The translations under genes and the position numbers were made by a program. Under the pieces are notes generated by a model, which saw nothing but the letters and a program-made list of their open reading frames with translations, had not been told where the DNA came from and did no database searches. From positions 895,850 to 959,849 of the forward strand of contig JAUJNI010000001.1 of NCBI GenBank assembly GCA_030446465.1: DNA of 64,000 nucleotides, given 5' to 3'. The stretch comes from Actinomycetota bacterium (GTDB lineage Bacteria > Actinomycetota > CADDZG01 > WHSQ01). This document shows, piece after piece, positions 1-64,000 of this stretch. How positions within the stretch are numbered: position 1 is the first letter of the stretch; each line of letters starts with the position of its first letter.

Positions 1-376
<376 letters not shown>

Positions 377-402
<26 letters not shown>

Positions 403-928
403 CAGCGCGCCGTCGAGCACGGTCGATCGCGTACCAGATCACGTCATGGCCCCGCCACCTGGCACGGCCTCTGTGGGAGAGACCACATTTCTCCATGACA
501 CGGCGAGAGGCCAGGTTGTCCTCGCTTGTGATGCTGATGATGCGCTCCAGGTGTAGTCGATCGAAGCCATGGTCAAGGGCCGCCCTGGCCCCCTCGGTAG
601 CCAGCCCCCGTCCCCATGCCGAGCGCTGCAGCGTCCACCCCACCTCGATCTTGTGATCGCCGACGGGCCAGTCCTTGTGATACATCAAGCCGATGCGGCC
701 GATGAGGTCCCCGCTCGACTTCTCTACAACAGCCCACATTCCGTACCCGTGTTCCTCCCAGTGACGGCGCATGCGGTCGATCGCATCGGCAGTGACCTCC
801 TTGGTGACCGGCTCACCAGATCCAATCCACTTCATCACCTCTGGGTCTCCGTAGCTGCGAAACAGGGCATCGACGTCGTCGTCGTTCCACATTCGAAGGA
901 TCAGGCGCTCGGTTTCGACCTCGTTCAT
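377..928 (-). CDS. GNAT family N-acetyltransferase (RimJ/RimL-like)
   Basis: A 183-residue acetyl-CoA-dependent N-acetyltransferase of the RimJ/RimL group. The start [19 protein letters not shown] is the typical first strand and helix of the family, and residues around [18 protein letters not shown] form the acetyl-CoA pyrophosphate loop. The ATG at 926-928 is chosen because family homology begins right after it; the frame stays open further upstream but that extension has no family features. The substrate cannot be told from sequence: such proteins acetylate ribosomal protein N-termini, antibiotics or small amines. It stands alone, convergent with copA and divergent from the phosphatase at 1009. 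Confidence 0.85.
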
Positions 929-1008
929 CGCAGGGCAGATTACGTCGGAGACTCGGGGGCGCCCGAACGAGGGACGGGCGCCAATGACGGTGTGATTCCG
1001 AACGCCGC

Positions 1009-1638
1009 ATGACAAGGATCTATCTCGTCCGCCACGGTGCCACCTATTGGAATGCGACGGGCCGGGCACAGGGCCAGGCGGACATAGAGCTCAACGAGAC
1101 CGGTAAGCGGCAATCGGAGCGCCTCGCCGAAGAGTTCCGCGGCGCCGATGTGGCGGCGATCTACTCGAGCGACCTGAAGAGAGCAATTGACACAGCCACG
1201 CCCATTGCGGCTGCGCTTGGTCTCGAGGTCCGGGTAGACCCAGCGTTTAGCGAAATCGATCAGGGCGAGTGGCAGGGACTGACTCCCGGCGAGATCCAAA
1301 GCCGGTGGCCGGATCTGTGGGGGCCCGCGCGCCACTACCGAGCGAGACCGGGGGGCGAGTCGCCCGAGCAGGTTCGTGACCGGGCCCTCGAAGGGCTCAC
1401 GCGTGTTACACGGAATCACCCTGAAGGCGAAGTGATAGTCGTCAGCCATGGCGGGACCATCCGGTGGATCGCTGCCGCGGCACTCGGTTTCGACCTGGTC
1501 GAATCGGCCTCGCTGAGGGGAGTCAGCAACGGGGGAGTGGTGACGGTCGACGCGGCGCTCGAGGACGGATCGCTCGCGCTCTCGAACCTCTTGCGGACGG
1601 ATGGCAAGACGACGGGCTACGGGGACCCCAACGCATAA
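1009..1638 (+). CDS. Histidine phosphatase family protein (phosphoglycerate mutase-like)
   Basis: A 209-residue branch-1 histidine phosphatase. The catalytic motif LVRHGATYWN at residues 5-14 carries the nucleophilic His, and VVSHGGTIR near residue 145 supplies the second catalytic His. Length and fold fit cofactor-dependent phosphoglycerate mutase-like phosphatases, including alpha-ribazole phosphatases and broad-specificity sugar phosphatases. A better-placed CobC-like paralogue lies inside the cobalamin operon (43311-43883), so this one is probably a general metabolite phosphatase. It is followed after 40 bases by the aminotransferase gene on the same strand. Confidence 0.85.
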   Translation: MTRIYLVRHGATYWNATGRAQGQADIELNETGKRQSERLAEEFRGADVAAIYSSDLKRAIDTATPIAAALGLEVRVDPAFSEIDQGEWQGLTPGEIQSRWPDLWGPARHYRARPGGESPEQVRDRALEGLTRVTRNHPEGEVIVVSHGGTIRWIAAAALGFDLVESASLRGVSNGGVVTVDAALEDGSLALSNLLRTDGKTTGYGDPNA

Positions 1639-1678
1639 GCCGGGAGTTGGAGGGTGTGCCTGCTGCTAGTTTGCGGTC

Positions 1679-2848
1679 ATGGAGTTCAGGAGGATCGACC
1701 GCTTTCCTCCCTACGTCTTTTCCATCGTCAACGACTTGAAGCTGGCGGCGCGCCGCGCCGGCGAGGACATCATCGACCTCGGGATGGGCAACCCCGACAT
1801 CCCCACCCCCGAGCCTGTCGTCGCGAAGCTGCAGGAGGCCGCCGGGAACTCCCGCAACCATCGTTACTCCGCGTCAAGGGGAATCCCAAGGCTCAGGCAA
1901 GCGGTCAGCGATCTCTACGAACGGAACTACAACGTAGAGCTCGATCCGGATACCGAGGTGGTCGCGACAATCGGGGCCAAGGAGGGGCTCAGCCACCTCG
2001 CCTGGGTACTGTGCCAACCGGGTGACGCCGTGCTGGTCCCCGAGCCGAGCTATCCGATTCACACTTACGCAATGATCCTGTCGGGAGCCACCGTGATCGG
2101 CGTGCCGCTGTCGATGGAATCGGACTTCTTCTCGGATCTCGTTGGCGCCTACGAGCGGTCCGAGCCGAGGCCTCGCGTCTTACTGTGCTCCTTTCCGCAC
2201 AATCCGACCACCGCGGTGGTTGAGCTGTCCTTCTTCGAGCAGTTGGTGGAGTTCGCAAAAGCTCGCAACATGGTGGTGGTGCACGATCTCGCTTACGCCG
2301 ACCTCGTCTTTGACGCAGAGCGCGCGCCGTCGCTCATGCAGGTTCCCGGTGCGCGCGATGTCGGCGTCGAGTTCTTCTCTATGAGCAAGTCGTACTCGAT
2401 GGCGGGGTGGCGGCTGGCATTCTGCGTGGGCAACAAGGAGATGGTCGGAGCACTCACCAAGATCAAGAGCTATCTCGATTACGGCGTCTTCCAGCCGATC
2501 CAGATCGCCGGGATCATTGCATTGAACGACTGCACTGAGGTGCCGAAGCAGATGCGCGAGATCTACCGCAGTCGTCGGGACGTGTTGTGCTCCGGCTTGG
2601 AGCGCATTGGATGGTCTATGACCCCGCCCCCCGCAACCATGTTTGCGTGGGCTGCAATCCCCGAACGGTTCCGCGCTATGGGTTCACTCGAATTCTCCAA
2701 GTACCTTCTCCAGGAGGCGAGGGTGGCGGTGAGCCCGGGTGTCGGATTCGGTGCGGGCGGCGACGACTACGTGAGGTTCGCTCTGGTGGAGAACGAGCAG
2801 CGCATCCGACAGGCAGTCCGGGGACTCCGTAAGGCCCTCAGCGACTAA
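1679..2848 (+). CDS. PLP-dependent class I/II aminotransferase (AlaC / LL-DAP aminotransferase-like)
   Basis: A 389-residue fold-type I aminotransferase. The start [20 protein letters not shown] and the [10 protein letters not shown] loop resemble AlaC-type alanine transaminases and DapL-like enzymes. The PLP-binding lysine lies in [12 protein letters not shown] at about residue 236, and NPTT in the middle is the usual asparagine-proline cofactor contact. It transfers an amino group between an amino acid and a 2-oxo acid in the cytosol. Whether the substrate is alanine, methionine or LL-diaminopimelate cannot be decided here. It lies 40 bases after the phosphatase and may be co-transcribed with it. 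Its stop codon overlaps the convergent membrane-protein gene. Confidence 0.85.
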
Positions 2849-3312
2849 ATGGTCTGACGCTGCTTTGCGGCGCGCCGCATCTTGGTTTGCCCCAGCACAA
2901 ACGAGAACAAGCCAAAGGACAGCCAGACCACCACAAGCTCGATCAACACGCGGCTTCTCACTTCGGGAGTCGTGAAGCAATCCGGAAACTCCCTGGGGTT
3001 GGTCCCGACAGATGCGCACCCGGGAGGGTCGTCGGGGAGATAGCCGGCGAGTATGCCGGCGACCAGCAACCCGATGGCGAGTAGCCCGGGGATGACGTAG
3101 AAGACCGGGCTTTCCAGGTCGTCGTACTTGCGCAGGCGCAGCGCGCCGAGTACGAGGGGCAGGATCATGATTAGAGCCGGCACCCCGGCCCTGGGAATCT
3201 CGCTGCCAGCCGAGGCGATGGGGGTGCTGGGGTTGGCTCTGCCGACCGCGAGATAACCAAGGACAATCCCGGCAAGGCACACGAGCCATGCAATCCAGAA
3301 GCGCCTTCCCAA
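2845..3312 (-). CDS. Hypothetical membrane protein
   Basis: A 155-residue protein with no family that I recognise. Hydrophobic stretches at about residues 5-23, 45-60, 72-92 and 122-142 predict four transmembrane helices. The loop between helices 3 and 4 has two cysteines (PPGCAS and PDCFT) that could form a disulfide if exported. A basic tail ([12 protein letters not shown]) suggests a cytoplasmic C-terminus. The gene begins 5 bases after the stop of the upstream TetR gene on the same strand, so the two are probably one transcript and this protein may be its regulatory target. Confidence 0.6.
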
Positions 3313-3317
3313 GGCGG

Positions 3318-3923
3318 TTAGGGCCGGTACGCCAGCACGCCGTGAAGGCAGAACGCGACGGCTTCTTCTGCAAGCTGCGGGCGAAACTCTGTCGTCTCTG
3401 CATTGGTGCCGAAGTAAGTCTCGACGAAGTGAAAGACGGTCCCGAGAATGCCGTGGGACATGAGGTCGGGATCGCCGTGGCGGATCGACCCCTCTGCCAT
3501 CCCTTCCTTAACGTGCGTCGCGATGTCCGCGACGACGATCTCTTGCCCGTGGGTCACAAGCGCGCTGAATTCCTCGTAGCGGGCGGCGGTGCGGATCAGG
3601 GCAACGATGGCCGGAGTGTCGCGAAAGAAGCCGATCGAGGCCCGGATGCCTTCCTCGATGCGAGCAATAGGGTGACCGACCTGCTCGATGGCGGCTTGCT
3701 GTGTGCGTCGGAGTTGCAGAAGGCACTCCCGCAACAGCTCCGAGAAGAGCGCCTCTTTGGACTCGAAGTACCAGTAGAAGACGCCTTTGCCTACGCCGAG
3801 GGTGTCGCAGACGTCCCCGACCGTGGTCCCGTGGTAGCCCTGGTCTGCGAACAGGCGCAGCGCTACTTCCAATACTTGCTCTCTTCTCTTGCTTCCGCGT
3901 TTTGTCAGCTTTCTGGTGACCAT
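3318..3923 (-). CDS. TetR/AcrR family transcriptional regulator
   Basis: A 201-residue TetR-type repressor. The N-terminal helix-turn-helix is clear at about residues 10-57: LFADQGYHGTTVGDVCDTLG followed by KGVFYWYFESKEALF, the family signature. The C-terminal two thirds are a variable ligand-binding helical domain. The ATG at 3921-3923 is chosen because homology begins there; the frame is open upstream but low in family features. It is divergent from the COG2403 gene and immediately upstream of the small membrane protein gene. The ligand is unknown. A TetR-style palindrome lies 3.6 kb away at 7506-7532 and could be one of its operators, which is inference only. Confidence 0.88.
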   Translation of the reverse strand: MVTRKLTKRGSKRREQVLEVALRLFADQGYHGTTVGDVCDTLGVGKGVFYWYFESKEALFSELLRECLLQLRRTQQAAIEQVGHPIARIEEGIRASIGFFRDTPAIVALIRTAARYEEFSALVTHGQEIVVADIATHVKEGMAEGSIRHGDPDLMSHGILGTVFHFVETYFGTNAETTEFRPQLAEEAVAFCLHGVLAYRP

Positions 3924-4006
3924 TGCCCTAGACCCTACGCCGCGTCGAGCTCTCCGGCACGCGGTTCCCGGGCTTTTGTAGTGGCCGTCCGGTAGGCTCC
4001 CGGCCC

Positions 4007-5335
4007 ATGGCAATCAGAGATCGAAGACGAGTCCTCATCGTGGGCGCGGCGGGCCGTGACTTCCACAACTTCAACACTCGCTATCGCGACGACGCCGGCT
4101 CTGAGGTCGTCGCTTTCACCGCCACCCAGATACCCGGTATCGAGGGCCGGCTCTATCCGCCGGACCTTGCCGGTGCGCACTATCCCGACGGCATACCCAT
4201 CCGCAGGGAGGACGACCTCGAGGACATCGTCCAAGTCCAGGGAGTCGACGAAGTGGTATTCGCCTACTCCGACGTGAGCCACGAGCACGTGATGCACCTC
4301 GGGTCCAGAGCCCTGGCGGCCGGCGCGGATTACACCTTGCTCGGCCCCCGCTCCACCATGATCGCGGCGCGCAAGCCGGTTGTGGCGGTGTGCGCGGTGA
4401 GGACTGGCTCGGGGAAGTCGCAGACCACTCGCCACGTCACTCGGGTGCTGAAGGATGCGGGCAAGCAAGTGGCGGTCGTACGGCACCCGATGCCGTACGG
4501 GGATTTGGTCAGCCAAGCGGTCCAGCGCTTCGAGAGCTACGAGGACTTGCTTGAAGCGGACTGCACCATCGAGGAACGAGAGGAGTACGAACCACATCTT
4601 GCGGTCGGCTCCATCGTCTTTGCCGGCATCGACTACGGCGCCATCCTCGAGCGGGCCGAGCAAGATGCCGATGTCGTCATCTGGGATGGAGGCAACAACG
4701 ACCTGCCCTTCTACGTCCCCGATGTTCACATCACGGTGGCGGACCCACTGCGTGTCGGGCACGAGACGAGCTACCACCCGGGCGAGGCGAACCTGCGCAT
4801 GGCCGACGTCGTCGTCATCAACAAGATCGACTCCGCCCGCATAGAGGACGTGTACAGCCTCAAGAAGACGATCGAGAGCGTCAACCCGGACGCCGTCGTT
4901 GTCGAGGCGGGGTCACCCATCGTCCTCGACCAGGACCTTTCGCTCGAGGGCAAGCGAGTCATGGTCGTTGAGGACGGGCCCACGCTGACGCACGGAGAGA
5001 TGACCTACGGCGCAGGGGTGGTTGCAGCCAAGCGCGCGGGGGCCGCCGCGCTGGTCGATCCACGCCCCTGGGCGACCGGCACCATCCGCGACGTCTACGA
5101 GAGGTATCCCCATATCGGCGAGCTCCTTCCTGCCATGGGCTATTCTGACCAGCAGCGAAGTGACCTCGCGGCGACGATCAACTCGAGCGACGCCGACGTC
5201 GTCCTCATCGCCACACCCATCGACATGCGCAAGATCCTCGACCTCGACAAGCCTGCAGTCCGGGCGACCTACGAGCTCGAGGTGACGTCGAGCCCATCAC
5301 TGGCCGAGATCCTGAACGACCGACTCAACCTCTAG
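4007..5335 (+). CDS. COG2403 family P-loop protein (cyclic 2,3-diphosphoglycerate synthetase-like)
   Basis: A 442-residue protein matching the family that includes archaeal cyclic 2,3-diphosphoglycerate synthetase and bacterial predicted GTPases. Residues 1-120 form a Rossmann-like part (VLIVGAAGRDFHNFNTRYRD). A Walker A motif RTGSGKSQTTR follows at about residue 131, an acidic WDGGNNDLPF segment near 228, and a guanine-specificity-like NKID motif near 270. The bacterial function is not established. It converges on the TIGR00300 gene, with a perfect hairpin between them; the pairing suggests a link to amino acid or osmolyte metabolism, but this is inference. Confidence 0.8.
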   Translation: MAIRDRRRVLIVGAAGRDFHNFNTRYRDDAGSEVVAFTATQIPGIEGRLYPPDLAGAHYPDGIPIRREDDLEDIVQVQGVDEVVFAYSDVSHEHVMHLGSRALAAGADYTLLGPRSTMIAARKPVVAVCAVRTGSGKSQTTRHVTRVLKDAGKQVAVVRHPMPYGDLVSQAVQRFESYEDLLEADCTIEEREEYEPHLAVGSIVFAGIDYGAILERAEQDADVVIWDGGNNDLPFYVPDVHITVADPLRVGHETSYHPGEANLRMADVVVINKIDSARIEDVYSLKKTIESVNPDAVVVEAGSPIVLDQDLSLEGKRVMVVEDGPTLTHGEMTYGAGVVAAKRAGAAALVDPRPWATGTIRDVYERYPHIGELLPAMGYSDQQRSDLAATINSSDADVVLIATPIDMRKILDLDKPAVRATYELEVTSSPSLAEILNDRLNL

Positions 5336-5351
5336 GGCTCCTGTGCCCTTG

Positions 5352-5381
5352 CGCAAAGAACGCCTCCCACCGTTCTTTGCG
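5352..5381. terminator. Perfect 11-bp inverted repeat between convergent genes
   Basis: CGCAAAGAACG and its exact reverse complement CGTTCTTTGCG flank an 8-base loop. It sits in the 74-base gap between two convergent genes, so a bidirectional terminator is the simplest reading. There is no clear T tract on either side, so it may instead act as an mRNA-stabilising hairpin. Confidence 0.5.
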
Positions 5382-5409
5382 GCCCCACGACCCATGCGGT
5401 CGCTCACCC

Positions 5410-6666
5410 TCAAAGAACCTCTTGCCGTAGTTCCTCGGGGGCCAGTCGGTGCGCCAGCTCGCGCACGAACAGACTCAGGTCCGTGATGATGCCCATCGAT
5501 TGCCACGAGCCACGGTCCATGAGTTTGGTCACCGTGGCCTGGTTGATGTCGACGCAAACCAGTGGCACCGAGGCGGGCAGGCAGTTGCCGGTTGCGATGC
5601 CGTGGAGCATCGTTCCAACCACTATGCAGTAGCCGATCAGGTCCTCGCCGTCCTTGCCCCAGATGATGTCGCGCAGCCTTCTCTGAACCTCGACCATGTC
5701 GGTGACCACGTCGGGGAGCGGGCCGTCGTCTCTGACGCTTCCGCCAAAGAGATAGTCGCAGCCGTGCTTTACGAGGTGGTAGACGATGCCGTCCGAGAAG
5801 ACTCCCGCATCGATCGCCGCCTCGAAGGAGCCGTGCCGGCGCACCTCGTTGATGGCGCGTATGTGGTGCTCGTGACCGTGCTCGGTGGCGAGGCCGCGCT
5901 GCAGGTTGACTCCCAGTGACGTGCCGAAGATGTTCGATTCGATGTCGTGAGCAGCGACGCCATTGCCCGCGAACAGGGCGTCGACGTAGCCGGCCCTGAT
6001 CAGAGCGCACATGTCTGGGGCGGTGCCGGTGTGGACCAGAGCCGGCCCTGCCACCCACAGGATCCTCTTGTTCTGCTCCTTGATCTCGCGCATCTGGCGT
6101 GCCACCTGGTCTACGAGGAGGCCCTTCGGCTTCTCGCTCGAGACGTCCGACGACATGAACTCGAAGTCTTGCTTGTCGCCGGTGCCAGGTTGAAGGACCG
6201 GAAGGGCGCGGATGCCGAGACCGGACATCACGATCTGCATGCCCTGTCGGACCTCGCCCATGGGGATAGTTCTTGCGGAGTCCTCTTCGACCACGATGCC
6301 GCAGTCCATCTCCGGTCGCTGCACCCGGAGCCACTTCCCGTCGACGCGTATCTCGGTCTCGAGGTTGGTGGAGGAATAAAAACCTGGTGGCAAGGCGCCG
6401 TTGGTATCGGCCCGCGTAAGCACTGCATCCTCGACGGTGTCCGGGTTCGCGCCGTGCTGGCTTATCTGTTCGAGCACCTTCGCTAACTCGTCGTCGGTGT
6501 CGGTGGTCACCTTGATCCGGGCAAAGGAAGGGTCCTCGCGATGAGCTCCTACCCGCACCTCGACGATCTCGTAAGCGCCGCCCAGAGCGACGACCTCGTC
6601 CACGACCTTGGGCAAGATGAGCGAGTCGATGATGTGGCCCTCGATCGTCACATTCTCGGATGGCAT
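5410..6666 (-). CDS. TIGR00300 / LOR-SDH family protein (ornithine cyclodeaminase-like)
   Basis: A 418-residue member of the TIGR00300 family. Family members include the archaeal ornithine cyclodeaminase of Methanococcus and the C-terminal part of cyanobacterial AgrE/ArgZ, which turn ornithine into proline and ammonia. The first 100 residues match the LOR/SDH bifunctional-enzyme conserved domain. The rest is a nucleotide-binding domain with WVAGPALVHTGTAPDM and VDALFAGNGVAAHDIE. The start at 6664-6666 is fixed by a strong GAAGGAG site 5 bases upstream. An upstream extension in the same frame lacks such a site. The reaction is inferred from characterised relatives and could differ here. Confidence 0.8.
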   Translation of the reverse strand: MPSENVTIEGHIIDSLILPKVVDEVVALGGAYEIVEVRVGAHREDPSFARIKVTTDTDDELAKVLEQISQHGANPDTVEDAVLTRADTNGALPPGFYSSTNLETEIRVDGKWLRVQRPEMDCGIVVEEDSARTIPMGEVRQGMQIVMSGLGIRALPVLQPGTGDKQDFEFMSSDVSSEKPKGLLVDQVARQMREIKEQNKRILWVAGPALVHTGTAPDMCALIRAGYVDALFAGNGVAAHDIESNIFGTSLGVNLQRGLATEHGHEHHIRAINEVRRHGSFEAAIDAGVFSDGIVYHLVKHGCDYLFGGSVRDDGPLPDVVTDMVEVQRRLRDIIWGKDGEDLIGYCIVVGTMLHGIATGNCLPASVPLVCVDINQATVTKLMDRGSWQSMGIITDLSLFVRELAHRLAPEELRQEVL

Positions 6667-6723
6667 TTCGGCTCCTTCGACGGCTGTGTAGGAAGGGTCG
6701 CGCAAGAGGTGCTGCTTCGTACC

Positions 6724-7479
6724 CTACGCGTCGGCGCGCCGCTTGATGAAGTCGTAGGTGCGCTCGAAGACCTCTTGCTTGTCGAGGTCGAGAGTGATCA
6801 CGTGATAGCTCTTGTCGAGCCACACCAGCTCCTTGTCCTCCGACGCAACGGTATCGAAGATCACCTGCGAGTTGCCCGGATGCACGGTGTGGTCGTTTCT
6901 CGAGTGCATCACCACTATGGGACAGCGCACGCCGGGCAGTGCGGCCCTGGCCCCCTTGATGAAGCGCAGCATCTGGTAGGCGGCGCTCGTCGGGAGCCGC
7001 TCGTAGGCAAGCTCGCGCGCGTGCTTGTCCGCAATGTCGTTGCCAATTCCGGGCAAAGAGCGGGTCAGCCGGCTGATCACCGGGGCCAGGAAGCGGCGGG
7101 GGTCCTTGGTGTAGACGAGGGGTGCCAACGTCACCAGACCTGCGACGTCGTCGGGGTGGCGCGCCGCGAAGTCGAGGGCGAGCGCCGCGCCAAACGACAG
7201 GCCGACTATGAATACTTTGCGGCGTCCCTCGGCGACCTTGGCAAAGCCCGCCTCTACCGCGTCGACCCACTCCTTGGTCGCGCGCGCGTTGAGGTCTTGC
7301 CAGGTGGTTCCGTGGCCCGGCAGGCGAATGCCCTCGACCGCCAGGTCACGTTCCGCAAGGTAGGCCCCGAGTCCTCGTACCGTTTGGGGGCTGCCGGTGA
7401 AGCCGTGGACCAAGAGAACGCCGACGGTGCCCTGGCCAAGGGTGAACTCCTCGGCCCCCTTAAGGATCTGCGGTTCCAT
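6724..7479 (-). CDS. Alpha/beta hydrolase (carboxylesterase / monoacylglycerol lipase-like)
   Basis: A 251-residue serine hydrolase resembling carboxylesterase Est30 and bacterial monoacylglycerol lipases. The oxyanion segment LLVHGFTGSP lies near residue 23, the nucleophile elbow GLSFGAALA near 94, the acid in HSRNDHTVHP near 197, and the catalytic His in SYHVITLD near 228. No signal peptide is present, so it acts in the cytosol. The start is supported by AAGGAG 8 bases upstream. It is divergent from the acyltransferase gene with a palindromic operator-like site between them, which suggests a shared lipid-related role. Confidence 0.88.
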   Translation of the reverse strand: MEPQILKGAEEFTLGQGTVGVLLVHGFTGSPQTVRGLGAYLAERDLAVEGIRLPGHGTTWQDLNARATKEWVDAVEAGFAKVAEGRRKVFIVGLSFGAALALDFAARHPDDVAGLVTLAPLVYTKDPRRFLAPVISRLTRSLPGIGNDIADKHARELAYERLPTSAAYQMLRFIKGARAALPGVRCPIVVMHSRNDHTVHPGNSQVIFDTVASEDKELVWLDKSYHVITLDLDKQEVFERTYDFIKRRADA

Positions 7480-7505
7480 CGGATGCTGCTCCTTGGCAGG
7501 TCGTA

Positions 7506-7532
7506 ACTTGACCGTACGGTCGAGTGTCAAGT
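7506..7532. promoter_or_regulatory. Nested palindrome, probable TetR-type operator
   Basis: ACTTGAC (7506-7512) and GTCAAGT (7526-7532) are exact inverted repeats, and inside them GACCGTACGGTC (7510-7521) is a perfect 12-bp palindrome. Such ACCGTACGGT cores are common operators of TetR-family repressors. The site lies between the divergent hydrolase and acyltransferase genes, where it could control both. Confidence 0.5.
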
Positions 7533-7575
7533 CTCTAACATGGGCGGGCCGGGTCGAGGAGAGGGTCTGAGGTCG

Positions 7576-8307
7576 ATGTTCTATTGGGTGATCAAGGGCA
7601 TATTGAAGCCGCTGCTGCGCGCGATGTACCGCATCCGCGTCGAGGGCGTGGAGAACGTCCCCGCTACGGGTCCGGCCATCATTGCGGCCAATCACCGCTC
7701 CTTCCTCGATTCTTTTTTCATCCCGCTCGTGGTCCGGAGGCGAAAGGTCACCTACCTTGCGAAGGCCGACTACTTCAAGAGTTGGAAGACCGCATGGTTC
7801 TTTAGGGGCGCCGGTCAGATCTCCACCGAACGCGAGGGCGGGAAGAAGTCGCAGCAGAGCATCGACATCGCGCTCGAGGTGCTGCGCGAGGGGAAGTTGC
7901 TCGGCATCTATCCAGAAGGGACCCGCTCCCCGGACGGCTATCTTCACAGGGGTCGCACCGGCGTCGCTCGGCTTGCTCTGGCGGCCGGGGTACCGGTTAT
8001 TCCTTGCGGCTTGATCGGCACCGAGGAAGTCATGCCGAAAAACGCGAAGATGCCGCGTCTGTGGGGGCATCGCAAGGTCCAGCTTCGCTTCGGCAAGCCG
8101 CTCGACTTCTCTCGCTACGAGGGCAAGGAGCGCGACAGCTTCGTGCTGAGAAGCGTCACCGACGAGATCATGTACGAGATCATGCGACTCTCGGGCCAGG
8201 AGTACAAAGACGAGTACGCGTCACGCAGCGCCACCGTGCCGCTTCCCGAGTCTGAGGCCGCAACCTCCGGCGACGTTGGTCTGTCTGAGGAAACGCTCGC
8301 CGGCTAG
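7576..8307 (+). CDS. 1-acyl-sn-glycerol-3-phosphate acyltransferase (PlsC-like)
   Basis: A 243-residue glycerolipid acyltransferase that would add the second acyl chain to lysophosphatidate at the membrane. The catalytic motif NHRSFLD (H-x4-D) is near residue 37, the substrate-binding block FRGAGQISTERE near 76, and the glycerophosphate motif YPEGTRSPDG near 111. A hydrophobic N-terminal stretch probably anchors it. The ATG at 7576 has a nearby GAGG; an ATG at 7540 in the same frame would add 12 polar residues and is less likely. The stop overlaps the convergent glycerol kinase gene by 4 bases; together they suggest a glycerolipid theme. Confidence 0.9.
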   Translation: MFYWVIKGILKPLLRAMYRIRVEGVENVPATGPAIIAANHRSFLDSFFIPLVVRRRKVTYLAKADYFKSWKTAWFFRGAGQISTEREGGKKSQQSIDIALEVLREGKLLGIYPEGTRSPDGYLHRGRTGVARLALAAGVPVIPCGLIGTEEVMPKNAKMPRLWGHRKVQLRFGKPLDFSRYEGKERDSFVLRSVTDEIMYEIMRLSGQEYKDEYASRSATVPLPESEAATSGDVGLSEETLAG

Positions 8308-9797
8308 CCCGGCTCGGCCCACCCCTTGCTTCGTTCCACGGCCTGCTTCCACTTCTCGTAGGACTCGTCCGCCCGGGCCCGGTCGCGGGGTTGGAACTCG
8401 GCGGCAGCTTGCCAGTGAGTGGCGATGTCCGAGGTCGAGGACCACACCCCTTCGGCGAGTCCCGCGAGATAGGCCGCGCCGAGCGCGGTGGTCTCGAGGT
8501 TGGCCGGTCGCCTGACCACGACTCCCAATTGGTCTGCCTGTAGCTGACAGAGCAAGTTCATGACGCTCGCCCCTCCATCGACACGCAGCTCTTCCAGAGG
8601 GCTGCCCGCGTCCTTGGTCATTGCATCGATCACGTCGCGTGTCTGATAAGCCATTGCCTCCACAGCGGCCCGTGCAAGGTGTGCCCTCGTCGTGCCCCGG
8701 GTTATGCCGAGGTAAGCACCGCGCGCGTACGGATCCCAGTGCGGCGCTCCGAGACCCACGAAAGCCGGCACCAGGTAAGTGCCTCCCGCGTCCTCCACGG
8801 AGGCCGCGAGCGGCTCGGCGTCGGACGCCTTGTCGATGACTCCGAGCCCGTCCCGCAGCCACTGCACCGCGGCGCCCGTGATGAAGATGCTTCCTTCAAG
8901 CGCGTACTGAACGCCCTCGCCGATATCCCACGCGGCGGTCGACAGGAGCCCGTGGCTCGACCGCTTCACCTCTGCTCCGGTGTTCAAGAGCACGAAGGAG
9001 CCGGTTCCGTAGGTGTTCTTCGCCATGCCCTCCTCGAAGCAGGCCTGGCCGAACGAAGCCGCTTGCTGATCCCCGGCGACGCCCGAGATCGGCACCTCTG
9101 CGCCCAGCAGGCCCGGCGCAGTCTCGCCGAAGCGACCGGAGGAGGGCCTGATGTCTGGCATGAGACCGGCCGGGATGCCCAAGGAGTCGAGAATCCACTC
9201 GTCCCAGGTGTGGTTTTCGAGCGAGTACAGCATCGTGCGCGATGCGTTCGACGGCTCGGTGCAATGAACCGCGCCGGCCGTCAGGTTGTAGAGCAACCAG
9301 CTGTCGATGGTGCCGAAGGCCAGCTCACCCGCCTCCGCCCGGTGCCGCACCCCGTCGAGCTCCTCGAGATACCACAGGAGCTTCGTTGCGCTGAAGTAGG
9401 GATCGACGACCAACCCGGTCCTGGCGCGGAGCTCGGCCCCCAGGCCTTGTGCCTCGAGGCGCTCGCAAATGGGAGCGGTCCTGCGGTCCTGCCACACGAT
9501 CGCCGGAGCAACCGCCCGCCCGGTTGAGCGATCCCACAGGACCACGGTCTCCCGCTGGTTGGTGATTCCGATCCCCGCCAGGTCGGCGGCTGAGGCGGAC
9601 GCTCGCGCCAGGGCCCCCTCGATCAGGCCGAGGGCTACCTCCCAGATCTCTCCAGGATCATGTTCGACACGGCCCGGAAGCGGGTACGACTGCTGGAACT
9701 CGGAGTAAGCGCGGCCTCTGACGCTTGCGTCCGGGTCGACTACGAGGACGGTTATGCCGGTAGTGCCGGCATCGATCGACATGACAAGGTGAGGCAC
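8304..9797 (-). CDS. glpK: Glycerol kinase
   Basis: A 497-residue FGGY-family kinase that phosphorylates glycerol to glycerol 3-phosphate with ATP. The N-terminal phosphate loop SIDAGTTGITVLVVD, the GITNQRETVVLWDRSTG block, and C-terminal RVDGGASVMNLLCQLQADQL are typical of glycerol kinases. The length matches the family (about 500). The GTG at 9797 is chosen because starting at the ATG at 9782 would remove the first beta strand. That start lies only 2 bases from the divergent start of the RsbW-like gene. No glycerol facilitator gene is adjacent. Confidence 0.92.
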   Translation of the reverse strand: MPHLVMSIDAGTTGITVLVVDPDASVRGRAYSEFQQSYPLPGRVEHDPGEIWEVALGLIEGALARASASAADLAGIGITNQRETVVLWDRSTGRAVAPAIVWQDRRTAPICERLEAQGLGAELRARTGLVVDPYFSATKLLWYLEELDGVRHRAEAGELAFGTIDSWLLYNLTAGAVHCTEPSNASRTMLYSLENHTWDEWILDSLGIPAGLMPDIRPSSGRFGETAPGLLGAEVPISGVAGDQQAASFGQACFEEGMAKNTYGTGSFVLLNTGAEVKRSSHGLLSTAAWDIGEGVQYALEGSIFITGAAVQWLRDGLGVIDKASDAEPLAASVEDAGGTYLVPAFVGLGAPHWDPYARGAYLGITRGTTRAHLARAAVEAMAYQTRDVIDAMTKDAGSPLEELRVDGGASVMNLLCQLQADQLGVVVRRPANLETTALGAAYLAGLAEGVWSSTSDIATHWQAAAEFQPRDRARADESYEKWKQAVERSKGWAEPG

Positions 9798-9799
9798 CG

Positions 9800-10252
9800 A
9801 TGGACCTCCAAATCGAGCAGAATAGTTCTGTGAGGAAACAGGCGCTGGCGAACAAAGCTAGCCTCTCCGACGTCCGGAGACAGATTCGGGCGGAGTTGAA
9901 CGGGGCAGGAGTCGACCCCTCGGCGTCGTTCGACTGCCTGGTGGCGGTTACCGAGGCGTGCACGAACGCCCTGATGCACGGCCATGGCCACGCTGTCGAC
10001 GACCCCCGCCCCGAGATCCATTGGCGGATCGACGTCGACACCGCCGAGTTCTACGTACAGGACTACTCGACGCAGCAGTGGTCGAAGACGTCGCATCCGT
10101 CGTGGGACGCGGGCGACGAGATAGGGGAGCCCGACGTTCGCATAGGGGGTTTCGGGCTGGATCTGATGCGCGGCCTCATGGACGAGGTCGAGATCCGCAT
10201 CGGCCCTGGCGGCACGACCGTGTGCCTCGTCAAGAAGTTCAGCACCGCGTAG
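9800..10252 (+). CDS. RsbW-like anti-sigma factor / serine-protein kinase (HATPase domain)
   Basis: A 150-residue GHKL-type ATPase of the SpoIIAB/RsbW group. The N box is EACTNALMHGHGH near residues 52-64, and the G boxes appear as DYSTQQW and GGFGLDLMRGLMDEV. These proteins bind and inhibit a sigma factor or phosphorylate an anti-anti-sigma (STAS) partner. No sigma factor or STAS gene is adjacent, so the partner is elsewhere. A GTG at 9830 is an alternative start closer to where family homology begins. A second gene of the same type lies at 13628-14128. Confidence 0.82.
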   Translation: MDLQIEQNSSVRKQALANKASLSDVRRQIRAELNGAGVDPSASFDCLVAVTEACTNALMHGHGHAVDDPRPEIHWRIDVDTAEFYVQDYSTQQWSKTSHPSWDAGDEIGEPDVRIGGFGLDLMRGLMDEVEIRIGPGGTTVCLVKKFSTA

Positions 10253-10269
10253 CCGCGCGTTCGATCTCC

Positions 10270-11378
10270 CTACTTCTTGATCAGCACCGTGGCCTCGACC
10301 CAGCCGACTCCGGTGATGCCTATGGCCCGGGCAGCCGCATGGCTCAGGTCGAGCACCCGCTCGCCGGCATAGGGCCCCCGGTCGTTGATCAGCACCACGA
10401 CCCCGCGTCCGAGATGCTCGACGTAGAGCCAGGTTCCGAGGGGTAGATCGAGGCTCGCTGCGGTGTAGAGGCTCGAGTCGAAGACGTCTCCGGAGGCGGT
10501 GAGGTTTCCTTCGAAGCCGGGCCCGTACCACGAGGCCTCGCCCTCGAAGCTGACGCCGGTCGAGGTGAACCCGGGGGGTATGGAAGCGGCCAAGCCAGAG
10601 CCCTCCAACTGCTCGAGCAGCAACCGGGATGTCTCCGGGGCCTGCGGCTGCGGGCGTGGTCCGTGCGTTGATGGCCCTGGGGCAGTGGCAGCGACTCGCT
10701 CGGCCTGTCGCGTCGAGCGGGCAGCAGCACGCTCGGCTTGTCGCTCGGCTCGGGCGGCAGCTCGTTCGGCCTCTCGCTGGAGCGCAGCGATGGCGCTGTT
10801 GAGCTCGGCGAGCCGGTCCTTGCGCTCGCCAAGATCCCTTTCGATCCCAGAACTCACCTCGTCGACCTTGGACCTGGCCCTCACCAAGCGCTGCTTTTTG
10901 TCGGCGAGCTCCTCCTGTGCCTGCTGTGCTCGGACCCGGGCCGAGATGAGCTCGTCGAGCCTGCGGGCGTCGATCTCGGCCGCCCGGGTGGCCGACTGGG
11001 CGATCGAGGCAGCCTCCGTAATGCTGTCGGCCGACAGCAGCAGGTCGAGGTCTGAGCTCGGCCCCCTCTTGTACGCCTCGACCATCCGGGCAACCAACCG
11101 ATCTCGGGCCGCAGCAAACGCGAGGTCGTAATCGTGAATGCTGCCCTCCAGCCTCGAGATGTCGAGCGCCAGGGCGTCCATCTCCTCTTGAAGTTCGTCC
11201 CTTTCGTCCCTGAGCTCGGCGAGTTGCAGCTCGAGCGCGGTCACCTCGTCTGCGATCGCCTGCGCTCTCTGCTTCAGCGAGCCGAGGTCGGGCCTTGGGG
11301 CAGCCTGAACACCGGCGGTAGCGGTTAGTGCCGCGAGGCACGCCGCTATCAAGCGCGCGCAACGATCTTTCTTCTCAT
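10270..11378 (-). CDS. Secreted RlpA-like double-psi beta-barrel protein with N-terminal coiled coil (start frameshifted)
   Basis: A long N-terminal coiled coil (roughly the first 200 residues, ELQLAELRDERDELQEEMD and later Ala/Arg/Glu repeats) precedes an RlpA-like domain: GEASWYGPGFEGNLTASGD, then VVVLINDRGPYAGERVLDLS with the conserved Asp. This resembles PcsB-like spacers joined to a peptidoglycan-acting barrel and would act in the cell wall. The main frame lacks a good start, but the ATG at 11376-11378 in the neighbouring frame encodes MRRKIVARA. Joining this to LIAACLAALTATAGVQA with one restored base near 11352 gives a complete signal peptide. The start and the frameshift are therefore inferred. 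Confidence 0.75.
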
Positions 11379-11465
11379 TCCCTGTGAATCGGCGGTGGGC
11401 ATAGCGCCATTGAGTCGCCCGATGAAAGAAGATGGCAGAAAGCCTGAGGGACCCAAGGAGGCGCG

Positions 11466-12495
11466 GTGGCTCGCATCGGCATCTTGACGGGGGCGGGGAC
11501 TGTCCCGGACTGAACGCCGTCATTCGTGCGGTGGTCCGCAAGGGGGTCAACCGTTACGGGCACGCGATCGTTGGATACACCAATGGCTGGCGGGGCGTGC
11601 TCGACAACCAACGTCGCAACCTGACCCCGGACAACACCTCGGGCATCCTGCATCGAGGGGGCACGATCCTCGGTTCGTCCCGCACCAACCCCTTCAAGGA
11701 GGAGCGCGGCGTCGAGCGCGTCAAGGAGACCCTCGCCAAGGAGAGGATCGAGTGCTTGATCGCCGTCGGCGGGGAGGACACGCTCGGCGTCGCCGACAAG
11801 CTCTCTTCGGAGGACGTGCCGGTGGTCGGGGTTCCGAAGACCATCGACAACGACCTCAGCGCCACGGATTTCACATTCGGCTTCAACACCGCGGTTCAGA
11901 TCTGCACCGACGCGATCGACAGGCTCCATTCCACCGCCGAGTCTCACCACCGGGTGATCGTCCTCGAGGTCATGGGGCGTCACGCCGGGTGGATCGCCAC
12001 CTACGCGGGAATAGCCGGGGGCGCCGACGCAATCCTCGTCCCCGAACGGCCCTTCGACATAGAGCAGGTGTGCGAACACTTGCGCCATCGCCACCAAGCC
12101 GGCCGCACCTTTTCGATCGTGGTGGTTGCCGAGGGTGCGACGCCGGCGAGGGGGCCGAGACAACCCAGACCCAGGAGCTAGACCAGTTCGGTCACGTACG
12201 GCTCGGCGGCATAGGTGTCACGCTCGAGAAGGCCATCGAGGACCACACCGGCTACGAGACTCGCGTCACGATCCTCGGCCACATCCAAAGGGGCGGCACG
12301 CCGACGGCCTTCGATCGGGTGCTGGCCACGCGCTTCGGGATCGCTGCGATCGATGCGGCGTCGGAGGGCGACTACGGGAAGATGGTGGCCCTTCACGCAA
12401 CCGAGATCAGAAGGGTGCCGATCGGGGATGCAGTGGGGCGGCTGAAGACGCTCGACCCGTCGCTTTACGAGACTGCCGAGGTCTTCTTCGGATAG
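11466..12495 (+). CDS. pfp: 6-phosphofructokinase, pyrophosphate-type signature (two single-base frameshifts)
   Basis: A group A phosphofructokinase of about 343 residues when two gaps are repaired. The GTG start at 11466 has AAGGAGG 5 bases upstream. ARIGILT then needs one G restored in the run at 11489-11493 to read GGGDCPGLNAVIR. A second G is missing near 12147-12154, after VVVAEGATPA. Between them lie AVGGEDTLG, PKTIDNDL and EVMGRHAGW. Asp at the E. coli 104 position and Lys at the 124 position are the pattern of PPi-dependent enzymes, so it probably uses pyrophosphate for the reversible fructose-6-phosphate step. Both losses are in G-rich runs, which points to sequencing error rather than a dead gene. 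Confidence 0.85.
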
Positions 12496-12521
12496 CCGGG
12501 TCACCCCGCTAACCTTCACGC

Positions 12522-13556
12522 ATGCCCGAGCTCGTAGACCTGAGGTCCGACACCGTTACCCGGCCCACTCCAGAGATGAGAAGGGCGATGGCCGACGCCG
12601 AGGTCGGCGACGACGTCCTCGGCGACGACCCGACGGTGAATGCCCTGCAGGACTACGCGGCCGAGTTGCTCGGCAAGGAGGCAGGGCTGTTCGTTCCGAC
12701 CGGCTCCATGGGCAACCAGGTGTCGCTCGGAGCGCTCACTCGCCCGGGTGACGAGGTCGTGTGCGATGCGGGCGCGCACTTCCTCCATTACGAAGGCGGC
12801 TCGGTTGCCGCGCATCTCGGCCTGGTGATGCGTCCGCTTCCGGGCAGCAACGGGGTCATCGATGCTGCCCAAGTGGCAGCCGCCGTCCGCCCGGGCAACG
12901 ACCACAACCCAAGGACCGCAGTGGTCGCCATCGAGAACACCCACAACTCGGCCGGCGGGAAGATCTTTCCTCTCGACGAGGCCCGCGCCATCTCCAAGGT
13001 CTGCGGTGAGCGAGACGTCAAGGTGCATCTCGATGGGGCGCGCCTCTTCAACGCTCAGGCTGCTACCGGCATCCCGGCACGAGAGTGGGCCTCGTGTGCC
13101 GATTCGATGAGCTTTTGCTTTTCCAAGGGCCTCGGTGCTCCCATTGGCTCGATGGTCTGCTCGAGCCAAGAGGTCATCAAGGAGGGCCGCCGGCTGCGGA
13201 AGCGGTTGGGCGGCGGGATGCGCCAGGTCGGCGTGATAGCTGCAGCAGCAAGGGTGGCTCTCGAGCGTGGGGTCGAGCGACTGGGCGAGGACCACGCCAA
13301 CGCCCGCAAGCTTGCCGAGGGCCTGGCGCAACTGGCTCCCGAGGCGGTCGACGTCGATGGGGTGGAGACCAACATGGTCTACCTGAACCTTGCTCCTTTT
13401 GGGCGCCAGGCCCCCGAGGTAAGCGACGCGCTTCGGGCCGAGGGCGTGCTCACGATCGGGTTTCCGGGGGCCGCCATGAGGCTCGTGACCCATCGGGACG
13501 TGAGCTCTTCGGACCTCGACAGGGCGCTCGACGCGCTGCGCCGCGTTCTGGCCTAG
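12522..13556 (+). CDS. ltaE: Low-specificity L-threonine aldolase
   Basis: A 344-residue PLP enzyme of fold type I that cleaves L-threonine or allo-threonine to glycine and acetaldehyde. The opening [19 protein letters not shown] and [15 protein letters not shown] are family hallmarks. The PLP lysine is in [11 protein letters not shown] at about residue 204, with [10 protein letters not shown] just before it. The length matches the family. It starts 26 bases after the phosphofructokinase stop and may share its transcript. Confidence 0.93.
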
Positions 13557-13627
13557 CCCCCCGCCCGCATCCGTCTGAGTCCCGCGGAGATGCGTTTTCA
13601 CGCGGCGCGAAAGGGAAACACCAGGAT

Positions 13628-14128
13628 ATGGAGATCGGCTTCTCTTTGTGTCTTCCTCATGACGAATCGAGCGTGGCCGTGGTCCGCCATCTTTGCTCCA
13701 GCGCGATGACGAGGCTCGGCGTTGAAGACTCGTGCATCCACGACGTTGCGGTGGCTGTGACCGAGGCGTGCACCAACGTCCTGCAGCACGCCGACGGCAA
13801 CCACCAGTACGGCGTCGATATCCGCGTTACCGACCGCGAGGCGTCCATTCGCGTAAGCGACGTAGGAGAGGGCTTTGACTACGAAGCACTGGTCCGCGAC
13901 GCCAAGGCCTTGGGTCCCATGGACGAGAGCGGCCGGGGGCTTCTGCTCATGCGCGCGCTGGTGGACAAGCTCGAGTTTGCCTCGGATCCCGACGAGGGAA
14001 ACGTGGTCCGGCTGGTGAAGTCGCTGCGCTTGAAGGACGATTCCATCCTCACCAAGGTGGCGGGCTCCCTGGACGTAGACGTGAAGGTCGACGGGCTGGG
14101 GCCATCGCCACCGCACACCGAGGCCTGA
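13628..14128 (+). CDS. RsbW-like anti-sigma factor / serine-protein kinase (HATPase domain)
   Basis: A 166-residue GHKL ATPase. The N box EACTNVLQHADGN sits near residues 44-56. DVGEGFD near 79 and ESGRGLLLMRALVDKLEF near 101-118 are the G1 and G2 boxes, better conserved than in the paralogue at 9800. It should bind ATP and control a sigma factor or phosphorylate an anti-anti-sigma protein. The C-terminal 30 residues (GSLDVDVKVDG) are an extension beyond the core. No sigma factor gene is nearby. It ends about 20 bases before the TPP riboswitch region. Confidence 0.85.
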   Translation: MEIGFSLCLPHDESSVAVVRHLCSSAMTRLGVEDSCIHDVAVAVTEACTNVLQHADGNHQYGVDIRVTDREASIRVSDVGEGFDYEALVRDAKALGPMDESGRGLLLMRALVDKLEFASDPDEGNVVRLVKSLRLKDDSILTKVAGSLDVDVKVDGLGPSPPHTEA

Positions 14129-14137
14129 CTTCGTTCC

Positions 14138-14143
14138 TATACT
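14138..14143 (+). promoter_or_regulatory. Probable -10 element of the thiOSG promoter
   Basis: TATACT fits the -10 consensus and would place the transcript start near 14150, right at the 5' end of the TPP riboswitch. No good -35 hexamer is seen at 16-18 bases upstream, so the match rests on position. Confidence 0.4.
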
Positions 14144-14149
14144 TGGTAC

Positions 14150-14246
14150 CTGACTTCCGGGGAGCTCGGAGGACCGGGCTGAGAGGCAAGCCGAACCGCT
14201 TGCGACCCGCACTAGACCTGATCCCGGTAATTCGGGCGTAGGGAGG
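14150..14246 (+). ncRNA. TPP (thiamine pyrophosphate) riboswitch
   Basis: The conserved THI-box parts are present in order: GGGGAGC and CTGAGAGG in the 5' arm, then GACCTGATCCCGGTAATTCG and GCGTAGGGA in the 3' arm. The variable P3 stem lies between them. It ends about 10 bases before the GTG of thiO, so it most likely hides the thiO ribosome site or governs early termination when thiamine pyrophosphate is abundant. Confidence 0.95.
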
Positions 14247-14255
14247 CGATTCGAG

Positions 14256-15386
14256 GTGAGCGCACCGGACGTCGTCGTCGTGGGCGGCGGCGTCATAGGC
14301 CTGGCAACGGCGTGGCAAGCGGCGAAGAGGGGTTTGAGTGCTGCTGTCGTGGACGCCGCTCATCCAGGCAAAGCCTCGTGGGCGGCGGCAGGGATGCTTG
14401 CCCCCGTAACCGAGGTCCACTACGGGGAGGAGCCGCTACTCGCACTCAATCTGGAGTCGAGCCGGATCTACCCGGAGTTCGTGCGCGAGTTGCAAGACGC
14501 CGCCGGCATGGACGTGGGCTACCGCGCCTGCGGAACCGTCCTCGTGGCTCGGGACGCGGACGACAACGCCGCTTTCGCTCACCTCTACAGCTTTCAATCG
14601 CAACTCGGCCTGGCAGTGAAGCGGTTGCGAGCCGCGGACTGCAGGGCCATCGAGCCCGCTCTGGCCCCCGGGGTACGTGGGGGGATCCTCGTGGAGGGGG
14701 ATCACCAGATCGACAACCGGGCGCTTTCGGCCGCGCTAGAGCACGCCTGCAAGTCGGAGGGAGTCGATCTTCTTACGGGCAAAGTAACGACCCTGCTGAG
14801 CGGCCCCTCGGGGCGCGCCGGTGGGATCGTGACCGGCGATGGCCACCAGACTTGCGGCGCGGTAGTCCTGGCGGGTGGCTGTTGGTCGGGACTGATCGAA
14901 GGGGTCGCTCCTGAGGTGGCGTCCGCGGTGCGGCCGGTGAAGGGGCAGCTGGTGGTCCTGAGGGGGTCGGGGTCACAGCCCCTGATCGAGCACAACATTC
15001 GGGGGCTCGACGCCTACATGGTCATGCGGTCGGACGGACGGCTGATCGTGGGGGCGACGGTAGAGGAGATGGGTTTCGACACGAGAGTGACGGCGGGCGC
15101 CGTCTACGAGCTCTTGCGGGCCGCCTACGAGCTCGTCCCCGGAGTCAGCGAGCTGGAGCTGGTGGAGGCCACCTCGGGCCTGAGACCGGGTTCGCCCGAC
15201 AATGCCCCACTGATCGGGCAGACCTCGATGGAGGGCCTCGTGGTGGCGACGGGTCACTTTCGCAACGGCATCCTTCTTGTGCCGGTGACCGCCTACGCCG
15301 TGGCGGATCTTCTTGCGACCGGCCGTGCGCCGGAGAAGACCGAGTCCTTCAGTCCCTTGCGCTTTGCTACAGAGGTCGTGGCGTGA
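14256..15386 (+). CDS. thiO: Glycine oxidase ThiO
   Basis: A 376-residue FAD-dependent oxidase of the DAO family. It oxidises glycine to iminoglycine, the aerobic source of the glycine-derived atoms of the thiazole ring. The N-terminal dinucleotide motif VVVGGGVIGLATAW is at residues 7-20, and the C-terminal VATGHFRNGILLVPVTA matches the substrate-side motif of ThiO. The GTG start follows the riboswitch directly. Its stop overlaps the thiS start (ATGA), so thiO, thiS and thiG are one operon under TPP control. ThiO rather than ThiH implies aerobic thiazole synthesis. Confidence 0.93.
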   Translation: MSAPDVVVVGGGVIGLATAWQAAKRGLSAAVVDAAHPGKASWAAAGMLAPVTEVHYGEEPLLALNLESSRIYPEFVRELQDAAGMDVGYRACGTVLVARDADDNAAFAHLYSFQSQLGLAVKRLRAADCRAIEPALAPGVRGGILVEGDHQIDNRALSAALEHACKSEGVDLLTGKVTTLLSGPSGRAGGIVTGDGHQTCGAVVLAGGCWSGLIEGVAPEVASAVRPVKGQLVVLRGSGSQPLIEHNIRGLDAYMVMRSDGRLIVGATVEEMGFDTRVTAGAVYELLRAAYELVPGVSELELVEATSGLRPGSPDNAPLIGQTSMEGLVVATGHFRNGILLVPVTAYAVADLLATGRAPEKTESFSPLRFATEVVA

Positions 15387-15586
15387 AGGTCAGGATCAAT
15401 GGACGAGACACAGAGCTCGATGGTCAGGCGACCGTTGCGGAGGTCGTTGCCAGCTTGGGGGCCGCGCCGCGCATCGGCGTCGCGGTCGCTCACAACGGGG
15501 AGGTAGTGGTTCGCTCCCAATGGCAAACGACTAGCCTGGAGGATGGGGATCGAGTGGAGATCCTCGGCGCCATGCAGGGAGGATGA
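15383..15586 (+). CDS. thiS: Sulfur carrier protein ThiS
   Basis: A 67-residue ubiquitin-like protein. The [11 protein letters not shown] start, EILGAMQGG end and terminal Gly-Gly are diagnostic. The terminal Gly is adenylated and thiocarboxylated to deliver sulfur to ThiG. It overlaps thiO by 4 bases and is followed 1 base later by the thiG GTG. No ThiF-type activating enzyme is encoded next to it. Confidence 0.95.
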
Positions 15587-16357
<771 letters not shown>

Positions 16358-16395
16358 GTCATCGCCCGAAGGCGACATGGGGGTCGGTCCAAGCA

Positions 16396-16797
16396 TCAGG
16401 GGACGGTTGAAAAACCCTCGTTAGAGAAATCACGGTCGAAGGCGAATGCACGCTCGACCCGGCTGTTCCGCATCATCTCGAAACTGACCCAATCAACAAG
16501 AGATGGCCGGAGCCGCGAGGCGGCAAGATAGGAGGCCACCGCAAGGCGGTGAAGGTGTTCGTCGACGTAGAAGATGCTTACTGCCGGAAGCAAACCTTGG
16601 AAGAGAACTCGGGTTGCGTCGGAACCAAGTCGTCGACGGACCAGTGCAGCGGTTTCAACGACGACGTAGTTGTGGCTGACGAGTATTTCGCCGGCATCCC
16701 GGCCGGGCCCTGTGAGCCACTCCCTTGCCGCCGCATGGTTGAGGTCATCCTCGTCGAGCAGCGAATAAAGGGCGGAGGTGTCGACGAAGGTCGTCAC
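16396..16797 (-). CDS. vapC: PIN-domain toxin (VapC-like)
   Basis: A 133-residue PIN-domain ribonuclease. The first acidic residue is in FVDTSALYSLLDEDD (Asp5), the second in VVETAAL (Glu48), and the third pair in VDWVSFEMM and FAFDRDF. These would bind Mg2+ for RNA cleavage. It overlaps the upstream ribbon-helix-helix antitoxin gene by 4 bases, the usual toxin-antitoxin layout. RNA targets of VapC toxins are often tRNA or 23S rRNA, but the target here is unknown. Confidence 0.85.
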   Translation of the reverse strand: MTTFVDTSALYSLLDEDDLNHAAAREWLTGPGRDAGEILVSHNYVVVETAALVRRRLGSDATRVLFQGLLPAVSIFYVDEHLHRLAVASYLAASRLRPSLVDWVSFEMMRNSRVERAFAFDRDFSNEGFSTVP

Positions 16798-17039
16798 TGA
16801 TTGAAGTCTTCAGCAAGATAGCGGTCGTGCTCCCGGCTGACATCCCGGTGTCCAGAGCGGAAGCCGCCGATCGATCGAAGAGCTCGCTCCCGATCCGTAT
16901 GAGCGTCCCCATCAGCCAGGTGTCGGTCGACCGCTTCCCGGATCAGCGCCGCAATTGAGATTCCACGCCTTGCTGCAGTTGCTTGCAGCCTCGCCATTTG
17001 CTTTTCCGTGACCTGAATTTGGGTGCGTATCATTATCAC
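16794..17039 (-). CDS. vapB: Ribbon-helix-helix antitoxin (VapB-like)
   Basis: An 81-residue protein whose N-terminal half (RTQIQVTEKQMARLQATAAR then GISIAALIREAVDRHL) is a CopG-type ribbon-helix-helix DNA-binding domain. The C-terminal acidic half (SREHDRYLAEDFNQ) would wrap the toxin. It precedes and overlaps the PIN toxin gene. A start two codons later (ATG at 17033) is possible. The pair is expected to repress its own promoter, which lies in the AT-rich stretch just upstream (TTATCACATATTAGC on the plus strand near 17033). Confidence 0.8.
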   Translation of the reverse strand: MIMIRTQIQVTEKQMARLQATAARRGISIAALIREAVDRHLADGDAHTDRERALRSIGGFRSGHRDVSREHDRYLAEDFNQ

Positions 17040-17089
17040 ATATTAGCAAAGAGAGACACCATGCTTACAGAGTCACGCTGAGAGGGCTG

Positions 17090-17707
17090 TTAGCGGGCGT
17101 AACGTTTGATCGGCGGCTCGTGGTCGGTGATCTTGCCGTCCATCCAGTCGGCCAGGGCCCCGAAGTCCTTCGGGGCCTCTCCTATGGCGGCTTGGGAGCA
17201 GAGGTCGGCGACGCGCGCAGCTTGAGCCGGCCCGGGATGGGTCAGGGCGTCCAGCACGAGCTTGAATACTGCGCCGTCGCCCAGGATGCTGCCGTGGTCA
17301 ACCGGGCGGCCCGGCCACCTTTCCTGGATGTTGATGTTGGTGCCGCCTTTGAGGTTTTGGGTGCCGGTTGGTTGCACGAGCTCATCTGTCGAGGCATAGA
17401 TGCTCGTGTAATGGATTCGCCTCGGCGTCTCGCCGCCTTCATTGAGTGTCGTGATGAAGTTCGACCCTCTGCGGAGTTGCCAGCACGCGGAATGCAGCCG
17501 CCCGCAGCGGCCAACGTATTGGCGGCTTGGGTGCCGTGGTTGGGACTCGCCAGCCGATGTAGTCGCCGATCGACTTTCTGGTGGAGAAGTACTTGATCGC
17601 CCAGCGCAGCTCGAGGCCCCCTGGCTGTGCCCCAGCACGTCGACGTCTTCGCCGCTCTTTCTGTGCATAAGAGCGCAGGCGAACGCGGCAGTAAAGAGTC
17701 GTCTCAT
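17090..17707 (-). pseudogene. Lipase class 2 family remnant, 5'-truncated and frameshifted
   Basis: Pieces of a secreted triacylglycerol lipase are spread over three frames: EDVDVLGHSQG, then GLELRWAIKYFSTRKSIGDY, then LASPNHGTQAANTLAAAGG, then WQLRRGSNFITTLNEGGETP to the end with VQPTGTQNLKGGTNINIQE and PVDHGSILGDG. GHSQGG is the nucleophile elbow. Each of the three joins is repaired by one restored G/C, the same fault as in pfk and thiG. The first 100 or so residues, including signal peptide and oxyanion region, are missing because the divergent DUF72 gene begins where they should be. The loss of the 5' end is real, so it is a pseudogene even if the frameshifts are errors. Confidence 0.75.
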
Positions 17708-17726
17708 GTGAGCGATCATTGTAGGG

Positions 17727-18497
17727 ATGACCGTCTTCATCGGGACCTCGGGGTGGCAGTACCGGGACTGGCGCGATCGGTTTTATCCGAAAGAGGTTCC
17801 GCAGAGGAGCTGGCTCGAGTATTACGTCGAGCGCTTTCAGACGGTCGAGTCCAACAACGCCTTCTATCAGCTGCCGAAGCGCGAGACCTTCGCGGGGTGG
17901 GCAACCAGAACGCCGGACGACTTCATCATGGCGGTGAAGATGAGCCGCTACCTCACGCACATCAAGCGGCTCAAAGAGCCCGAGGAGCCGGTGCAGCGGT
18001 TCATGGACCATGCAAGCAATCTCGGTGCCAAGCTCGGCCCCGTTCTCCTTCAGCTCCCTCCCACGCTGAAGGCCGATCTCGGCCTGCTCGACGACGCGCT
18101 CGATCGTTTTCCTCCCTCCGTTCGCATCGCCGTCGAGTTCCGCCACGTCACCTGGTTCACCGAAGACACCAGGAAGCTGCTGGAGCGACGGGGGGCCGCA
18201 CTGTGCCTTGCCGATCGGTGGTCGAAGCCGGTGACGGCGTTGTGGCGAACCGCCGAGTGGACCTATCTTCGCCTTCACGAGGGGGCCGCTACTCCTCACC
18301 CCTGCTACGGACGCAGCGCGCTGAGAACGTGGGCGGGGCGTCTGGCAGCGGAGTGGGGCGACAACGACATCTTCGTCTACTTCAACAATGACCCGAGGGG
18401 TTGCGCCCTGAGGGACGCTCGAGTGTTTGCCGCGGAGTGCGGTCGGGCCGGGCTCGAGCACACCAGGGTGCCGGGCGAGACCGTGCCCACCGGTTGA
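17727..18497 (+). CDS. DUF72 family protein (YecE-like)
   Basis: A 256-residue DUF72 protein with a TIM-barrel-like fold. The start FIGTSGWQYRDWRDRFYP, the VESNNAFYQLPKRETFAGWA block and VLLQLPPTLK are family signatures, and FVYFNNDPRG is the conserved C-terminal motif. The function is not established; the fold resembles xylose-isomerase-type barrels. The start is the ATG at 17727, just past the lipase remnant. A second, more divergent DUF72 gene follows 17 bases after its stop, and the two are probably co-transcribed. Confidence 0.9.
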   Translation: MTVFIGTSGWQYRDWRDRFYPKEVPQRSWLEYYVERFQTVESNNAFYQLPKRETFAGWATRTPDDFIMAVKMSRYLTHIKRLKEPEEPVQRFMDHASNLGAKLGPVLLQLPPTLKADLGLLDDALDRFPPSVRIAVEFRHVTWFTEDTRKLLERRGAALCLADRWSKPVTALWRTAEWTYLRLHEGAATPHPCYGRSALRTWAGRLAAEWGDNDIFVYFNNDPRGCALRDARVFAAECGRAGLEHTRVPGETVPTG

Positions 18498-18514
18498 CCG
18501 GGGAGAATCAAGCG

Positions 18515-19393
18515 GTGGGTGAGATCCTCATAGGCACTGCTTCGTGGACCGACAAGTCGCTGCTCGGCTCGGGGTGGTATCCGCCGGAAGCCAAGAGCGC
18601 CGAGGAACGTCTCAAGTACTACGCGTCCCACTTCCCCTTGGTCGAGGCCGACTCGACCTACTACTACCCTCCCAGCGAAAAGAACTCAGAGCTGTGGGCG
18701 AAGCGCACGCCCGACAACTTCACCTTCAACATCAAGGCGTTCTCTTTGTTGACGGGCCACCCGACCAAGACCGAGGCGCTGTACAAGGACCTCGACTTCA
18801 AGTCCGACAAGAAGAACGTCTACATCGACGACCTCGACCAGCGGGTCGTCGACGAGGTCTGGGATCGCTTCCTTTCTGCCCTCGAGCCCCTGCAGGATGC
18901 CGGCAAGCTGGGGTTGTTGCTGTTTCAGTTCCCGCCATGGTTCGTCATCGGCAAGACCAACAAGCAGTACGTCCTGGAATGCGCCACGCGGGCCGCGCCC
19001 ATGCGGATCTGCGTCGAGTTCCGCAATCAGACCTGGATGCGCGAGGACAACCAGAAGGAAACGCTCGAGTTCTTGGAGGGCCACGGCCTTCCTTACGTCT
19101 GTGTTGACATGCCGCAGGGATTCAAGAGCTCCATCCCTCCCGTAGTCGCGGCTACCGCCGACGTAGCGGTGATGCGCTTCCACGGGCACAACGTGAAGGA
19201 GTGGGAGAGCGGCTCCGTGCAGCGCAGGTTCAAGTACCTCTACTCCAAGGATGAGCTCGAGCGATGGGCGCCGCGCGTCCAAGACCTCGCACAGGAAACG
19301 AAGAAGACCCACGTGCTAATGAACAACTGCTACAGGGATTACGCACAGCGAAATGCGAAGGAGCTAGCAGATCTGCTGCATAAAGAACAGTGA
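18515..19393 (+). CDS. DUF72 family protein, divergent paralogue
   Basis: A 292-residue DUF72 protein. It keeps LIGTASWTDKSLL, VEADSTYYYPPSEKN, LLLFQFPPWFV and VLMNNCYRDYAQRNA, the last being the equivalent of the FNND motif. It is about 35 residues longer than the neighbour at 17727, mainly through the insertion DLDFKSDKKNVYIDDLDQ. The GTG at 18515 is chosen because GGGGAG lies about 8 bases upstream. The biochemical role is unknown. The tandem pair suggests either paired functions or heteromer formation. Confidence 0.9.
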   Translation: MGEILIGTASWTDKSLLGSGWYPPEAKSAEERLKYYASHFPLVEADSTYYYPPSEKNSELWAKRTPDNFTFNIKAFSLLTGHPTKTEALYKDLDFKSDKKNVYIDDLDQRVVDEVWDRFLSALEPLQDAGKLGLLLFQFPPWFVIGKTNKQYVLECATRAAPMRICVEFRNQTWMREDNQKETLEFLEGHGLPYVCVDMPQGFKSSIPPVVAATADVAVMRFHGHNVKEWESGSVQRRFKYLYSKDELERWAPRVQDLAQETKKTHVLMNNCYRDYAQRNAKELADLLHKEQ

Positions 19394-19573
19394 CAAGATG
19401 TTCTCGGAGATCTAATACGGCCACCTGTCCTGTTGTTTCTTCAGCGCTCTCCATGACACGAGAGTGACAGTCCACGCGGCGGGCCAACTGACGATCAAGG
19501 TCGTGATTGCGACCGGTCTTACGGAGCTGCATTCGTCGAAACAGATCCACGTTGGTGCTATGGCTATCAGGTC

Positions 19574-19774
19574 CTATCGCTCTTTCACCGGCGCTAGGTC
19601 GACTTGCCCGAGCTTGGGGTAGAGGTTCTCGACTCCGATCAAGGTTCCGTCCGGACCGACGTCCATGTGAAGACGATCCGACGCTTCGATCGTCCGCTCG
19701 ATCCTTGCTTCTGACTCGCTCGAGAGCAAGATGTAAAGCGTGTCTGCTTGCTCGTCGTATGTGTAGACAGCCAT
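19574..19774 (-). CDS. DUF2283 family protein
   Basis: A 66-residue protein matching DUF2283: VYTYDEQADTLYILL near the start and the VGPDGTLIGVENL turn. The family is found widely and sometimes beside toxin-like genes; its function is unknown. The ATG at 19772-19774 is chosen because GGAGG lies 7 bases upstream; two upstream ATGs in frame sit on or before that site. It is isolated, with 180 bases of featureless sequence on its 3' side and 209 bases separating it from cobS. Confidence 0.8.
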   Translation of the reverse strand: MAVYTYDEQADTLYILLSSESEARIERTIEASDRLHMDVGPDGTLIGVENLYPKLGQVDLAPVKER

Positions 19775-19983
19775 CGTCATTCCTCCCGCCATCTTGTGAC
19801 CACGACCTCCGCCCGTTCGTCAACGACGACGGCCATTGCCAAGAGGCTGCTCTCGATGTCGCTACTGTGCGCCGCCGGATCGCCCGTCTCTGGAATGGGT
19901 ACGGCGCCAGTCGCGCTTCCAGGCGGGAGTCGAGGCGGCAAGGCAGGGCTGGGTGTGAAGACTCAGGTCGCGTACCGTGGCTG

Positions 19984-20703
19984 TCAGCGAGAGATCGCCG
20001 TGATCACCGCGAGCACGCCTGTCTCGCTCACTATCCCCGATGCGCCGACTGCGTCGCCGGTAAGAGCCTCGAACCGCCGCTCGAAGAAGCGCGTCCAGAC
20101 CTCGGCTGAGGCACCTGCAACAACAACTGCAGCTACGCCGGCAAAACCGACGGTCGCCCACCCGGTCGCGGCAGCGATCAGCGCCGCAACCACGACCACC
20201 GCGGGGTCGGCGACCTCGGTCAGCGAGACGGCGATAGAGGACGACCAGGTGCGACGAGCCCGCGCCATCGTCCACACCATGGCGGCGCGCCCGGCTACCG
20301 GCGGCAAGATCAACCAGGCCCACCATCCTCGCGACGCCAGCACCGTCAAGAAAGCGAACCGCAGCAGGAGCGCGATCACCAACGCAGCGCCACCCACGGC
20401 CCCGATGGCCGGGTCCCTCATGATCGTCAGCGCCTCTTCTGCCGGTCGCCTGCTCGCGAGCCCATCGGCGACATCGGCCACCGCGTCAAGGTGCAGCCCA
20501 CCGGTCACGAGGAGGTCCGCCATCAAGACTAGGGCTGCGGCTACAACCGGCGCCCACAGCCGCGTTGAACCCCAGGCGACGCCCGCCCACAGTGCACCTA
20601 TGAGCACACCGATGAGAGGAAACGCGGCCAACGCTGCCCGGCCGGGGCTCTCGCAGCGGGCGCGGGCAGGCAGAACGGTGAGGAACGCAAGTGCCGCCCT
20701 CAT
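19984..20703 (-). CDS. cobS: Adenosylcobinamide-GDP ribazoletransferase (cobalamin 5'-phosphate synthase)
   Basis: A 239-residue integral membrane enzyme joining alpha-ribazole (phosphate) to adenosylcobinamide-GDP. The motif GGLHLDAVADVADGLASR near residue 68, which carries the Mg-binding acidic residues, is diagnostic. There are at least five hydrophobic segments. It is the last gene of the cobalamin operon: the cobT stop TAG is immediately followed by the cobS ATG. Confidence 0.93.
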   Translation of the reverse strand: MRAALAFLTVLPARARCESPGRAALAAFPLIGVLIGALWAGVAWGSTRLWAPVVAAALVLMADLLVTGGLHLDAVADVADGLASRRPAEEALTIMRDPAIGAVGGAALVIALLLRFAFLTVLASRGWWAWLILPPVAGRAAMVWTMARARRTWSSSIAVSLTEVADPAVVVVAALIAAATGWATVGFAGVAAVVVAGASAEVWTRFFERRFEALTGDAVGASGIVSETGVLAVITAISR

Positions 20704-21762
20704 CTAGCCGATGCCGGCCTCTCCGAACGTGGCCATTTCTCGCAGAGCGGCCGCAGCCGCGCGGACGAGCGGCACCGCCAGCAGCCCGCCGGTCCCCTCC
20801 CCGAGCCTCATGGAAAGGTCGAGGAGCGGCTCGAGTCCCAAGCTCTGTAACGCGATCGCCGCACCAGGCTCAACCGAGTGGTGCCCTGCGATCAAGTAGT
20901 CGGTTGCACGCGGAGCCAAGGCGCGTGCAACCAGAGCAGCCGCGTTGGTGCTGACGCCGTCTAAAACGATCGGGACACGAGAGGCTGCGCCCGCAAGGAT
21001 AAGGCCGACGAGAGCAGCGTGCTCCAGTCCGCCCACCGCGGCGAGCACGGCGAGGGGATCTCCGGCGTCGGGCTGGTGGTGGTCCAGCGCGGCTTCTACG
21101 ACCTTGACTTTGACCTCCCACGTCGCGTCGTCGATACCGGTGCCTCGCCCGGTGACTTCCTGCGCGCCGCTACCGGTGAACGCTGCGATCAAACAGGCCG
21201 CGGAGGTCGTGTTGCCGATCCCCATCTCGCCGGTGACGAGCAGGTCCACATCCGCTGCAATCAGCTCATCGGCGAGCCCCGCGCCCGCCAAGACCGCCGA
21301 CGCCGCCTCTCCGCGGCTCATGGCCGCGCCCCGTGTCAGGTCGTCGGTGCCGGCCCGTACCTTCGCGCGCCTAAGTCGGGGGTGCGGAGGAACCTCGGAC
21401 GCCACCCCGACGTCCAAGACGGTGACACGAGCGCCGACGACGCGGGCGATGGCGTTTACCGCCGCGCGACCGTCGCAGAATCCCGCCACCATCGCGGCCG
21501 TGACCTCCTGAGGCCACGGCGACACGCCTTGACCCACCACGCCGTGATCGCCCGCTGCCACGATCACCCCGGGAGCGTCGAGCCGGGGCGGGGGACACGC
21601 TCCCATGATTGCCGCGAGGTGGATCCCCAGCTCCTCGAGGCGACCGAGGCTACCGATCGGCTTGGTCAACGAATCATGGCGATCTCGAGCCTGCTTCGCC
21701 GCCTCGTGATCGACGTCGGCGATCTCGGACGCAAGCTCCCGGACTCGAACCTCGGCGCTCAT
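20704..21762 (-). CDS. cobT: Nicotinate-nucleotide-dimethylbenzimidazole phosphoribosyltransferase
   Basis: A 352-residue enzyme that makes alpha-ribazole phosphate, the lower-ligand nucleotide. LTKPIGSLGRLEELG, VAAGDHGVVGQGVS, TGEMGIGNTTSAACL and LDGVSTNAAALVA are the conserved blocks. Glu in the C-terminal part (around YLIAGHHSVEPGAAI) is consistent with the catalytic base region. The ATG at 21760-21762 has GAGAGGAG six bases upstream. It overlaps the CysG-like gene by 4 bases. Confidence 0.95.
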   Translation of the reverse strand: MSAEVRVRELASEIADVDHEAAKQARDRHDSLTKPIGSLGRLEELGIHLAAIMGACPPPRLDAPGVIVAAGDHGVVGQGVSPWPQEVTAAMVAGFCDGRAAVNAIARVVGARVTVLDVGVASEVPPHPRLRRAKVRAGTDDLTRGAAMSRGEAASAVLAGAGLADELIAADVDLLVTGEMGIGNTTSAACLIAAFTGSGAQEVTGRGTGIDDATWEVKVKVVEAALDHHQPDAGDPLAVLAAVGGLEHAALVGLILAGAASRVPIVLDGVSTNAAALVARALAPRATDYLIAGHHSVEPGAAIALQSLGLEPLLDLSMRLGEGTGGLLAVPLVRAAAAALREMATFGEAGIG

Positions 21763-23204
21763 CGGCCACTCCTCTCTTCTAGTAAGGACTCCTCGGAGAC
21801 CTCCGCCAGAACGGCGTCCGGCAGCTTTTGTTCGAACCAACCGAGCGACTCCCGCAGAGAGACGACCTCACCGACCACGAGGATCATCGGAGAGCCGAGA
21901 CCTGTCTCGGCGATGGTCGTCGGAAGCTCCGCGAGCGCCCCGACCACCGTTCTCTGACTCGGGTAGGTGCCCCATTCGATTGCCGCCGCGGGTGTGTCGG
22001 GCGGACGGCCGGAGCGGATCAATGCTTGCGCGATCTCGGCCGGCCGGCGTGCTCCCATCAGCACGATGAGGGTCTCGACCGAGGTCGCAAGGCCCGACCA
22101 GTCGATCCGGTTCTCCGGGTCGTCCGGATCCTTGTGTCCCGTGACGAACGCGACCGACGACCCAAACCTGCGATCCGTGACCGGTATCCCCGCATATGCA
22201 GGGACGGCGACCGCGGAGGTGACCCCAGGGACGATCTCGAAGGGCACGCCGGCACGGGCCAGCGCCGTCGCTTCCTCGCCGCCGCGCCCGAACACGAACG
22301 GGTCGCCACCCTTGAGGCGAACGACGCGTTTACCCTGCCCGGCCAGGAAGATCAGGAGATTGTTGAGCTCCTCTTGCTCCAGCGTGTGACGGCCGTACGC
22401 CCTGCCGATGTAGAGCCGTTCGGCGTCGACCGGCGCAAGATCGAGGAGGTCGGGGCACGCGAGACGGTCGTAGACCACGGCGTCGGCAGAGGCCAACCGT
22501 TCCTTGCCCTTCAGCGTCAGCAACCCGGGATCACCGGGTCCCGCTCCAACGAGGGATACGAAACCGAGCAGTGCCCGTCCCGAGACGACACGCCCGACGC
22601 GGTCGCTTGCCTCCGCGATGCGTCCTTCCCGGATGAGCCCGAGCAGCTCCGGACTCAGCGCGGCGCGCCACCGGCGGGTTCTTTCGTGGTCTTCGAGCCC
22701 GCGCGGGACCGCCGCACGCGCGGACGCCGCCATGTCGATGACGCTCTCCCACTCCGGCCCGAACTCACGCTCCAGCCACACCCGCAGGTGTTTGGCAACC
22801 GACGGAGCGCGACCTCCGGTCGAAACGGCCATTACGAGGTCGCCGCGCCGCACCGTTGCGGGAGTGATGAAATCGCCGGCAGATGGGTCCGACGCAACAA
22901 GAGCGAGGACTTTCCGCTCGCGTGCTTCGTTCATCACCTGCGCGTCCACATCTTCGACCCCGGTGGCCGCAATCGCAATGAAGGCCCCGGCGAGATCGCC
23001 GTCGAGGTACCGCCTGCGCAAGAGAGTCAGCGACTGCTCTTTCGCGAGGTGCTCGATCCCACGCGAGGGCTCCTCCGCGATCACGGTGACACGGGCACCG
23101 GCCGCTACGAGGCCGCGCGACTTTTCGGATCCGGCGCGGCCCCCACCGACGACGACCGCCGATCGTCCTTCAACCGACAGGAACACCGGATAGGAGAAGC
23201 TCAC
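21759..23204 (-). CDS. cysG: Precorrin-2 dehydrogenase / uroporphyrinogen-III C-methyltransferase fusion (CysG-like)
   Basis: A 481-residue fusion. Residues 1-200 are the NAD-dependent precorrin-2 dehydrogenase (VVGGGRAGSEKSRGLVAAGA, FITPATVRRGDLVMAVSTGG). Residues 220-460 are the SAM-dependent methyltransferase (LVGAGPGDPGLLTLKGKERL, VVRLKGGDPFVFGRGGEE, VVPGVTSAVAVPAYAG allowing small differences). It would turn uroporphyrinogen III into precorrin-2 and then sirohydrochlorin, the substrate of CbiX upstream in this operon. The GTG at 23204 overlaps the cbiZ stop (GTGA). It may also feed siroheme synthesis. Confidence 0.93.
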   Translation of the reverse strand: MSFSYPVFLSVEGRSAVVVGGGRAGSEKSRGLVAAGARVTVIAEEPSRGIEHLAKEQSLTLLRRRYLDGDLAGAFIAIAATGVEDVDAQVMNEARERKVLALVASDPSAGDFITPATVRRGDLVMAVSTGGRAPSVAKHLRVWLEREFGPEWESVIDMAASARAAVPRGLEDHERTRRWRAALSPELLGLIREGRIAEASDRVGRVVSGRALLGFVSLVGAGPGDPGLLTLKGKERLASADAVVYDRLACPDLLDLAPVDAERLYIGRAYGRHTLEQEELNNLLIFLAGQGKRVVRLKGGDPFVFGRGGEEATALARAGVPFEIVPGVTSAVAVPAYAGIPVTDRRFGSSVAFVTGHKDPDDPENRIDWSGLATSVETLIVLMGARRPAEIAQALIRSGRPPDTPAAAIEWGTYPSQRTVVGALAELPTTIAETGLGSPMILVVGEVVSLRESLGWFEQKLPDAVLAEVSEESLLEERSGR

Positions 23205-23848
23205 GGCCGGCTCGCGCGTGTCATATCGCCTGCAACGACGTCGGCTCGCGCGCCATAGAGCACCGCGGCGTGCACCGCGCGGGCGATCTCGCCTCCGATG
23301 CACGTCGCGGGGCCCGCGAAGCGCGCGCCTTCACCTTCCGGGCAAGCTAGACAGATCGAATCGGTTGCCGTGCCGGTCGCAAAGGCGTTCGCGTTGACAG
23401 CGAAGATGCGGGCTTCGGCCAGCGCCTGAGCCTTTGCCTCCACCGCGGTCTGCAGCGCCCCCACCAGCCCCTCGTCGCTCAACGGCAGCGCAGACACGAC
23501 CAGCATGTTGATCGTCCCGAACCGCGGCGCTGATGCCGGTCTCGTCCCGGCGGCCGCCAGCGGATGCCCCAGCCCCACCGTTGCCACCGCGGTCGCGCCT
23601 CCGGACGACCGTTCGACATGGCCGGCTACGTCGGCGGCCGTCAACATGCCGACAACCGGCGGAGGCAGTCCAACGGCACGCTCTTTGATGTGCGCGTCTG
23701 GATCCACCCGAGCGTAGTCGGCCGGCACCTGCACGTTCATCCACGTGCGGACCGAGCCCATCCCGCCGCCATAGACCGCAGAGGACAGACAGCGATACCT
23801 GGTTCCAATATCGACGACGAGAGCTCCACGTGCAACAAAGGTCCTCAC
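23201..23848 (-). CDS. cbiZ: Adenosylcobinamide amidohydrolase CbiZ
   Basis: A 215-residue CbiZ-type enzyme, which removes the aminopropanol side chain of adenosylcobinamide or pseudocobalamin so that the corrin can be rebuilt with another lower ligand. The blocks GTINMLVVSALPLSDEGLV, AEARIFAVNANAFATGTATD and GARFAGPATCIGGEIARAV fit the family. The GTG start overlaps the CobU-CobD stop. CbiZ is a salvage enzyme, so its place inside a de novo operon implies that this organism also remodels imported corrinoids. Confidence 0.88.
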   Translation of the reverse strand: MRTFVARGALVVDIGTRYRCLSSAVYGGGMGSVRTWMNVQVPADYARVDPDAHIKERAVGLPPPVVGMLTAADVAGHVERSSGGATAVATVGLGHPLAAAGTRPASAPRFGTINMLVVSALPLSDEGLVGALQTAVEAKAQALAEARIFAVNANAFATGTATDSICLACPEGEGARFAGPATCIGGEIARAVHAAVLYGARADVVAGDMTRASRP

Positions 23849-25416
23849 GCGACCGCTGCCTCCAGCGCCGCAACCAGTAGATGGTTTTCGTCGGCGCGGC
23901 GCAGCGTTATCCGGAGGTGGTCGGACGACAGTCCCGGAAACGTGCCGGCGGGGCGAACCGCGATTCCGCGCTCGAGCAGGCTCGCGCGAGCCGCATCGCC
24001 GTCGGCGACGCGCACGAGCAAGAAGTTCGCCTCCGACGGCCACACCCGCACCCCGGGTAGCGCCGCCAGCGAAGCGGCCATGTCGGCACGCGCAGCCGCC
24101 GTCTCCTCGGCCAGCTTGCGGGGGGTCGCCTCGTCGGTGGCGCAGAGAGCAAGAGCGCGCAACGCCAGCGCGTTGACACTCCACGGCTGGCGGCACTGTC
24201 GCAAGACGGAAACAACATCATGAGACCCCACCAGGTAGCCCGCCCGGAGACCAGGTAGCGACCACAGCTTGGTGAGGCTTCGCAGAACTATCAGACCGGG
24301 AAGGTCGGCGCGGGCGGCGAGGCTCTCCTCGCCGGAGGTGAACTCCATGAAGGCTTCGTCGACCACCAGCACGCGCCCGGGGCGAGCCAGACGTTCGAGG
24401 ATCGCCGCCTTGGTGAGCGTGCCGGTGGGGTTGTTCGGGTTGCCGACGACCACGAGATCGGCCTCGTCGGGGATCGACGCCGGATCCAACGAGAAGTCCT
24501 CGGGGCTGCGAAAAGCTCGCCGAACGTTGTGTCCCATCGCCGCCAGCGCCGCCTCGGCCTCCGTGAACGACGGATGAATACACACCGCAAGGCGCGGCTT
24601 CAACACCGCGGAGATCAGCCAGAAAGCCTCCGCGCTCCCGTTGAGCGGCAAGACCTCGCCGGTCGCGCGACCATGCCGCGCCGCCAGGGAGCGGACCGCC
24701 TCTGCGTCGTCGGGGTAGGACGAGACCTCTCCGAACGCGGCCGTCAGTTGCTGAAGAAGCCACCGCGGCGGCTTTCCGACAACGTTGACGGTGAAGTCGA
24801 GGCTCCCCTCGGGCACCATCGAATCTCCGTGAAGCCGCAGCTTCGGCGGAATGGGATCGGCTCCGCCGTCCTTGAGTCCGATGGGCTGCCCGGCGACGAC
24901 GAGGAGGACCCGCTCGGCAGCAGCAGTCAGGATCTGAGCCGCCTCTCCGGCGAGATCTAGATAGCGGCGAGTCCCGGTCCCCTGCGGGACCAGCCCGAGC
25001 GACGTCTCCTCGGCCACTACCACGCATTGCTCCGGGCGCGCTCGGGCGGCGGCGGCGAAGGCACGTACGCGCTGCAGCACACGTTCTCGCCGGGTCTCGC
25101 CCTCGGGTCCCAAGGGCATGACGTCGGCGTCCGACCACAGATGCTCCTCTGTCATGAGCCTCGCGATCCACGCTCCTGTGCCGTCGACGAGGATCGCGGC
25201 GCCTTTGGCTTCCGCCAGGGCGTCCAGAGGGTCGCGATCCTCGATCGTGCGCCAACTCGGAGGCCGGCACGCACGATGTCGTGCGATGCGCTCGGCCATC
25301 TCCTCATCCGAAGCCGAACCGGTGGCGACGTAGACGACCTCGCCCGCCCCGACGAGACGCTCGGCCAGCTCGCTCTTTCCCGAACGCACGCCACCGAGAA
25401 CCACTGTCAACGACAT
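23845..25416 (-). CDS. cobU: CobU-CobD fusion: adenosylcobinamide kinase/guanylyltransferase + threonine-phosphate decarboxylase
   Basis: A 523-residue two-domain protein. Residues 1-180 are CobU: the P-loop LGGVRSGKSELAE at the start and VVAEETSLGLVPQGTGTRRY near 150 are diagnostic of the bifunctional kinase and GMP transferase. Residues 190-523 are a PLP aminotransferase-fold enzyme like L-threonine-O-3-phosphate decarboxylase (CobD/CobC), with VVGNPNNPTGTL, VVDEAFMEF and SLTKLWSLPGLRAGY around the PLP lysine. The first domain activates cobinamide; the second makes aminopropanol phosphate for it. The ATG overlaps the cbiX stop by one base (TGATG). Confidence 0.92.
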   Translation of the reverse strand: MSLTVVLGGVRSGKSELAERLVGAGEVVYVATGSASDEEMAERIARHRACRPPSWRTIEDRDPLDALAEAKGAAILVDGTGAWIARLMTEEHLWSDADVMPLGPEGETRRERVLQRVRAFAAAARARPEQCVVVAEETSLGLVPQGTGTRRYLDLAGEAAQILTAAAERVLLVVAGQPIGLKDGGADPIPPKLRLHGDSMVPEGSLDFTVNVVGKPPRWLLQQLTAAFGEVSSYPDDAEAVRSLAARHGRATGEVLPLNGSAEAFWLISAVLKPRLAVCIHPSFTEAEAALAAMGHNVRRAFRSPEDFSLDPASIPDEADLVVVGNPNNPTGTLTKAAILERLARPGRVLVVDEAFMEFTSGEESLAARADLPGLIVLRSLTKLWSLPGLRAGYLVGSHDVVSVLRQCRQPWSVNALALRALALCATDEATPRKLAEETAAARADMAASLAALPGVRVWPSEANFLLVRVADGDAARASLLERGIAVRPAGTFPGLSSDHLRITLRRADENHLLVAALEAAVA

Positions 25417-26324
25417 CAGCGAACCTTCACGTGGTGATCGTGGTGGTCGTGGTCATCGTGGTGATGCGGCCGACCGTCGATATCGGGGTGGTAGTGAGGC
25501 GTTGCCGGGGCACCGACCTCGTGTGCGAAGCCGGGCAGGGCGACGCGATGGATGCACATGTCGCAATTCATGCGCGCATCACCTTCGAGCGCTTCGCGGT
25601 AGCGGTCGACGACCAGGCGCGCTATGAGGGGATCCTCACCGAGGTAGCGCGCGACGCGCACGTCGATGCCCCGCTCTGAGCCGAAGCGAAGGCTCTCGGC
25701 GCGGATGCGGCCCTCAAGGACGCCGGTGAAGAGGAAGTACGGAACCACGGCGATGCGTTCGGCGCCCAAACGGATGCAGCGCTCCAGGCCCTGTTGGAGC
25801 AGCGGTGTCGTGATCCCGACGAAAGAGGTCTCAACCATGGGATACGGCCGTCCCTCGTGCATCAGGCGGGAGACCTTGAACAAGTCGGAGTTCGCGTCCG
25901 GGTCGGACGAACCTCTTCCCACGACCAAGACGGCGGTGCTCGCGCGCTCGTCGAGAGCAAGCATCTCCTCGAGGCGATCGTCGACGACCGTCAAGACATG
26001 CGGGTGTACGCCGAGTGCGCGGGAGTAGCGGAATCTCACGCCAGGATGCCTCAGACGTTCGCGTGCCAGCAGGGCGGGGATGTCGTCCTTGGCATGGCCC
26101 GCCTGAAGCAGCATCAGCGGGACGACGGCGATGTCGGTGGCCCCGCGGACCACGAGATCGTCGACCGCATCAGGGACCGGTGGGCGCGACAGCTCGATGA
26201 ATCCGCCCGCGACCTCGACACCCGGCAGAAGAGAGCGGATGCCATCGGTGAACGAGAGGAACTCCCGTACGCCTTGCTCGTCACGGCTGCCGTGCCCCGC
26301 GATCAGTAGAGCGGGTTGGTTCAC
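25416..26324 (-). CDS. cbiX: Sirohydrochlorin cobaltochelatase CbiX with His-rich tail
   Basis: A 302-residue long-form CbiX. The N-terminal half has LLIAGHGSRDEQGVREFLSF and PLMLLQAGHAKDDIPALLA; the second half repeats the fold with VLVVGRGSSDPDAN and VPYFLFTGVLEGRI. It would insert Co2+ into sirohydrochlorin, the committed step of the early-cobalt (anaerobic-type) pathway. The last 25 residues are very rich in His and Asp (HHHDDHDHHDHH), a probable metal store or sensor. The GTG at 26324 overlaps the cobH stop. CysG makes its substrate and CobI methylates its product. Confidence 0.93.
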   Translation of the reverse strand: MNQPALLIAGHGSRDEQGVREFLSFTDGIRSLLPGVEVAGGFIELSRPPVPDAVDDLVVRGATDIAVVPLMLLQAGHAKDDIPALLARERLRHPGVRFRYSRALGVHPHVLTVVDDRLEEMLALDERASTAVLVVGRGSSDPDANSDLFKVSRLMHEGRPYPMVETSFVGITTPLLQQGLERCIRLGAERIAVVPYFLFTGVLEGRIRAESLRFGSERGIDVRVARYLGEDPLIARLVVDRYREALEGDARMNCDMCIHRVALPGFAHEVGAPATPHYHPDIDGRPHHHDDHDHHDHHVKVR

Positions 26325-26896
26325 ATCCCCTCCTCGAAGTAGAAGAGCGCGTTCAATACGGCAGCCGCCGCAGCGGAGCCACCCTTGGTGCTCTTGTTGG
26401 TGACGCACGGGATCCCGCTGGCACGCAGCGCGGCCTTGGACTCCACGGCGCCGACGAAACCGACAGGGAGCCCAACCACGAACGCAGGGGCCACCGGGGC
26501 ACCGAGCAGCTCGAAGAGCGCCGTCGGCGCGCAGCCGATCGCCCACACGGCGCCGGCGCCCAGCTTCTGCAGCATCGCGCGGGCGCCTTCTGCCGAGCGC
26601 GTGGGGCCCTTGCCGTCACCGGGCTCGTCGAGGGCGCACAGCACGGCACGGCTGGTTATCCCCGCCGCCACCATGTGCGCGTCGACGATCACAGGAGCTC
26701 CGCCGAGCAGCGCGTCGCGTGCCTGCCGCAGAGCGCTCTCGTCGCTTACCACATCCGCCGCGTAGCCGGTGTCCCCCGTCGCATGGATAACCCTTTCGAT
26801 AACGGCGCGTTGGAGCGGGCCCAAGTCCGGAAGGTCGACCAGCCCGCGGATCGTCGAGTAGCTCTCGACCTCGATCGGGTGCACCGAGCGTGTCAC
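26321..26896 (-). CDS. cobH: Precorrin-8X methylmutase
   Basis: A 191-residue CobH/CbiC enzyme that moves the C-11 methyl to C-12 to give (cobalt-)hydrogenobyrinate. RVIHATGDTGYAADVV near residue 38 contains the catalytic His, and VGFVGAVESKAALR and CVTNKSTKGGSAAAAAVLNA are the C-terminal hallmarks. The GTG at 26896 overlaps the preceding gene (GTGA). Confidence 0.95.
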   Translation of the reverse strand: MTRSVHPIEVESYSTIRGLVDLPDLGPLQRAVIERVIHATGDTGYAADVVSDESALRQARDALLGGAPVIVDAHMVAAGITSRAVLCALDEPGDGKGPTRSAEGARAMLQKLGAGAVWAIGCAPTALFELLGAPVAPAFVVGLPVGFVGAVESKAALRASGIPCVTNKSTKGGSAAAAAVLNALFYFEEGM

Positions 26897-28572
26897 CGAT
26901 ATCCCCTCGGGGTGACCATGCGCCCTTGGATGACTCGCGTCATCGAGTTGCCGACGATCAGCGTCGTCGTCATGCCCGCACAACGAGGATCGATGTCGCC
27001 CAGCGTAGTGATGGCAACCTGGCGGCCGGGGCGGTAGGCGTCGGTCACGACACCGACCGGCGTGTTCGGCTTGCGGTGCTCCAGCAGCAGGTCACAAGCT
27101 TCGGCGAGCTGGCGGTCGCGATGGCGGCTGCGCGGGTTGTAGAACGCGACGACGAAGTCACCGATCGCGGCCGCTCGCACCCGCTCGCGAATGACCTCCC
27201 AGGGGGTCAAAAGGTCCGACAGCGAGATCGAGCAGTGATCGTGACCCAACGGAGCACCCAGCAGCGCGGCGGCCGCGAGCGCCGCGGTGATGCCGGGGAC
27301 GACCTCGACATCGACCTTCGGAGAGATACGTTCGAGCGCGGGTGATGCCATCGCGTACACGCCGGCGTCGCCGCCGCTGATCAATGCGACGGCGCATCCC
27401 TCGGCCGCCAGCTCGGCAGCGCGCTCCGCCCGGTGGATCTCGCCTCCGATCTCCGATGCCTCGATCCGCGTCCACGGTCGCAATACGCCCCGCACCTGCT
27501 CGACGTAGCGGCTGAGCCCGATCACGACCTCGCAGCGCGCGAGCGCAGCGCGGGCGGCCGCAGGCAGTAGATCTGGGTCTCCTGGACCGGTGCCGACGAC
27601 ATAGAGGCGACCCCGCGGGGCCATCCGGCCGACCGCAATCGTCACGTTCGCCGACGTTCGCTTCGCCGCGATCAGCTGGGCTCCGCAGGCGACGACGGAC
27701 GCCTCCGCGACACTGGGAGTGCCCACGGCGACGCGCACCTTCTCCGACGGGTTCGGGACCGCGACGTCGGCCAGCTCCTCGGCCGAGTAGAGGGAGAGCG
27801 GCACGCCGAGAGTTCGCCCCGCTTCGATCAAACCTTGCTCGTCGCCCTTGAGGTCGACGGTGGTAAGTCGCTCTATCGCTGCCTTGGCGAGCCTCTCTTC
27901 CGTCAGGATGCGCTCGATCAGCTCGAGGATCTCTGCGGCGGCAGCTCCACGGCTGCAACCGACGCCCACCACGAGCGACGACGGCCGGTAGACGACGCTC
28001 GGGCGTGGGACCTGCACCAGACGGTCGCTGATCACCAGACACGGCGGTGTGGGATCATCTCTCCTTACCACCCCGGGCGGAAGCGCCGGTAACGGCCAGC
28101 GGGCCTCTTCGACCAGAGTCACCGTCTCTCCCGAGACGAACGCAGACCCAACCGCTGCAACGTCGCTTCCTTGCTCGATCACGAAGCCCAGATCGGCTCC
28201 GAGCGAGTCGAGTGGAGGCCTTGCCACCAGGTCGGTCGCCGTGGTGACGACCGGGATCGACCCGAGGATATCGCCCACCCGCCGCGCCAGCTGGTTGGCG
28301 CCGCTATGACCGCCCGCCAGAGTCACCGCGAAGCGGGCGACGTCGTCGACTGCGACCACCGCGGGATCGTCGCGCTTGTCGGCGAGCAGCGGCGCGATCA
28401 GCCTCACAGCCGCGCCCGTCGCCATGAACAGAAGCAACGCGTCGCATCGTGACCATGCCGCTGCCACGGCATCCCGGGGGCGGCCAGGAAACGACACCGC
28501 GTCGTCCCATACTCGCTCGAGCGCGTGAGCCAGCCTCTGCCCGTTGCCGCTCGCCCACACCAACCCGATCAC
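26893..28572 (-). CDS. cobJ: CbiG-CobJ fusion: cobalt-precorrin-5A hydrolase + precorrin-3B C17-methyltransferase
   Basis: A 559-residue fusion. Residues 1-315 are CbiG: FMATGAAVRLIAPLL, AGGHSGANQLARRV and the C-terminal domain VVGVGCSRGAAAAEI followed by TVDLKGDEQGL. Residues 318-559 are the CobJ/CbiH methyltransferase: VVGTGPGDPDLL, ISGGDAGVYAMA, DFVVAFYNPRSRHR and GMTTTLIVGNS. CobJ contracts the ring while methylating C-17, and CbiG opens the resulting lactone, so the fusion joins closely spaced steps. It overlaps cobL by 4 bases. Confidence 0.95.
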   Translation of the reverse strand: MIGLVWASGNGQRLAHALERVWDDAVSFPGRPRDAVAAAWSRCDALLLFMATGAAVRLIAPLLADKRDDPAVVAVDDVARFAVTLAGGHSGANQLARRVGDILGSIPVVTTATDLVARPPLDSLGADLGFVIEQGSDVAAVGSAFVSGETVTLVEEARWPLPALPPGVVRRDDPTPPCLVISDRLVQVPRPSVVYRPSSLVVGVGCSRGAAAAEILELIERILTEERLAKAAIERLTTVDLKGDEQGLIEAGRTLGVPLSLYSAEELADVAVPNPSEKVRVAVGTPSVAEASVVACGAQLIAAKRTSANVTIAVGRMAPRGRLYVVGTGPGDPDLLPAAARAALARCEVVIGLSRYVEQVRGVLRPWTRIEASEIGGEIHRAERAAELAAEGCAVALISGGDAGVYAMASPALERISPKVDVEVVPGITAALAAAALLGAPLGHDHCSISLSDLLTPWEVIRERVRAAAIGDFVVAFYNPRSRHRDRQLAEACDLLLEHRKPNTPVGVVTDAYRPGRQVAITTLGDIDPRCAGMTTTLIVGNSMTRVIQGRMVTPRGYR

Positions 28573-29759
28573 GACCGCACCCCCGCAACGAGGAACACCG
28601 GGTTGACCGGCGCGAGCCGGTGCACGTCGCCGAGGGCCTTGAAGCGTGCTACCTGCACGAGCGACACGTCGACGTCAAGGTCGCCATCTAACAGCGCCCG
28701 ACGGGCCGGTTCGACGCGTTCGACCCCGGCCAGCGCGACGACCACAGTTCGGCGGACCCGCGCGGCGACAACCTCGAGAGCGGCTTCCAGGCTGGACCCA
28801 CCACCGCCGACGAAGACCGCGTCGGGCTCGGGCAGCTTCTCGAGCGCTTCCGGTGCAGACCCATGAACGAGCGTCAAAGCCACGCGATGGCGGGCCGCAT
28901 TCCGAGTGATCAGCGAACAGAGATCGCCTTCCCGCTCGACCGCTATCGTTGCGGCACCGAGGCGAGCGCATTCGATGCCGACCGACCCGCTGCCGGCTCC
29001 TACGTCCCATACCAGGTCACCCACTCCCGGGCCCAGCCGCGCCAGCGCGAGCGCCCGCACCTCAGACTTGGTGATCATCGACTCTCGGTGTTCGAACGCG
29101 TCCTCCGGTAGAGCCCACGACTCCGGTGCCAGGCGCGGCGGCGACGAGCGACTCTTGCCGGTCGCGAGACGGTCTTCGTCTAGAACGACGATCACGTTGG
29201 GGTCCGACCACTGCATCGTTGCGACCTCGTCCAGGGATCCCCGCAGGACGCGCTCGTCCTGCCCGCCCAGGTGTTCACCGACCACGCACGTGCGCCGCAG
29301 GTCCGAGAGTGCAGAGGCGAGATCGGCGGGCGAGAAGGTGGGCGAGGTCAGCACCGCGACCTTAGGGTGCGCCCGGCAGGTATTGATCGCGAAACGTGGA
29401 TCACGCCCGTGCGCGCTGACGACCAGCGCGTCTTCCCACGACAGCCCAGCGCGCGCGAACACCAGCGTCACCGAGGACAAGCTCGGGTGGACGTCGAGGT
29501 TCTGTCTGCCAAAGCGATCACCGAGGGCCCGTACGATCCCGAAGAAACCCGGATCGCCAGAGGCGAGAACCGCGACGTTCCCGCGCTGGGCCTCCACGGC
29601 GTCCAGTGCAGCGTCGAGATCACCATCGAGAACCCGGATCTGGCGCGCCTGCACCCGTGCGAGATGTCGCGACGCTCCCACAACGAGGTCCGCCTGTTCG
29701 ATCCGCGCGCGCGCGGCCTCCGAGAGAGGGGTCGTGCCCATGCCCACCACGCTGATCAC
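28569..29759 (-). CDS. cobL: Precorrin-6Y C5,15-methyltransferase (decarboxylating), CbiE-CbiT fusion
   Basis: A 396-residue protein. Residues 1-200 are the CbiE methyltransferase (ISVVGMGTTPLSEAARARI, VLASGDPGFFGI, ALVVSAHGRDPRFA). Residues 210-396 are CbiT, with a class I SAM fold (ITKSEVRALALARL, WDVGAGSGSVGIECARLGA, AVFVGGGGSSLEAAL). It methylates C-5 and C-15 and decarboxylates the C-12 acetate. The GTG at 29759 overlaps the cbiD stop (GTGA). The frame stays open upstream, but that extension overlaps cbiD and is ignored. Confidence 0.95.
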   Translation of the reverse strand: MISVVGMGTTPLSEAARARIEQADLVVGASRHLARVQARQIRVLDGDLDAALDAVEAQRGNVAVLASGDPGFFGIVRALGDRFGRQNLDVHPSLSSVTLVFARAGLSWEDALVVSAHGRDPRFAINTCRAHPKVAVLTSPTFSPADLASALSDLRRTCVVGEHLGGQDERVLRGSLDEVATMQWSDPNVIVVLDEDRLATGKSRSSPPRLAPESWALPEDAFEHRESMITKSEVRALALARLGPGVGDLVWDVGAGSGSVGIECARLGAATIAVEREGDLCSLITRNAARHRVALTLVHGSAPEALEKLPEPDAVFVGGGGSSLEAALEVVAARVRRTVVVALAGVERVEPARRALLDGDLDVDVSLVQVARFKALGDVHRLAPVNPVFLVAGVRS

Positions 29760-30883
29760 GCCCGCCCTCTCCCCACGGGAGTGAGCGTGTTGAAGTCCAC
29801 CATCACGACCTCGACCTCGAGCTTTCCCTCGACGAAGTCGGCCAGGTTGTCGGCCACGCGTTTGCACACGAGCCCGCAGGGAGACCGCAGTCCGGCGTCC
29901 TTCCACAGCTCGAACGCGTGTCGGGCCGTGTTGGCATCCCGTACCGAGGCCACGAGCCCGGGATCGCCTCCCGCCTCCTGCGTGAGACACGCGAGCAGGT
30001 CGACGTTCACCTTCGAGCGGGTCCAGTGAGTCATCATCACCCCCGCCGCCAGCTTGGAGAGCTTGCCGGCCATCCCCACGAAGACGCACCGCCGCAGCCC
30101 CCTTGTCACCGCGCGCTTCAGCGCGTATCCGGTGAAGTCCCCCACCTCGATGAAACAGACCTCCTCGAGGTCCGGATACAGCGCCATCGCGGCGGTCTCG
30201 GTCCGGCCCCCCGTCGACAGCACGAACGTGTCCATGCCCTGCGCGGCCATGACGTCCACGGCCTGGCCGACGCTCGCTCGCCAGGCGGCGGTCGAGAAGG
30301 GTCGCACGACCCCGGTGGTGCCGAGGATCGAAATGCCGCCGAGGATGCCCAGGCGGCGGTTCGTCGTCTTCCGCGCGATGCGCTCGCCATCGGGGACGCT
30401 GATCACCACGTGCACGCCCAATGAGGAGTCGGGGATCGCGTCTGATACCGCGGCCGCGATCTGTTCACGCGGCACCGGGTTGATCGCGGGACCTCCGACC
30501 TCCAGACCCAGCCCCGGTTTGGTCACCACACCAACGCCCACACCGGCGTCGATCTGCACGCCGGCTTCGGCGCTCCAAGACACGCGCGCCGTCAGATGCG
30601 CGCCGTGCGTTACGTCGGGGTCGTCCCCCGCGTCCTTGACGACCACGGCTTCGGCCCAGGCGTCGCCGAGCTGGCACCGCTCAACCAGGAAGCTCACGAT
30701 GGTGTCGCTACGAGGCAGGGAGATCTCTACCGTCGAAGGGCAGGTACGCGTGACCAGAGCAGTCGCGGCCGCCTTCGCCGCGGCCGCGGCACACGAACCC
30801 GTCGTCCAGCCGGTCCGCAGGGTCTCGGGCGCGCGCCGGGCGGTGCCCGGAAGCTCCGGCTCTGTGAGCTCAAGCTTCGCCAT
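29756..30883 (-). CDS. cbiD: Cobalt-precorrin-5B C1-methyltransferase CbiD
   Basis: A 375-residue CbiD. RTGWTTGSCAAAAAKAAATAL is the N-terminal hallmark, and the C-terminal half has FVLSTGGRTETAAMAL, FIEVGDFTGYALKRA and VGMAGKLSKLAAGVMMTH. It methylates C-1 after CbiG has acted, an anaerobic-pathway enzyme. The ATG at 30881-30883 gives the usual length. It overlaps cobM by 14 bases. Confidence 0.95.
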   Translation of the reverse strand: MAKLELTEPELPGTARRAPETLRTGWTTGSCAAAAAKAAATALVTRTCPSTVEISLPRSDTIVSFLVERCQLGDAWAEAVVVKDAGDDPDVTHGAHLTARVSWSAEAGVQIDAGVGVGVVTKPGLGLEVGGPAINPVPREQIAAAVSDAIPDSSLGVHVVISVPDGERIARKTTNRRLGILGGISILGTTGVVRPFSTAAWRASVGQAVDVMAAQGMDTFVLSTGGRTETAAMALYPDLEEVCFIEVGDFTGYALKRAVTRGLRRCVFVGMAGKLSKLAAGVMMTHWTRSKVNVDLLACLTQEAGGDPGLVASVRDANTARHAFELWKDAGLRSPCGLVCKRVADNLADFVEGKLEVEVVMVDFNTLTPVGRGRA

Positions 30884-31664
30884 GGGCCACCTTCCACGAG
30901 TGCGGTCGTCGGAACTCGTGCCCGAACGCGGGGTCGTAGAGGTTCGAGCGCATGGTCTCCTTCGCCGCAAGCGCGGGACCCACCAAGACCAGAGCGGTCT
31001 TATGGATGCGCGCGGCCCGTACGGTCGCAGCGAGATCTTTGAGCGGGCAGCGCAACACGAGCTCGTCGGGCCAACTGGCGCGATAGGCGACTACGCACGG
31101 CGTGGCCGGCGGATAACCCCCGTCCAGAAGCTCGTCCTGCATCACTCCGGCGCGCGCGCAGGAGAGGAATAGCGCCATGGTCGTACCGTGTGCGGCGAAG
31201 GCGCGCACCGACTCACTCTCCGGCATCGGCGTCCTTCCCGGCAGCCTCGTGAGCACGACCGACTGCGCGAGCTCCGGCACGGTCAGCTCAGATCTGGCCG
31301 CCGCGGCCGCGGCGGCAAGAGACGACACCCCGGGCACGATCTCCCAACCGAGGCCGAGCTCGTCAAGACACGCGATCTGTTCGTGGATGGCACCGTAGAT
31401 CGTGGGATCGCCGGAATGGACGCGCGCCACGACAAGATGCTCGTCACGGGCGCGCCGGTAGATGGCGCTCACGCGCTCGAGAGTCAGCAGCGAAGAGTCG
31501 ACGATCTCAGCTTCCGGCCGCGCGTGCTCTGCGACCACCTCCGGATTCACCAGGCTGCCGGCAAAGACCACGATGTCGGCGGCGGCGATGGCGCGCGCGC
31601 CGCGGAAGGTCAGCAGGTCTGCCGCGCCCGGTCCGGCCCCGACGAACAGGACCCTGCCGATCAC
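30870..31664 (-). CDS. cobM: Precorrin-4 C11-methyltransferase
   Basis: A 264-residue SAM-dependent tetrapyrrole methylase, CobM/CbiF. FVGAGPGAADLLTFRGARAI and VVARVHSGDPTIYGAIHEQ are the two family signatures, and VVFAGSLVNPEVVAEH is specific to the C-11 enzyme. The ATG overlaps the cobI stop by 4 bases. Confidence 0.95.
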   Translation of the reverse strand: MIGRVLFVGAGPGAADLLTFRGARAIAAADIVVFAGSLVNPEVVAEHARPEAEIVDSSLLTLERVSAIYRRARDEHLVVARVHSGDPTIYGAIHEQIACLDELGLGWEIVPGVSSLAAAAAAARSELTVPELAQSVVLTRLPGRTPMPESESVRAFAAHGTTMALFLSCARAGVMQDELLDGGYPPATPCVVAYRASWPDELVLRCPLKDLAATVRAARIHKTALVLVGPALAAKETMRSNLYDPAFGHEFRRPHSWKVAHGEA

Positions 31665-32380
31665 AGCTTCGAGCCCCTTCCGGATCTCGGGGCGGGGACG
31701 ATCACGGTCGACAGGTACGGCCCGCTGCGTCCGTCGAGCTGAGACACCGGCAGTATCTCCTCGTCCTCGAGCCCGAGCCGCGCGCCGTAGACCGCGTCGG
31801 CCATCCGGTCCGAGGCGCGCAGAACGTCGGTCACGTGGGGCAGATCACGGCCGCCCTTGTAGCAAACGATGGTGTCGAACACCTCGAGCGCCTCGCGCAG
31901 GCGGTCCAGACCGGCGGTCAGCGGGAACAGCGCGAGGCGCTCCGTCCCCTCGACCAAGACGGTGCCGCTCTTCGCAGCCAGTTCCTGCATCGCCGTGATC
32001 CCCGGCACGGTCTCAACCGACACCCTCGGCACCAGGGACCTCACCGTTTGCGCAAGATACGCGAACGTCGAGTAGATGTTCGGGTCCCCGATCGTCGCGA
32101 ACGCGGCGCAGCCTCCGGCGGCGACCACCGTCGCCACTTGCGCGCCCGCGCTGTCCCAGCTGCGGGCCCTTGATGATTCGTCGGACATGGCGAACGCCAG
32201 ACGCGTGATCTCCGCCGAGCCCAGGTGCGCTCGCACGATCGCCTCAGCGCGACCGACCTCCCCGGTGTCCGTGACGGGTACGAAGATGGAATCAGCGCGC
32301 CTCAGCAGCTCGAGACCCCTCAGCGTGACCAGATCCGGATCGCCCGGCCCCACTCCGACGCCGACCAAACGTCCCTTCAT
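31661..32380 (-). CDS. cobI: Precorrin-2 C20-methyltransferase
   Basis: A 239-residue CobI/CbiL methylase that adds the C-20 methyl to (cobalt-)precorrin-2. GVGVGPGDPDLVTLRGLELL is the N-terminal signature and FATIGDPNIYSTFAYLAQTV the C-20-specific motif. The ATG at 32378-32380 is chosen because it overlaps the cobB stop as ATGA; an ATG 16 codons upstream lies deep in cobB. Confidence 0.94.
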   Translation of the reverse strand: MKGRLVGVGVGPGDPDLVTLRGLELLRRADSIFVPVTDTGEVGRAEAIVRAHLGSAEITRLAFAMSDESSRARSWDSAGAQVATVVAAGGCAAFATIGDPNIYSTFAYLAQTVRSLVPRVSVETVPGITAMQELAAKSGTVLVEGTERLALFPLTAGLDRLREALEVFDTIVCYKGGRDLPHVTDVLRASDRMADAVYGARLGLEDEEILPVSQLDGRSGPYLSTVIVPAPRSGRGSKL

Positions 32381-33822
32381 CGGCCGGTCGGACGCAGTCG
32401 TGACGCCGTGAGCGAACTGCATGTGCATCCCTTCCTTTGCCTGCGTCTTTGCACTTCACCAGCTTGTTCAGGTGCTTCCAGCTGCTGCCGGGCCGCGGCT
32501 TCAACGATGCCGTCGGCGAGCTCGGGGAACCGCGCCCAGTGCAGGTGCAGGTAGCTCGCATGAACGCGCCCCCGCACGAACCCTTCCTTCCGGTCCTCGA
32601 TCAGCCACGCCGGGTTCTCCGACGAGGGCGGGTCGAGAACCGAGTAGTGGAACTCGTGCCCCTTGACGTCGGTTCCCGCCGCGACCAGGAAGGAGTCACA
32701 TCCGGCTTGCGCGCTCCGGTAGCCGAGTGCCAGCCGGTCGGTCATACGCGCGTCGGCGTCGAGGACGCCGCACATCTTCTTGCCGTCTAGCGCGCGACAC
32801 AGGTAGAGGAGCCCGCCGCACTCGGCGACGATCGGTCCGCCCGACGCGGCAAACGCGCCCACCGCAGCTCGCATCTTCGCGTTGGCATGCAGCTCCTCGG
32901 CGTAGGTTTCGGGGAACCCGCCGCCGATGTAGAGCGCGTTGGGCATCTCCGGGAGCGCCTCGTCGGAAGCGGGATCGAATCGAAGCACCTCCGCTCCCCG
33001 GGCCCGCAGCAGCTCGACGTTCTCCTCGTAGACGAAGGTGAACGCCGGACCTGCGGCAACCGCTATACGCGCGCTCCTTTGTGAGGGGCTGGCGGTCGAC
33101 CGGGAGGGATCCCAAGGAGAGGCGCACAGGGGGGGCGCCGAACGAGCGACGTTGACGATGCGATCGAGGTCGCATGCGGAAGAAACGAGCTCTCCAAGAG
33201 CGCGCACCACACGCCGGGCGTTGTCGGCGTACTCAGACGCGGGAACGAGCCCGAGATGTCGTGACGGCGCAGTGACAGCAGGCTGGCGCCGCACGACGCC
33301 CAGGACGGGCAGGCCGACACGACCGACGGCATCGACGAGCATCTCTTGGTGAAGCTCCGAGCCCACGCGGTTCAGGATCACGCCCGCGATCAACAGCTCA
33401 GGGTCGTGCGTGGCGAAACCGCGCACGAGGGCGCCCACCGAGGTCGACATCGAAGACGCGTCCACCACCAGAACAATCGGCGCTTGAAGCAGCTTCGCGA
33501 CGTGGGCCGTCGACGAGAATCCCTCCGTTCCCTTGGCGCCGTCAAATAACCCCATCGCTCCTTCGATCACCGCCAGGTCCCCGCCGGCGCTGCCATGGAC
33601 GAAAAGCGGCTCGACAAACGCCGGTCCACACAGATAGGGATCGAGGTTTCGTCCCGGACGGCTCGTAGCGAGACGGTGATAAGAGGGGTCGATGAAGTCG
33701 GGGCCCACTTTGAACGGCGCCACTCGCAGGCCACGGGCCGAGATCGCAGCCATGATCCCGGTCGCGACTGTTGTCTTGCCAACCCCCGAGTGCGTTCCGG
33801 CGATCACGAGGCGCGCGGTCAT
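32377..33822 (-). CDS. cobB: Cobyrinate a,c-diamide synthase
   Basis: A 481-residue glutamine amidotransferase, CobB/CbiA. The N-terminal P-loop IAGTHSGVGKTTVATGIMA and the KVGPDFIDPSYH block form the ATP-dependent synthetase part. The C-terminal class I glutaminase has GGFPETYAEEL and IVAECGGLLYLCRAL with the catalytic Cys. It amidates the a and c side chains. The ATG at 33820-33822 overlaps the upstream ApgM-like gene's stop. Confidence 0.95.
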   Translation of the reverse strand: MTARLVIAGTHSGVGKTTVATGIMAAISARGLRVAPFKVGPDFIDPSYHRLATSRPGRNLDPYLCGPAFVEPLFVHGSAGGDLAVIEGAMGLFDGAKGTEGFSSTAHVAKLLQAPIVLVVDASSMSTSVGALVRGFATHDPELLIAGVILNRVGSELHQEMLVDAVGRVGLPVLGVVRRQPAVTAPSRHLGLVPASEYADNARRVVRALGELVSSACDLDRIVNVARSAPPLCASPWDPSRSTASPSQRSARIAVAAGPAFTFVYEENVELLRARGAEVLRFDPASDEALPEMPNALYIGGGFPETYAEELHANAKMRAAVGAFAASGGPIVAECGGLLYLCRALDGKKMCGVLDADARMTDRLALGYRSAQAGCDSFLVAAGTDVKGHEFHYSVLDPPSSENPAWLIEDRKEGFVRGRVHASYLHLHWARFPELADGIVEAAARQQLEAPEQAGEVQRRRQRKGCTCSSLTASRLRPTGR

Positions 33823-34709
33823 CGCGCCACCAACTCCTCGACCTCGCGCTCGACGAGGCGGACGGAACCAGTGGCGCGGACCGCCGAGCCCCAGCGCAGG
33901 CACGGAACGGGCCCGGCAAGATGTGCGCCGGTTTCGGGATCGGTCCCATGGTCGGGGCACACGACGAGCGTTCCGGACCGTTTTCCCACCGCGTCCCGAA
34001 GGGGCCGGAGCACTTCAGCGTCGATCGCCTGCAGCGCCGCTATCTTGGCTGCCCGATCGCGCCGGTGAGACGCCTCGTCGGGCGCAGCGATGTGAACGAC
34101 GACCCGCTCTGCGTCGTCCATTGATCTGACCGCGGCTTCCGACTTGGCCCGGTAATCCGTGTCCACATCGCCGGTGGCGCCGGGCGGCACGACCACCCGA
34201 GCGCCCATGAGCCTGCCGATGCCGGCGGCGGCACCCACCGCGCACACCACGACCGTCGACGAACCGAGAGCACGCGGAAGAGCCGCCCCCTCGGGCCAGA
34301 CGCGCCAGGGCTTGCGCAGCTGTGGAGAGGTAGCAGACAGCGCCAGAAAGCGGTGACCTCGCAGTGGCACCAGCCCCAGACGCTGGGCCTCCCGCCGAAG
34401 CGCCGGGTCGTCGGCCAGCTCCCTCGGTAGATCAACTCGCCACGCGCCGCCGCCGACCGGTGGATCGATAGCCGCCGCAGCCGCCTCGATCAAGCCGCGC
34501 GCCGGCGTCGCGCGCAGGTGTGTCCCGAGCAGCGTCGGAATGCCCACCTCGCTGCCGGGGTCAAGCCCCGGCGGCGTCACGTGCCGGAGCCTGACCTGGC
34601 CGGATCGGCACAGGGAATCGAGCACCGGCGTGGTCGCGTGCTCGAGGCTGGTCGGGCCCTTGCGGGGGTGTTCGGCGGCACCGTCGAGGATGACCATGAC
34701 CTCTACCAT
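33819..34709 (-). CDS. ApgM-like phosphoglycerate mutase/metalloenzyme-superfamily protein; candidate L-threonine kinase
   Basis: A 296-residue protein of the alkaline phosphatase superfamily, close in pattern to archaeal-type cofactor-independent phosphoglycerate mutase. Metal ligands are suggested by VILDGAAEHP at residues 6-15, IAAPDEASHRRD near 210 and VCPDHGTDPETG near 250. It sits inside the cobalamin operon, overlapping cobO and cobB by 7 and 4 bases. Some bacterial relatives are annotated as proposed homoserine kinases. The operon makes aminopropanol phosphate from threonine phosphate but has no PduX-type kinase, so phosphorylation of threonine is a reasonable guess. Phosphatase activity is the main alternative. 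Confidence 0.7.
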   Translation of the reverse strand: MVEVMVILDGAAEHPRKGPTSLEHATTPVLDSLCRSGQVRLRHVTPPGLDPGSEVGIPTLLGTHLRATPARGLIEAAAAAIDPPVGGGAWRVDLPRELADDPALRREAQRLGLVPLRGHRFLALSATSPQLRKPWRVWPEGAALPRALGSSTVVVCAVGAAAGIGRLMGARVVVPPGATGDVDTDYRAKSEAAVRSMDDAERVVVHIAAPDEASHRRDRAAKIAALQAIDAEVLRPLRDAVGKRSGTLVVCPDHGTDPETGAHLAGPVPCLRWGSAVRATGSVRLVEREVEELVAR

Positions 34710-35251
34710 TCGATCCCCCTCTGGCCGCGGATACCGTCGTCAAACGGATGTTTGACCTTCGTCATCTCGGTGACTAGATCCGCGTTCGCCAGCAGCTCGC
34801 CCGGGGCGTCGCGCCCGGTTATCACCACGTGCTGGAAGCCCGGGCGCGACCGAAGCGTCTCGATCACCTCGGAGGTGTCGACCCACCCGAACGTCATCGG
34901 GTAGGTGAACTCGTCGAGGAGAAGGAAGTCGTGGGCGTGGTCGGCGAGGCGGCGCTTCACCTCCGCCCACCCCTCCCGGGCAAGATCCGCCGAGGAGTCG
35001 AGATCGCGCGAGGTCCATGTCCAGCCGTCCCCCATGCTCTCCCACGTGATCCCGCCGAGCGCCTCCGCAGCCCTCTTCTCGCCGATGTCCCACTTGCCGG
35101 ACTTGACGAACTGGTACACCCCGATCCGGTAATCGCGCGCCCATGCGCGCAGCATCATGCCGAAGGCGGCGGTCGATTTGCCCTTTCCCGCGCCGGTGTT
35201 GACGATCAGCAACGCGCGGTCGCGACGGGTGCGCTGGGATGGTGCGTTCAT
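34703..35251 (-). CDS. cobO: Cob(I)alamin/cob(I)yrinate a,c-diamide adenosyltransferase
   Basis: A 182-residue CobA/CobO/BtuR-type enzyme. The P-loop IVNTGAGKGKSTAAFGMMLR is near residue 17, WESMGDGWTWTSRDLD in the middle, and FLLLDEFTYPMTFGWVD near 112. It transfers the adenosyl group of ATP to Co(I) of the corrin. It overlaps the BchI-BchD fusion gene by 4 bases. Confidence 0.95.
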   Translation of the reverse strand: MNAPSQRTRRDRALLIVNTGAGKGKSTAAFGMMLRAWARDYRIGVYQFVKSGKWDIGEKRAAEALGGITWESMGDGWTWTSRDLDSSADLAREGWAEVKRRLADHAHDFLLLDEFTYPMTFGWVDTSEVIETLRSRPGFQHVVITGRDAPGELLANADLVTEMTKVKHPFDDGIRGQRGIEW

Positions 35252-37194
35252 GCGATCCTCCTCTGTGCATCGAGCACCATCGCCGCCAGCGAACCTGCCT
35301 CGAGGTCCTCGAGCGCGACGCAGGGGGCGCTCAGCGCCTGCGCGACGCGCGAGGCGATCGAAAGGCGGTAGGGGGCACGCTCGGTGTCCACGACGAGCGC
35401 AGGCACGCCGCTAGCTGCGAGACCGCGCGCTGCCGACAGCGCGGCGGCGACCGGATCGCTCCCACCCGCGTTCGCCCTCCCGTCCGTCAGAAGCACGACG
35501 AGCGGGCGCCGATGTGGATCGCGCAGCGCCTCCGACGCAAGCAGCTCGCGCGCCGCGTCGAGGCCTGCCGCCAGCGGCGTGCGTCCGCCGACCGGCAACT
35601 CCGCCAGCCGACGCGCAGAGAAGTCGACGCTGGAGGTCGGCGGCAGCAGGACGGCTGCCGACTCGCCGGCGAACGTGACGACGGCGACCTTGTCTCGGCG
35701 GCGATACGCGTCGAGCAGCAAGGACCCGACCGCTCCTTTGACTGCGCTCATGCGGCGACGGGCGCCCATCGATGAGCTGGCATCGACGACGAACACGACG
35801 AGGTTTCCCTCCCGGCCGTCCCGCACGTAGCTCCTGAGATCCCCGCGGCGCAGCACCAAGCCGGGACCGACTCGCCCGCGCGCGTGCTGGTGGGGCGCGG
35901 CGGCCCGAAGCGTTGCGGGGATCGACAGGTCCGCTCCGTCTGGCGAAGCAGGCCGATCCCCGACGTCGTGTCCCCGTTCGCCCGCGGCCTTGCTCCTCGA
36001 GCCGGTCGCCCCCGACCCGGAGCCCTTCGCCTCCAGCCTGATCGGCTCGAAAGCGGGGCCGGGCGCCTGTACCTGTTCGGCCGCCGGCCTGCTGGAGCCG
36101 TCGTCTCCGGCCGCCGGCTCGCCTTCGGGCGCCGGCGCGCCGCCCCCCGACGGCCCCGGATTCGGAGGATCGTCGCCGTCGTCGCCGCGTGCCTCCGACA
36201 GGGCCTGGTGCAGAGCGTCTTCGCTCGCCACCTGCTCGAAAGGGCCCCGCCGGCGCCGGTGCGGCAGCGCGAGGCGCGCCGCTCGCTCGACGTCACCGAG
36301 GATCACCTCATCGCGGTCCGCCCACGCCGCCAGCGCGGTGGCGGTCTTCGCCATCACGATGTCGCCGCGCAGGCCGTCGATCGCGAACGCAGCGCAGATC
36401 CGTGCGATCCGCTCGAGCAGCTCATCGGAGATCGAGACGCCGCCGAGCAGGCCGCGAGCCGCCGCGACCATCGCTGCGAGCTCGCGGTCGTGCTCGTTCC
36501 AGCGAGCCGAGAAGCCCTCCGGATCGGCATCGAAGTCCATCCGGCGGCGCACGACCTCGACGCGTTCGGCGGGGTCCGCGTTCCCTTTGATCTCGACGGT
36601 GATCCCGAAGCGGTCGAGCAGCTGGGGCCGAAGCTCTCCCTCCTCGGGGTTCATGGTGCCTACGAGCAGGAACCGAGCTGGATGCTTGATGCTCACTCCG
36701 TCGCGTTCGACGTGGTTGACGGCGAGCGCCGCCGCGTCCAGCAGCAGGTCCACGAGGTGGTCTGGAAGCAGGTTGACCTCGTCGACGTAGAGGATCCCGC
36801 GGTGCGCCGCGGCGAGCAGGCCCGGCTCGAAGGCGCGCCGTCCTTCGGTCAGTACCTGCTCGATGTCCAGCGAGCCGACGACCCGGTCCGCGCTCGCGCC
36901 CACCGGAAGCTCCACCAGCGGCACGGGTCGCTTGACCGAACGCGCATCTTCGTGCGGGCCGGCGGGGCAATCCACGTGAGGGTAGGAAGGATGACAGTTG
37001 AACGCGCAGCCGTGCACCACTTTGATCTCGGGCAGAAGCCTTGCCAGTCCTCGCACCGCCGTCGACTTCGCCGTGCCCTTCTCGCCACGGATGAGCACGC
37101 CTCCTATGGCGGGCGATACCGCGTTCAGCATTAGCGCGAGCTTGAGATCGTCTTGACCGACGACGGCCGAGAAGGGATAGGTCGGGGGGCTCAT
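35248..37194 (-). CDS. BchI-BchD fusion AAA+/VWA protein, probable CobN partner
   Basis: A 648-residue fusion of the small and middle chelatase subunits. Residues 1-330 are a MoxR/BchI-type AAA+ ATPase: Walker A IRGEKGTAKSTAVRGLARLL near 36, Walker B ILYVDEVNLLPDHLVDLLLD near 131, and VGTMNPEEGELRPQLLDRFG near 177. A Pro/Gly/Ala/Glu-rich linker of about 90 residues follows. The C-terminal von Willebrand A domain has the MIDAS motif VDASSSMGARRRM. With CobN it would form an ATP-driven cobaltochelatase, replacing CobS-CobT of proteobacteria. The ATG at 37192-37194 overlaps the cobN stop. Confidence 0.9.
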   Translation of the reverse strand: MSPPTYPFSAVVGQDDLKLALMLNAVSPAIGGVLIRGEKGTAKSTAVRGLARLLPEIKVVHGCAFNCHPSYPHVDCPAGPHEDARSVKRPVPLVELPVGASADRVVGSLDIEQVLTEGRRAFEPGLLAAAHRGILYVDEVNLLPDHLVDLLLDAAALAVNHVERDGVSIKHPARFLLVGTMNPEEGELRPQLLDRFGITVEIKGNADPAERVEVVRRRMDFDADPEGFSARWNEHDRELAAMVAAARGLLGGVSISDELLERIARICAAFAIDGLRGDIVMAKTATALAAWADRDEVILGDVERAARLALPHRRRRGPFEQVASEDALHQALSEARGDDGDDPPNPGPSGGGAPAPEGEPAAGDDGSSRPAAEQVQAPGPAFEPIRLEAKGSGSGATGSRSKAAGERGHDVGDRPASPDGADLSIPATLRAAAPHQHARGRVGPGLVLRRGDLRSYVRDGREGNLVVFVVDASSSMGARRRMSAVKGAVGSLLLDAYRRRDKVAVVTFAGESAAVLLPPTSSVDFSARRLAELPVGGRTPLAAGLDAARELLASEALRDPHRRPLVVLLTDGRANAGGSDPVAAALSAARGLAASGVPALVVDTERAPYRLSIASRVAQALSAPCVALEDLEAGSLAAMVLDAQRRIA

Positions 37195-40100
37195 CGTTGC
37201 CCCTCCAGATCGCCTTCGACCTGCAGGACGGCGTCCCGCAACTCGGCCACCGTCTCCTGACGTGGCTCCAACCACAGACCTCGATCCGCCGCTTCCAGCA
37301 AACGCTCGGCGATCGCTCGCAACGCCCACGGATTGGATCTGCGCATGAAAGACGCGGTCTCTTCGTCGAAGATGTAGCGGGAGGCAATCTGCTCGTACAT
37401 CCAGTCCTCGACCACTCCCGCGGTCGCGTCGTAGCCGAACAGGTAGTCGGTCGTCGCCGCGAGCTCGAACGCGCCCTTGTAGCCGTGGCGCCGCATCGAG
37501 GCGATCCAGCGCGGGTTCGCGACGCGCGCCCGGAAGATCCGGCGCGTCTCCTCGACGAGGTCCCGGTTCTTCACGTGGACCGGATCGGACGAATCGCCGA
37601 TGAAAGAGCGCGGGTTGTGGCCGGTGAGAGCACGCACCGCGGCCACCATCCCGCCGTGGTACTGGAAGTAGTCGTCCGAGTCGAAGAGATCGTGCTCGCG
37701 CGTGTCGATATTCTTCACGGCGATCTCGATCCGAGCGAAGCTCGCGCGCATCTCGTCGATCGCAGGCTTTCCGTCCAGCCCGTCGCCGTACGCGTAGCCT
37801 CCCCAGACTTCGTAGACGCGCGCGAGGTCGGCGTCGGTCTTCCAGTTTCGGGCGTCGATGAGCGGCAGCAAGCCGGCTCCGTAGGCGCCGGGTTTAGAGC
37901 CGAAGATCCGGGTCGTGGCGCGCCGAACGCTTGCACCGCCAACCATCTCTGCACGTGCGTGCTTTGCAACGAAATTCAGCCGCTCGTCTTCGTCGAGTGC
38001 GGCGACCACCTGGACCGCCTCGTCTATCAATGCGATCAGGTTCGGGAACGCATCCCGGAAGAAGCCGCTGATCCGCACGGTTACGTCGATGCGCGGCCGG
38101 CCGAGCTCGGCTAGGGGAATCACCTCGAGACCCGTGACCCGGCGTGACTCCTCGTTGTAGACCGGACGCACGCCGAGCAAGGACAGGATCTCGGCGACGT
38201 CGTCACCTTGGGTACGCATCGCCGCTGTTCCCCACACGACCAGGCCGACGGTCTCGGGGTAACCGCCCTCCTCGGTGAGATAGCGTGCGAGCAGGTCGTC
38301 GGCGAGCCTGCACCCCGTCGCCCACGCGAGCTCGGAGGGAAGAGCCTTCGGGTCGACCGAGAAGAAGTTGCGCCCGGTCGGAAGGACGTTCAACAGCCCT
38401 CGCGTAGGCGATCCCGAGGGCCCCGAAGGTACGAATCGGCCGCAAAGACCTCGCACGAGGTTATCGACCTCGTCGGTCGCGCGGTCGAGCCGCGGCACCA
38501 CGGTTTGCGCCGCCAACACCAGAGACGCCACGACGCCTCCATCGGCACGTCCCACGACGTCCGCGCAGACGGCGTCGGCCGCCGCCGGGTCCCACCCTTT
38601 GGCGTCCATCGCCGCCAGCAGCGCGGCGACCGCGTCCTCGAGGCGGTCGATGGCATCGGCCGCGGTCTCGTGGGGGCCGGGGAAACGTGCGATCAACGGC
38701 TCCGGCACCGCGGCCCTCGCCCCCGGCGCATCCAGCAGGGTGCGCTCGTCCAGACCGAAGGCTGCCGCGATCGCGGCCCGCAGACCGGGAGTCCGTCCCA
38801 CCGGCAGCCTGAGCAGCGCAGCCACCAGCCCCAGCCGCTGCTCGCCCAGGGGCGCTTGGCTGAGAATGTGTAAGCCGTCGCGGATCCTCAGGTCCTTGAT
38901 CTCGCACAAGTAGCCGTCGACGTGAGTGATGAAGTCGTCGAATTCGTCCGGCTGTGACTCCACGCCGAGATCGCGGTGCAACTCTGCGGTCCTGACGACC
39001 TCCCATATGCGCGTTCGCAGCTCGGGCAACTTGCTCGGGTCGAGCGCTTGTAGCTGCGCGTACTCGTCGAGCAAGCTTTCCAGGCGCGCAAGATCGTCGT
39101 AGGTCTCGGCTCGCATCATCGGAGGGATCAGGTGGTCGACGATCACCGCATGGGCGCGACGCTTCGCCTGAGTCCCTTCACCGGGGTCGTTGACGATGAA
39201 GGGATAGAACAGCGGTAGGTCCCCCAGGACGGCGTCGGGTGCGCAGCCGCGCGATAGAGCGAGGCTCTTTCCCGGCAGCCACTCGAGCGTCCCGTGCTTG
39301 CCCAGGTGGACGATCGCGTCGGCGCCGAAGACGCGGTCGAGCCACCAGTAGCAGGCGAGGTAGTGGTGCGAAGGAGGCAGGTCGGGATCGTGATAGATGG
39401 CGACCGGGTTCTCCGAGAAGCCGCGCGGCGGCTGGATGCATACGAATACGTTCCCGAACCGGACCCCCGCGATCACCAGAGCTTGGTCTGAGACGTAGAG
39501 CTCCCCGGGCGGGTCGCCCCAGCGCGCGATCACTTCGGCTCGCAGGTCCCTTGGCAGGTCTGCGAACCATTCGGCGTAACTCGCTACGTCCAGCTGTCCC
39601 TGCGCGACCTGCAGTTGCTCTTCGGTCAGAAACTCCTCGTCGTATCCGCCGGCCGCGATCAGTCCATGGACCAGTTGGTCGCCGTCGGCCGGGATATCCC
39701 CAGCGTCGAAGCCGGCCTCCTCGAGCGCCTGCAGCAGCTTCACCGCGCTCGCAGGCGTATCCAGGCCGACGGCGTTTCCCACTCGCGAGTGACGGGTCGG
39801 ATAGCTCGACAGCACCAGCGCCACCTTCTTGCCGGCATTCGGCTTGCTCCTCAACCTCGCGAGTCGGGTGGCGACGCCCGCCACTCGGCGCGCCCGTTCG
39901 GCGTCGGCGCGGTAGGCGAGCACGCGGGAGCCCTCGTTGATCGGCTCCTTGAACGAGAACGGGACCGAGACGATGCGTCCGTCGAATTCGGGGATCGCAA
40001 CCTGCATCGCAGCGTCCAGTGGCGACAGCCCCGAGTCGCTCGCCTCCCACTGGGCGCGCGACCCGGTGGCGCAGAGGCCCTGGACGATCGGGACGTCCAG

Positions 40101-40877
40101 GGCCTCCAGGGCGGGGACCTCCCACGAATACCACCCTTCCTCGGAGCCCTGCGCGTCGACCGCGTTGGACCCGCCCGACGCCAGCACGGTGACGATCGCG
40201 GCGTCGACTTTTCCCGCCAGGACATCGAGCGCCGCGATGCGACCGTCTGGGTCGGGACGAAGTGAATAGCAGTAGACGGGCAGCGCGTTGGCACCGGCGG
40301 CGGCGAGGGCATCTGTCAGTACGTCGACGAACGCGGTGTTGCCGCTCAGGAGGTGCGTCCGGTAAAAGACGATGCCGACGGTCGGGCGCGCAGGGTCGTG
40401 GCGGTCTAGTAGGTGCGGGCGATACAGCCCCGTTTCGGGCACGCCTGCGGGCGGGTGAAACCCGTAGCCCTCGAGCAACAGCGTGTCGGCGATGAAGCGG
40501 AAAAGGTTGGCGACGTTCTCTATGCCCCCGTGGCGCAGATACTCAAATGCGTCGACGACCGTTCCCGCCGGGGCGGTGGAAGCCGCCACCAGCTCAGCGT
40601 CGACCTCCACCTCGCCGCCGAATGCGAGCAACGGGATCCCTTTCTCGCGGCAGCGCGCACACAGCAGATCGAAACCCTCCGGCCAGGCAGCGCGGCCTCC
40701 GAGGAGGCGCAGGAGCACGACCCTGGTGTCGTCGAGCGCTCGGTCGAAGAAGGACGCGGCGTCGTCGATATGAGCGGGGTTCGCCGCGCCGATCGCTCCG
40801 AATCCGTCCGGCAGGAGGTCGCGGGCACGTGCTGCCGCGAGGATCTCGGTGTCGGCGGTGGTGATGAACAGGATCAC
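37191..40877 (-). CDS. cobN: Cobaltochelatase large subunit CobN
   Basis: A 1228-residue CobN/BchH-family protein, the subunit that binds the corrin and inserts cobalt. Family blocks include ALPVYCYSLRPDPDGRIAAL, VPEFDGRI-type residues (VAIPEFDGRIVSVPF), VHLGKHGTLEWLPGKSLALS, and DWMYEQIASRYIFDE near the C-terminus. It is full length. It lies directly before the BchI-BchD fusion gene. Because CbiX and CbiD/CbiG are also present, CobN may act as a second chelatase for late cobalt insertion or could serve a different tetrapyrrole; that is unresolved. Confidence 0.93.
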   Translation of the reverse strand: MILFITTADTEILAAARARDLLPDGFGAIGAANPAHIDDAASFFDRALDDTRVVLLRLLGGRAAWPEGFDLLCARCREKGIPLLAFGGEVEVDAELVAASTAPAGTVVDAFEYLRHGGIENVANLFRFIADTLLLEGYGFHPPAGVPETGLYRPHLLDRHDPARPTVGIVFYRTHLLSGNTAFVDVLTDALAAAGANALPVYCYSLRPDPDGRIAALDVLAGKVDAAIVTVLASGGSNAVDAQGSEEGWYSWEVPALEALDVPIVQGLCATGSRAQWEASDSGLSPLDAAMQVAIPEFDGRIVSVPFSFKEPINEGSRVLAYRADAERARRVAGVATRLARLRSKPNAGKKVALVLSSYPTRHSRVGNAVGLDTPASAVKLLQALEEAGFDAGDIPADGDQLVHGLIAAGGYDEEFLTEEQLQVAQGQLDVASYAEWFADLPRDLRAEVIARWGDPPGELYVSDQALVIAGVRFGNVFVCIQPPRGFSENPVAIYHDPDLPPSHHYLACYWWLDRVFGADAIVHLGKHGTLEWLPGKSLALSRGCAPDAVLGDLPLFYPFIVNDPGEGTQAKRRAHAVIVDHLIPPMMRAETYDDLARLESLLDEYAQLQALDPSKLPELRTRIWEVVRTAELHRDLGVESQPDEFDDFITHVDGYLCEIKDLRIRDGLHILSQAPLGEQRLGLVAALLRLPVGRTPGLRAAIAAAFGLDERTLLDAPGARAAVPEPLIARFPGPHETAADAIDRLEDAVAALLAAMDAKGWDPAAADAVCADVVGRADGGVVASLVLAAQTVVPRLDRATDEVDNLVRGLCGRFVPSGPSGSPTRGLLNVLPTGRNFFSVDPKALPSELAWATGCRLADDLLARYLTEEGGYPETVGLVVWGTAAMRTQGDDVAEILSLLGVRPVYNEESRRVTGLEVIPLAELGRPRIDVTVRISGFFRDAFPNLIALIDEAVQVVAALDEDERLNFVAKHARAEMVGGASVRRATTRIFGSKPGAYGAGLLPLIDARNWKTDADLARVYEVWGGYAYGDGLDGKPAIDEMRASFARIEIAVKNIDTREHDLFDSDDYFQYHGGMVAAVRALTGHNPRSFIGDSSDPVHVKNRDLVEETRRIFRARVANPRWIASMRRHGYKGAFELAATTDYLFGYDATAGVVEDWMYEQIASRYIFDEETASFMRRSNPWALRAIAERLLEAADRGLWLEPRQETVAELRDAVLQVEGDLEGQR

Positions 40878-42382
40878 AGGATCCGCCTCGAGTCCATCAA
40901 CGGCATGCCGCGGGGGGCCCCGTCGCGGATCAGGTCGATCAGCGCCTCTTGATCGACGTGGCGCTCGACGAGGTCGCCCAACGCGTCGAGGCGGCGCCGT
41001 CTGACGGAAGCGAACGGCTCGTCACCGGCCAACCAGTCGAGGCCTCGTTCCTCGGCCACCCACGACAGAAAGGCTCTTCTGAACGCGTCGCTCTCGAACA
41101 CCCCGTGCCTCGAGGTGCCGACTGTGGCGCCAACGAGACATCCGTCTTCGCCGTCGAACAGAGCCTCACCACCAAAGCGCCGGACGCGGCCGTGGTGGAT
41201 CTCGTAGCCGGACGCGGAGATCCCGCCGAAGGAACCAGCGCGCCCCACCGGACGCGCCAAGACCTTGTCTCGAGCGAAGGTGGTCTCAACCGGCAGGAGC
41301 CCGAGAGCCTCCACCTCTCCGGCGCCGCTTTCGACGTCGTCGAGGATGCGCTTGCCCAACATCTGATAGCCGCCGCAGATCCCGAGCGTCGGGTGCCCGC
41401 GCCGGACGCGCTCGGTGAGGGCTCGGTCGATCCCCCGCGACCGCAACCAGCGGAGATCTTCCACCGTCGCCTTCGTACCGGGCACGATCACGAGGTCGGC
41501 CGACAAGACGTCGCCCGAGGACTGCGTGAACCGCACGGCCACGCCCGGCTCGGCCGCCAGCGCGTCGAAGTCGGTGAAGTTGCTGATCCAGCGCAGCCTC
41601 ACGACGGCGACAACGAGGCCATCGCGCCCGAGAGGTGGGTATGAGCCGTCGCGCGGCGCCTCGAGGGCCACTGAGTCCTCGACGTCGAGCCATAGCCCCT
41701 TGACCCAGGGGAGAACTCCGAGAAAGGGCCTGCCTGTGAGAGCGGCCAGACGTTCTACGCCAGGATCCAGCACCGATCGATCGCCGCGGAACTTGTTGAT
41801 CAGAAAGCCGGAGATCAACGCTTGGTCGTCGCGTCCCAACAACGCCAGCGTCCCAAAAAGAGAGGCGAACACGCCGCCGCGGTCGATGTCGCCCACGACG
41901 ACGACCGGCAAACGGGCGGCGCGGGCGAGGCCCATGTTGACGAGGTCATGCTCGCGCAGGTTGATCTCTGCCGGGCTCCCTGCGCCCTCGCAGATCACGG
42001 CATCGAAGCGAGCCTTGAGCGATTCGAAAGCCTCCAGCACCACCATCTGCAGCTTCGGCTTGAGCTCCTGGTAGGAGCGCGCATCGACGTTCGCGATCGG
42101 ATTGCCCATGACGACGACCTGGCTGTAGCGGTCGCCGCTCGGCTTGAGCAGCACGGGGTTCATCGCCGCTTCTGGCTCGATGCCACAGGCGGCTGCCTGC
42201 GCGGCCTGGGCCCGACCGATCTCGGCCCCCTCCGCGGTGACGGCCGAATTCAGCGCCATGTTCTGCGCCTTGAATGGCGCCACCGACATCCCTCGGCGCG
42301 CGAGCCAGCGGCAGATGCCGGCGACGACGACGCTCTTACCGGCATCCGAGGACGTGCCGGCCACCAGCATCCCGCCGTTCAC
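40874..42382 (-). CDS. cobQ: Cobyric acid synthase
   Basis: A 502-residue CobQ/CbiP amidotransferase that amidates four side chains of adenosylcobyrinate a,c-diamide. The ATP-binding motif LVAGTSSDAGKSVVVAGICR and KAQNMALNSAVTAEGAEIGR are diagnostic at the N-terminus; GICGGYQMLGKRI carries the glutaminase Cys. The GTG at 42382 overlaps the cbiB stop (GTGA); the frame stays open upstream over that gene and is not used. Confidence 0.95.
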   Translation of the reverse strand: MNGGMLVAGTSSDAGKSVVVAGICRWLARRGMSVAPFKAQNMALNSAVTAEGAEIGRAQAAQAAACGIEPEAAMNPVLLKPSGDRYSQVVVMGNPIANVDARSYQELKPKLQMVVLEAFESLKARFDAVICEGAGSPAEINLREHDLVNMGLARAARLPVVVVGDIDRGGVFASLFGTLALLGRDDQALISGFLINKFRGDRSVLDPGVERLAALTGRPFLGVLPWVKGLWLDVEDSVALEAPRDGSYPPLGRDGLVVAVVRLRWISNFTDFDALAAEPGVAVRFTQSSGDVLSADLVIVPGTKATVEDLRWLRSRGIDRALTERVRRGHPTLGICGGYQMLGKRILDDVESGAGEVEALGLLPVETTFARDKVLARPVGRAGSFGGISASGYEIHHGRVRRFGGEALFDGEDGCLVGATVGTSRHGVFESDAFRRAFLSWVAEERGLDWLAGDEPFASVRRRRLDALGDLVERHVDQEALIDLIRDGAPRGMPLMDSRRIL

Positions 42383-43302
42383 GGTCTGCACCTCCCGGCG
42401 ACGAGCGCGCACAGACCCGCTGCTGCCCAACCGACGAGTCCCGAGAGCCGCACCGCCCGTTCCACGTCGTCCGGTCCCGGAGGCGGGCCGTCGCCCAGGC
42501 GGGGCCGATCGTGAACCTTTCCGCCGTAGACGTTGCGACCGCCGAGGGACACACCCAGCACGCCGGCGAACACGGACTCGAGTCGGCCGGCATTCGGGCT
42601 CGGATGGCGCCGCCCGTCCCGCCACAGCGTGACCGCTGCTCGTCCTACATCACCGTCCGCGCAGGGCGCGAGTGCTACGGCGAGGAGCGCAGCCGTGCGA
42701 GCCGGAAACCAGGTAAGGACGTCGTCCAACCTCGCCGCCGCCCAGCCGAAACTCTCGTAGCGCGCGCTGCGGTGCCCCACCATGGCGTCGAGGGTGTTCG
42801 CGGCTCTGTAGGCGACGGCGCCGGCGGGACCAGCGAGCGCTGCCCAGACAAGGGGGCCCACGACGGCATCGGCGGTGTTCTCTGCCACCGACTCGACCGC
42901 GGCGCGACAAAGCTCCGTCGCATCGAGATCGGCCGGGTCTCGGCCGACTAGCGCCGGTGCAAGCGCCCGCGCACCATCCAGGTCGTCCCGGCGTACCGCG
43001 CTCGCGAGGTCCCGCGCGTGGCGTTCCAGCGAACGGCCGCCAAGGACGCTCCACATCACCGCGGTGGCGAAGAACGTCCGGCATCGCGGTGCACGTCGCA
43101 GCATCCTGTCGGCCAGCGCCGCCACCGAGGCGCTACTGCAAACGAGGCCGGCAGCGTACGCGGCGCCTGCAGCCCGGCTCGGTCGATACGCGACGCTCTC
43201 CAGCTTCTCGGCCGCTGCCCCAAAAGCCGCGACAGGATGCCCGCGGCGCGGATCGCCCACGGCCCTATCGGCGACTAAGCCCGCAACGGACGCGATCGCC
43301 AT
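42379..43302 (-). CDS. cbiB: Adenosylcobinamide-phosphate synthase CbiB/CobD
   Basis: A 307-residue membrane protein that attaches aminopropanol phosphate to adenosylcobyric acid. DRAVGDPRRGHPVAAFGAAA near residue 11, CRAAVESVAENTADAVVGPL near 145 and YRAANTLDAMVGHRSARY are the family motifs. The ATG at 43300-43302 fits the usual N-terminus; a GTG at 43335 would add 11 residues and overlap cobC by 25 bases. Neither has a clear ribosome site, so the start is uncertain. Confidence 0.92.
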   Translation of the reverse strand: MAIASVAGLVADRAVGDPRRGHPVAAFGAAAEKLESVAYRPSRAAGAAYAAGLVCSSASVAALADRMLRRAPRCRTFFATAVMWSVLGGRSLERHARDLASAVRRDDLDGARALAPALVGRDPADLDATELCRAAVESVAENTADAVVGPLVWAALAGPAGAVAYRAANTLDAMVGHRSARYESFGWAAARLDDVLTWFPARTAALLAVALAPCADGDVGRAAVTLWRDGRRHPSPNAGRLESVFAGVLGVSLGGRNVYGGKVHDRPRLGDGPPPGPDDVERAVRLSGLVGWAAAGLCALVAGRCRP

Positions 43303-43310
43303 GGCGGCTG

Positions 43311-43883
43311 TCAACGGGGTCTCCAGTTCAAGCACGAGACGGTCCAGACATCGTCCCGTGAATGCAGTTCGGTCACCGACAGAGGCGCGATGTCTATCCG
43401 CCAGAAAGACTCGACGGCGCGGGAAAGCGACAGCACCACGGCGGCTCTGACGACGCCTGCATGCGTCACCGCCAGGGTTGTGCCGGGGCGGCCGGCCACC
43501 CGGGTCAGGAATCGCCCGACTCGCTCGCCGACCTGAGTGAGGCTCTCCCCTCCATGAGGACGCGCCTCCGCGTCCGCGAACCACGACGAGAGTCCTTCGG
43601 CGTCGGACTCCCTCACGTCTTGGAGGCTCAACCCCGCCCAGGAACCGAAGTCGCATTCGCGCAGGTCATCGTCGACCGCGGCCACGAATCCCATAGCTTC
43701 GGCCGTCTGGCGAGCGCGAGCGAGCGGGCTGGACAGGCTGCGGTCGATCCTCTCCGGCAGGCTCTTCGCGAGCTTCCTCGCCGCGACGAAACCTGCCTCA
43801 TCGAGCGGTTCGTCGGTCGGAAAGCGGGCTCTTCGGGTCGCGGACGTAGGCGCGTGGCGCACCAACAAAAGGCGGCCCGACAT
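43311..43883 (-). CDS. cobC: Alpha-ribazole phosphatase-like histidine phosphatase
   Basis: A 190-residue histidine phosphatase. LLLVRHAPTSATRRARFPTD carries the catalytic His (RHA instead of RHG, often seen in CobC), LRECDFGSWAGLSLQDV the catalytic Glu/Asp block and LAVTHAGVVRAAVV the second His. In this operon it most likely dephosphorylates alpha-ribazole phosphate or adenosylcobalamin phosphate. The ATG at 43881-43883 lies 7 bases after the cbtA stop. Confidence 0.88.
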   Translation of the reverse strand: MSGRLLLVRHAPTSATRRARFPTDEPLDEAGFVAARKLAKSLPERIDRSLSSPLARARQTAEAMGFVAAVDDDLRECDFGSWAGLSLQDVRESDAEGLSSWFADAEARPHGGESLTQVGERVGRFLTRVAGRPGTTLAVTHAGVVRAAVVLSLSRAVESFWRIDIAPLSVTELHSRDDVWTVSCLNWRPR

Positions 43884-43890
43884 CCCGGAT

Positions 43891-44613
43891 TCAGACGGAT
43901 CCACGAACGACCGCTCCGAGTGCCGTCCTTGCCTCCGCGCGCCTCGAGGCGATCGCGAAGGCAGCACCCAGCGCCGTCCACAACACTGCCTGAGTGGCAA
44001 CCGAGATCAGCCTCACGTTCCAGAGCAACTTCGCCGGGATCTGGATCGGGTCGGGATTGCCCGGGAGCAACGCGTAGGCGGCGCCGATGACCGCCACGTA
44101 CCCGGCGCCGACCAGGAAGTGGCGGCGGTGAGCCGGGACCTCGCGGCCGGCGAGGTGGCGCAGCGCCACCCAAGCACCGATCGCCGCCACGACCGACACG
44201 GCGATCATCGCCAGGAACATCTGGGTGCGGTAGCCGATCGTGCCGGGATCGCCCACTGCCGGTGGATTCATCGGGTACTTCACGAACGGGATCAGCCAGA
44301 GCGCGAAGAATGTCGCCGAGGCAAGACGCATCGGACGCTCCCATGCAGAGCCTGATCTCAAGCGGGGGCCGACGAACGCGTAGACGAAGCCGAAGATCGC
44401 TCCGAGGCCAGCGCCCTGGATCACCGTGGCGACAACGAGCCCAACGCGCTGGACCGACCGCGAGAACACCTCGGCAGAAGCCGCTCCGGGCGGAACGACC
44501 TCGTAGCGAAGGGCTTTTTCGATCAAAGGTTCGCCGAGTATCAAGCCGAAAACGCCGGCGACAAGTCCTGCGATCAGACCCGCAACGAGACCACGGCGTA
44601 AATATGTAGCCAC
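43891..44613 (-). CDS. cbtA: Cobalt transporter subunit CbtA
   Basis: A 240-residue membrane protein of the CbtA family. The start RRGLVAGLIAGLVAGVFGLI and ALWLIPFVKYPMNPPAVGDP are typical, and about five to six hydrophobic segments are visible. With CbtB it is a predicted cobalt uptake system found under cobalamin riboswitches. It starts 32 bases after the cbtB stop. Confidence 0.92.
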   Translation of the reverse strand: MATYLRRGLVAGLIAGLVAGVFGLILGEPLIEKALRYEVVPPGAASAEVFSRSVQRVGLVVATVIQGAGLGAIFGFVYAFVGPRLRSGSAWERPMRLASATFFALWLIPFVKYPMNPPAVGDPGTIGYRTQMFLAMIAVSVVAAIGAWVALRHLAGREVPAHRRHFLVGAGYVAVIGAAYALLPGNPDPIQIPAKLLWNVRLISVATQAVLWTALGAAFAIASRRAEARTALGAVVRGSV

Positions 44614-44645
44614 AGGGCTTCCTGTTCCTGAACGGGGGCTCTGCG

Positions 44646-44858
44646 CTAGTGACAGGGAAAGCCGAGAAGGTGTCGGCCGTCGTGGAAGAACTCGTGGAGG
44701 TAGTTATTGGCCTCCGCGAGATTCCCCAGAAAGGCACGCAGGAGCAGACCCTGGTCGTAGCCGATCGCGTAGACGAAAGCGACGACCACGGCTAGCACCA
44801 GCCAAGCCCACAGCGGAACGTCGCGCAGCGCCACCGAAGATGCCGCCGGCACCTCCAT
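44646..44858 (-). CDS. cbtB: Cobalt transporter subunit CbtB
   Basis: A 70-residue protein with one transmembrane helix (WAWLVLAVVVAFVYAIGYDQ) and the conserved His-rich end HEFFHDGRHLLGFPCH, which probably binds cobalt. This is the diagnostic CbtB form. An AAGGAGGTGG site lies just before the ATG at 44856-44858. It is the first gene of the cobalamin operon, 43 bases after the riboswitch. Confidence 0.93.
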   Translation of the reverse strand: MEVPAASSVALRDVPLWAWLVLAVVVAFVYAIGYDQGLLLRAFLGNLAEANNYLHEFFHDGRHLLGFPCH

Positions 44859-44901
44859 AGGAAACCACCTCCTTCGGGGTCTTTCGCCCCGGTCGGACGG
44901 C

Positions 44902-45048
44902 AGCGACGCCTCAGTCTCCTGGCTCCCGGATCAGGGCTTGCTCCGGCCTTCCCGCCCGCGAAGCACGGTGGCACGAGTCGGAGTTGGCTCCCCGGTCACA
45001 GTGGCGAGACCGCGCCGGATTCTCACCGGACTTCCTGGTCACGTCGCT
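44902..45048 (-). ncRNA. Cobalamin riboswitch controlling the cobalamin operon
   Basis: On the minus strand the core GGAAGTCCGGTGAGAATCCG with GCGCGGTC and GCCACTGTGACCGGG is followed by the B12 box AGCCAGGAGACTGAGGCGTC. The P1 stem pairs AGCGACG (45048-45042) with CGTCGCT (44908-44902), which sets the ends. It should shut off cbtB and the following 21 genes when adenosylcobalamin is high. Confidence 0.95.
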
Positions 45049-45061
45049 CTGGTCTCCGCCA

Positions 45062-45090
45062 ATGATGGAAGGCAGTGCAGCCCGGCTCAA
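45062..45090 (-). promoter_or_regulatory. Probable sigma-70 promoter of the cobalamin operon
   Basis: On the minus strand TTGAGC (45090-45085) and CATCAT (45067-45062) are 17 bases apart, each matching 4 of 6 consensus positions. The transcript would start near 45055, just ahead of the riboswitch P1 stem at 45048. Confidence 0.45.
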
Positions 45091-45111
45091 TGTGCTGCCG
45101 CGGGCTCCTTA

Positions 45112-45136
45112 GGAAAAGACGCGCTATTTAAGCGCG
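45112..45136 (-). terminator. Intrinsic terminator overlapping the stop codon of the upstream gene
   Basis: On the minus strand CGCGCT-TAAAT-AGCGCG forms a 6-bp stem and is followed by TCTTTT. The loop begins with the TAA stop of the gene at 45128-46129. It separates that gene from the cobalamin operon promoter. Confidence 0.6.
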
Positions 45137-46129
45137 CATCTGCGCAGCTAGGCGGTCTCTTCTTGCACGCTCAGCGTGTGTGGAGCCACCATCCGAGGCC
45201 AAGATCGCACACTCAGGTCCACCGTCACCCGCGTCTGCCCGGCAGTAGGCAGCGAGCAGAAGGGGGTCGATCCAGAAGTCGAACTTGCCCGACAGGATGT
45301 CTTCGGGCGAGTACAACGTGAGTTTGGGTCCTGTGAAATCGATCCCCGGCAGATCGGCCAGCGCGCGGTAGATAGCAGCCAAGAACCTGCTCACGTTCCG
45401 CTCCGGCACGTCTATGCCCGCACCTTCGAGGAAGTTGCGCAGACCCACCCTGTAGTGGAAACCATGTTTGCGATTGACGCGCAACATGATCGCCAGGTAC
45501 CACGACAGAAGGATCTTGTAGCGGTCGTTCCTCCCGTGCAGCAAGAGGAACGACGAAGGAAGTCTTGCCGCCTGTCGGCGCGCTCCGGTCAGCTCGTGTA
45601 TCCACACCGGGCCGGGCCCGAACCTCGGTGACGAGCCGGTGGCGCCGCCATGCAGACGGATCGGCGGACCAGGTTCCGCTGAACGCCTGCCACCAGACGG
45701 GCCGGACACGAAATGAACGCGCGTCAGTGCCTCGATGAAACGCTCGAGGAGCTTGTTGTTCCTCGCGCCCATCCGAGCCCCTATCTCCGCAGCCGAGGCA
45801 CCGGCGAACGGCGGTTGCGTACGTTCGCCGGTTGGCCTTTTCCACAGATCCACGATCACGACGAACGCCTGAAGCGCCTTGGGGCCCGCTGCCCGCAAGA
45901 GCGCACGCACCTCTTCTGCATCCGGTCCCTCGACCACGGCCGTAGAACCCTTCGGGGCTTCGAGCCTGAACGCTCTACCGTCCCGGAGCCAGCGATTCGA
46001 TGCAAGCGCGGCAAGGTCGCGCACCAGCATGCTGCACGGGAGATCGATGAGCGACGGCACCCCCAGCCGTTCTTGCGCTGGGAGGCCTGCGCGTGGTCGA
46101 ACGGTTGACGCGTTACCTGCATGTTGCAT
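45128..46129 (-). CDS. Protein of unknown function under cobalamin riboswitch control, possible winged-helix DNA-binding protein
   Basis: A 333-residue protein I do not recognise. It is rich in Arg, Ala and Leu and has no signal peptide or membrane helix. Residues around ASAAEIGARMGARNNKLLER then FIEALTRVHFVSG look like a helix-turn-helix plus wing, and RYKILLSWYLAIMLRVNRK followed by RNFLEGAGIDVPERNVSRFL may be a second such unit. The layout recalls replication-initiator or regulator folds, but this is pattern reading only. The ATG at 46127-46129 lies 43 bases after a cobalamin riboswitch, so it should be made when cobalamin is scarce. An alternative start is the Met before LVRDLAALASN. Confidence 0.7.
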   Translation of the reverse strand: MQHAGNASTVRPRAGLPAQERLGVPSLIDLPCSMLVRDLAALASNRWLRDGRAFRLEAPKGSTAVVEGPDAEEVRALLRAAGPKALQAFVVIVDLWKRPTGERTQPPFAGASAAEIGARMGARNNKLLERFIEALTRVHFVSGPSGGRRSAEPGPPIRLHGGATGSSPRFGPGPVWIHELTGARRQAARLPSSFLLLHGRNDRYKILLSWYLAIMLRVNRKHGFHYRVGLRNFLEGAGIDVPERNVSRFLAAIYRALADLPGIDFTGPKLTLYSPEDILSGKFDFWIDPLLLAAYCRADAGDGGPECAILASDGGSTHAERARRDRLAAQMRA

Positions 46130-46171
46130 CAGCCTGCCCCTATCCGCGAGGAGCCGTGCGGCGCTCAGACC

Positions 46172-46333
46172 GTCTCGGGCAGGTCTCCTGACTCCTGGGT
46201 CACAGCCTCCCCGCAGCCTTCCCATCCCGATCGGGACAGTGGCCTCGTTGCGGGGTGCTCGCCAGTCACAGTGGCGGGTCCGCGCCGGCATCTCACCGGA
46301 CTTCCCTATCAAGCCCATACGGGCACCCGAGAC
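46172..46333 (-). ncRNA. Cobalamin riboswitch upstream of the unknown gene
   Basis: On the minus strand GGAAGTCCGGTGAGATGCCG, GCGCGGACC and CGCCACTGTGACTGG are followed by the B12 box AGTCAGGAGACCTGCCCGAG. P1 pairs CCCGAGAC with GTCTCGGG at the two ends. It is distinct in sequence from the riboswitch at 44902-45048. Confidence 0.95.
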
Positions 46334-46368
46334 AGCTATTCGGTTGTGGCTGCCTTCTCTATCACACA

Positions 46369-46382
46369 GCGGCCTAGGCCGC
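46369..46382. other. Perfect 14-bp palindrome
   Basis: GCGGCCTAGGCCGC lies between the rhodanese stop and the riboswitch at 46172-46333. It may be a protein-binding site for the riboswitch-controlled gene or the stem of a rhodanese terminator; there is no T tract. Confidence 0.35.
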
Positions 46383-46394
46383 GCTAGCCCATGC

Positions 46395-46787
46395 TCATCC
46401 CTCTTGTGCGGGCTCCGTCGGACGGCCTGACTCCTGCCACGCATTGATCCCGCCGTCCAGGTGCGCGACGTTCGTGTAGCCCATGTCTTGAAGCGTCTTC
46501 GCCGCGAGAGCTGACCGACCGCCTGAGGCGCAATGAAGAATGATCCGCCGATCACGCTCGAACTCCGCTTTGTGATAAGGAAGCGAGGGATCGGCGTAGA
46601 ACTCCAGCATGCCCCGCGGCGCGCTCGTCGCCCCAGGAATCACACCCGTTGTCGCCCGCTCTTGTGGTTCGCGAAGGTCGACGAGCACCGCGTCTGCATT
46701 TTCGACCTCGGCCGCCACCTGCTCGGGCGTCAGGTTCTCGACGTTCTGCTTGGCCTCATTCACGAGGTCCATCGCGCGCTTGGCCAT
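46395..46787 (-). CDS. Rhodanese-like domain protein
   Basis: A 130-residue single-domain rhodanese. LVDLREPQERATTGVIPGA is the first signature and ILHCASGGRSALAAKTLQDM contains the active-site Cys; the six-residue loop ASGGRS is the usual sulfurtransferase loop. It would carry persulfide sulfur in the cytosol; partners are unknown. The ATG at 46785-46787 has AAGGAGAGG upstream; a TTG one codon earlier is unlikely. Confidence 0.9.
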   Translation of the reverse strand: MAKRAMDLVNEAKQNVENLTPEQVAAEVENADAVLVDLREPQERATTGVIPGATSAPRGMLEFYADPSLPYHKAEFERDRRIILHCASGGRSALAAKTLQDMGYTNVAHLDGGINAWQESGRPTEPAQEG

Positions 46788-47159
46788 CAATCCTCTCCTT
46801 CCGCTACCACCAACTCCTTGTCCGCATGATTGGTTGGGTCATAGGGGTTGTCAACTCAAACGATTCCATCGAGACTGCATGTCCTGAGGTTCTCGGTCTG
46901 GAGCTACAGCAGCAGGAGGCAGCGTCCTGCTAGTGATGCTCCGGCGTAAGAAGCATTCGCTTCCAGAGGTCCCCGAGCCACTTCGCAGAGCGCTCGGCTT
47001 CGTCGACCACAGCACGTCTCGCGGCCCCTTCCAGGAGACGGCAAGACCCTCGCCCCGAATCAAGGTGTTTGCGGCGCTTCAGGCTCTGGAGTCCGGCGCC
47101 TTGCGGGAACGGCGCCACCGGCGGCTCAGGGTGGAGGCCTGGAGGTTTACCCCGCACAG
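46788..47159. other. Region without a supported gene
   Basis: No convincing coding sequence is seen on either strand. An inverted repeat AGCAGGA/TCCTGCT (46911-46917 and 46925-46931) with a 7-base loop could be a terminator. A minus-strand frame ending at 46930 has a protein-like end (AKWLGDLWKRMLL) but no credible start. Confidence 0.4.
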
Positions 47160-48011
47160 TCAAGCTCTCGCGACCGCCGCCCGTAGCCGTTCCCGCAAGG
47201 CAGGCAGCGTGCCGGGCGGCTCTGTGGTCCTTCGTCGTTCGAGGTAGACGCCTAAGGCCACGCCCGTGCCGAATACGGCCGCACCCCCGACGCCCGCCGG
47301 GATGCCGATAAGGAGAGCCCGCCGGCGAGTTCTGAGTTCGTGGACCGGCCATCCCCTCGCCAGCGCGACCCTGCGCACCTCATGGTCCGGATTGACGGCG
47401 TGGGGATGACCGACCGCCTCTAGCAGCGGCAGGTCGTTCACCGAGTCCGAGTAGGCGTGACACTCGGCAAGATCGATGCCGCGTTCGGCAGCGACCTCGA
47501 CGACGGCCTTCGCCTTCTCGGGGCCGTGCATGACGCCGCCGACGAGTCGTCCGGTGTAATAGCCGTCGCGATCCACCTCCGACACGGTCCCCACCGCGCC
47601 CGTCATGTCGAGCGCTCTCGCCACCGTGTCCGCGAGCTCGATCGGAGCGGCGGTGACGAGGAAGGTCAGGTCCCCTCTGGCCCGGTGCCCCTCGATCACC
47701 TTCACGATGTCCTCGTAGACACGGGGCAGCACCTGCTCCTGTGCGATCTCCCGGCCCCACTCGAGCAGCTCCTGCTGGCTTCTTCCGCAGACGAACTCGA
47801 GGGTCGACTGACGCGACATCTCCATGCCGCCGTGACGCTCGCCCCCGAGACGAAACATCATCTGCCCGTAGCCGAATCGGAGGATGTCTCGCACCCTGAG
47901 GATGTCGCGCTCATACGCACCCCGCGCGAGCAAGAAGAGGCTCGACCCTGGGATGAGCGTCTTGTCGAGGTCGAAGAAGGCGGCCCGTTCCAATCGTCTG
48001 TCGGTCACCAT
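47160..48011 (-). CDS. HAD-superfamily IB hydrolase (SerB-like phosphatase)
   Basis: A 283-residue HAD-IB phosphatase. Motif I FFDLDKTLIPGSSLF is near residue 13, motif II FLVTAAPIELADTVA near 126, and motif IV AYSDSVNDLPLLEAVG near 194, with the Lys in GPEKAKAVVEV. The last 55 residues hold a hydrophobic segment (LLIGIPAGVGGAAVFGTGVA) that likely anchors the protein. Relatives act on phosphoserine or lysophospholipid-like phosphates. The start is the ATG at 48011 or the GTG at 48008, which has better spacing from GGAGGGG. It overlaps the nitroreductase gene. Confidence 0.85.
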   Translation of the reverse strand: MVTDRRLERAAFFDLDKTLIPGSSLFLLARGAYERDILRVRDILRFGYGQMMFRLGGERHGGMEMSRQSTLEFVCGRSQQELLEWGREIAQEQVLPRVYEDIVKVIEGHRARGDLTFLVTAAPIELADTVARALDMTGAVGTVSEVDRDGYYTGRLVGGVMHGPEKAKAVVEVAAERGIDLAECHAYSDSVNDLPLLEAVGHPHAVNPDHEVRRVALARGWPVHELRTRRRALLIGIPAGVGGAAVFGTGVALGVYLERRRTTEPPGTLPALRERLRAAVARA

Positions 48012-48562
48012 CCCCTCCACTCAGTGAGACTTGCAGCGTCCGTTCTCCGGCTCAGGGGTCGGGCGCCGTCTTCGGCCCTGGGGTGGCCGAGATAGATCAA
48101 GCCTGCGATCAGCTCGCCGTCCTCGAGGCCGAGGTGCCTGCGGACCTCGGGGATGTGGGCGGCGGGGCCCGTGCGCATCATCGCTCCAAGGCCCATGTCG
48201 TGGGCCGCAAGCAGGATGTTCTGCAGGGCAGCGCCGGTTGCGTGGTGCTCCTCTATGTCGCTCACCTTGGGAAGGTGTCCCTTGGGACGCTCGACCACGC
48301 AGATGATCACCGGCGCCCTCAGTGCCTTAGATCGTGCTGCCTCGGGGTCCTTGCCCTCCCTCTGAGCACCAGTGGCCCACGCATCCGCGAATTCTTCAAG
48401 CGCACGACCGGTCAGCACGATGAAGCGCCACGGTTGCGTCAGGTGATGGTTCGGGGCTCGCACAGCGGCGTCCAGGAGCCGCTCGACCTTCCACTTCTCG
48501 ACGGGGACGTCGGTCACGAGCGGTACAGAGCGACGGGTCATGATCGCCTCGTACGTCTCCAT
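48005..48562 (-). CDS. Nitroreductase family protein (YdjA-like)
   Basis: A 185-residue FMN-dependent oxidoreductase. MTRRSVPLVTDVPV with the FMN-phosphate arginines, AAVRAPNHHLTQPWRFIVLT, and HHATGAALQNILLAAHDMGL fit the small YdjA-like branch. It would use NAD(P)H to reduce nitro compounds or quinones. It lacks the BluB pattern, so a role in making dimethylbenzimidazole is unlikely. It overlaps the HAD gene and is probably co-transcribed with it. Confidence 0.88.
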   Translation of the reverse strand: METYEAIMTRRSVPLVTDVPVEKWKVERLLDAAVRAPNHHLTQPWRFIVLTGRALEEFADAWATGAQREGKDPEAARSKALRAPVIICVVERPKGHLPKVSDIEEHHATGAALQNILLAAHDMGLGAMMRTGPAAHIPEVRRHLGLEDGELIAGLIYLGHPRAEDGARPLSRRTDAASLTEWRGW

Positions 48563-48602
48563 GGCCGCAGGATAGAACGAGCCGGCGTGTCAATATCAAG
48601 CG

Positions 48603-49385
48603 GTGCTTGTCGGGGCAATGAACTTCCCGGGGCGTTCCGTCCTCAAAGAGGTCCACAGGATTGCCGAGGACAACTTCGACTTCGTCGATCTAACGCTCGA
48701 GCCGCCGGCCGCGTGGTTGCCCGACGGCAAGGAGGTCGGGCGCCTCATCTCAGATCTCGGGCTCTCTGCAGTCGGCCACACCGCCTACTACCTCCCCATC
48801 GCGGCTCCCTTCGACGAGCTCCGCAAGACCACACGCGATTTATTCAGGCGGTGCCTTGACACCTTTTCCGATGCCGGAGTCGAGTTGGTCAACGTCCACC
48901 CCGACATCAGACTGCCTCTGCATCATGCCGAACAGGTGCGGGCACGCAACGCTGCGGCGATCGGGGACCTCAGCGCCGACGCGGCGCAGCGGGGCATCCG
49001 GCTCATGGTCGAGAACATCGATCGCATGTTCACCGACCCGGACGACTTCGCGTCCATCTTCGAGGCCGCGCCCAACGCCGGCTTTCACCTCGACATCGGG
49101 CACGCCAACCTTCGTCTCGGTCCGAGACAACCGATCAGGACCGCCGCGCTGCTGGAGGCCCATGCGCAGCGTCTCGATCACGTCCACGTCTCGGACAACC
49201 GCGGCGGTGAGCTCGACCTGCACCTGCCTTTGGGGGCCGGGACCATCGACTGGAAGACCTCGATCAGGATGCTCAAGGAGGCCGGCTACGACGGGACCGT
49301 GACGCTCGAGGTCTTCTCGAGGGAGCGGGATTACCTGCGAGCGTCGCGCAGGCTGTGGCTCGAATGGTGGTCGAGCGTTTCCTGA
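48603..49385 (+). CDS. Sugar phosphate isomerase/epimerase-like TIM-barrel protein (AP endonuclease 2 fold)
   Basis: A 260-residue xylose-isomerase-like barrel. VVGH-like VGHTAYYLP, VNVHPDIRLPL, LMVENIDRMF, FHLDIGHANL and HVHVSDNRGG are the successive strands with the metal-binding Glu, Asp and His residues, ending with VTLEVFSRERDY. The substrate is unknown; the fold covers sugar isomerases and endonuclease IV. The GTG at 48603 is followed by an ATG five codons later as an alternative start. Confidence 0.85.
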   Translation: MLVGAMNFPGRSVLKEVHRIAEDNFDFVDLTLEPPAAWLPDGKEVGRLISDLGLSAVGHTAYYLPIAAPFDELRKTTRDLFRRCLDTFSDAGVELVNVHPDIRLPLHHAEQVRARNAAAIGDLSADAAQRGIRLMVENIDRMFTDPDDFASIFEAAPNAGFHLDIGHANLRLGPRQPIRTAALLEAHAQRLDHVHVSDNRGGELDLHLPLGAGTIDWKTSIRMLKEAGYDGTVTLEVFSRERDYLRASRRLWLEWWSSVS

Positions 49386-49432
49386 CGCCCGCAAGAGTGC
49401 GCCTACGTCTTTGTGGTCGCTAGGCTGCATCC

Positions 49433-49867
49433 GTGGCCACAGGAGTGATTGCATCGTTGATAGCGGTTCTGGCCCTTGCCTTTGCGGAGGGCATGGCGCG
49501 TTTCTACCCCGCCCGGAACACCTGGTGGCGGCTGCGGCGGATGCACGGCCGGCGCGCGGTCCGGGCCATGCGGGAGCGATTCGAGGCACTCGCCGCACAT
49601 CGTCTTTTCCGGATCCTTGCCATCGTCCTGCTCGGAGTAGCGATCGGTTGGATCGCGAGCGCCAGCTTGCTCGACAAGCGCTGGTACGAGGTCGTGCTCG
49701 ACGTCTTGCCGAGTGCCTTCATAGGGGTTGCGTTGCTCAGGCTCCCAAGCATCGTCCAAGCTATGGCAACGCGCATGAGAGCTTACGAGCGCGAGGCCGG
49801 TGAAGATCCGGACAAGGAGCTCCCGGGACTGGAGGACGACGAGGGCCCCAGCGCGCTGGCATTGTGA
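49433..49867 (+). CDS. Hypothetical membrane protein
   Basis: A 144-residue protein with hydrophobic segments at about residues 3-21, 60-79 and 88-106, separated by a strongly basic stretch (RMHGRRAVRAMRERFEALAA). The C-terminus is acidic (EDPDKELPGLEDDEG). No family is recognised. Its stop overlaps the thiE GTG by 4 bases, so it is translated with thiE; a role in thiamine metabolism is possible but not supported by sequence. Confidence 0.65.
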   Translation: MATGVIASLIAVLALAFAEGMARFYPARNTWWRLRRMHGRRAVRAMRERFEALAAHRLFRILAIVLLGVAIGWIASASLLDKRWYEVVLDVLPSAFIGVALLRLPSIVQAMATRMRAYEREAGEDPDKELPGLEDDEGPSALAL

Positions 49868-50493
49868 TCCGGACGGCGCGGCTGTACCTGGTCGCGCGTG
49901 CTCGTCTTGGCGCCGGCCATCTGTCTGATTTGATCCCCGAGCTCGCCGACGCCGGGGTCGACCTGGTTCAGCTTCGGGAAAAGGACATGGAGGCGGGTGA
50001 CTTGCTTCGTGTCGGGGAGCCCATCGCTCTGGCTTGCCGTGCTGCCGGACTCCCCTTGATCATCAACGACCGCCCCGACGTGGCGCGTGCCCTCGACGCC
50101 GACGGAGTGCACCTCGGACAGAACGACCTTCCTCCCCAGTTTGCCCGGGGCTTGCTGGGAGACCGGATGGTGGGCCTTTCGACCCATCGACCGCAGGAGG
50201 TGGATGAGGCGACCGAGCTGGGCGAGTCGATCGACTACTTCGTGGTTGGCCCCGTTCACGAGACCCCGACCAAGGCCGGCCGCCCAGCCGTAGGGCTGGA
50301 GCTGGTGCGCTACGCGGCGTCCTCTGGGACGTCGCTGCCATGGTTTGCGATCGGGGGGATCAACGAGGGCAACATCGCCGACGTGATCGAGGCGGGGGCG
50401 CGGCGAGTGGTGGTCGTGCGAGCCATAACCGAGGCCCCCGATCCTCCGAGCGCCGCCGCGGCTCTCAAGAATCACCTGGCTTCGAGCTTGTAG
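49864..50493 (+). CDS. thiE: Thiamine phosphate synthase
   Basis: A 209-residue ThiE that joins the thiazole phosphate and the pyrimidine pyrophosphate to give thiamine phosphate. VDLVQLREKDMEAGDLL, IINDRPDVARALDADGVHLG, VGLSTH, YFVVGPVHETPTK and WFAIGGINEGNI are the family motifs. The start is the GTG at 49864. It is far from thiOSG and lacks its own TPP riboswitch. The next gene, an antiporter, follows after 11 bases. Confidence 0.93.
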   Translation: MIRTARLYLVARARLGAGHLSDLIPELADAGVDLVQLREKDMEAGDLLRVGEPIALACRAAGLPLIINDRPDVARALDADGVHLGQNDLPPQFARGLLGDRMVGLSTHRPQEVDEATELGESIDYFVVGPVHETPTKAGRPAVGLELVRYAASSGTSLPWFAIGGINEGNIADVIEAGARRVVVVRAITEAPDPPSAAAALKNHLASSL

Positions 50494-50504
50494 GCTCCCC
50501 GGCC

Positions 50505-51554
50505 ATGTCCAAGCTGAAGCCGTCGCTCAACTGGCTGCTGGTGCTGGTACCGGTTGCGATAGTGCTAGAGCTGATCCATGGGTCGGAGGTCGCGATCTTC
50601 GTAGTCTCGGCCCTCGCCATCCTGCCGCTTGCCGGCCTGATAGGCCACGCCACCGAGGACCTGGCGATCCGCTCCGGCCCTCAGGTCGGCGGCCTTTTGA
50701 ACGCGACCTTCGGCAACGTCACCGAGATGATCATTGCCTTCTTTCTGATCCTGAGAGGCGAGATCGAGGTCGTGAAGGCGTCGATCACGGGCTCCATTAT
50801 CGGGAACGTCTTGCTCGTGCTCGGCTTGGCCTTCCTGCTCGGGGGCTGGACGCGGCGCCAGCAGAGCTTCAGCCGGCACTCCGCGGGACTGCATTCGGCC
50901 CATTTGGTGATCGCAGTCGTGGGCCTGATAATGCCGGCGCTGTTCGCCCTGACCCCCGAGGCGAACGAGTTCCGCGACGAGGCGGTATCGATTGGCGTGG
51001 CGGTGGTGCTGCTCGTCACTTACCTCCTCGGCCTGCTGTTCTCGTTCAAGACCCATCGCTCGCTGTTCCGAAGTGATACGGAGCACGGGGACCCGAAGTG
51101 GTCGCTGAAGTTCGCCGTCGGCTTGCTGGCCGGGGCGACTGTTTTCGTTGCGCTCATGAGCGAGTTCCTCGTGGGAGCGCTGGAGCCGACCGTCGAGCAG
51201 TTCGGCGTGTCGAAGCTGTTCGTCGGCCTGATCATCGTGCCGATCGTCGGCAACGCCGCGGAGCACTCGTCCGCGGTGCTGCTTGCGATGAAAGACAAGA
51301 TGGACGTCTCCATAGAGATAGCAATCGGATCGTCGACCCAAATAGCACTGTTCATAGCCCCGGTGCTCGTGTTCGTGTCGCTGGCTCTTGGGAACCCCAT
51401 GGACTTGATCTTCACGGGCATCGAGATCGCTGCGGTTACCTTCTCTTCGATCATCTTGGGATTCATCGCCCTCGACGGAAGGTCCAACTGGATCGAGGGC
51501 GCGCAGCTGCTCGCCGCATACGCCATCATGGCCGTTTCCTTCTTCTTCTTGTAA
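50505..51554 (+). CDS. Ca2+/H+ antiporter (CaCA family, CAX type)
   Basis: A 349-residue antiporter with about 10-11 membrane helices. The two alpha-repeat motifs are clear: GNVTEMIIAFF near residue 76 and GNAAEHSSAVL near 250, with the exchanging Glu residues. It would expel calcium in exchange for protons. The ATG at 50505 is chosen; upstream sequence in the same frame overlaps thiE. Confidence 0.93.
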   Translation: MSKLKPSLNWLLVLVPVAIVLELIHGSEVAIFVVSALAILPLAGLIGHATEDLAIRSGPQVGGLLNATFGNVTEMIIAFFLILRGEIEVVKASITGSIIGNVLLVLGLAFLLGGWTRRQQSFSRHSAGLHSAHLVIAVVGLIMPALFALTPEANEFRDEAVSIGVAVVLLVTYLLGLLFSFKTHRSLFRSDTEHGDPKWSLKFAVGLLAGATVFVALMSEFLVGALEPTVEQFGVSKLFVGLIIVPIVGNAAEHSSAVLLAMKDKMDVSIEIAIGSSTQIALFIAPVLVFVSLALGNPMDLIFTGIEIAAVTFSSIILGFIALDGRSNWIEGAQLLAAYAIMAVSFFFL

Positions 51555-51573
51555 ATCGTTCGGGAGGGTTTCA

Positions 51574-52419
51574 ATGCCGCGCGCCATCGACTTTCACGTT
51601 CACGCCTCGACCGCGGAATGGCTCGAGGGCTCGATAGGACCGATGCTCGAGGTCACCGCGCGCTACTTCCGCAGCGAGGTGCGAGTCCGAACGGTCGAGC
51701 AGATGGCGCAGGAGTATCGCGACTGGGACCTGCTCGGAGTGCTGCTGGCGTGGGATGCGGAGACGGCCACGGGGCTCCCTCCTCTCACCAACGACCGCGT
51801 TGCCGACATCTGCAGGGCATACCCCGAGCAGTTCGTCGGCTTTGCGAGCGTCGACCCGCACAAGCCGGATGCGGCTGAGGAGCTCGACCGAGCCGTGACG
51901 GAGCTGGGGCTCAAGGGGCTCAAGATCCATCCCCAGGTCCAGGCCTTCTATCCCAACGAGGAGCGCTACGACTCCATCTGGGAGGTCTGCGAGCGACACC
52001 ACCTTCCGATCGTCGTGCACGTCGGGCAGACGGGCTTGGGGGCCGGCGTGCCGGGGGGATCAGGGATCGCCTACGACTACGGACGCCCCATGCTCATGGA
52101 CATGGTGGCGGCCCGCCATCCGGACCTCACCGTCGTCATGGCCCATTTCGGGTACCCGTGGCACCTCGAGGTCCTCGCCAGCGCCATGCACAAGACCAAC
52201 GTGTGGGTCGACCTCTCGGGATGGCGGCCGAAGTACATCCCGGATGAGGTGAAGCGTGACGCCAGAGGGCGGCTGAGCGACCGTTTCGTCTGGGGAAGCG
52301 ACTACCCGATGCTCGACCCGGGGCGAATCCTCGATGAGTTCGACGAGATGGGCCTCGGCGACAAGGCCGAGGACGTGCTGAAGAACAATGCAGCTCGACT
52401 GCTCGGCCTCCAGCTGTAG
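51574..52419 (+). CDS. Amidohydrolase_2 (ACMSD-like) family protein
   Basis: A 281-residue TIM-barrel metal-dependent hydrolase or decarboxylase. The DFHVH motif at residues 6-10, KIHPQ near 113, VVHVG near 148, the MAHFGYPWH block near 189 and WGSDYPML near 245 give the expected metal ligands. Relatives include aminocarboxymuconate semialdehyde decarboxylase and resorcylate decarboxylases; the substrate is unknown. GGGAGG lies 7 bases before the ATG. Confidence 0.88.
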   Translation: MPRAIDFHVHASTAEWLEGSIGPMLEVTARYFRSEVRVRTVEQMAQEYRDWDLLGVLLAWDAETATGLPPLTNDRVADICRAYPEQFVGFASVDPHKPDAAEELDRAVTELGLKGLKIHPQVQAFYPNEERYDSIWEVCERHHLPIVVHVGQTGLGAGVPGGSGIAYDYGRPMLMDMVAARHPDLTVVMAHFGYPWHLEVLASAMHKTNVWVDLSGWRPKYIPDEVKRDARGRLSDRFVWGSDYPMLDPGRILDEFDEMGLGDKAEDVLKNNAARLLGLQL

Positions 52420-52508
52420 GCATTCTCGCCGCGATTCGGCCGACTATGTGTGTCAAATCGCGGCAAGTATGGGAATCGGTCGCTATGCGCCCCCGTTAGC
52501 ATGGATGT

Positions 52509-52823
52509 ATGCCGACCAAGGAAGAGCTCAAACAAGAGGTCACCGAGGCCCTCAAGGCCGTCAACGATCCCGAGCTGGGGATCGACATCATCAACTTGGG
52601 CCTCGTCTACACCGTCGACGTCAAGGACAACAACGACGTCCACGTCGAGTTCACGCTCACGACCATGGGTTGCCCGATCGCCCCGATGCTCGACGAGCAG
52701 ATCCGAGAGGTGACCGGCCCCATCGAGGGCATCGGCGAGATCACTACCGAGCTCGTCATGTACCCGCCGTGGTCCCCGGAGAAGATGTCGCCGCTGGCCC
52801 GCTCCGCACTCGGCGTCGTCTGA
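52509..52823 (+). CDS. MIP18/DUF59 family iron-sulfur assembly protein (SufT-like)
   Basis: A 104-residue DUF59 protein. VNDPELGIDIINLGLVYTVD and TTMGCPIAPMLDEQI are hallmarks; the conserved Cys55 is likely functional. Such proteins help iron-sulfur cluster maturation. It stands alone, with no suf genes nearby. Confidence 0.92.
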   Translation: MPTKEELKQEVTEALKAVNDPELGIDIINLGLVYTVDVKDNNDVHVEFTLTTMGCPIAPMLDEQIREVTGPIEGIGEITTELVMYPPWSPEKMSPLARSALGVV

Positions 52824-52862
52824 GCCCAGCGGCTCCACCCGACGGTCGGCCTTGGTGCCTTG

Positions 52863-53375
52863 CTAGTCGCAAGATATGGCCTCGCCGCACACGTGCAGCG
52901 ATACGTAAACAAACTCGGAGCTCCGGAACCTACGCGGGATGAGGGAACGACTGTTCCCCGTAGCCGGATTCTCCGCTCGGAGCAATAGATCACCTCTACG
53001 CGCGCTGAACCCCTCACCTCGTCGCCAGCCCAGTTCATCGATCCGTTCCACGTAGCGAGCAGTCGACTCGGTGGTGAGCTCCGGTCTCACAATGTACTTT
53101 CGAGTAGGGCAGCCACCGCTGCCGCATGAAAGCTGTGTCCACTCGATTCGCCAGCCCGAGGGCAGGGGTAGGGCATCCTCAGGTGGCGATTGGTAACGCC
53201 ACTCGTCACAGAAATCGTTGGAGATCGAGTTATACGACGTACATACGGCACTTGAAACTGCCCGTACAGCGAACCACCCCCCGATCGCTAGCACGACGAT
53301 CACCGTCAGACAGCCTAAGGACCCGAAGCGCCGGAGCTTCCGGTCGTTGTCGCGCTCCTTGTTCGTCGCGTCCAT
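52863..53375 (-). CDS. Hypothetical single-pass membrane protein
   Basis: A 170-residue protein with one N-terminal helix (LGCLTVIVVLAIGGWFAVRA, about residues 20-39) after a charged cytoplasmic start, so the rest should be outside the cytoplasm. Paired cysteines (CTSYNS with DFCDEW, SCGSGGC, HVCGEAISC) may form disulfides. No family is recognised. Base composition looks lower in GC than neighbours, which could mean transfer. Confidence 0.6.
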   Translation of the reverse strand: MDATNKERDNDRKLRRFGSLGCLTVIVVLAIGGWFAVRAVSSAVCTSYNSISNDFCDEWRYQSPPEDALPLPSGWRIEWTQLSCGSGGCPTRKYIVRPELTTESTARYVERIDELGWRRGEGFSARRGDLLLRAENPATGNSRSLIPRRFRSSEFVYVSLHVCGEAISCD

Positions 53376-53460
53376 ATCAGGCTCAAAACTAGCCGCCCGC
53401 TTGGCCCGCGAACGCCATCACAACGGTCGATGCCTGGCCGCGCCAAGTACGCTCTTGCCC

Positions 53461-54639
53461 GTGCCTTCCCTTCTTAGCCATCTGGAATGCTCGCGCTGCT
53501 CCACTACCTACTCCGCCGACGAGTTGCAGCAGCGCTGCGACTGTGGGGGCGCGTTGATGGCGCGCTACGACCTTCAAGGGCTGTCACTCGGCGAGGTCCG
53601 AGCGCGGCCCCGAAGTCCGTGGCGCTACGGGGAGTTCCTGCCTCTCCGGGGCGACCCAGTGTCGCTGGGCGAGGCGGCGACTCCTTTGTTGTTCTGCCCC
53701 CGCTTGTCCGAGGGTTGGAGGACGGAGGTGTGGCTAAAGGACGACTCGGGGATGCCCGGTGCAACCTTCAAGGCGCGAGGGGCCAGCGTCGGGCTGTCGC
53801 GCGCCGTCGAGCTCGGCGCCAAGAGGATCGTCATGCCCAGCGCGGGCAACGCTGGTGGCGCGTGGTCTTTGTACGCGGCCCGGGCCGGCGTCGACATCAC
53901 TGTGACAATGGCGCGCTCCGCACCTGCGGCGAATCAAGCGGAGGTGACCATGGCTGGGGCGGAGTTGATCCTGGTCGACGGAAGTATCGCCGACGCTGGA
54001 CGCGTTGCGAAGGAGATCGCTCAAGAGTCAGGCGCCTTTCTCTCGACTACTTTCTCGGAGCCCTACCGGCTCGAGGGCAAGAAGACCGCGTGGCTCGAGG
54101 TCTTCGACGATCTCGGGGACGACCACTCGATGCGGCTCCCCCGTACCGTCGTTCTGCCGGTCGGCGGGGGAGTGGCTGCGCTGGCGCTTGCCAAAGCTGC
54201 CGACGAAGTCAGAACGCTCGGTTGGACGGGCGATGAGCCGCCGGTGATCGTCGGCGTCCAGGCTGCCAACTGTGCGCCGATCGCGCGGGCGTTCGATCGA
54301 GGAGATGACGATGTGGTGTCGTGGGAGGCCGACCCCTACACGATTGCAGCAGGAATGAGAGTGCCGGCGCCATCCGAGGGCGCTCTCGTGCTCGACTGCG
54401 TCCGCCGCTCGGGCGGCTCGATGCTCGCAGTGTCGGAGGATGCCATCGTGGCCGGGGTCAAGGAGCTGGCTTCGACGGAGGGCATCTTTGCCTGCCCCGA
54501 GGGCGCCAGTGCCTTCGCGGCCGCACAGGAGCTTGCCGGGCGCGGCGAGCTGGAGGGCCCGGTGGTCATTTACAACACCGGCTCGGGGGCCAAGTACGCC
54601 GAGGCGCTGAGTAAGCACCAGAGCGAGCAAGTCGGCTAA
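53461..54639 (+). CDS. thrC: Threonine synthase (PLP fold type II)
   Basis: A 392-residue threonine synthase-like enzyme that would convert O-phosphohomoserine to threonine. The N-terminal Cys pairs (CSRCS and RCDCGG) are the short metal-site-like start common in this branch. The PLP lysine is in GATFKARGASVG near residue 107; SAGNAGGAWSLYAARAGV is the phosphate loop and VLPVGGGVAALAL the glycine loop. The GTG at 53461 is used. A few threonine synthase-like paralogues have other substrates, so the exact role is probable rather than certain. Confidence 0.85.
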   Translation: MPSLLSHLECSRCSTTYSADELQQRCDCGGALMARYDLQGLSLGEVRARPRSPWRYGEFLPLRGDPVSLGEAATPLLFCPRLSEGWRTEVWLKDDSGMPGATFKARGASVGLSRAVELGAKRIVMPSAGNAGGAWSLYAARAGVDITVTMARSAPAANQAEVTMAGAELILVDGSIADAGRVAKEIAQESGAFLSTTFSEPYRLEGKKTAWLEVFDDLGDDHSMRLPRTVVLPVGGGVAALALAKAADEVRTLGWTGDEPPVIVGVQAANCAPIARAFDRGDDDVVSWEADPYTIAAGMRVPAPSEGALVLDCVRRSGGSMLAVSEDAIVAGVKELASTEGIFACPEGASAFAAAQELAGRGELEGPVVIYNTGSGAKYAEALSKHQSEQVG

Positions 54640-54765
54640 AGGCCGTGACACATGTTTCTCGCAGGGAGACTTCTCTTTCTTCCTCGTATTCCCTCGCATG
54701 CGGACATCTCCCGGCAAAGAAGGGGGCCGTGTACGAGTCCCATTCTTGGCTGGCATTATCCGGTT

Positions 54766-55179
54766 GTGAAGCGATACGACTTTTCGTGGAGAGGCGAGTT
54801 CGACAACCTATCTTTGAACGCACTTCATGCGGAGGCGTTCGGCCACGAGGTTATAGAGCACGATTGGGTAACACAGGTGATCCAGCACAGTCTTGGATGG
54901 GTGTGTGCCCACTACGACGACGCGCTCGTCGGTTTCGTGAATGTTCCGTGGGATGGTGACATTCACGCCTTCATCATGGATACCGTGGTGGCCGCGACGG
55001 CACAGCGGCAAGGAGTTGGCACCGCGCTTGTTCGGATTGCGGTCGATCACGCTCGGGCCTCCGGATGTGAGTGGTTACACGTTGACTTCGATGACGACCT
55101 GCGCCCTTTCTACTTCGACGCGTGCGGGTTTGTTCCGACGAACGCGGGGCTCTTGAGGCTGGGCGACTCATCCTCATAG
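54766..55179 (+). CDS. GNAT family N-acetyltransferase
   Basis: A 137-residue acetyltransferase. AATAQRQGVGTALVRIAVDH is the acetyl-CoA loop, and WLHVDFDDDLRPFYFDACGF is the last conserved block. The GTG at 54766 is chosen because family homology (FSWRGEFDNLSLNALHAEAF) begins there. The frame is open back to 54652, adding a hydrophobic-basic stretch without homology. The substrate is unknown. Confidence 0.8.
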   Translation: MKRYDFSWRGEFDNLSLNALHAEAFGHEVIEHDWVTQVIQHSLGWVCAHYDDALVGFVNVPWDGDIHAFIMDTVVAATAQRQGVGTALVRIAVDHARASGCEWLHVDFDDDLRPFYFDACGFVPTNAGLLRLGDSSS

Positions 55180-55302
55180 TTTCGGTCCCGTCCGACTGCC
55201 TTCCAAACTATCTCGGCCGGGAAACGAGCAGTTGAGCGTTCTTGCCTCTCCTCGCCTCTTCCCTCTCGAGCGTCGCCTGATGCCACGAGTAGCTCGAGAC
55301 GA

Positions 55303-56037
55303 TCAGATGTCGTGGACCATCCAGACGTTGGGCTCGATGTAGGTTCCTTCGCCGGCGTCGAGGTCGATGTGAAAGGGGTTCATCATTCGGGGTGCTAGGT
55401 ACTCGCCCGATTCGAAGAACGTTAGTTCCGTCCATTCCTCCCACTCCGCAACCGTTCCCTTGAAGATGTTGGAGTTGGGACAGACGCCTGCATAGCGGGC
55501 GCCCAGCCGCTCGTGGGTTCGTAGCCAGGGATCGAACATGTGGCCATCGGGACGCCGCCATTGCGCATAACTCTCCATCGAGGCGAGCGGATAGAGGTGC
55601 TTCAGGCTGGGTCTGACGGGTGCGACGAGGCTCTCGCAGCCTCGGTCCCTTGCCATCGATGCCATGTGCTTCAGGATCTCTGCGCTGACGCCCTTCCTCT
55701 GCGTCCCGGGGTCCACAACGGCAAGGATCGCGCACAGGGTATTGGGTTCCTCCTGGTGCTCGACTGCGAGAGGCAACACCTCGTCCACGCCGTCCGGTAG
55801 GTCCTCGTCGCGGCCTGACCACGAGAAAGGGATCGCGCGCCCTTCCCCCAGGACAGCATCATCCTCGTAGACAAGGAACTGAAAGTCGCCGAAGTCGTCC
55901 CTCAGGTGGTGCCAGTACCCCTCGCACACGGGATCGTGGTACATCCACTCCATGTCCCGCCACGGGTCACGTTGCTCGATCCAGCGGGCCAGCAAATCAG
56001 GCCGCTCGGCAAAGGTAACGAAGTGCGGTGTGAGCAT
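55303..56037 (-). CDS. GNAT family N-acetyltransferase
   Basis: A 244-residue acetyltransferase-like protein. ILAVVDPGTQRKGVSAEILK near residue 109 is the acetyl-CoA-binding segment, followed by CESLVAPVRPSLKHLYPLAS. The 80-residue C-terminal extension (WEEWTELTFFESGEYLAP) is shared by a subset of hypothetical acetyltransferases. AGGA lies 8 bases before the chosen ATG at 56035-56037. The substrate is unknown. Confidence 0.75.
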   Translation of the reverse strand: MLTPHFVTFAERPDLLARWIEQRDPWRDMEWMYHDPVCEGYWHHLRDDFGDFQFLVYEDDAVLGEGRAIPFSWSGRDEDLPDGVDEVLPLAVEHQEEPNTLCAILAVVDPGTQRKGVSAEILKHMASMARDRGCESLVAPVRPSLKHLYPLASMESYAQWRRPDGHMFDPWLRTHERLGARYAGVCPNSNIFKGTVAEWEEWTELTFFESGEYLAPRMMNPFHIDLDAGEGTYIEPNVWMVHDI

Positions 56038-56108
56038 GGTCCGATCCTGCCTCATCTAGACGCAAGGAAAGCGAACTTCGCGGCGAGCCCGGGCGTCAAC
56101 TCGAGAGA

Positions 56109-56138
56109 CCGTGAGTAGCAGGGAACTGATACTCACGG
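56109..56138. other. 9-bp perfect inverted repeat
   Basis: CCGTGAGTA and TACTCACGG flank a 12-base spacer, just upstream of the SOS promoter. It may be a protein-binding site or a hairpin insulating the leftward acetyltransferase gene. Confidence 0.35.
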
Positions 56139-56153
56139 CTCTAATGCGCGCTC

Positions 56154-56182
56154 TTGACGCCGCCTTAACGACAATCTAGTAT
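56154..56182 (+). promoter_or_regulatory. Sigma-70 promoter of the DUF6504-dnaE2 locus
   Basis: TTGACG (56154-56159) and TAGTAT (56177-56182) are separated by exactly 17 bases. The transcript would start near 56189, inside the LexA box that follows, an ideal position for repression. Confidence 0.7.
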
Positions 56183-56198
56183 TCGAACATACGTTCGA
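56183..56198. promoter_or_regulatory. LexA (SOS) box
   Basis: TCGAACATACGTTCGA is a perfect match to the actinobacterial SOS box TCGAAC-N4-GTTCGA. It begins at the base after the -10 element, so LexA should block the promoter until DNA damage. Confidence 0.85.
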
Positions 56199-56290
56199 TT
56201 CTGGTGGCGACCACCTCCCCGGTAGCCGCTGCGGTTCCCCGGCCGCTCGACCCCAGAGCCGAACGAGGGGTTTAGTTACCCCGCAGTAAC

Positions 56291-56333
56291 GGGGGCCCGG
56301 GGGTCCGCTTGCGAGCGGACCGGTCGGGCCCCC
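56291..56333 (+). other. Long GC-rich hairpin in the SOS-controlled leader
   Basis: Outer stem GGGGGCCCG/CGGGCCCCC and inner stem GGTCCGCT-TGCG-AGCGGACC are both perfect. It lies in the 5' leader between the SOS box and the DUF6504 gene. It lacks a T tract, so it could be an attenuator, RNA-stability element or translational block. Confidence 0.5.
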
Positions 56334-56346
56334 TTGCATCTGGGCG

Positions 56347-56733
56347 TTGCATTGGCACATCGAGCTCGAGTGGTGGGCGTGGGTGACGAAGAGGTACGAC
56401 GAGCCGATCGAGGTAACTCCGGACCCCCTCGAGGCAGACGCGCCCATCGCTTTTTCGTGGAGGGGACGCCGCTTCCACATCGACCAGCGCCTGGCGTCGT
56501 GGCGCGAGGCGGGGCAATGGTGGGAGGGCAACGGCTCGGCGGAGCCGAGGAATGGCTCGGCCCGCAGCGGGCTCATGGAGCGCGAGTTCTTCCGGGTGTT
56601 CGCCCGTCCCTCCGGAGCTCTGGCGAGCGGCGACGTCGATGCCGACGGCTTCATGATCTCGGTCGGTGCGGTCTACGACGTCTACCGGGACCGTGCCCGC
56701 GGCGGCTGGAGGCTCGCCCGCATATGGGACTAA
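56347..56733 (+). CDS. DUF6504 family protein
   Basis: A 128-residue protein of the DUF6504 type found next to dnaE2 in actinobacteria. KRYDEPIEVTPDPLEADAPI and FSWRGRRFHIDQRLASW are the recognisable N-terminal block, then FFRVFARPSG and VYDVYRDRARGGWRLARIWD. Its place in translesion synthesis is not known. The TTG at 56347 is the earliest start; a GTG at 56383 lies right where homology begins and may be the true one. It precedes dnaE2 under one SOS promoter. Confidence 0.75.
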   Translation: MHWHIELEWWAWVTKRYDEPIEVTPDPLEADAPIAFSWRGRRFHIDQRLASWREAGQWWEGNGSAEPRNGSARSGLMEREFFRVFARPSGALASGDVDADGFMISVGAVYDVYRDRARGGWRLARIWD

Positions 56734-56772
56734 CTCTTGTGGGAAGAGGCGCTTCCAGTAGGCGAGCCAAAA

Positions 56773-56829
56773 AGCGAGGAGGGCGGCACTCCCTACAAAC
56801 TGCCTGTTCGTCGAGCGAGGAGGGCGGCA
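56773..56829 (+). repeat. 16-bp direct repeat
   Basis: AGCGAGGAGGGCGGCA occurs at 56773-56788 and again at 56814-56829, in the gap between DUF6504 and dnaE2. Its meaning is unknown. Confidence 0.6.
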
Positions 56830-56907
56830 TCCCGAAGCGAAGGCTGAAAAACGGGGTGCCTGAGCGGAGCGGGTGCGCCCCCGCAGCGACAGTCGCCGGC
56901 TGGGCCG

Positions 56908-59900
56908 ATGAGCGGGTTCGTCCATCTCCACTGTCATTCGACGTGGTCGCTGCTCGACGGCGCCCTAACTGCGGAGCACCTCCCGCACCACGCCGCGGCG
57001 GCAGGGTTTCATGCGGTAGCGCTGACCGATCACGACTCTCTGCTCGGCGCGGTCAGGTTCACCAAGGCATGCAAGGACGCAGGGATCAAGCCGGTCTACG
57101 GGGCCGAGCTGACCCTCGAGGACGGCTCCCACGTCACTGTGATCGCCACGAACCGCACGGGTTACGGCAACCTCTGCAGGTTGATCTCCGACGCTCACCT
57201 CACCAACGAGAGGGGCAAGCCGCACACCACGTTTGACAAGATCGCAGAACGCTCCGAGGGCCTGTTCGTGCTTTCGGGTTGCCGCGGCGGGCAGGTCGCG
57301 CGGCTCGCGGGGCAGGGGCGATCCCAACGGCGATTGAGACCGCTAAGCAGTGGCGAGCTGCGATCGGGGACGGCTATCGCATCGAGGTCTTCGATCACCG
57401 CGGCTACGGCGACAAGACGCTCAGGGATCGCCTTCTCTACGTCGCCAAAGATGCGGGAGTTCCTGCGGTCGTTACCAACGACGTCCACTACGCCACTCCC
57501 AGAGGCGCCGCGACCCACGAGCTGCTGCATGCGATCAAGGACATCGTTGCGCTGTCGCGCACGCAGTCGCTCAGATCGACCTCCGAGTACTTCCTCAAAG
57601 ACTCAAACGAGATGTGCGATCTGTTCTGGGACGCTCCCGAGGCGGTCGACGAGACCCTTCGCATCACCGACGCCTGTGACTTCGAGGTCGACCTCGATGC
57701 CCCCCACTTCCCCAAGGTCGCCATCCCTGCGGGAACCACCCACACCGGGTGGCTGGCGCGGCGTTGCTACGAGGGAGCCCGCCGCCGCTATCCCTCGATC
57801 ACCCGAGCGGTCGAGGACCGCCTCCAGCACGAGCTCGGCCTCATCTTCCGCATGGGCTTCGCCTCCTACTTCCTGCTGGTCGCCGACATCGTCGATCACA
57901 TCCGCAAGCTCGGCATTCGCTGTGCCTGCAGGGGGAGCGCGGCCGGCTCGCTCGTGTGCTACGTGCTCGGGATCTCAGACGTCGACCCGGTCCGCTACGA
58001 CCTGTTGTTCGAGCGCTTCATGAACGAGAGACGAGAGGAGTTCCCCGACGTCGACGTCGACGTCGAGTCGCATCGCCGCGAGGAGGTCCTCGCCTACATC
58101 CTCGACACCTACGGCAAGGAGCAGACCGCGATCTGCTGCATGGTCGACACCTTCAGGGCCCGCATGGCGATCCGCGAGGTCGGCAAGGCCCTCGGCCTTC
58201 CTGCAGAGGAGATCGACCTCGTCGCCAAGGCCTTTCCCCGGGTCCAGGCCTCCGACATCCCGAGGGCGATCGAGCACCTGCCGGAGCTTCAGGGCACGAA
58301 CCTACAGGCCGGCCAGCTCGAGCAGCTCTTCGAGCTGTGCCTCGCGATCGACGGCTTCCCCCGTCACCTCGCGCTTCATCCCTCGGGGGTGATCCTGTCG
58401 TCGGCGGATCTCGCCGACCGGGTGCCGATGCAGGAGTCCTTTCAGGGCTTCGTGATGCTGCAGGCGGACAAGCACGACGTCGAGGATCTCGGGCTCGTGA
58501 AGCTCGACGTCTTGGGCGTGCGGATGCTGAGCTCGATCGCCCATGCCCGTGACGAGATCGAGCGTGTTCACGGCCGGTCCGTAGATCTCGACGACTTGCC
58601 GCGCGACGACGCCGACACCTTCCGCTTGATCGCCTCGTCGAGGACCATCGGGTGCTTCCAGATCGAATCGCCGGGCCAGCGGGAGCTGCTGGCCCGCTTT
58701 CAGCCCAATCGCTTCGAGGACCTGATCGTCGACATCTCGTTGTTCCGGCCCGGCCCCGTCAAGTCCGACATGGTGAGCCCCTACCTCGAGCGCCGTCACG
58801 GCTTCGAGGACGCCGTCTACCCTCATCCCTCGCTGAGATCCATCCTCAGAGAGACCCACGGCGTCATCGTCTTCCACGAGCAGCTCATCCGGGCGATCGC
58901 CTCGGTCACGGGGTGCTCGCTCGCCGACGCCGACTACATCAGGCGTCACCTCGACAGTGAGCGCCCGAGCCTGCCCGACGACCCCGACTCGCGGCCTGCA
59001 CGCAGGGGCCTCGATGGTCCGCGCAGCGGCGTCGGCGCGGACAACGAAGTGGGGGCCTGGTTCGTCGCCCGGGCGGTCGACAACGGCTATTCGAGGCTCC
59101 AGGCCGAGACGCTGTGGAAGGAGGTGTTCGCGTTCGCCTCCTTCGGGTTCTGCAAGTCACATGCCGCCGCCTTTGCGCTCCCGACCTACGTCTCGGCCTG
59201 GCTCAAGGCGCACTACCCGGCCGAGTTCCTCGCGGGAGTGCTGACCCACGACCCCGGCATGTACCCCCGCCGGCTGATCGTGTCCGACGCCCGCCACTTC
59301 GGGATCGCGATTCTGCCGATCGACGTCAATCACTCGGACGCCCTCTACCGGGTCCAACCCGTTCTTTTCCCCCACAGCGGCGACTATCGCCGTCAGAGGG
59401 GCCAAGAACGGTGGGGGATAAGGCTGGCGCTGTCCGAGGTCAAGGGCATCTCGGACGCCGAGGTCGATTCGATCATCGAGGCCCGCAACGAGTGTCCCTT
59501 CAGCTCGCTCGAGGACCTGTGGCGCAGGACCGAGCTGTCGCAGCCTGTGCTCACCAACCTCGTGCACGTCGGGGCCCTCGACTCTGTCGAGTCCACGCGC
59601 ACGAGACGAGAGCTGCTGTGGCGCGCTACCGAGCTTGCCACCGAGCCGAAGCCGGCCGTGGGCCATCAACTGGGGCTGGCGCTCGACGAATCGGCAGTGC
59701 CCTCGCTCGGCGACCTTGCCGACTACAGCTCTCTCGAGCAAGTCCAGGCCGAGCTCGAAGTTGCGGGGATCGATGCCCGCAAGCACATGATGGAGCTCTA
59801 TCAGCCGCTGCTCGTCGAGCTCGGCGTCACATCGGGGGCCGAGCTGAGGCACAAGCGAAACGACTCACAGGTGTGGGTTGCGGGAATCAAGGTCTCGACG

Positions 59901-60293
59901 CAGACTCCGGCGATCCGCTCGGGCCAGCGCATCATCTTTCTGACCCTCGACGACACGAGCGGCCCGATCGACGTCACCGTGTTCCAACGGGTCCAGCCCC
60001 GCTGTGCCAGGACCGTCTTTCACTCCTGGCTGCTGCTGGTCAAGGGCATCGTGCGCAAACGGGGTGGGGCGTCGCTGACCCACGACATGGACTCGGACAA
60101 CGTCGGCATCACCGTCGTCGCCCACGAGGTCTTCGACCTTGCCGAACTCGCGTCTGACCGCGCGGCGGGTCACTCGAGGGCCGCGGCCCTCGGCCGCCAG
60201 AGAAGACTTCAGGCAGTAGCCGGTCTCGCCCCCGGCGGGGAACTCGCGGCGCCAAAGCTGTGGCACTCGAGCGGAGGCTCCGCGGGCCGCTAA
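56908..60293 (+). CDS. dnaE2: DNA polymerase III alpha subunit, error-prone DnaE2 type (single-base frameshift)
   Basis: About 1130 residues when repaired. The PHP domain starts FVHLHCHSTWSLLDGALTAE and LTDHDSLLGAVRF. The frame breaks after GCRGGQVARLA; one G restored near 57309-57320 joins it to AIPTAIETAKQWRAAIGDGY. The polymerase core has CRGSAAGSLVCYVLGI, PDVDVDVESHRREEV with the catalytic aspartates, and CFQIESPGQRELLARFQ. An OB-fold near the end (WVAGIKVSTQTPAIRSGQ) is intact. An SOS box upstream supports the mutagenic DnaE2 role with ImuB, which is not in the window. The rest of the gene is open, so a sequencing deletion is likely. Confidence 0.88.
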
Positions 60294-60371
60294 CCCATCC
60301 ACTCAACTGGCGTTGCGATTGTCCACCAGACCGGGACGGCGCCCGGTTCTCTTAGCCACTGTCCTCTGCCC

Positions 60372-60758
60372 TCAACGCTTGGGCTCCCGAGGTTCTCTAA
60401 ACATGGAGAGAAAGGCCAACAGCGCGATCATCAACGGCACGAAGTAGAAGAGAAATGGAGCACCTGTTTGTCGGATCACAGCTGACGCGAGAGCACCTGT
60501 TATGGCGACCCCTCGCCGAAAGTGCTGTCCCGATACAGCCTTACGCAAGCTCACTCCCTCACCACGACTTAGCTGAATGCCTCGAACCATGCCCCCCGCA
60601 ATGCCGACTCCTAGGCCAATCAAGGGAACGACCACTAAAGCGATCCCGTTTTGTGTGGAAATAAAGACGGTGCACGCTCCCGCGATGCCCAGCCCCAGAC
60701 CGAGTAAGCAGAATTGGACTAATGCCGCCCTCGATGTTGGGTTGTGGAAAAAGCTCAC
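60372..60758 (-). CDS. Small hypothetical membrane protein
   Basis: A 128-residue protein with hydrophobic segments at about residues 12-32, 38-55 and 88-112. The GTG at 60758 is chosen because GGAGG lies 8 bases upstream; a TTG at 60812 is the alternative. No family is recognised. It belongs to a run of small membrane genes on the same strand with visibly lower GC than the neighbours. Confidence 0.5.
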   Translation of the reverse strand: MSFFHNPTSRAALVQFCLLGLGLGIAGACTVFISTQNGIALVVVPLIGLGVGIAGGMVRGIQLSRGEGVSLRKAVSGQHFRRGVAITGALASAVIRQTGAPFLFYFVPLMIALLAFLSMFREPREPKR

Positions 60759-60860
60759 ATCGATCGCCTCCGGCACGAACCCACGCAAGAGTCCCCTGGT
60801 GGCGGTACGCAAGTTGGCGTGCGTTGGCTCGTGAGGTCAATAGCCACAGTGCTGGCTTCG

Positions 60861-61076
60861 TTACGCCGAGTCTGGTTTCTTAGAGTCCTGCGGATCCGGA
60901 GCCTGCCTAGGAGAATAGAGCAGGTTGCAGCGTGTGCCCAGAGCGACGAGCGTCCCGGCGGCGAGGCTAAGCGGGACGGCGTATCCGACGACTGCACCAA
61001 TACCGACGATTAGAGCGGTACCGCCGCCTTCGGCAAAGCCAAAACAACCACTGACTGCGCCCAAGCGCCACCCCAT
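60861..61076 (-). CDS. Small hypothetical membrane protein
   Basis: A 71-residue protein with a glycine-rich hydrophobic core (ALIVGIGAVVGYAVPLSLAA then GTLVAL), predicting two helices, and a polar C-terminal tail (SPRQAPDPQDSKKPDSA). No family or ribosome site is clear, so it could be non-coding. Confidence 0.4.
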   Translation of the reverse strand: MGWRLGAVSGCFGFAEGGGTALIVGIGAVVGYAVPLSLAAGTLVALGTRCNLLYSPRQAPDPQDSKKPDSA

Positions 61077-61100
61077 TGAGGCCTTCAGAGTTGCCTCAGA

Positions 61101-61355
61101 TTATCCACCTTTGCTTGTGGCCTCCGGTTGTTGTTGTCTTCCCCTGGTTCCGATGCCTAAGCCTATTGCCCAGACTGTGAGTGCCAGGCCGGCTACTGGC
61201 CACAGCCTCCTTTCAACGAAGGGGTCAACCAACATGAGTGTTCCTGAGAGAAGCAAGATACTTGCCCAGTGGCGAACGAAGCCCTTCCCGAGCCAGAAAG
61301 ACAGCAGCGCACACATCAGCAGGACAATTGCTACCGCGATCTGGACGACTTTCAT
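61101..61355 (-). CDS. Small hypothetical membrane protein
   Basis: An 84-residue protein with helices at about 3-21, 29-43 and 51-67. The ATG at 61353-61355 has GGGGG upstream. The polar tail (RGRQQQPEATSKGG) should face the cytoplasm. No family is recognised. Confidence 0.5.
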   Translation of the reverse strand: MKVVQIAVAIVLLMCALLSFWLGKGFVRHWASILLLSGTLMLVDPFVERRLWPVAGLALTVWAIGLGIGTRGRQQQPEATSKGG

Positions 61356-61618
61356 TAGTGCCCCCAATGCCCGAGGACTGCCCATGTAACGGTGCGCGCC
61401 ATCACGTCAGCAACCATGGCAAGAATAGGTCCCGTTACCGGTTCAGAACTGAAAAACGGAAAGAGAATAATCACTGTCGCCCAAGCCGCTAGTCCAACAC
61501 GGCGGCAGCCATGCAATCGTACGTCGCTACTGTGAGTGCCGTATTACCGGTAGAGAAACTGCGATCCCCACCAAGCGGCGCCCGTGAACCCCCGCGAGGG
61601 CGGGTCGATCCGAGGCGC

Positions 61619-61804
61619 CTATCGATTCCACTTACTAAACAAGAGGACGAGAGTCACCGAGCACGCTCCCACTAGAACGCCAGTAATCATCACGCGCGCC
61701 GGGGTTGAGACCTCAAGACTCATCACGCCCACTGACACAGCGACTGCGGGGAGAAAAACGGCGACAATCAGCTGCCACGGAACTCTCGATCCCCTTCTAT
61801 CCAT
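61619..61804 (-). CDS. Small hypothetical membrane protein
   Basis: A 61-residue protein with two predicted helices (QLIVAVFLPAVAVSVGVMSL and VMITGVLVGACSVTLVLLFS). It begins MDRRGSRVPW and ends SKWNR. No family is recognised. It is the last intact gene before the IS element. Confidence 0.45.
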   Translation of the reverse strand: MDRRGSRVPWQLIVAVFLPAVAVSVGVMSLEVSTPARVMITGVLVGACSVTLVLLFSKWNR

Positions 61805-61825
61805 CAGTCAAAGATATCGCTCCAG

Positions 61826-61924
61826 TTAGAGAACTCGCGTGAGGGCCAGCACGACGAGCACAACGATGAAGATGATGAGCGGGATTAGGAACGAGAGTTG
61901 GACGATTCTCTCAGCACCTGTCAA
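61826..61924 (-). pseudogene. Small membrane protein fragment cut by the IS21 element
   Basis: The minus-strand frame LTGAERIVQLSFLIPLIIFIVV to a TAA stop is a hydrophobic C-terminal end. Its upstream part would lie inside the IS element, whose terminal repeat begins at 61925. It looks like a gene interrupted by the insertion, though a tiny complete gene cannot be excluded. Confidence 0.4.
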
Positions 61925-61970
61925 CGCCGGTCGAAAACTGCGCGGGAATCGCCGGTTGAAAACTGCGCGG
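61925..61970. repeat. Two tandem copies of the IS21 terminal repeat
   Basis: Copies at 61925-61945 and 61950-61970 differ at one base (C/T at the seventh position). IS21-family ends typically carry multiple short repeats that the transposase binds, so these mark the IS boundary. Confidence 0.8.
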
Positions 61971-61971
61971 T

Positions 61972-62739
61972 CTAGCGGGTGTTCTCGGATCCCATCACCT
62001 CCTTGTGCTTGCCCTTCAGCCGATAGCTGTCGCCCTTGAGCAGGATGACCTCGGCGTGGTGGACGAGCCGGTCGACCATCGCTGCGACGGCGACGGCATC
62101 GCCGAAGATCTCCGGCCACGCGGAGAAGGTCTTGTTGGACGAGACGATGAGCGACGAGCGCTCGTAGCGGGAGCTGACCAGAGCGAAGAACAACGCTGCC
62201 GCCTCGGGATCGAAGGGGATGTAGCCGACCTCGTCGCAGATCACCAAAGGCGTGCGCCCAAGTCGTTCGAGCTCGCCGTCAAGACGGCCCGCTCGCTTGG
62301 CCTCACCGAGGCGCAACACCCATTCATGGGCGGTTGCGAACGCGACCCGGTGACCGCGACGGGCGGCCTGGACCCCGAGTGCGATCGCGAGGTGGGTCTT
62401 GCCCGTCCCCGGTGGGCCCAAGAAAACGACGTTCTTGGCCTCGGCCAAGAAGTCGAGCTGGGCGAGATGAGCGATCTGCTGGCGCTTGATCGAGCGCTGG
62501 AAGGTGAAATCGAAGTCGTCGAGGGTCTTGACCTGAGGAAAGCGGGCGCGCTTGACGCGAGCCTGGCCACCATGCGTTTCACGCGAGCTGACCTCCTCAG
62601 ACAGCACCGCGGCGAGATAGGCCTCGTAGTCCCACGATTCGTCACGCGCCCGTTCGGCCAGCACCCGGGCCGCCTCGGGGACGCGCGGCGCCTTGAGGGC
62701 GCGCGATAGGTAGGCGACCTCGGATGCGACCGTGCTCAC
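61972..62739 (-). CDS. istB: IS21-family helper ATPase IstB
   Basis: A 255-residue DnaC-like AAA+ protein. Walker A is VVFLGPPGTGKTHLAIALGV near residue 105 and Walker B VICDEVGYIPFDPEA near 165; IVSSNKTFSAWPEIFGDAV and AMVDRLVHHAEVILLKGDSY are IstB hallmarks. It helps IstA choose the target and activates transposition. Full length; it overlaps istA by 4 bases and its stop lies next to the terminal repeat. Confidence 0.96.
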   Translation of the reverse strand: MSTVASEVAYLSRALKAPRVPEAARVLAERARDESWDYEAYLAAVLSEEVSSRETHGGQARVKRARFPQVKTLDDFDFTFQRSIKRQQIAHLAQLDFLAEAKNVVFLGPPGTGKTHLAIALGVQAARRGHRVAFATAHEWVLRLGEAKRAGRLDGELERLGRTPLVICDEVGYIPFDPEAAALFFALVSSRYERSSLIVSSNKTFSAWPEIFGDAVAVAAMVDRLVHHAEVILLKGDSYRLKGKHKEVMGSENTR

Positions 62740-63962
62740 GTCAACGCCCCGATGAGCTCGTCATAGCGCGACAGGTCGGGGGCCTCGAGCTCAACGTCAC
62801 CTGACGCCAGGTGGTTGGTGGCCTCCCGCGACAGCCTCAGGGCACGAGCATGTGTCGGATCGAGCACGACGTCGGCCGGCACGTAGCTTCGTGAGTGGCG
62901 GGCGATCTCGGAACCTTCAAGGTAGACGACGACTTCATGCAACGAGGTGCGGACCGCCAGGCGCCGTCCGCTGAGTCCCGGCGGGATCGAGTAGTCGGCG
63001 CCCGAGACCCGGATGAACAGGTCCTTGGTCGCCCTTGTCTCGAAGCGGAAGTCGGTGTCGGGTCGAGGGTCAGGTAGCGGGTGCAGGTAGCCGCGCTCGA
63101 CGTTGTAGGCGTCGGCCACCCGTGCTCCGACGCGGCGGTGATGGCGGGGATGGGCCTTGTCGCGCGCCCATGTGTCGTGCTGGTCCTGGAGGTCCTCGAT
63201 GCACTCGAAGCTCCGCAGCGGCAGGAAGCTGCGCTCCAGGTAGCCGACGGTGCGCTCGACCTGGCCCTTGGATTCCGGGCGCTCCTTCTCCAAGATGATC
63301 GGCTTGAGAGCGAGCTGCCCGAACAGCGCGGCGACCTCGTCGTGCAGCACCGCGTTCTTGCCCGATCCAGTCGCGATGATCGACGAGTCGTTGTCGAACA
63401 CGCCGGCTGTGGGCACACCGCCGAAGCGCTCGAGCGTTCCCATGAACGCGGGGCAGAAGTCGCCCATTGTCTTGGTGAACGTGAACACCGTTTCGTGCGC
63501 GGCCGAATGCGGCAGCGTCGCCACCAGCCCGTGCGGCCTGCGGAAGCGCTCCTTGCCCACCGGGATCTGGATCGGCAGGTCCCACCAGTCGAACTGGCCG
63601 ATCTCGCCGGGGATGTAGCTGGTGCGCTGGAAGCTGCGCCGGGCCAGATAGCGAGGGCGCTCTTGCTTCAGGTAGTCCTTGAGGATCGTGATGCGACCCT
63701 CGTAGCCGCGCGCATGGAGGTGCTCGAGGATCACCGTCGCCGGCGCCTCGGCATCGGTGTCGAGCATCTCGGCGATGTCTCGCTTGAACGGATCCAGCAG
63801 CGAGCCCTTGACGCGGCGCTCGTAGCACGGTGGCTCTTGAAGCCTCAGGAGGCGGTCGACGGTGTTGCGCGACATCGAGAACCTTCTGGCTATAGCGGTC
63901 TTCGACCACCCCTCCCGGTGGTGGAGCCGGTGGACCTCGGCCCAGTCATGCACTGAGTACAC
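62736..63962 (-). CDS. istA: IS21-family transposase IstA
   Basis: A 408-residue DDE transposase. The N-terminal helix-turn-helix (REGWSKTAIARRFSMSRNTV) binds the ends. The catalytic residues are in GQFDWWDLPI near residue 123, VFDNDSSIIA near 188 and ESKGQVERTVGYLER near 230. The C-terminal barrel is complete. GAGGAAGG lies before the ATG at 63960-63962. The element looks intact and possibly active. Confidence 0.96.
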   Translation of the reverse strand: MYSVHDWAEVHRLHHREGWSKTAIARRFSMSRNTVDRLLRLQEPPCYERRVKGSLLDPFKRDIAEMLDTDAEAPATVILEHLHARGYEGRITILKDYLKQERPRYLARRSFQRTSYIPGEIGQFDWWDLPIQIPVGKERFRRPHGLVATLPHSAAHETVFTFTKTMGDFCPAFMGTLERFGGVPTAGVFDNDSSIIATGSGKNAVLHDEVAALFGQLALKPIILEKERPESKGQVERTVGYLERSFLPLRSFECIEDLQDQHDTWARDKAHPRHHRRVGARVADAYNVERGYLHPLPDPRPDTDFRFETRATKDLFIRVSGADYSIPPGLSGRRLAVRTSLHEVVVYLEGSEIARHSRSYVPADVVLDPTHARALRLSREATNHLASGDVELEAPDLSRYDELIGALT

Positions 63963-64000
63963 CCCTTCCTCCTCAGATCGGTCGTCATGGACTGACCTGA

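Follow-up and report, generated by a model that had tools for sequence, protein, structure and literature searches.

A strongly diverged relative of plasmid replication-module proteins, encoded behind a cobalamin riboswitch in an actinomycetotal genome

Cobalamin riboswitches, in a published survey, control genes for B12 synthesis, for transport of B12 or cobalt, and for isozymes of B12-dependent enzymes (PMC3766115). What, then, is to be made of a riboswitch that stands ahead of a gene that fits none of these? This is the question raised by a gene for 333 amino acids, here called P0001, in a stretch of 64,000 nucleotides (the window) from the 2.76 Mb, six-contig genome of an Actinomycetota bacterium (GCA_030446465.1). 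As in the surveyed regulons, the gene is preceded by a canonical RF00174 aptamer. Unlike theirs, its product falls in none of their functional classes.

The order on the minus strand is a rhodanese-domain gene, riboswitch A, P0001, a hairpin, riboswitch B, cbtB, cbtA, and a cob/cbi operon (Table 1). The initial annotation, made from the letters alone, had placed the gene between two cobalamin riboswitches, one ahead of it and the other behind its terminator. This holds, as both are strong RF00174 matches on the minus strand, far above the gathering cut-off of 31.5 bits. The distance of 43 nucleotides that was given between riboswitch and gene must be read differently; it counts roughly from the B12 box, and from the aptamer model to the ATG there are 31. 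Behind riboswitch B come genes for CobN, CobQ, a VWA/AAA chelatase subunit, CobO and CbiA after cbtB and cbtA; the operon also encodes CbiD, CbiG, CbiX, CobU, and tetrapyrrole methylases.

Table 1. Features at the P0001 locus (window coordinates) and the closest relative found.
Feature	Position	Strand	Remarks
Rhodanese-domain gene	46395..46790	-	Upstream of riboswitch A
Cobalamin riboswitch A	46161..46345	-	Ahead of P0001; RF00174, 120.1 bits, E 1.4e-29
Expression platform	46130..46160	-	Shine-Dalgarno-like GGGGCAGG ending 3 nt before ATG
P0001, 333 aa	45128..46129	-	ATG 46129, stop ends 45128; distant member of a winged-helix family from plasmid replication modules; lacks the C-terminal Cro/C1 HTH that most members have
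Codons for P0001 residues 168-260	45349..45628	-	Homologous to second winged-helix domain of the plasmid family
Intrinsic-terminator-like hairpin	45119..45137	-	T-rich tail; overlaps P0001 stop codon
Cobalamin riboswitch B	44892..45090	-	Ahead of cbtB-cbtA and cob operon; RF00174, 77.6 bits, E 2.1e-17
cbtB	44646..44858	-	Neighbour outside the P0001 unit; Pfam PF09489
cbtA	43891..44613	-	Neighbour; Pfam PF09490
P0003, 323 aa	about 264920-265888 (G635, contig C34)		Chloroflexota protein; phmmer match to P0001

A promoter-like TTGACA-17-AATCAT at 46854-46826, ahead of the rhodanese-domain gene, may drive that gene and read on into riboswitch A. The two riboswitches share 59% identity and stand apart in a tree, ruling out that A is a recent copy of B. 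A third, weak RF00174 match (32 bits) lies elsewhere in the genome (contig C4, 862062-862136, or about 7063-7137 of locus L016). In several relatives of its family, RNase H-like and membrane-protein genes like those ahead of this third match are likewise followed by a riboswitch, and behind it stands a prenyltransferase-like and DUF4430-like pair or an ABC uptake system.

Is P0001 a gene at all? Over almost the whole open reading frame, its frame ranks first or nearly first among the six by codon usage. The mean codon score is low, however: 0.13 bits per codon, where ordinary genes of the window reach 0.23-0.44. The coding signal is strongest in the C-terminal 40%. Because the frame ranks high and yet scores low, P0001 is a real gene, but a foreign-looking or fast-evolving one. 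A longer reading of 475 amino acids, running upstream through riboswitch A, was taken as an artefact of GC-rich DNA. The gene is present in a single copy in its own genome.

The initial annotation recognised no known B12 family in the protein, and the libraries agree. P0001 has no match in Pfam (its generic HTH models included), NCBIfam, PHROGs, PADLOC or the PDB. Direct searches of IMG/VR and of GTDB contigs returned nothing, and tblastn found no match at E up to 1 in either plasmids or phages. The protein was not found in 100 other relatives, and a scan of 397 genomes of the phylum (396 besides its own) with the single sequence gave chance matches only; these weak matches were mostly polynucleotide phosphorylase. 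AlphaFold2, run on the single sequence, reached a pLDDT of 34 and served merely as a rough map of helices. A literature search for a cobalamin riboswitch together with a replication initiator found no relevant paper.

One lead came from outside the phylum. A phmmer search of 301 Chloroflexota genomes with P0001 gave one credible match, P0003 (E 7.2e-7 for that genome), 34% identical over the 93 residues 168-260 of P0001. The two proteins share the stretches PGPW...L and EGAxIxVPxRNxxRF. P0003, the closest relative found, in turn opens a family: with it, tblastn retrieves 46 plasmid records, down to E 1e-10, from Bacillaceae, cyanobacteria, Acidobacteriota and others, most of them labelled "helix-turn-helix" or "hypothetical." In the alignment, the family core consists of a pair of winged-helix-like domains; in most members a Cro/C1 HTH comes after it. 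P0001 carries the second winged-helix stretch of this family, with its PG-W...L, a long helix, an LLE/LE helix, and an RN-xR recognition helix.

How good is this match? A family profile built without P0001 scores P0001 at 30 bits (E 1e-8), and one realigned without both P0001 and P0003 scores it at 24 bits (E 1.3e-6), some members of these profiles having been gathered with an alignment that contained P0001. The next best of 1439 control sequences (1000 shuffles and all open reading frames of the window) stays below 5 bits. With a profile from six plasmid sequences alone, P0001 is again the top protein of the window, in the same register, but at E 0.16. Against shuffles, the C-terminal part of P0001 gives pairwise z scores of 15 to P0003, 12 to the member in genome G428, and 9-10 to the Metabacillus member and that in genome G564. 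Pairwise scores of the N-terminal half to the family do not rise above shuffles; MAFFT does align the first winged-helix domain. By these comparisons, homology to the family is evident for the second winged helix alone, and not for the first. The N-terminal half could be of another origin.

It might of course be argued that P0001 is an orphan with no tie of descent to the plasmid family, the match being a generic winged-helix resemblance. Its divergence, its lack of any match in curated libraries or the PDB, and its unmatched N-terminal half would all suit such an orphan. A match of 93 residues in a fixed register, with E values of 1e-6 to 1e-8 and clean shuffles, would not, nor would the two stretches held in common with P0003; further, the generic HTH models miss P0001. 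An unrelated origin is thus quite improbable. The initial annotation, which saw helix-turn-helix-like stretches and suggested DNA or RNA binding, was right in so far as P0001 is a putative DNA-binding protein of the helix-turn-helix type.

The family has no Pfam model for its core; it spans Bacillaceae, cyanobacteria, Chloroflexota, Acidobacteriota and Rubrobacter, on plasmids and in a few chromosomes. By profile search, 8 of 251 Chloroflexota genomes have members; of 277 Actinomycetota genomes, one Rubrobacter has a clear member besides the window genome, and a family search added a further rubrobacteraceal one. Other actinomycetotal profile matches were to the generic C-terminal HTH part alone. 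None of 50,697 phage records holds a member, and a search of IMG/VR for members found none. A better-conserved Chloroflexota member (L218) matches Bacillus plasmids at E 1e-30 and an unannotated stretch of the Paludibaculum plasmid pPfer1 at E 3e-68. That pPfer1 member (NZ_CP063850.1, 54385-55254) is 55% identical to L218 and absent from the gene table of the plasmid; it ends near the start of the record, where the sole annotation is a short HTH gene (9-353).

Compared with plasmid members annotated as HTH regulators (those of pPfer1, of Peribacillus plasmids, and of Metabacillus pB218), P0001 has the second winged helix, 93 residues in register, but not the C-terminal HTH_3 domain, most of the DPYR...RLARYL consensus, or the replication neighbours. 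It does have a cobalamin riboswitch, which no checked member has. The HTH_3 domain is not strictly defining, because P0003 and the members at L219 and L220 also lack it. P0003 resembles P0001 in length as well; it differs in lying beside a DnaB-like helicase, with no riboswitch within about 6 kb.

What the family does can be suggested from its gene neighbourhoods. A DnaB_C helicase is encoded at L191 and L219, a toprim primase at L219 and L207, and ParA at L218. On plasmids, the Peribacillus member has ParM and a primase as neighbours, the Acaryochloris pREC2 member ParB, and the pPfer1 member a helicase, toprim, ParA and an integrase. Some Chloroflexota copies are without replication or partition neighbours. 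From these neighbourhoods we infer that the family acts as an initiator, or as a regulator of an initiator; it may well represent a new Rep family. Plasmids of Gloeothece and Nostoc have, directly downstream of the family gene, a gene for a DUF3987 or PriCT-2 protein, and in cyanobacterial plasmids this adjacent protein may be the real Rep, in which case the family would be an accessory regulator. The CyRepA and CyRepX replication proteins of cyanobacterial plasmids have been described with helicase-like domains (PMC10899382). They are, like the family gene, found in plasmid replication regions; P0001, unlike them, has no helicase-like domain. The notion of a B12-independent replacement factor, put forward in the initial annotation, finds nothing to rest on in homologues that are replication-module proteins of plasmids and include no enzymes.

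Given such relatives, the gene might belong to a live integrated plasmid or ICE, with an initiator under B12 control and a copy number or excision that tracks cobalamin. The family is indeed plasmid-borne, with integrase, Par and helicase neighbours. Near P0001 in the window, however, there is no helicase, primase, Par gene, integrase, tRNA site or iteron (direct-repeat iterons were sought beside the gene), and the surroundings are ordinary chromosomal genes: rhodanese, HAD, nitroreductase, cbtB and cbtA, and the cob genes. For the local region this reading is largely refuted, and overall it is barely credible. Insertion of a whole mobile element at P0001 was likewise rejected, there being no integrase, tRNA or repeats locally.

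Do homologues keep company with cobalamin riboswitches? The initial annotation had proposed looking for such linkage, and had named as fatal to its view a clear match to an unrelated mobile replication gene, together with a riboswitch linkage that does not recur in other genomes. RF00174 is found at none of 19 homologue loci (L191, L207, L218-L226, L233, and the plasmid loci L192-L198), some of which end at contig edges. The linkage is not conserved. Viewed from the other side, cbtAB behind a cobalamin riboswitch is an ordinary arrangement elsewhere in the phylum, seen in many Rubrobacteraceae, and roughly 100 cbtAB loci, including those of a cbtA-centred GTDB scan, hold no P0001-like frame. 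One locus (L094, genome G084) has two cobalamin riboswitches near cbtAB, at 1318-1475 and 4866-5080, about 3.4 kb apart; a P0001-like frame was not found there. The double riboswitch with P0001 is, so far, unique. The outcome that was named as fatal is therefore largely what was found: a match to mobile replication-module proteins, if a distant one, and no repeated riboswitch linkage elsewhere.

Directly behind the aptamer comes the Shine-Dalgarno-like GGGGCAGG, and the leader itself therefore probably gates the translation of P0001. The direction of this control is another matter. The GGGCAGG of the Shine-Dalgarno region is perfectly complementary to the CCUGCCC of the B12 box of riboswitch A (window 46130-46184). 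Should the two indeed pair, the ribosome site would be hidden in the B12-free aptamer and exposed once B12 binds. Activation of P0001 by B12 would fit this pairing, and would be the reverse of the usual direction of riboswitch control. The two leader folds, however, differ little in calculated energy (about -101 and -98 kcal/mol), which favours neither direction. That the protein is made only when B12 is scarce, as first supposed, does not follow from the RNA.

Could P0001 then be a domesticated regulator of cobalamin genes? Here, its level would be set by B12 through riboswitch A, and it would bind near cbt/cob or other B12 genes as a second layer of control. The place of the gene, between two cobalamin riboswitches and directly ahead of the cob operon, invites the thought, as do its monocistronic cassette with a terminator of its own, its intact frame, and its winged-helix homology. 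Against this, the pairing of P0001 with a riboswitch recurs in no second genome, members of the family are proteins of replication modules rather than metabolic regulators, relatives have riboswitch-controlled cbtAB without P0001, and no binding site for P0001 is known. Such a regulator is possible, if rather unlikely.

P0001 is, we think, probably a chromosomal and strongly diverged descendant of a DNA-binding protein from a replication module, that of a plasmid or of one that had integrated. A single capture would have set it between a B12 riboswitch and a terminator. Its ancestor would have been an "initiator-like" protein with two winged helices, encoded beside a DnaB-like helicase, a primase and Par genes. 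Gone from the descendant would be the C-terminal HTH_3 domain that is usual in the family, and every replication partner; what is left is a cassette of one gene with its riboswitch and terminator, next to the riboswitch-controlled cbtAB/cob operon. Its mRNA leader folds, by the covariance model, as an AdoCbl-type aptamer, and would gate translation at the ribosome-binding site just downstream. The protein would bind DNA through its second winged helix, the stretch where homology is found. It would presumably no longer start replication, because the helicase, primase, Par genes and iterons are missing.

Such a gene may be stranded and have survived by chance, or it may encode a local DNA-binding regulator recently recruited. 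Because no checked relative has such a riboswitch, P0001 seems to have been captured a single time and not to mark a new family of B12 genes; a stranded or one-off capture is likelier than a B12 regulator that is already established. Counting against the stranded gene, the intact frame of 333 codons, together with Shine-Dalgarno sequence, terminator and riboswitch, argues for a gene in use and not a relic. A bolder statement would have the chromosome recruit a plasmid-type replication-initiator-like protein, as a DNA-binding regulator that responds to B12 or as an initiator gated by B12, and this would be the first such protein under a cobalamin riboswitch; it is an unlikely reading.

The plasmid family outlined here probably includes proteins that initiate the replication of large plasmids in Bacillaceae, cyanobacteria, Chloroflexota and Acidobacteriota. 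With a plasmid-type DNA-binding protein, the targets of cobalamin riboswitches would gain a new class, beyond B12 synthesis, uptake, and replacement enzymes. P0001 would then be a case of a gene from a mobile element captured by a metabolite switch.

Follow-up and report, generated by a model that had tools for sequence, protein, structure and literature searches.

How is a DUF6504-dnaE2 operon that lies behind a promoter and a LexA box controlled, and what is DUF6504, standing next to dnaE2 where no imuB is found? Throughout, the window denotes the whole stretch of 64,000 nucleotides that was analysed. The features on which the argument rests are the following.

56154..56182, plus strand: sigma-70-like promoter, TTGACG-17 nt-TAGTAT (from the sequence; TTGAC at a similar distance in relatives)
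56183..56198, plus strand: LexA box TCGAACATACGTTCGA, enclosing the predicted transcription start
56191..56340, plus strand: conserved leader RNA, model R1 (family conservation; no Rfam match)
56192..56203, plus strand: 5′ strand of stem P1, overlapping the right half of the LexA box (alignment, folding)
56231..56246, plus strand: P3 hairpin with conserved UUCCCCGG apex (alignment, folding)
56254..56265, plus strand: 3′ strand of stem P1 (alignment, folding)
56291..56333, plus strand: terminator-like hairpin with a weakly T-rich tail at 56334-56343 (alignment, folding; not called by a simple terminator scan)
56383..56733, plus strand: DUF6504, a standalone ImuB-C by domain match, 116 aa (PF20114 match; start taken from relatives; upstream in-frame TTG at 56347)
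56908..57330 (end approximate), plus strand: dnaE2, PHP-domain part, frame 1
57279..60293, plus strand: dnaE2, remainder, frame 3

Exactly as the initial annotation had claimed, the promoter has a 17-nt spacer and leads directly into a perfect LexA box (56154-56198). TTGACG (56154-56159) and TAGTAT (56177-56182) form a sigma-70-like promoter which directly abuts the box, and a TTGAC is similarly spaced in the 13 loci of the window's family whose contig extends that far; a predicted LexA box of actinobacterial type sits on the operon promoter. The box had also been placed at the start site, which holds for the predicted transcription start and not for the gene: since relatives place the start of DUF6504 at GTG 56383, the box lies 200 nt before the start codon, with about 185 nt from box to gene. 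TCGAACATACGTTCGA at 56183-56198 is the sole perfect LexA box within the 64-kb window, in which sites with two mismatches or fewer number 14, compared with 4.22 expected in shuffles. Seven perfect boxes were found genome-wide, against one match to the pattern read backwards as a control. The genes at these boxes, whose ORFs were read and named by eye, are mostly of typical SOS type: a UvrD-like helicase, ruvC-ruvA, three DUF222/HNH-type genes and the DUF6504-dnaE2 operon, the remaining box lying inside a protease ORF, probably by chance. Moreover, three near-boxes are present upstream of lexA. Perfect boxes at L005 2987, L008 3024 and L009 2987 overlap or abut the start codons of the UvrD-like helicase, an HNH-type gene and ruvC, suggesting leaderless SOS transcripts, and near-identical DUF222/HNH-type genes lie behind perfect boxes at L004 2464-3147 and L006 1616-3079.

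PF20114 (DUF6504) matches were obtained in 76 of 198 phylum genomes. The survey comprised 78 DUF6504 loci, 14 from the window's family, 3 from two other families of its class and 61 from elsewhere in the phylum, two sub-threshold DUF6504 places (G155 and G053) being left out. Within 420 nt upstream of DUF6504, a LexA core was found, one mismatch being allowed, in 13/14, 3/3 and 46/61 loci, respectively, compared with 0/11, 0/3 and 9/59 shifted control windows, and perfect 10-base cores were found in 13/14, 1/3 and 42/61 (56/78 in total), compared with 0/73 controls. In the same survey, a dnaE2 match came after DUF6504 on the same strand in 13 of the 14 family loci, all 3 same-class loci and 31 of the 61 others; several loci without dnaE2 carry a Y-family polymerase match instead. 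SOS control of DUF6504-dnaE2 is strongly supported by this conservation.

Regarding DUF6504, the suggestion of a missing accessory in place of ImuB was half right, as the protein does stand where ImuB does not, yet it is not an unknown one. It matches PF20114 with 57.6 bits (cut-off 24.2), and six ImuB proteins were tested with the same model: two exceeded the cut-off at the C-terminus (L116, L113), two matched below it at the same C-terminal place (L070, L112), and no match was found in a Rhodanobacter and a Burkholderia ImuB (L071, L115). The PF20114-bearing ImuB proteins, two over the cut-off and two below, come from Agrobacterium, Rhizobium, Novosphingobium and Chelativorans plasmid operons, and the RefSeq name of the Chelativorans ImuB is “DUF6504 family protein”. 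Because the PF20114 domain is found at the C-terminal end of ImuB proteins, DUF6504 is, by domain match, the C-terminal ImuB domain, ImuB-C, encoded here as a free protein; the idea of an unknown accessory was rejected on this ground, with which the RefSeq naming agrees. The predicted structure of the window's protein is all-beta, with six strands and no helix (mean pLDDT 76.2, from a 13-sequence alignment), and no PDB fold match to the model was found at E 0.001. The reported absence of imuB at the locus extends to the whole window genome (95.7% complete), in which no ImuB was found and the sole Y-family match is an active-looking PolY. A PF00154 search of this genome returned RecA and one weak match, the ImuA control itself being without any Pfam match. 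In the relevant parts of the published work, ImuB-C was named in 2013 (PMC3765255) and treated as a free-standing module in 2019 (PMC6511836), and the association of DnaE2 with free ImuB-C in Actinobacteria was reported in 2013, 2019 and 2026 (PMC3765255, PMC6511836, PMC12926913). No report under the name DUF6504 was found in the open-licence literature.

A Y-family polymerase is present in 15 of the 16 window-family genomes. PolY was read at 19 loci, six of which gave no ORF by the pattern used; 11 orthologues, read fully or partly, are 64-75% identical to the copy of the window genome and keep SLDEAF, and one divergent paralogue is 43% identical and carries a SIDE motif. The window-genome PolY has SLDEAF intact and a C-terminal motif common to the orthologues, and its simple alignment with the RecA N-terminus was not significant (1547/2000 shuffles). 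In 7/8 relatives PolY starts 88-1174 nt past dnaE2 on the same strand, and it lies 8.1 kb away in one, whereas 13.4 kb separate it from the operon in the window genome, with istA/istB-like, transposase-like and RHS-like ORFs (named by eye) in that interval. Given this adjacency in the relatives, the window's two-gene operon is probably what remains of a neighbourhood of three genes that has been broken up. The istA/istB-like pair and the transposase-like ORF that separate dnaE2 from the polymerase gene lie at window positions 61972-63962 and L150 4898-5467.

It should be mentioned that the window dnaE2 is split over two reading frames, with the switch at 57279-57330, while the PHP part and the rest are in one frame in 11/11 relatives with longer flanks (L038-L048, which are window-family genomes already in the sample and add no new species). 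In the same assembly, the HNH gene copy L004 looks frame-broken compared with its near-identical twin L006, and this second broken gene makes a sequencing indel in dnaE2 plausible. The frame break is therefore either such an indel, which is plausible but unproven, or a recent lesion.

Neither this frame break nor the conserved RNA between the LexA box and DUF6504 had been noticed in the initial annotation. Alignment of the family leaders revealed conservation extending well beyond the box. The 5′ strand of the closing stem P1 of R1 is the LexA half-site, and its 3′ strand is found roughly 45-100 nt downstream across leaders. Inside P1 lie a hairpin whose UCCCCGG apex is nearly invariant and, usually, a second one. 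Behind P1 comes a GC-rich terminator-like hairpin, present in 12/14 family leaders and missing in two (L017, L018); the tail behind this stem has 5.25 T in 10 across leaders, compared with 16.7% T in the window. R1 occurs as one copy each in 11 of the 16 family genomes, just upstream of DUF6504. Among the other three DUF6504-bearing family genomes, R1 was matched at E 7.7e-5 in one and only at 0.45 in another, and the third is cut by a contig end. Within the phylum, 10 of 198 genomes carry R1, all from the window's family, and no match was found in the remaining 188, two of which are family members, nor in 8 other genomes of the class, nor in any of 24 DUF6504 loci from outside the family (cut-off E 0.1). 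These R1 matches are mostly its own seed sequences; a model built from 5 leaders found 7/9 held-out family loci at the right place, with E up to 0.013, its best E in 31 non-family loci being 0.17. In 12 leaders, 83.8% of cells are paired, compared with 30-53% when the alignment is slid, and 29 two-sided changes were counted, compared with 13.6 after shuffling, a number unreached by 500 shuffles or any slid version, both counts resting on a model-fitted alignment. P1 is in the minimum free energy (MFE) fold of 13/13 leader cores, and when the downstream sequence is shuffled, between 0 and 11 of the 200 shuffles for each leader equal its score. The comparison of leaders thus shows R1 to be a conserved covarying RNA in the window's family. 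Rfam 15 gave no match to the leader at the gathering threshold, and a permissive scan gave only chance-level matches; elsewhere in the window, Rfam identifies two cobalamin riboswitches about 1 kb apart on the minus strand (44892-45090 and 46161-46345).

Some results speak against regulation by folding. The MFE fold of the window's full 195-nt leader is without P1, and its stability compared with shuffles is slight (z -1.66, 13/200). Among full leaders, P1 is retained with a probability of 0.75 or more in 9/13 and lost in 4, including the window, which in these models could reflect either a switch between two folds or a weak structure. An antiterminator formed by P3 and the terminator arm was plausible by eye in several leaders, and was rejected as no consistent pairing was found across them. 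Of the features of an intrinsic-terminator attenuator, a GC hairpin is seen in those 12 of 14 leaders and T-rich tails occur in the family, while the terminator scan of the window does not call the hairpin and the antiterminator is inconsistent.

Several other families also have long leaders. In family f44 and one f28 genome (L118-L131, L068), a long hairpin with the loop GGGAAGG lies between the LexA box and DUF6504. The corresponding model, R2, has one copy per genome in 14/21 f44 genomes, with the loop 36-76 nt after the start of the LexA box in 14/14; 8 of the 14 matches are outside the seed, all of them beside a LexA box. The DUF6504 start follows R2 in 11/14 by pattern and in two more (L125, L129) by eye, and L124 has a longer R2 leader. 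Covariation is again seen in a model-fitted alignment, with 92.5% paired compared with 38-44% when slid, and 41 two-sided changes compared with 14.4 shuffled. A perfect CCUUCC complement downstream of the GGGAAGG loop, present in 10/15 leaders, suggests a pseudoknot. R2 has no evident T-run, and no dnaE2 match was found within the flanks covered in the surveyed f44 loci. Another conserved leader hairpin between LexA box and DUF6504 was observed in L074, L080 and L087 (f45), three genomes of one genus, too close for covariation.

Taken together, we lean, by a little, towards a LexA-repressed DnaE2-ImuB-C operon whose conserved leader would be a second, RNA-level gate on the mutasome genes. LexA would sit on the predicted transcription start and repress the DnaE2-ImuB-C error-prone polymerase module, which an active-looking Y-family polymerase adjoins in most relatives. 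DNA damage would remove LexA, and the transcript would then open with the structured leader, P1 with P3 followed by the terminator-like hairpin, and continue into DUF6504. We infer that the leader acts after LexA release, by attenuation or translational control, and that it may hold back readthrough into the mutasome genes, or their translation, until some additional condition applies. Perhaps, as a more tentative generalisation, lineage-specific leader RNAs (P1-P3-terminator and GGGAAGG-loop) gate standalone ImuB-C genes of Actinomycetota after LexA, possibly via autogenous binding of ImuB-C.

A simpler explanation, which we find rather unlikely, is that LexA alone controls the operon, the leader sensing nothing and its stable 5′ fold serving to protect the mRNA or as a spacer. 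In fact, in the other two families of the class (L035, L036, L037) the same operon has a pair of LexA boxes and lacks the R1 RNA, its leader being about 25-45 nt long, and P1 is not the equilibrium fold in 4 of the 13 full leaders. Nonetheless, the P3 apex and the terminator base are conserved in primary sequence beyond pairing needs, and another family has a different conserved leader at this position. Improbable, in our view, is a small RNA induced by the SOS response, whose 3′ end would be the terminator-like hairpin and whose action would lie elsewhere: it would account for the leader having its own promoter, a single copy and a T-rich tail behind the hairpin, yet R1 is upstream of DUF6504 in 11/11 R1 genomes, no second promoter-like site was found in the window between the hairpin and DUF6504, and the second RNA class lacks an evident T-run. 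A DNA element, that is, the binding site of a second regulator with incidental hairpins, is very improbable. Some of the conservation does concern primary sequence, and a protein could recognise inverted repeats, but compensatory changes on both sides occur in P1, in P3 and in the terminator-like stem, and are strong in the second RNA.

Mutagenic polymerases are hazardous enzymes for a cell to make. If the leader is the gate that we favour, a conserved RNA between LexA operator and mutasome genes would be a second checkpoint on such polymerases after SOS induction, and ImuB-C, a domain that is little understood, would gain a possible partner in regulation. Moreover, the same bases would then serve both levels of control, as a LexA half-site in the DNA and as the 5′ strand of a stem in the RNA.

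Among known systems, the closest is the published pairing of DnaE2 with standalone ImuB-C, which the window resembles in lacking ImuB, and whose linked PolY is matched by the 7/8 relatives with an active-looking PolY within 1.2 kb; the window genome differs in having PolY 13.4 kb off with transposon-like genes between. The word LexA is absent from the main text of the paper describing it, whose passages on this system mention no leader RNA either. More broadly, no report of a dnaE2 or SOS leader RNA of this kind was found in the open-licence literature, PMC2864571 being covered by a term search, and the conserved leader RNAs appear undescribed there. The ImuA-ImuB-DnaE2 mutasome of Mycobacterium and Caulobacter shares DnaE2, the ImuB-C domain and SOS control with the window, where no ImuB was found and ImuB-C is a separate protein. 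Attenuator-type leader RNAs, such as riboswitches and protein-binding leaders, have a structured 5′ domain and a terminator-like hairpin at a single cis locus. R1 is like them in all these respects, and unlike them in having no Rfam family, no clear overlap between P1 and the terminator, and a P1 that uses a LexA operator half-site. In E. coli, tisB is a LexA-controlled toxin gene with a structured mRNA leader; the R1 operon likewise would combine LexA with RNA-level control, a likeness in kind, as tisB encodes a toxin and not a polymerase module. LexA-controlled ImuB-C-dnaE2 operons are thus known in kind, while the structured leader of roughly 185 nt seems new.
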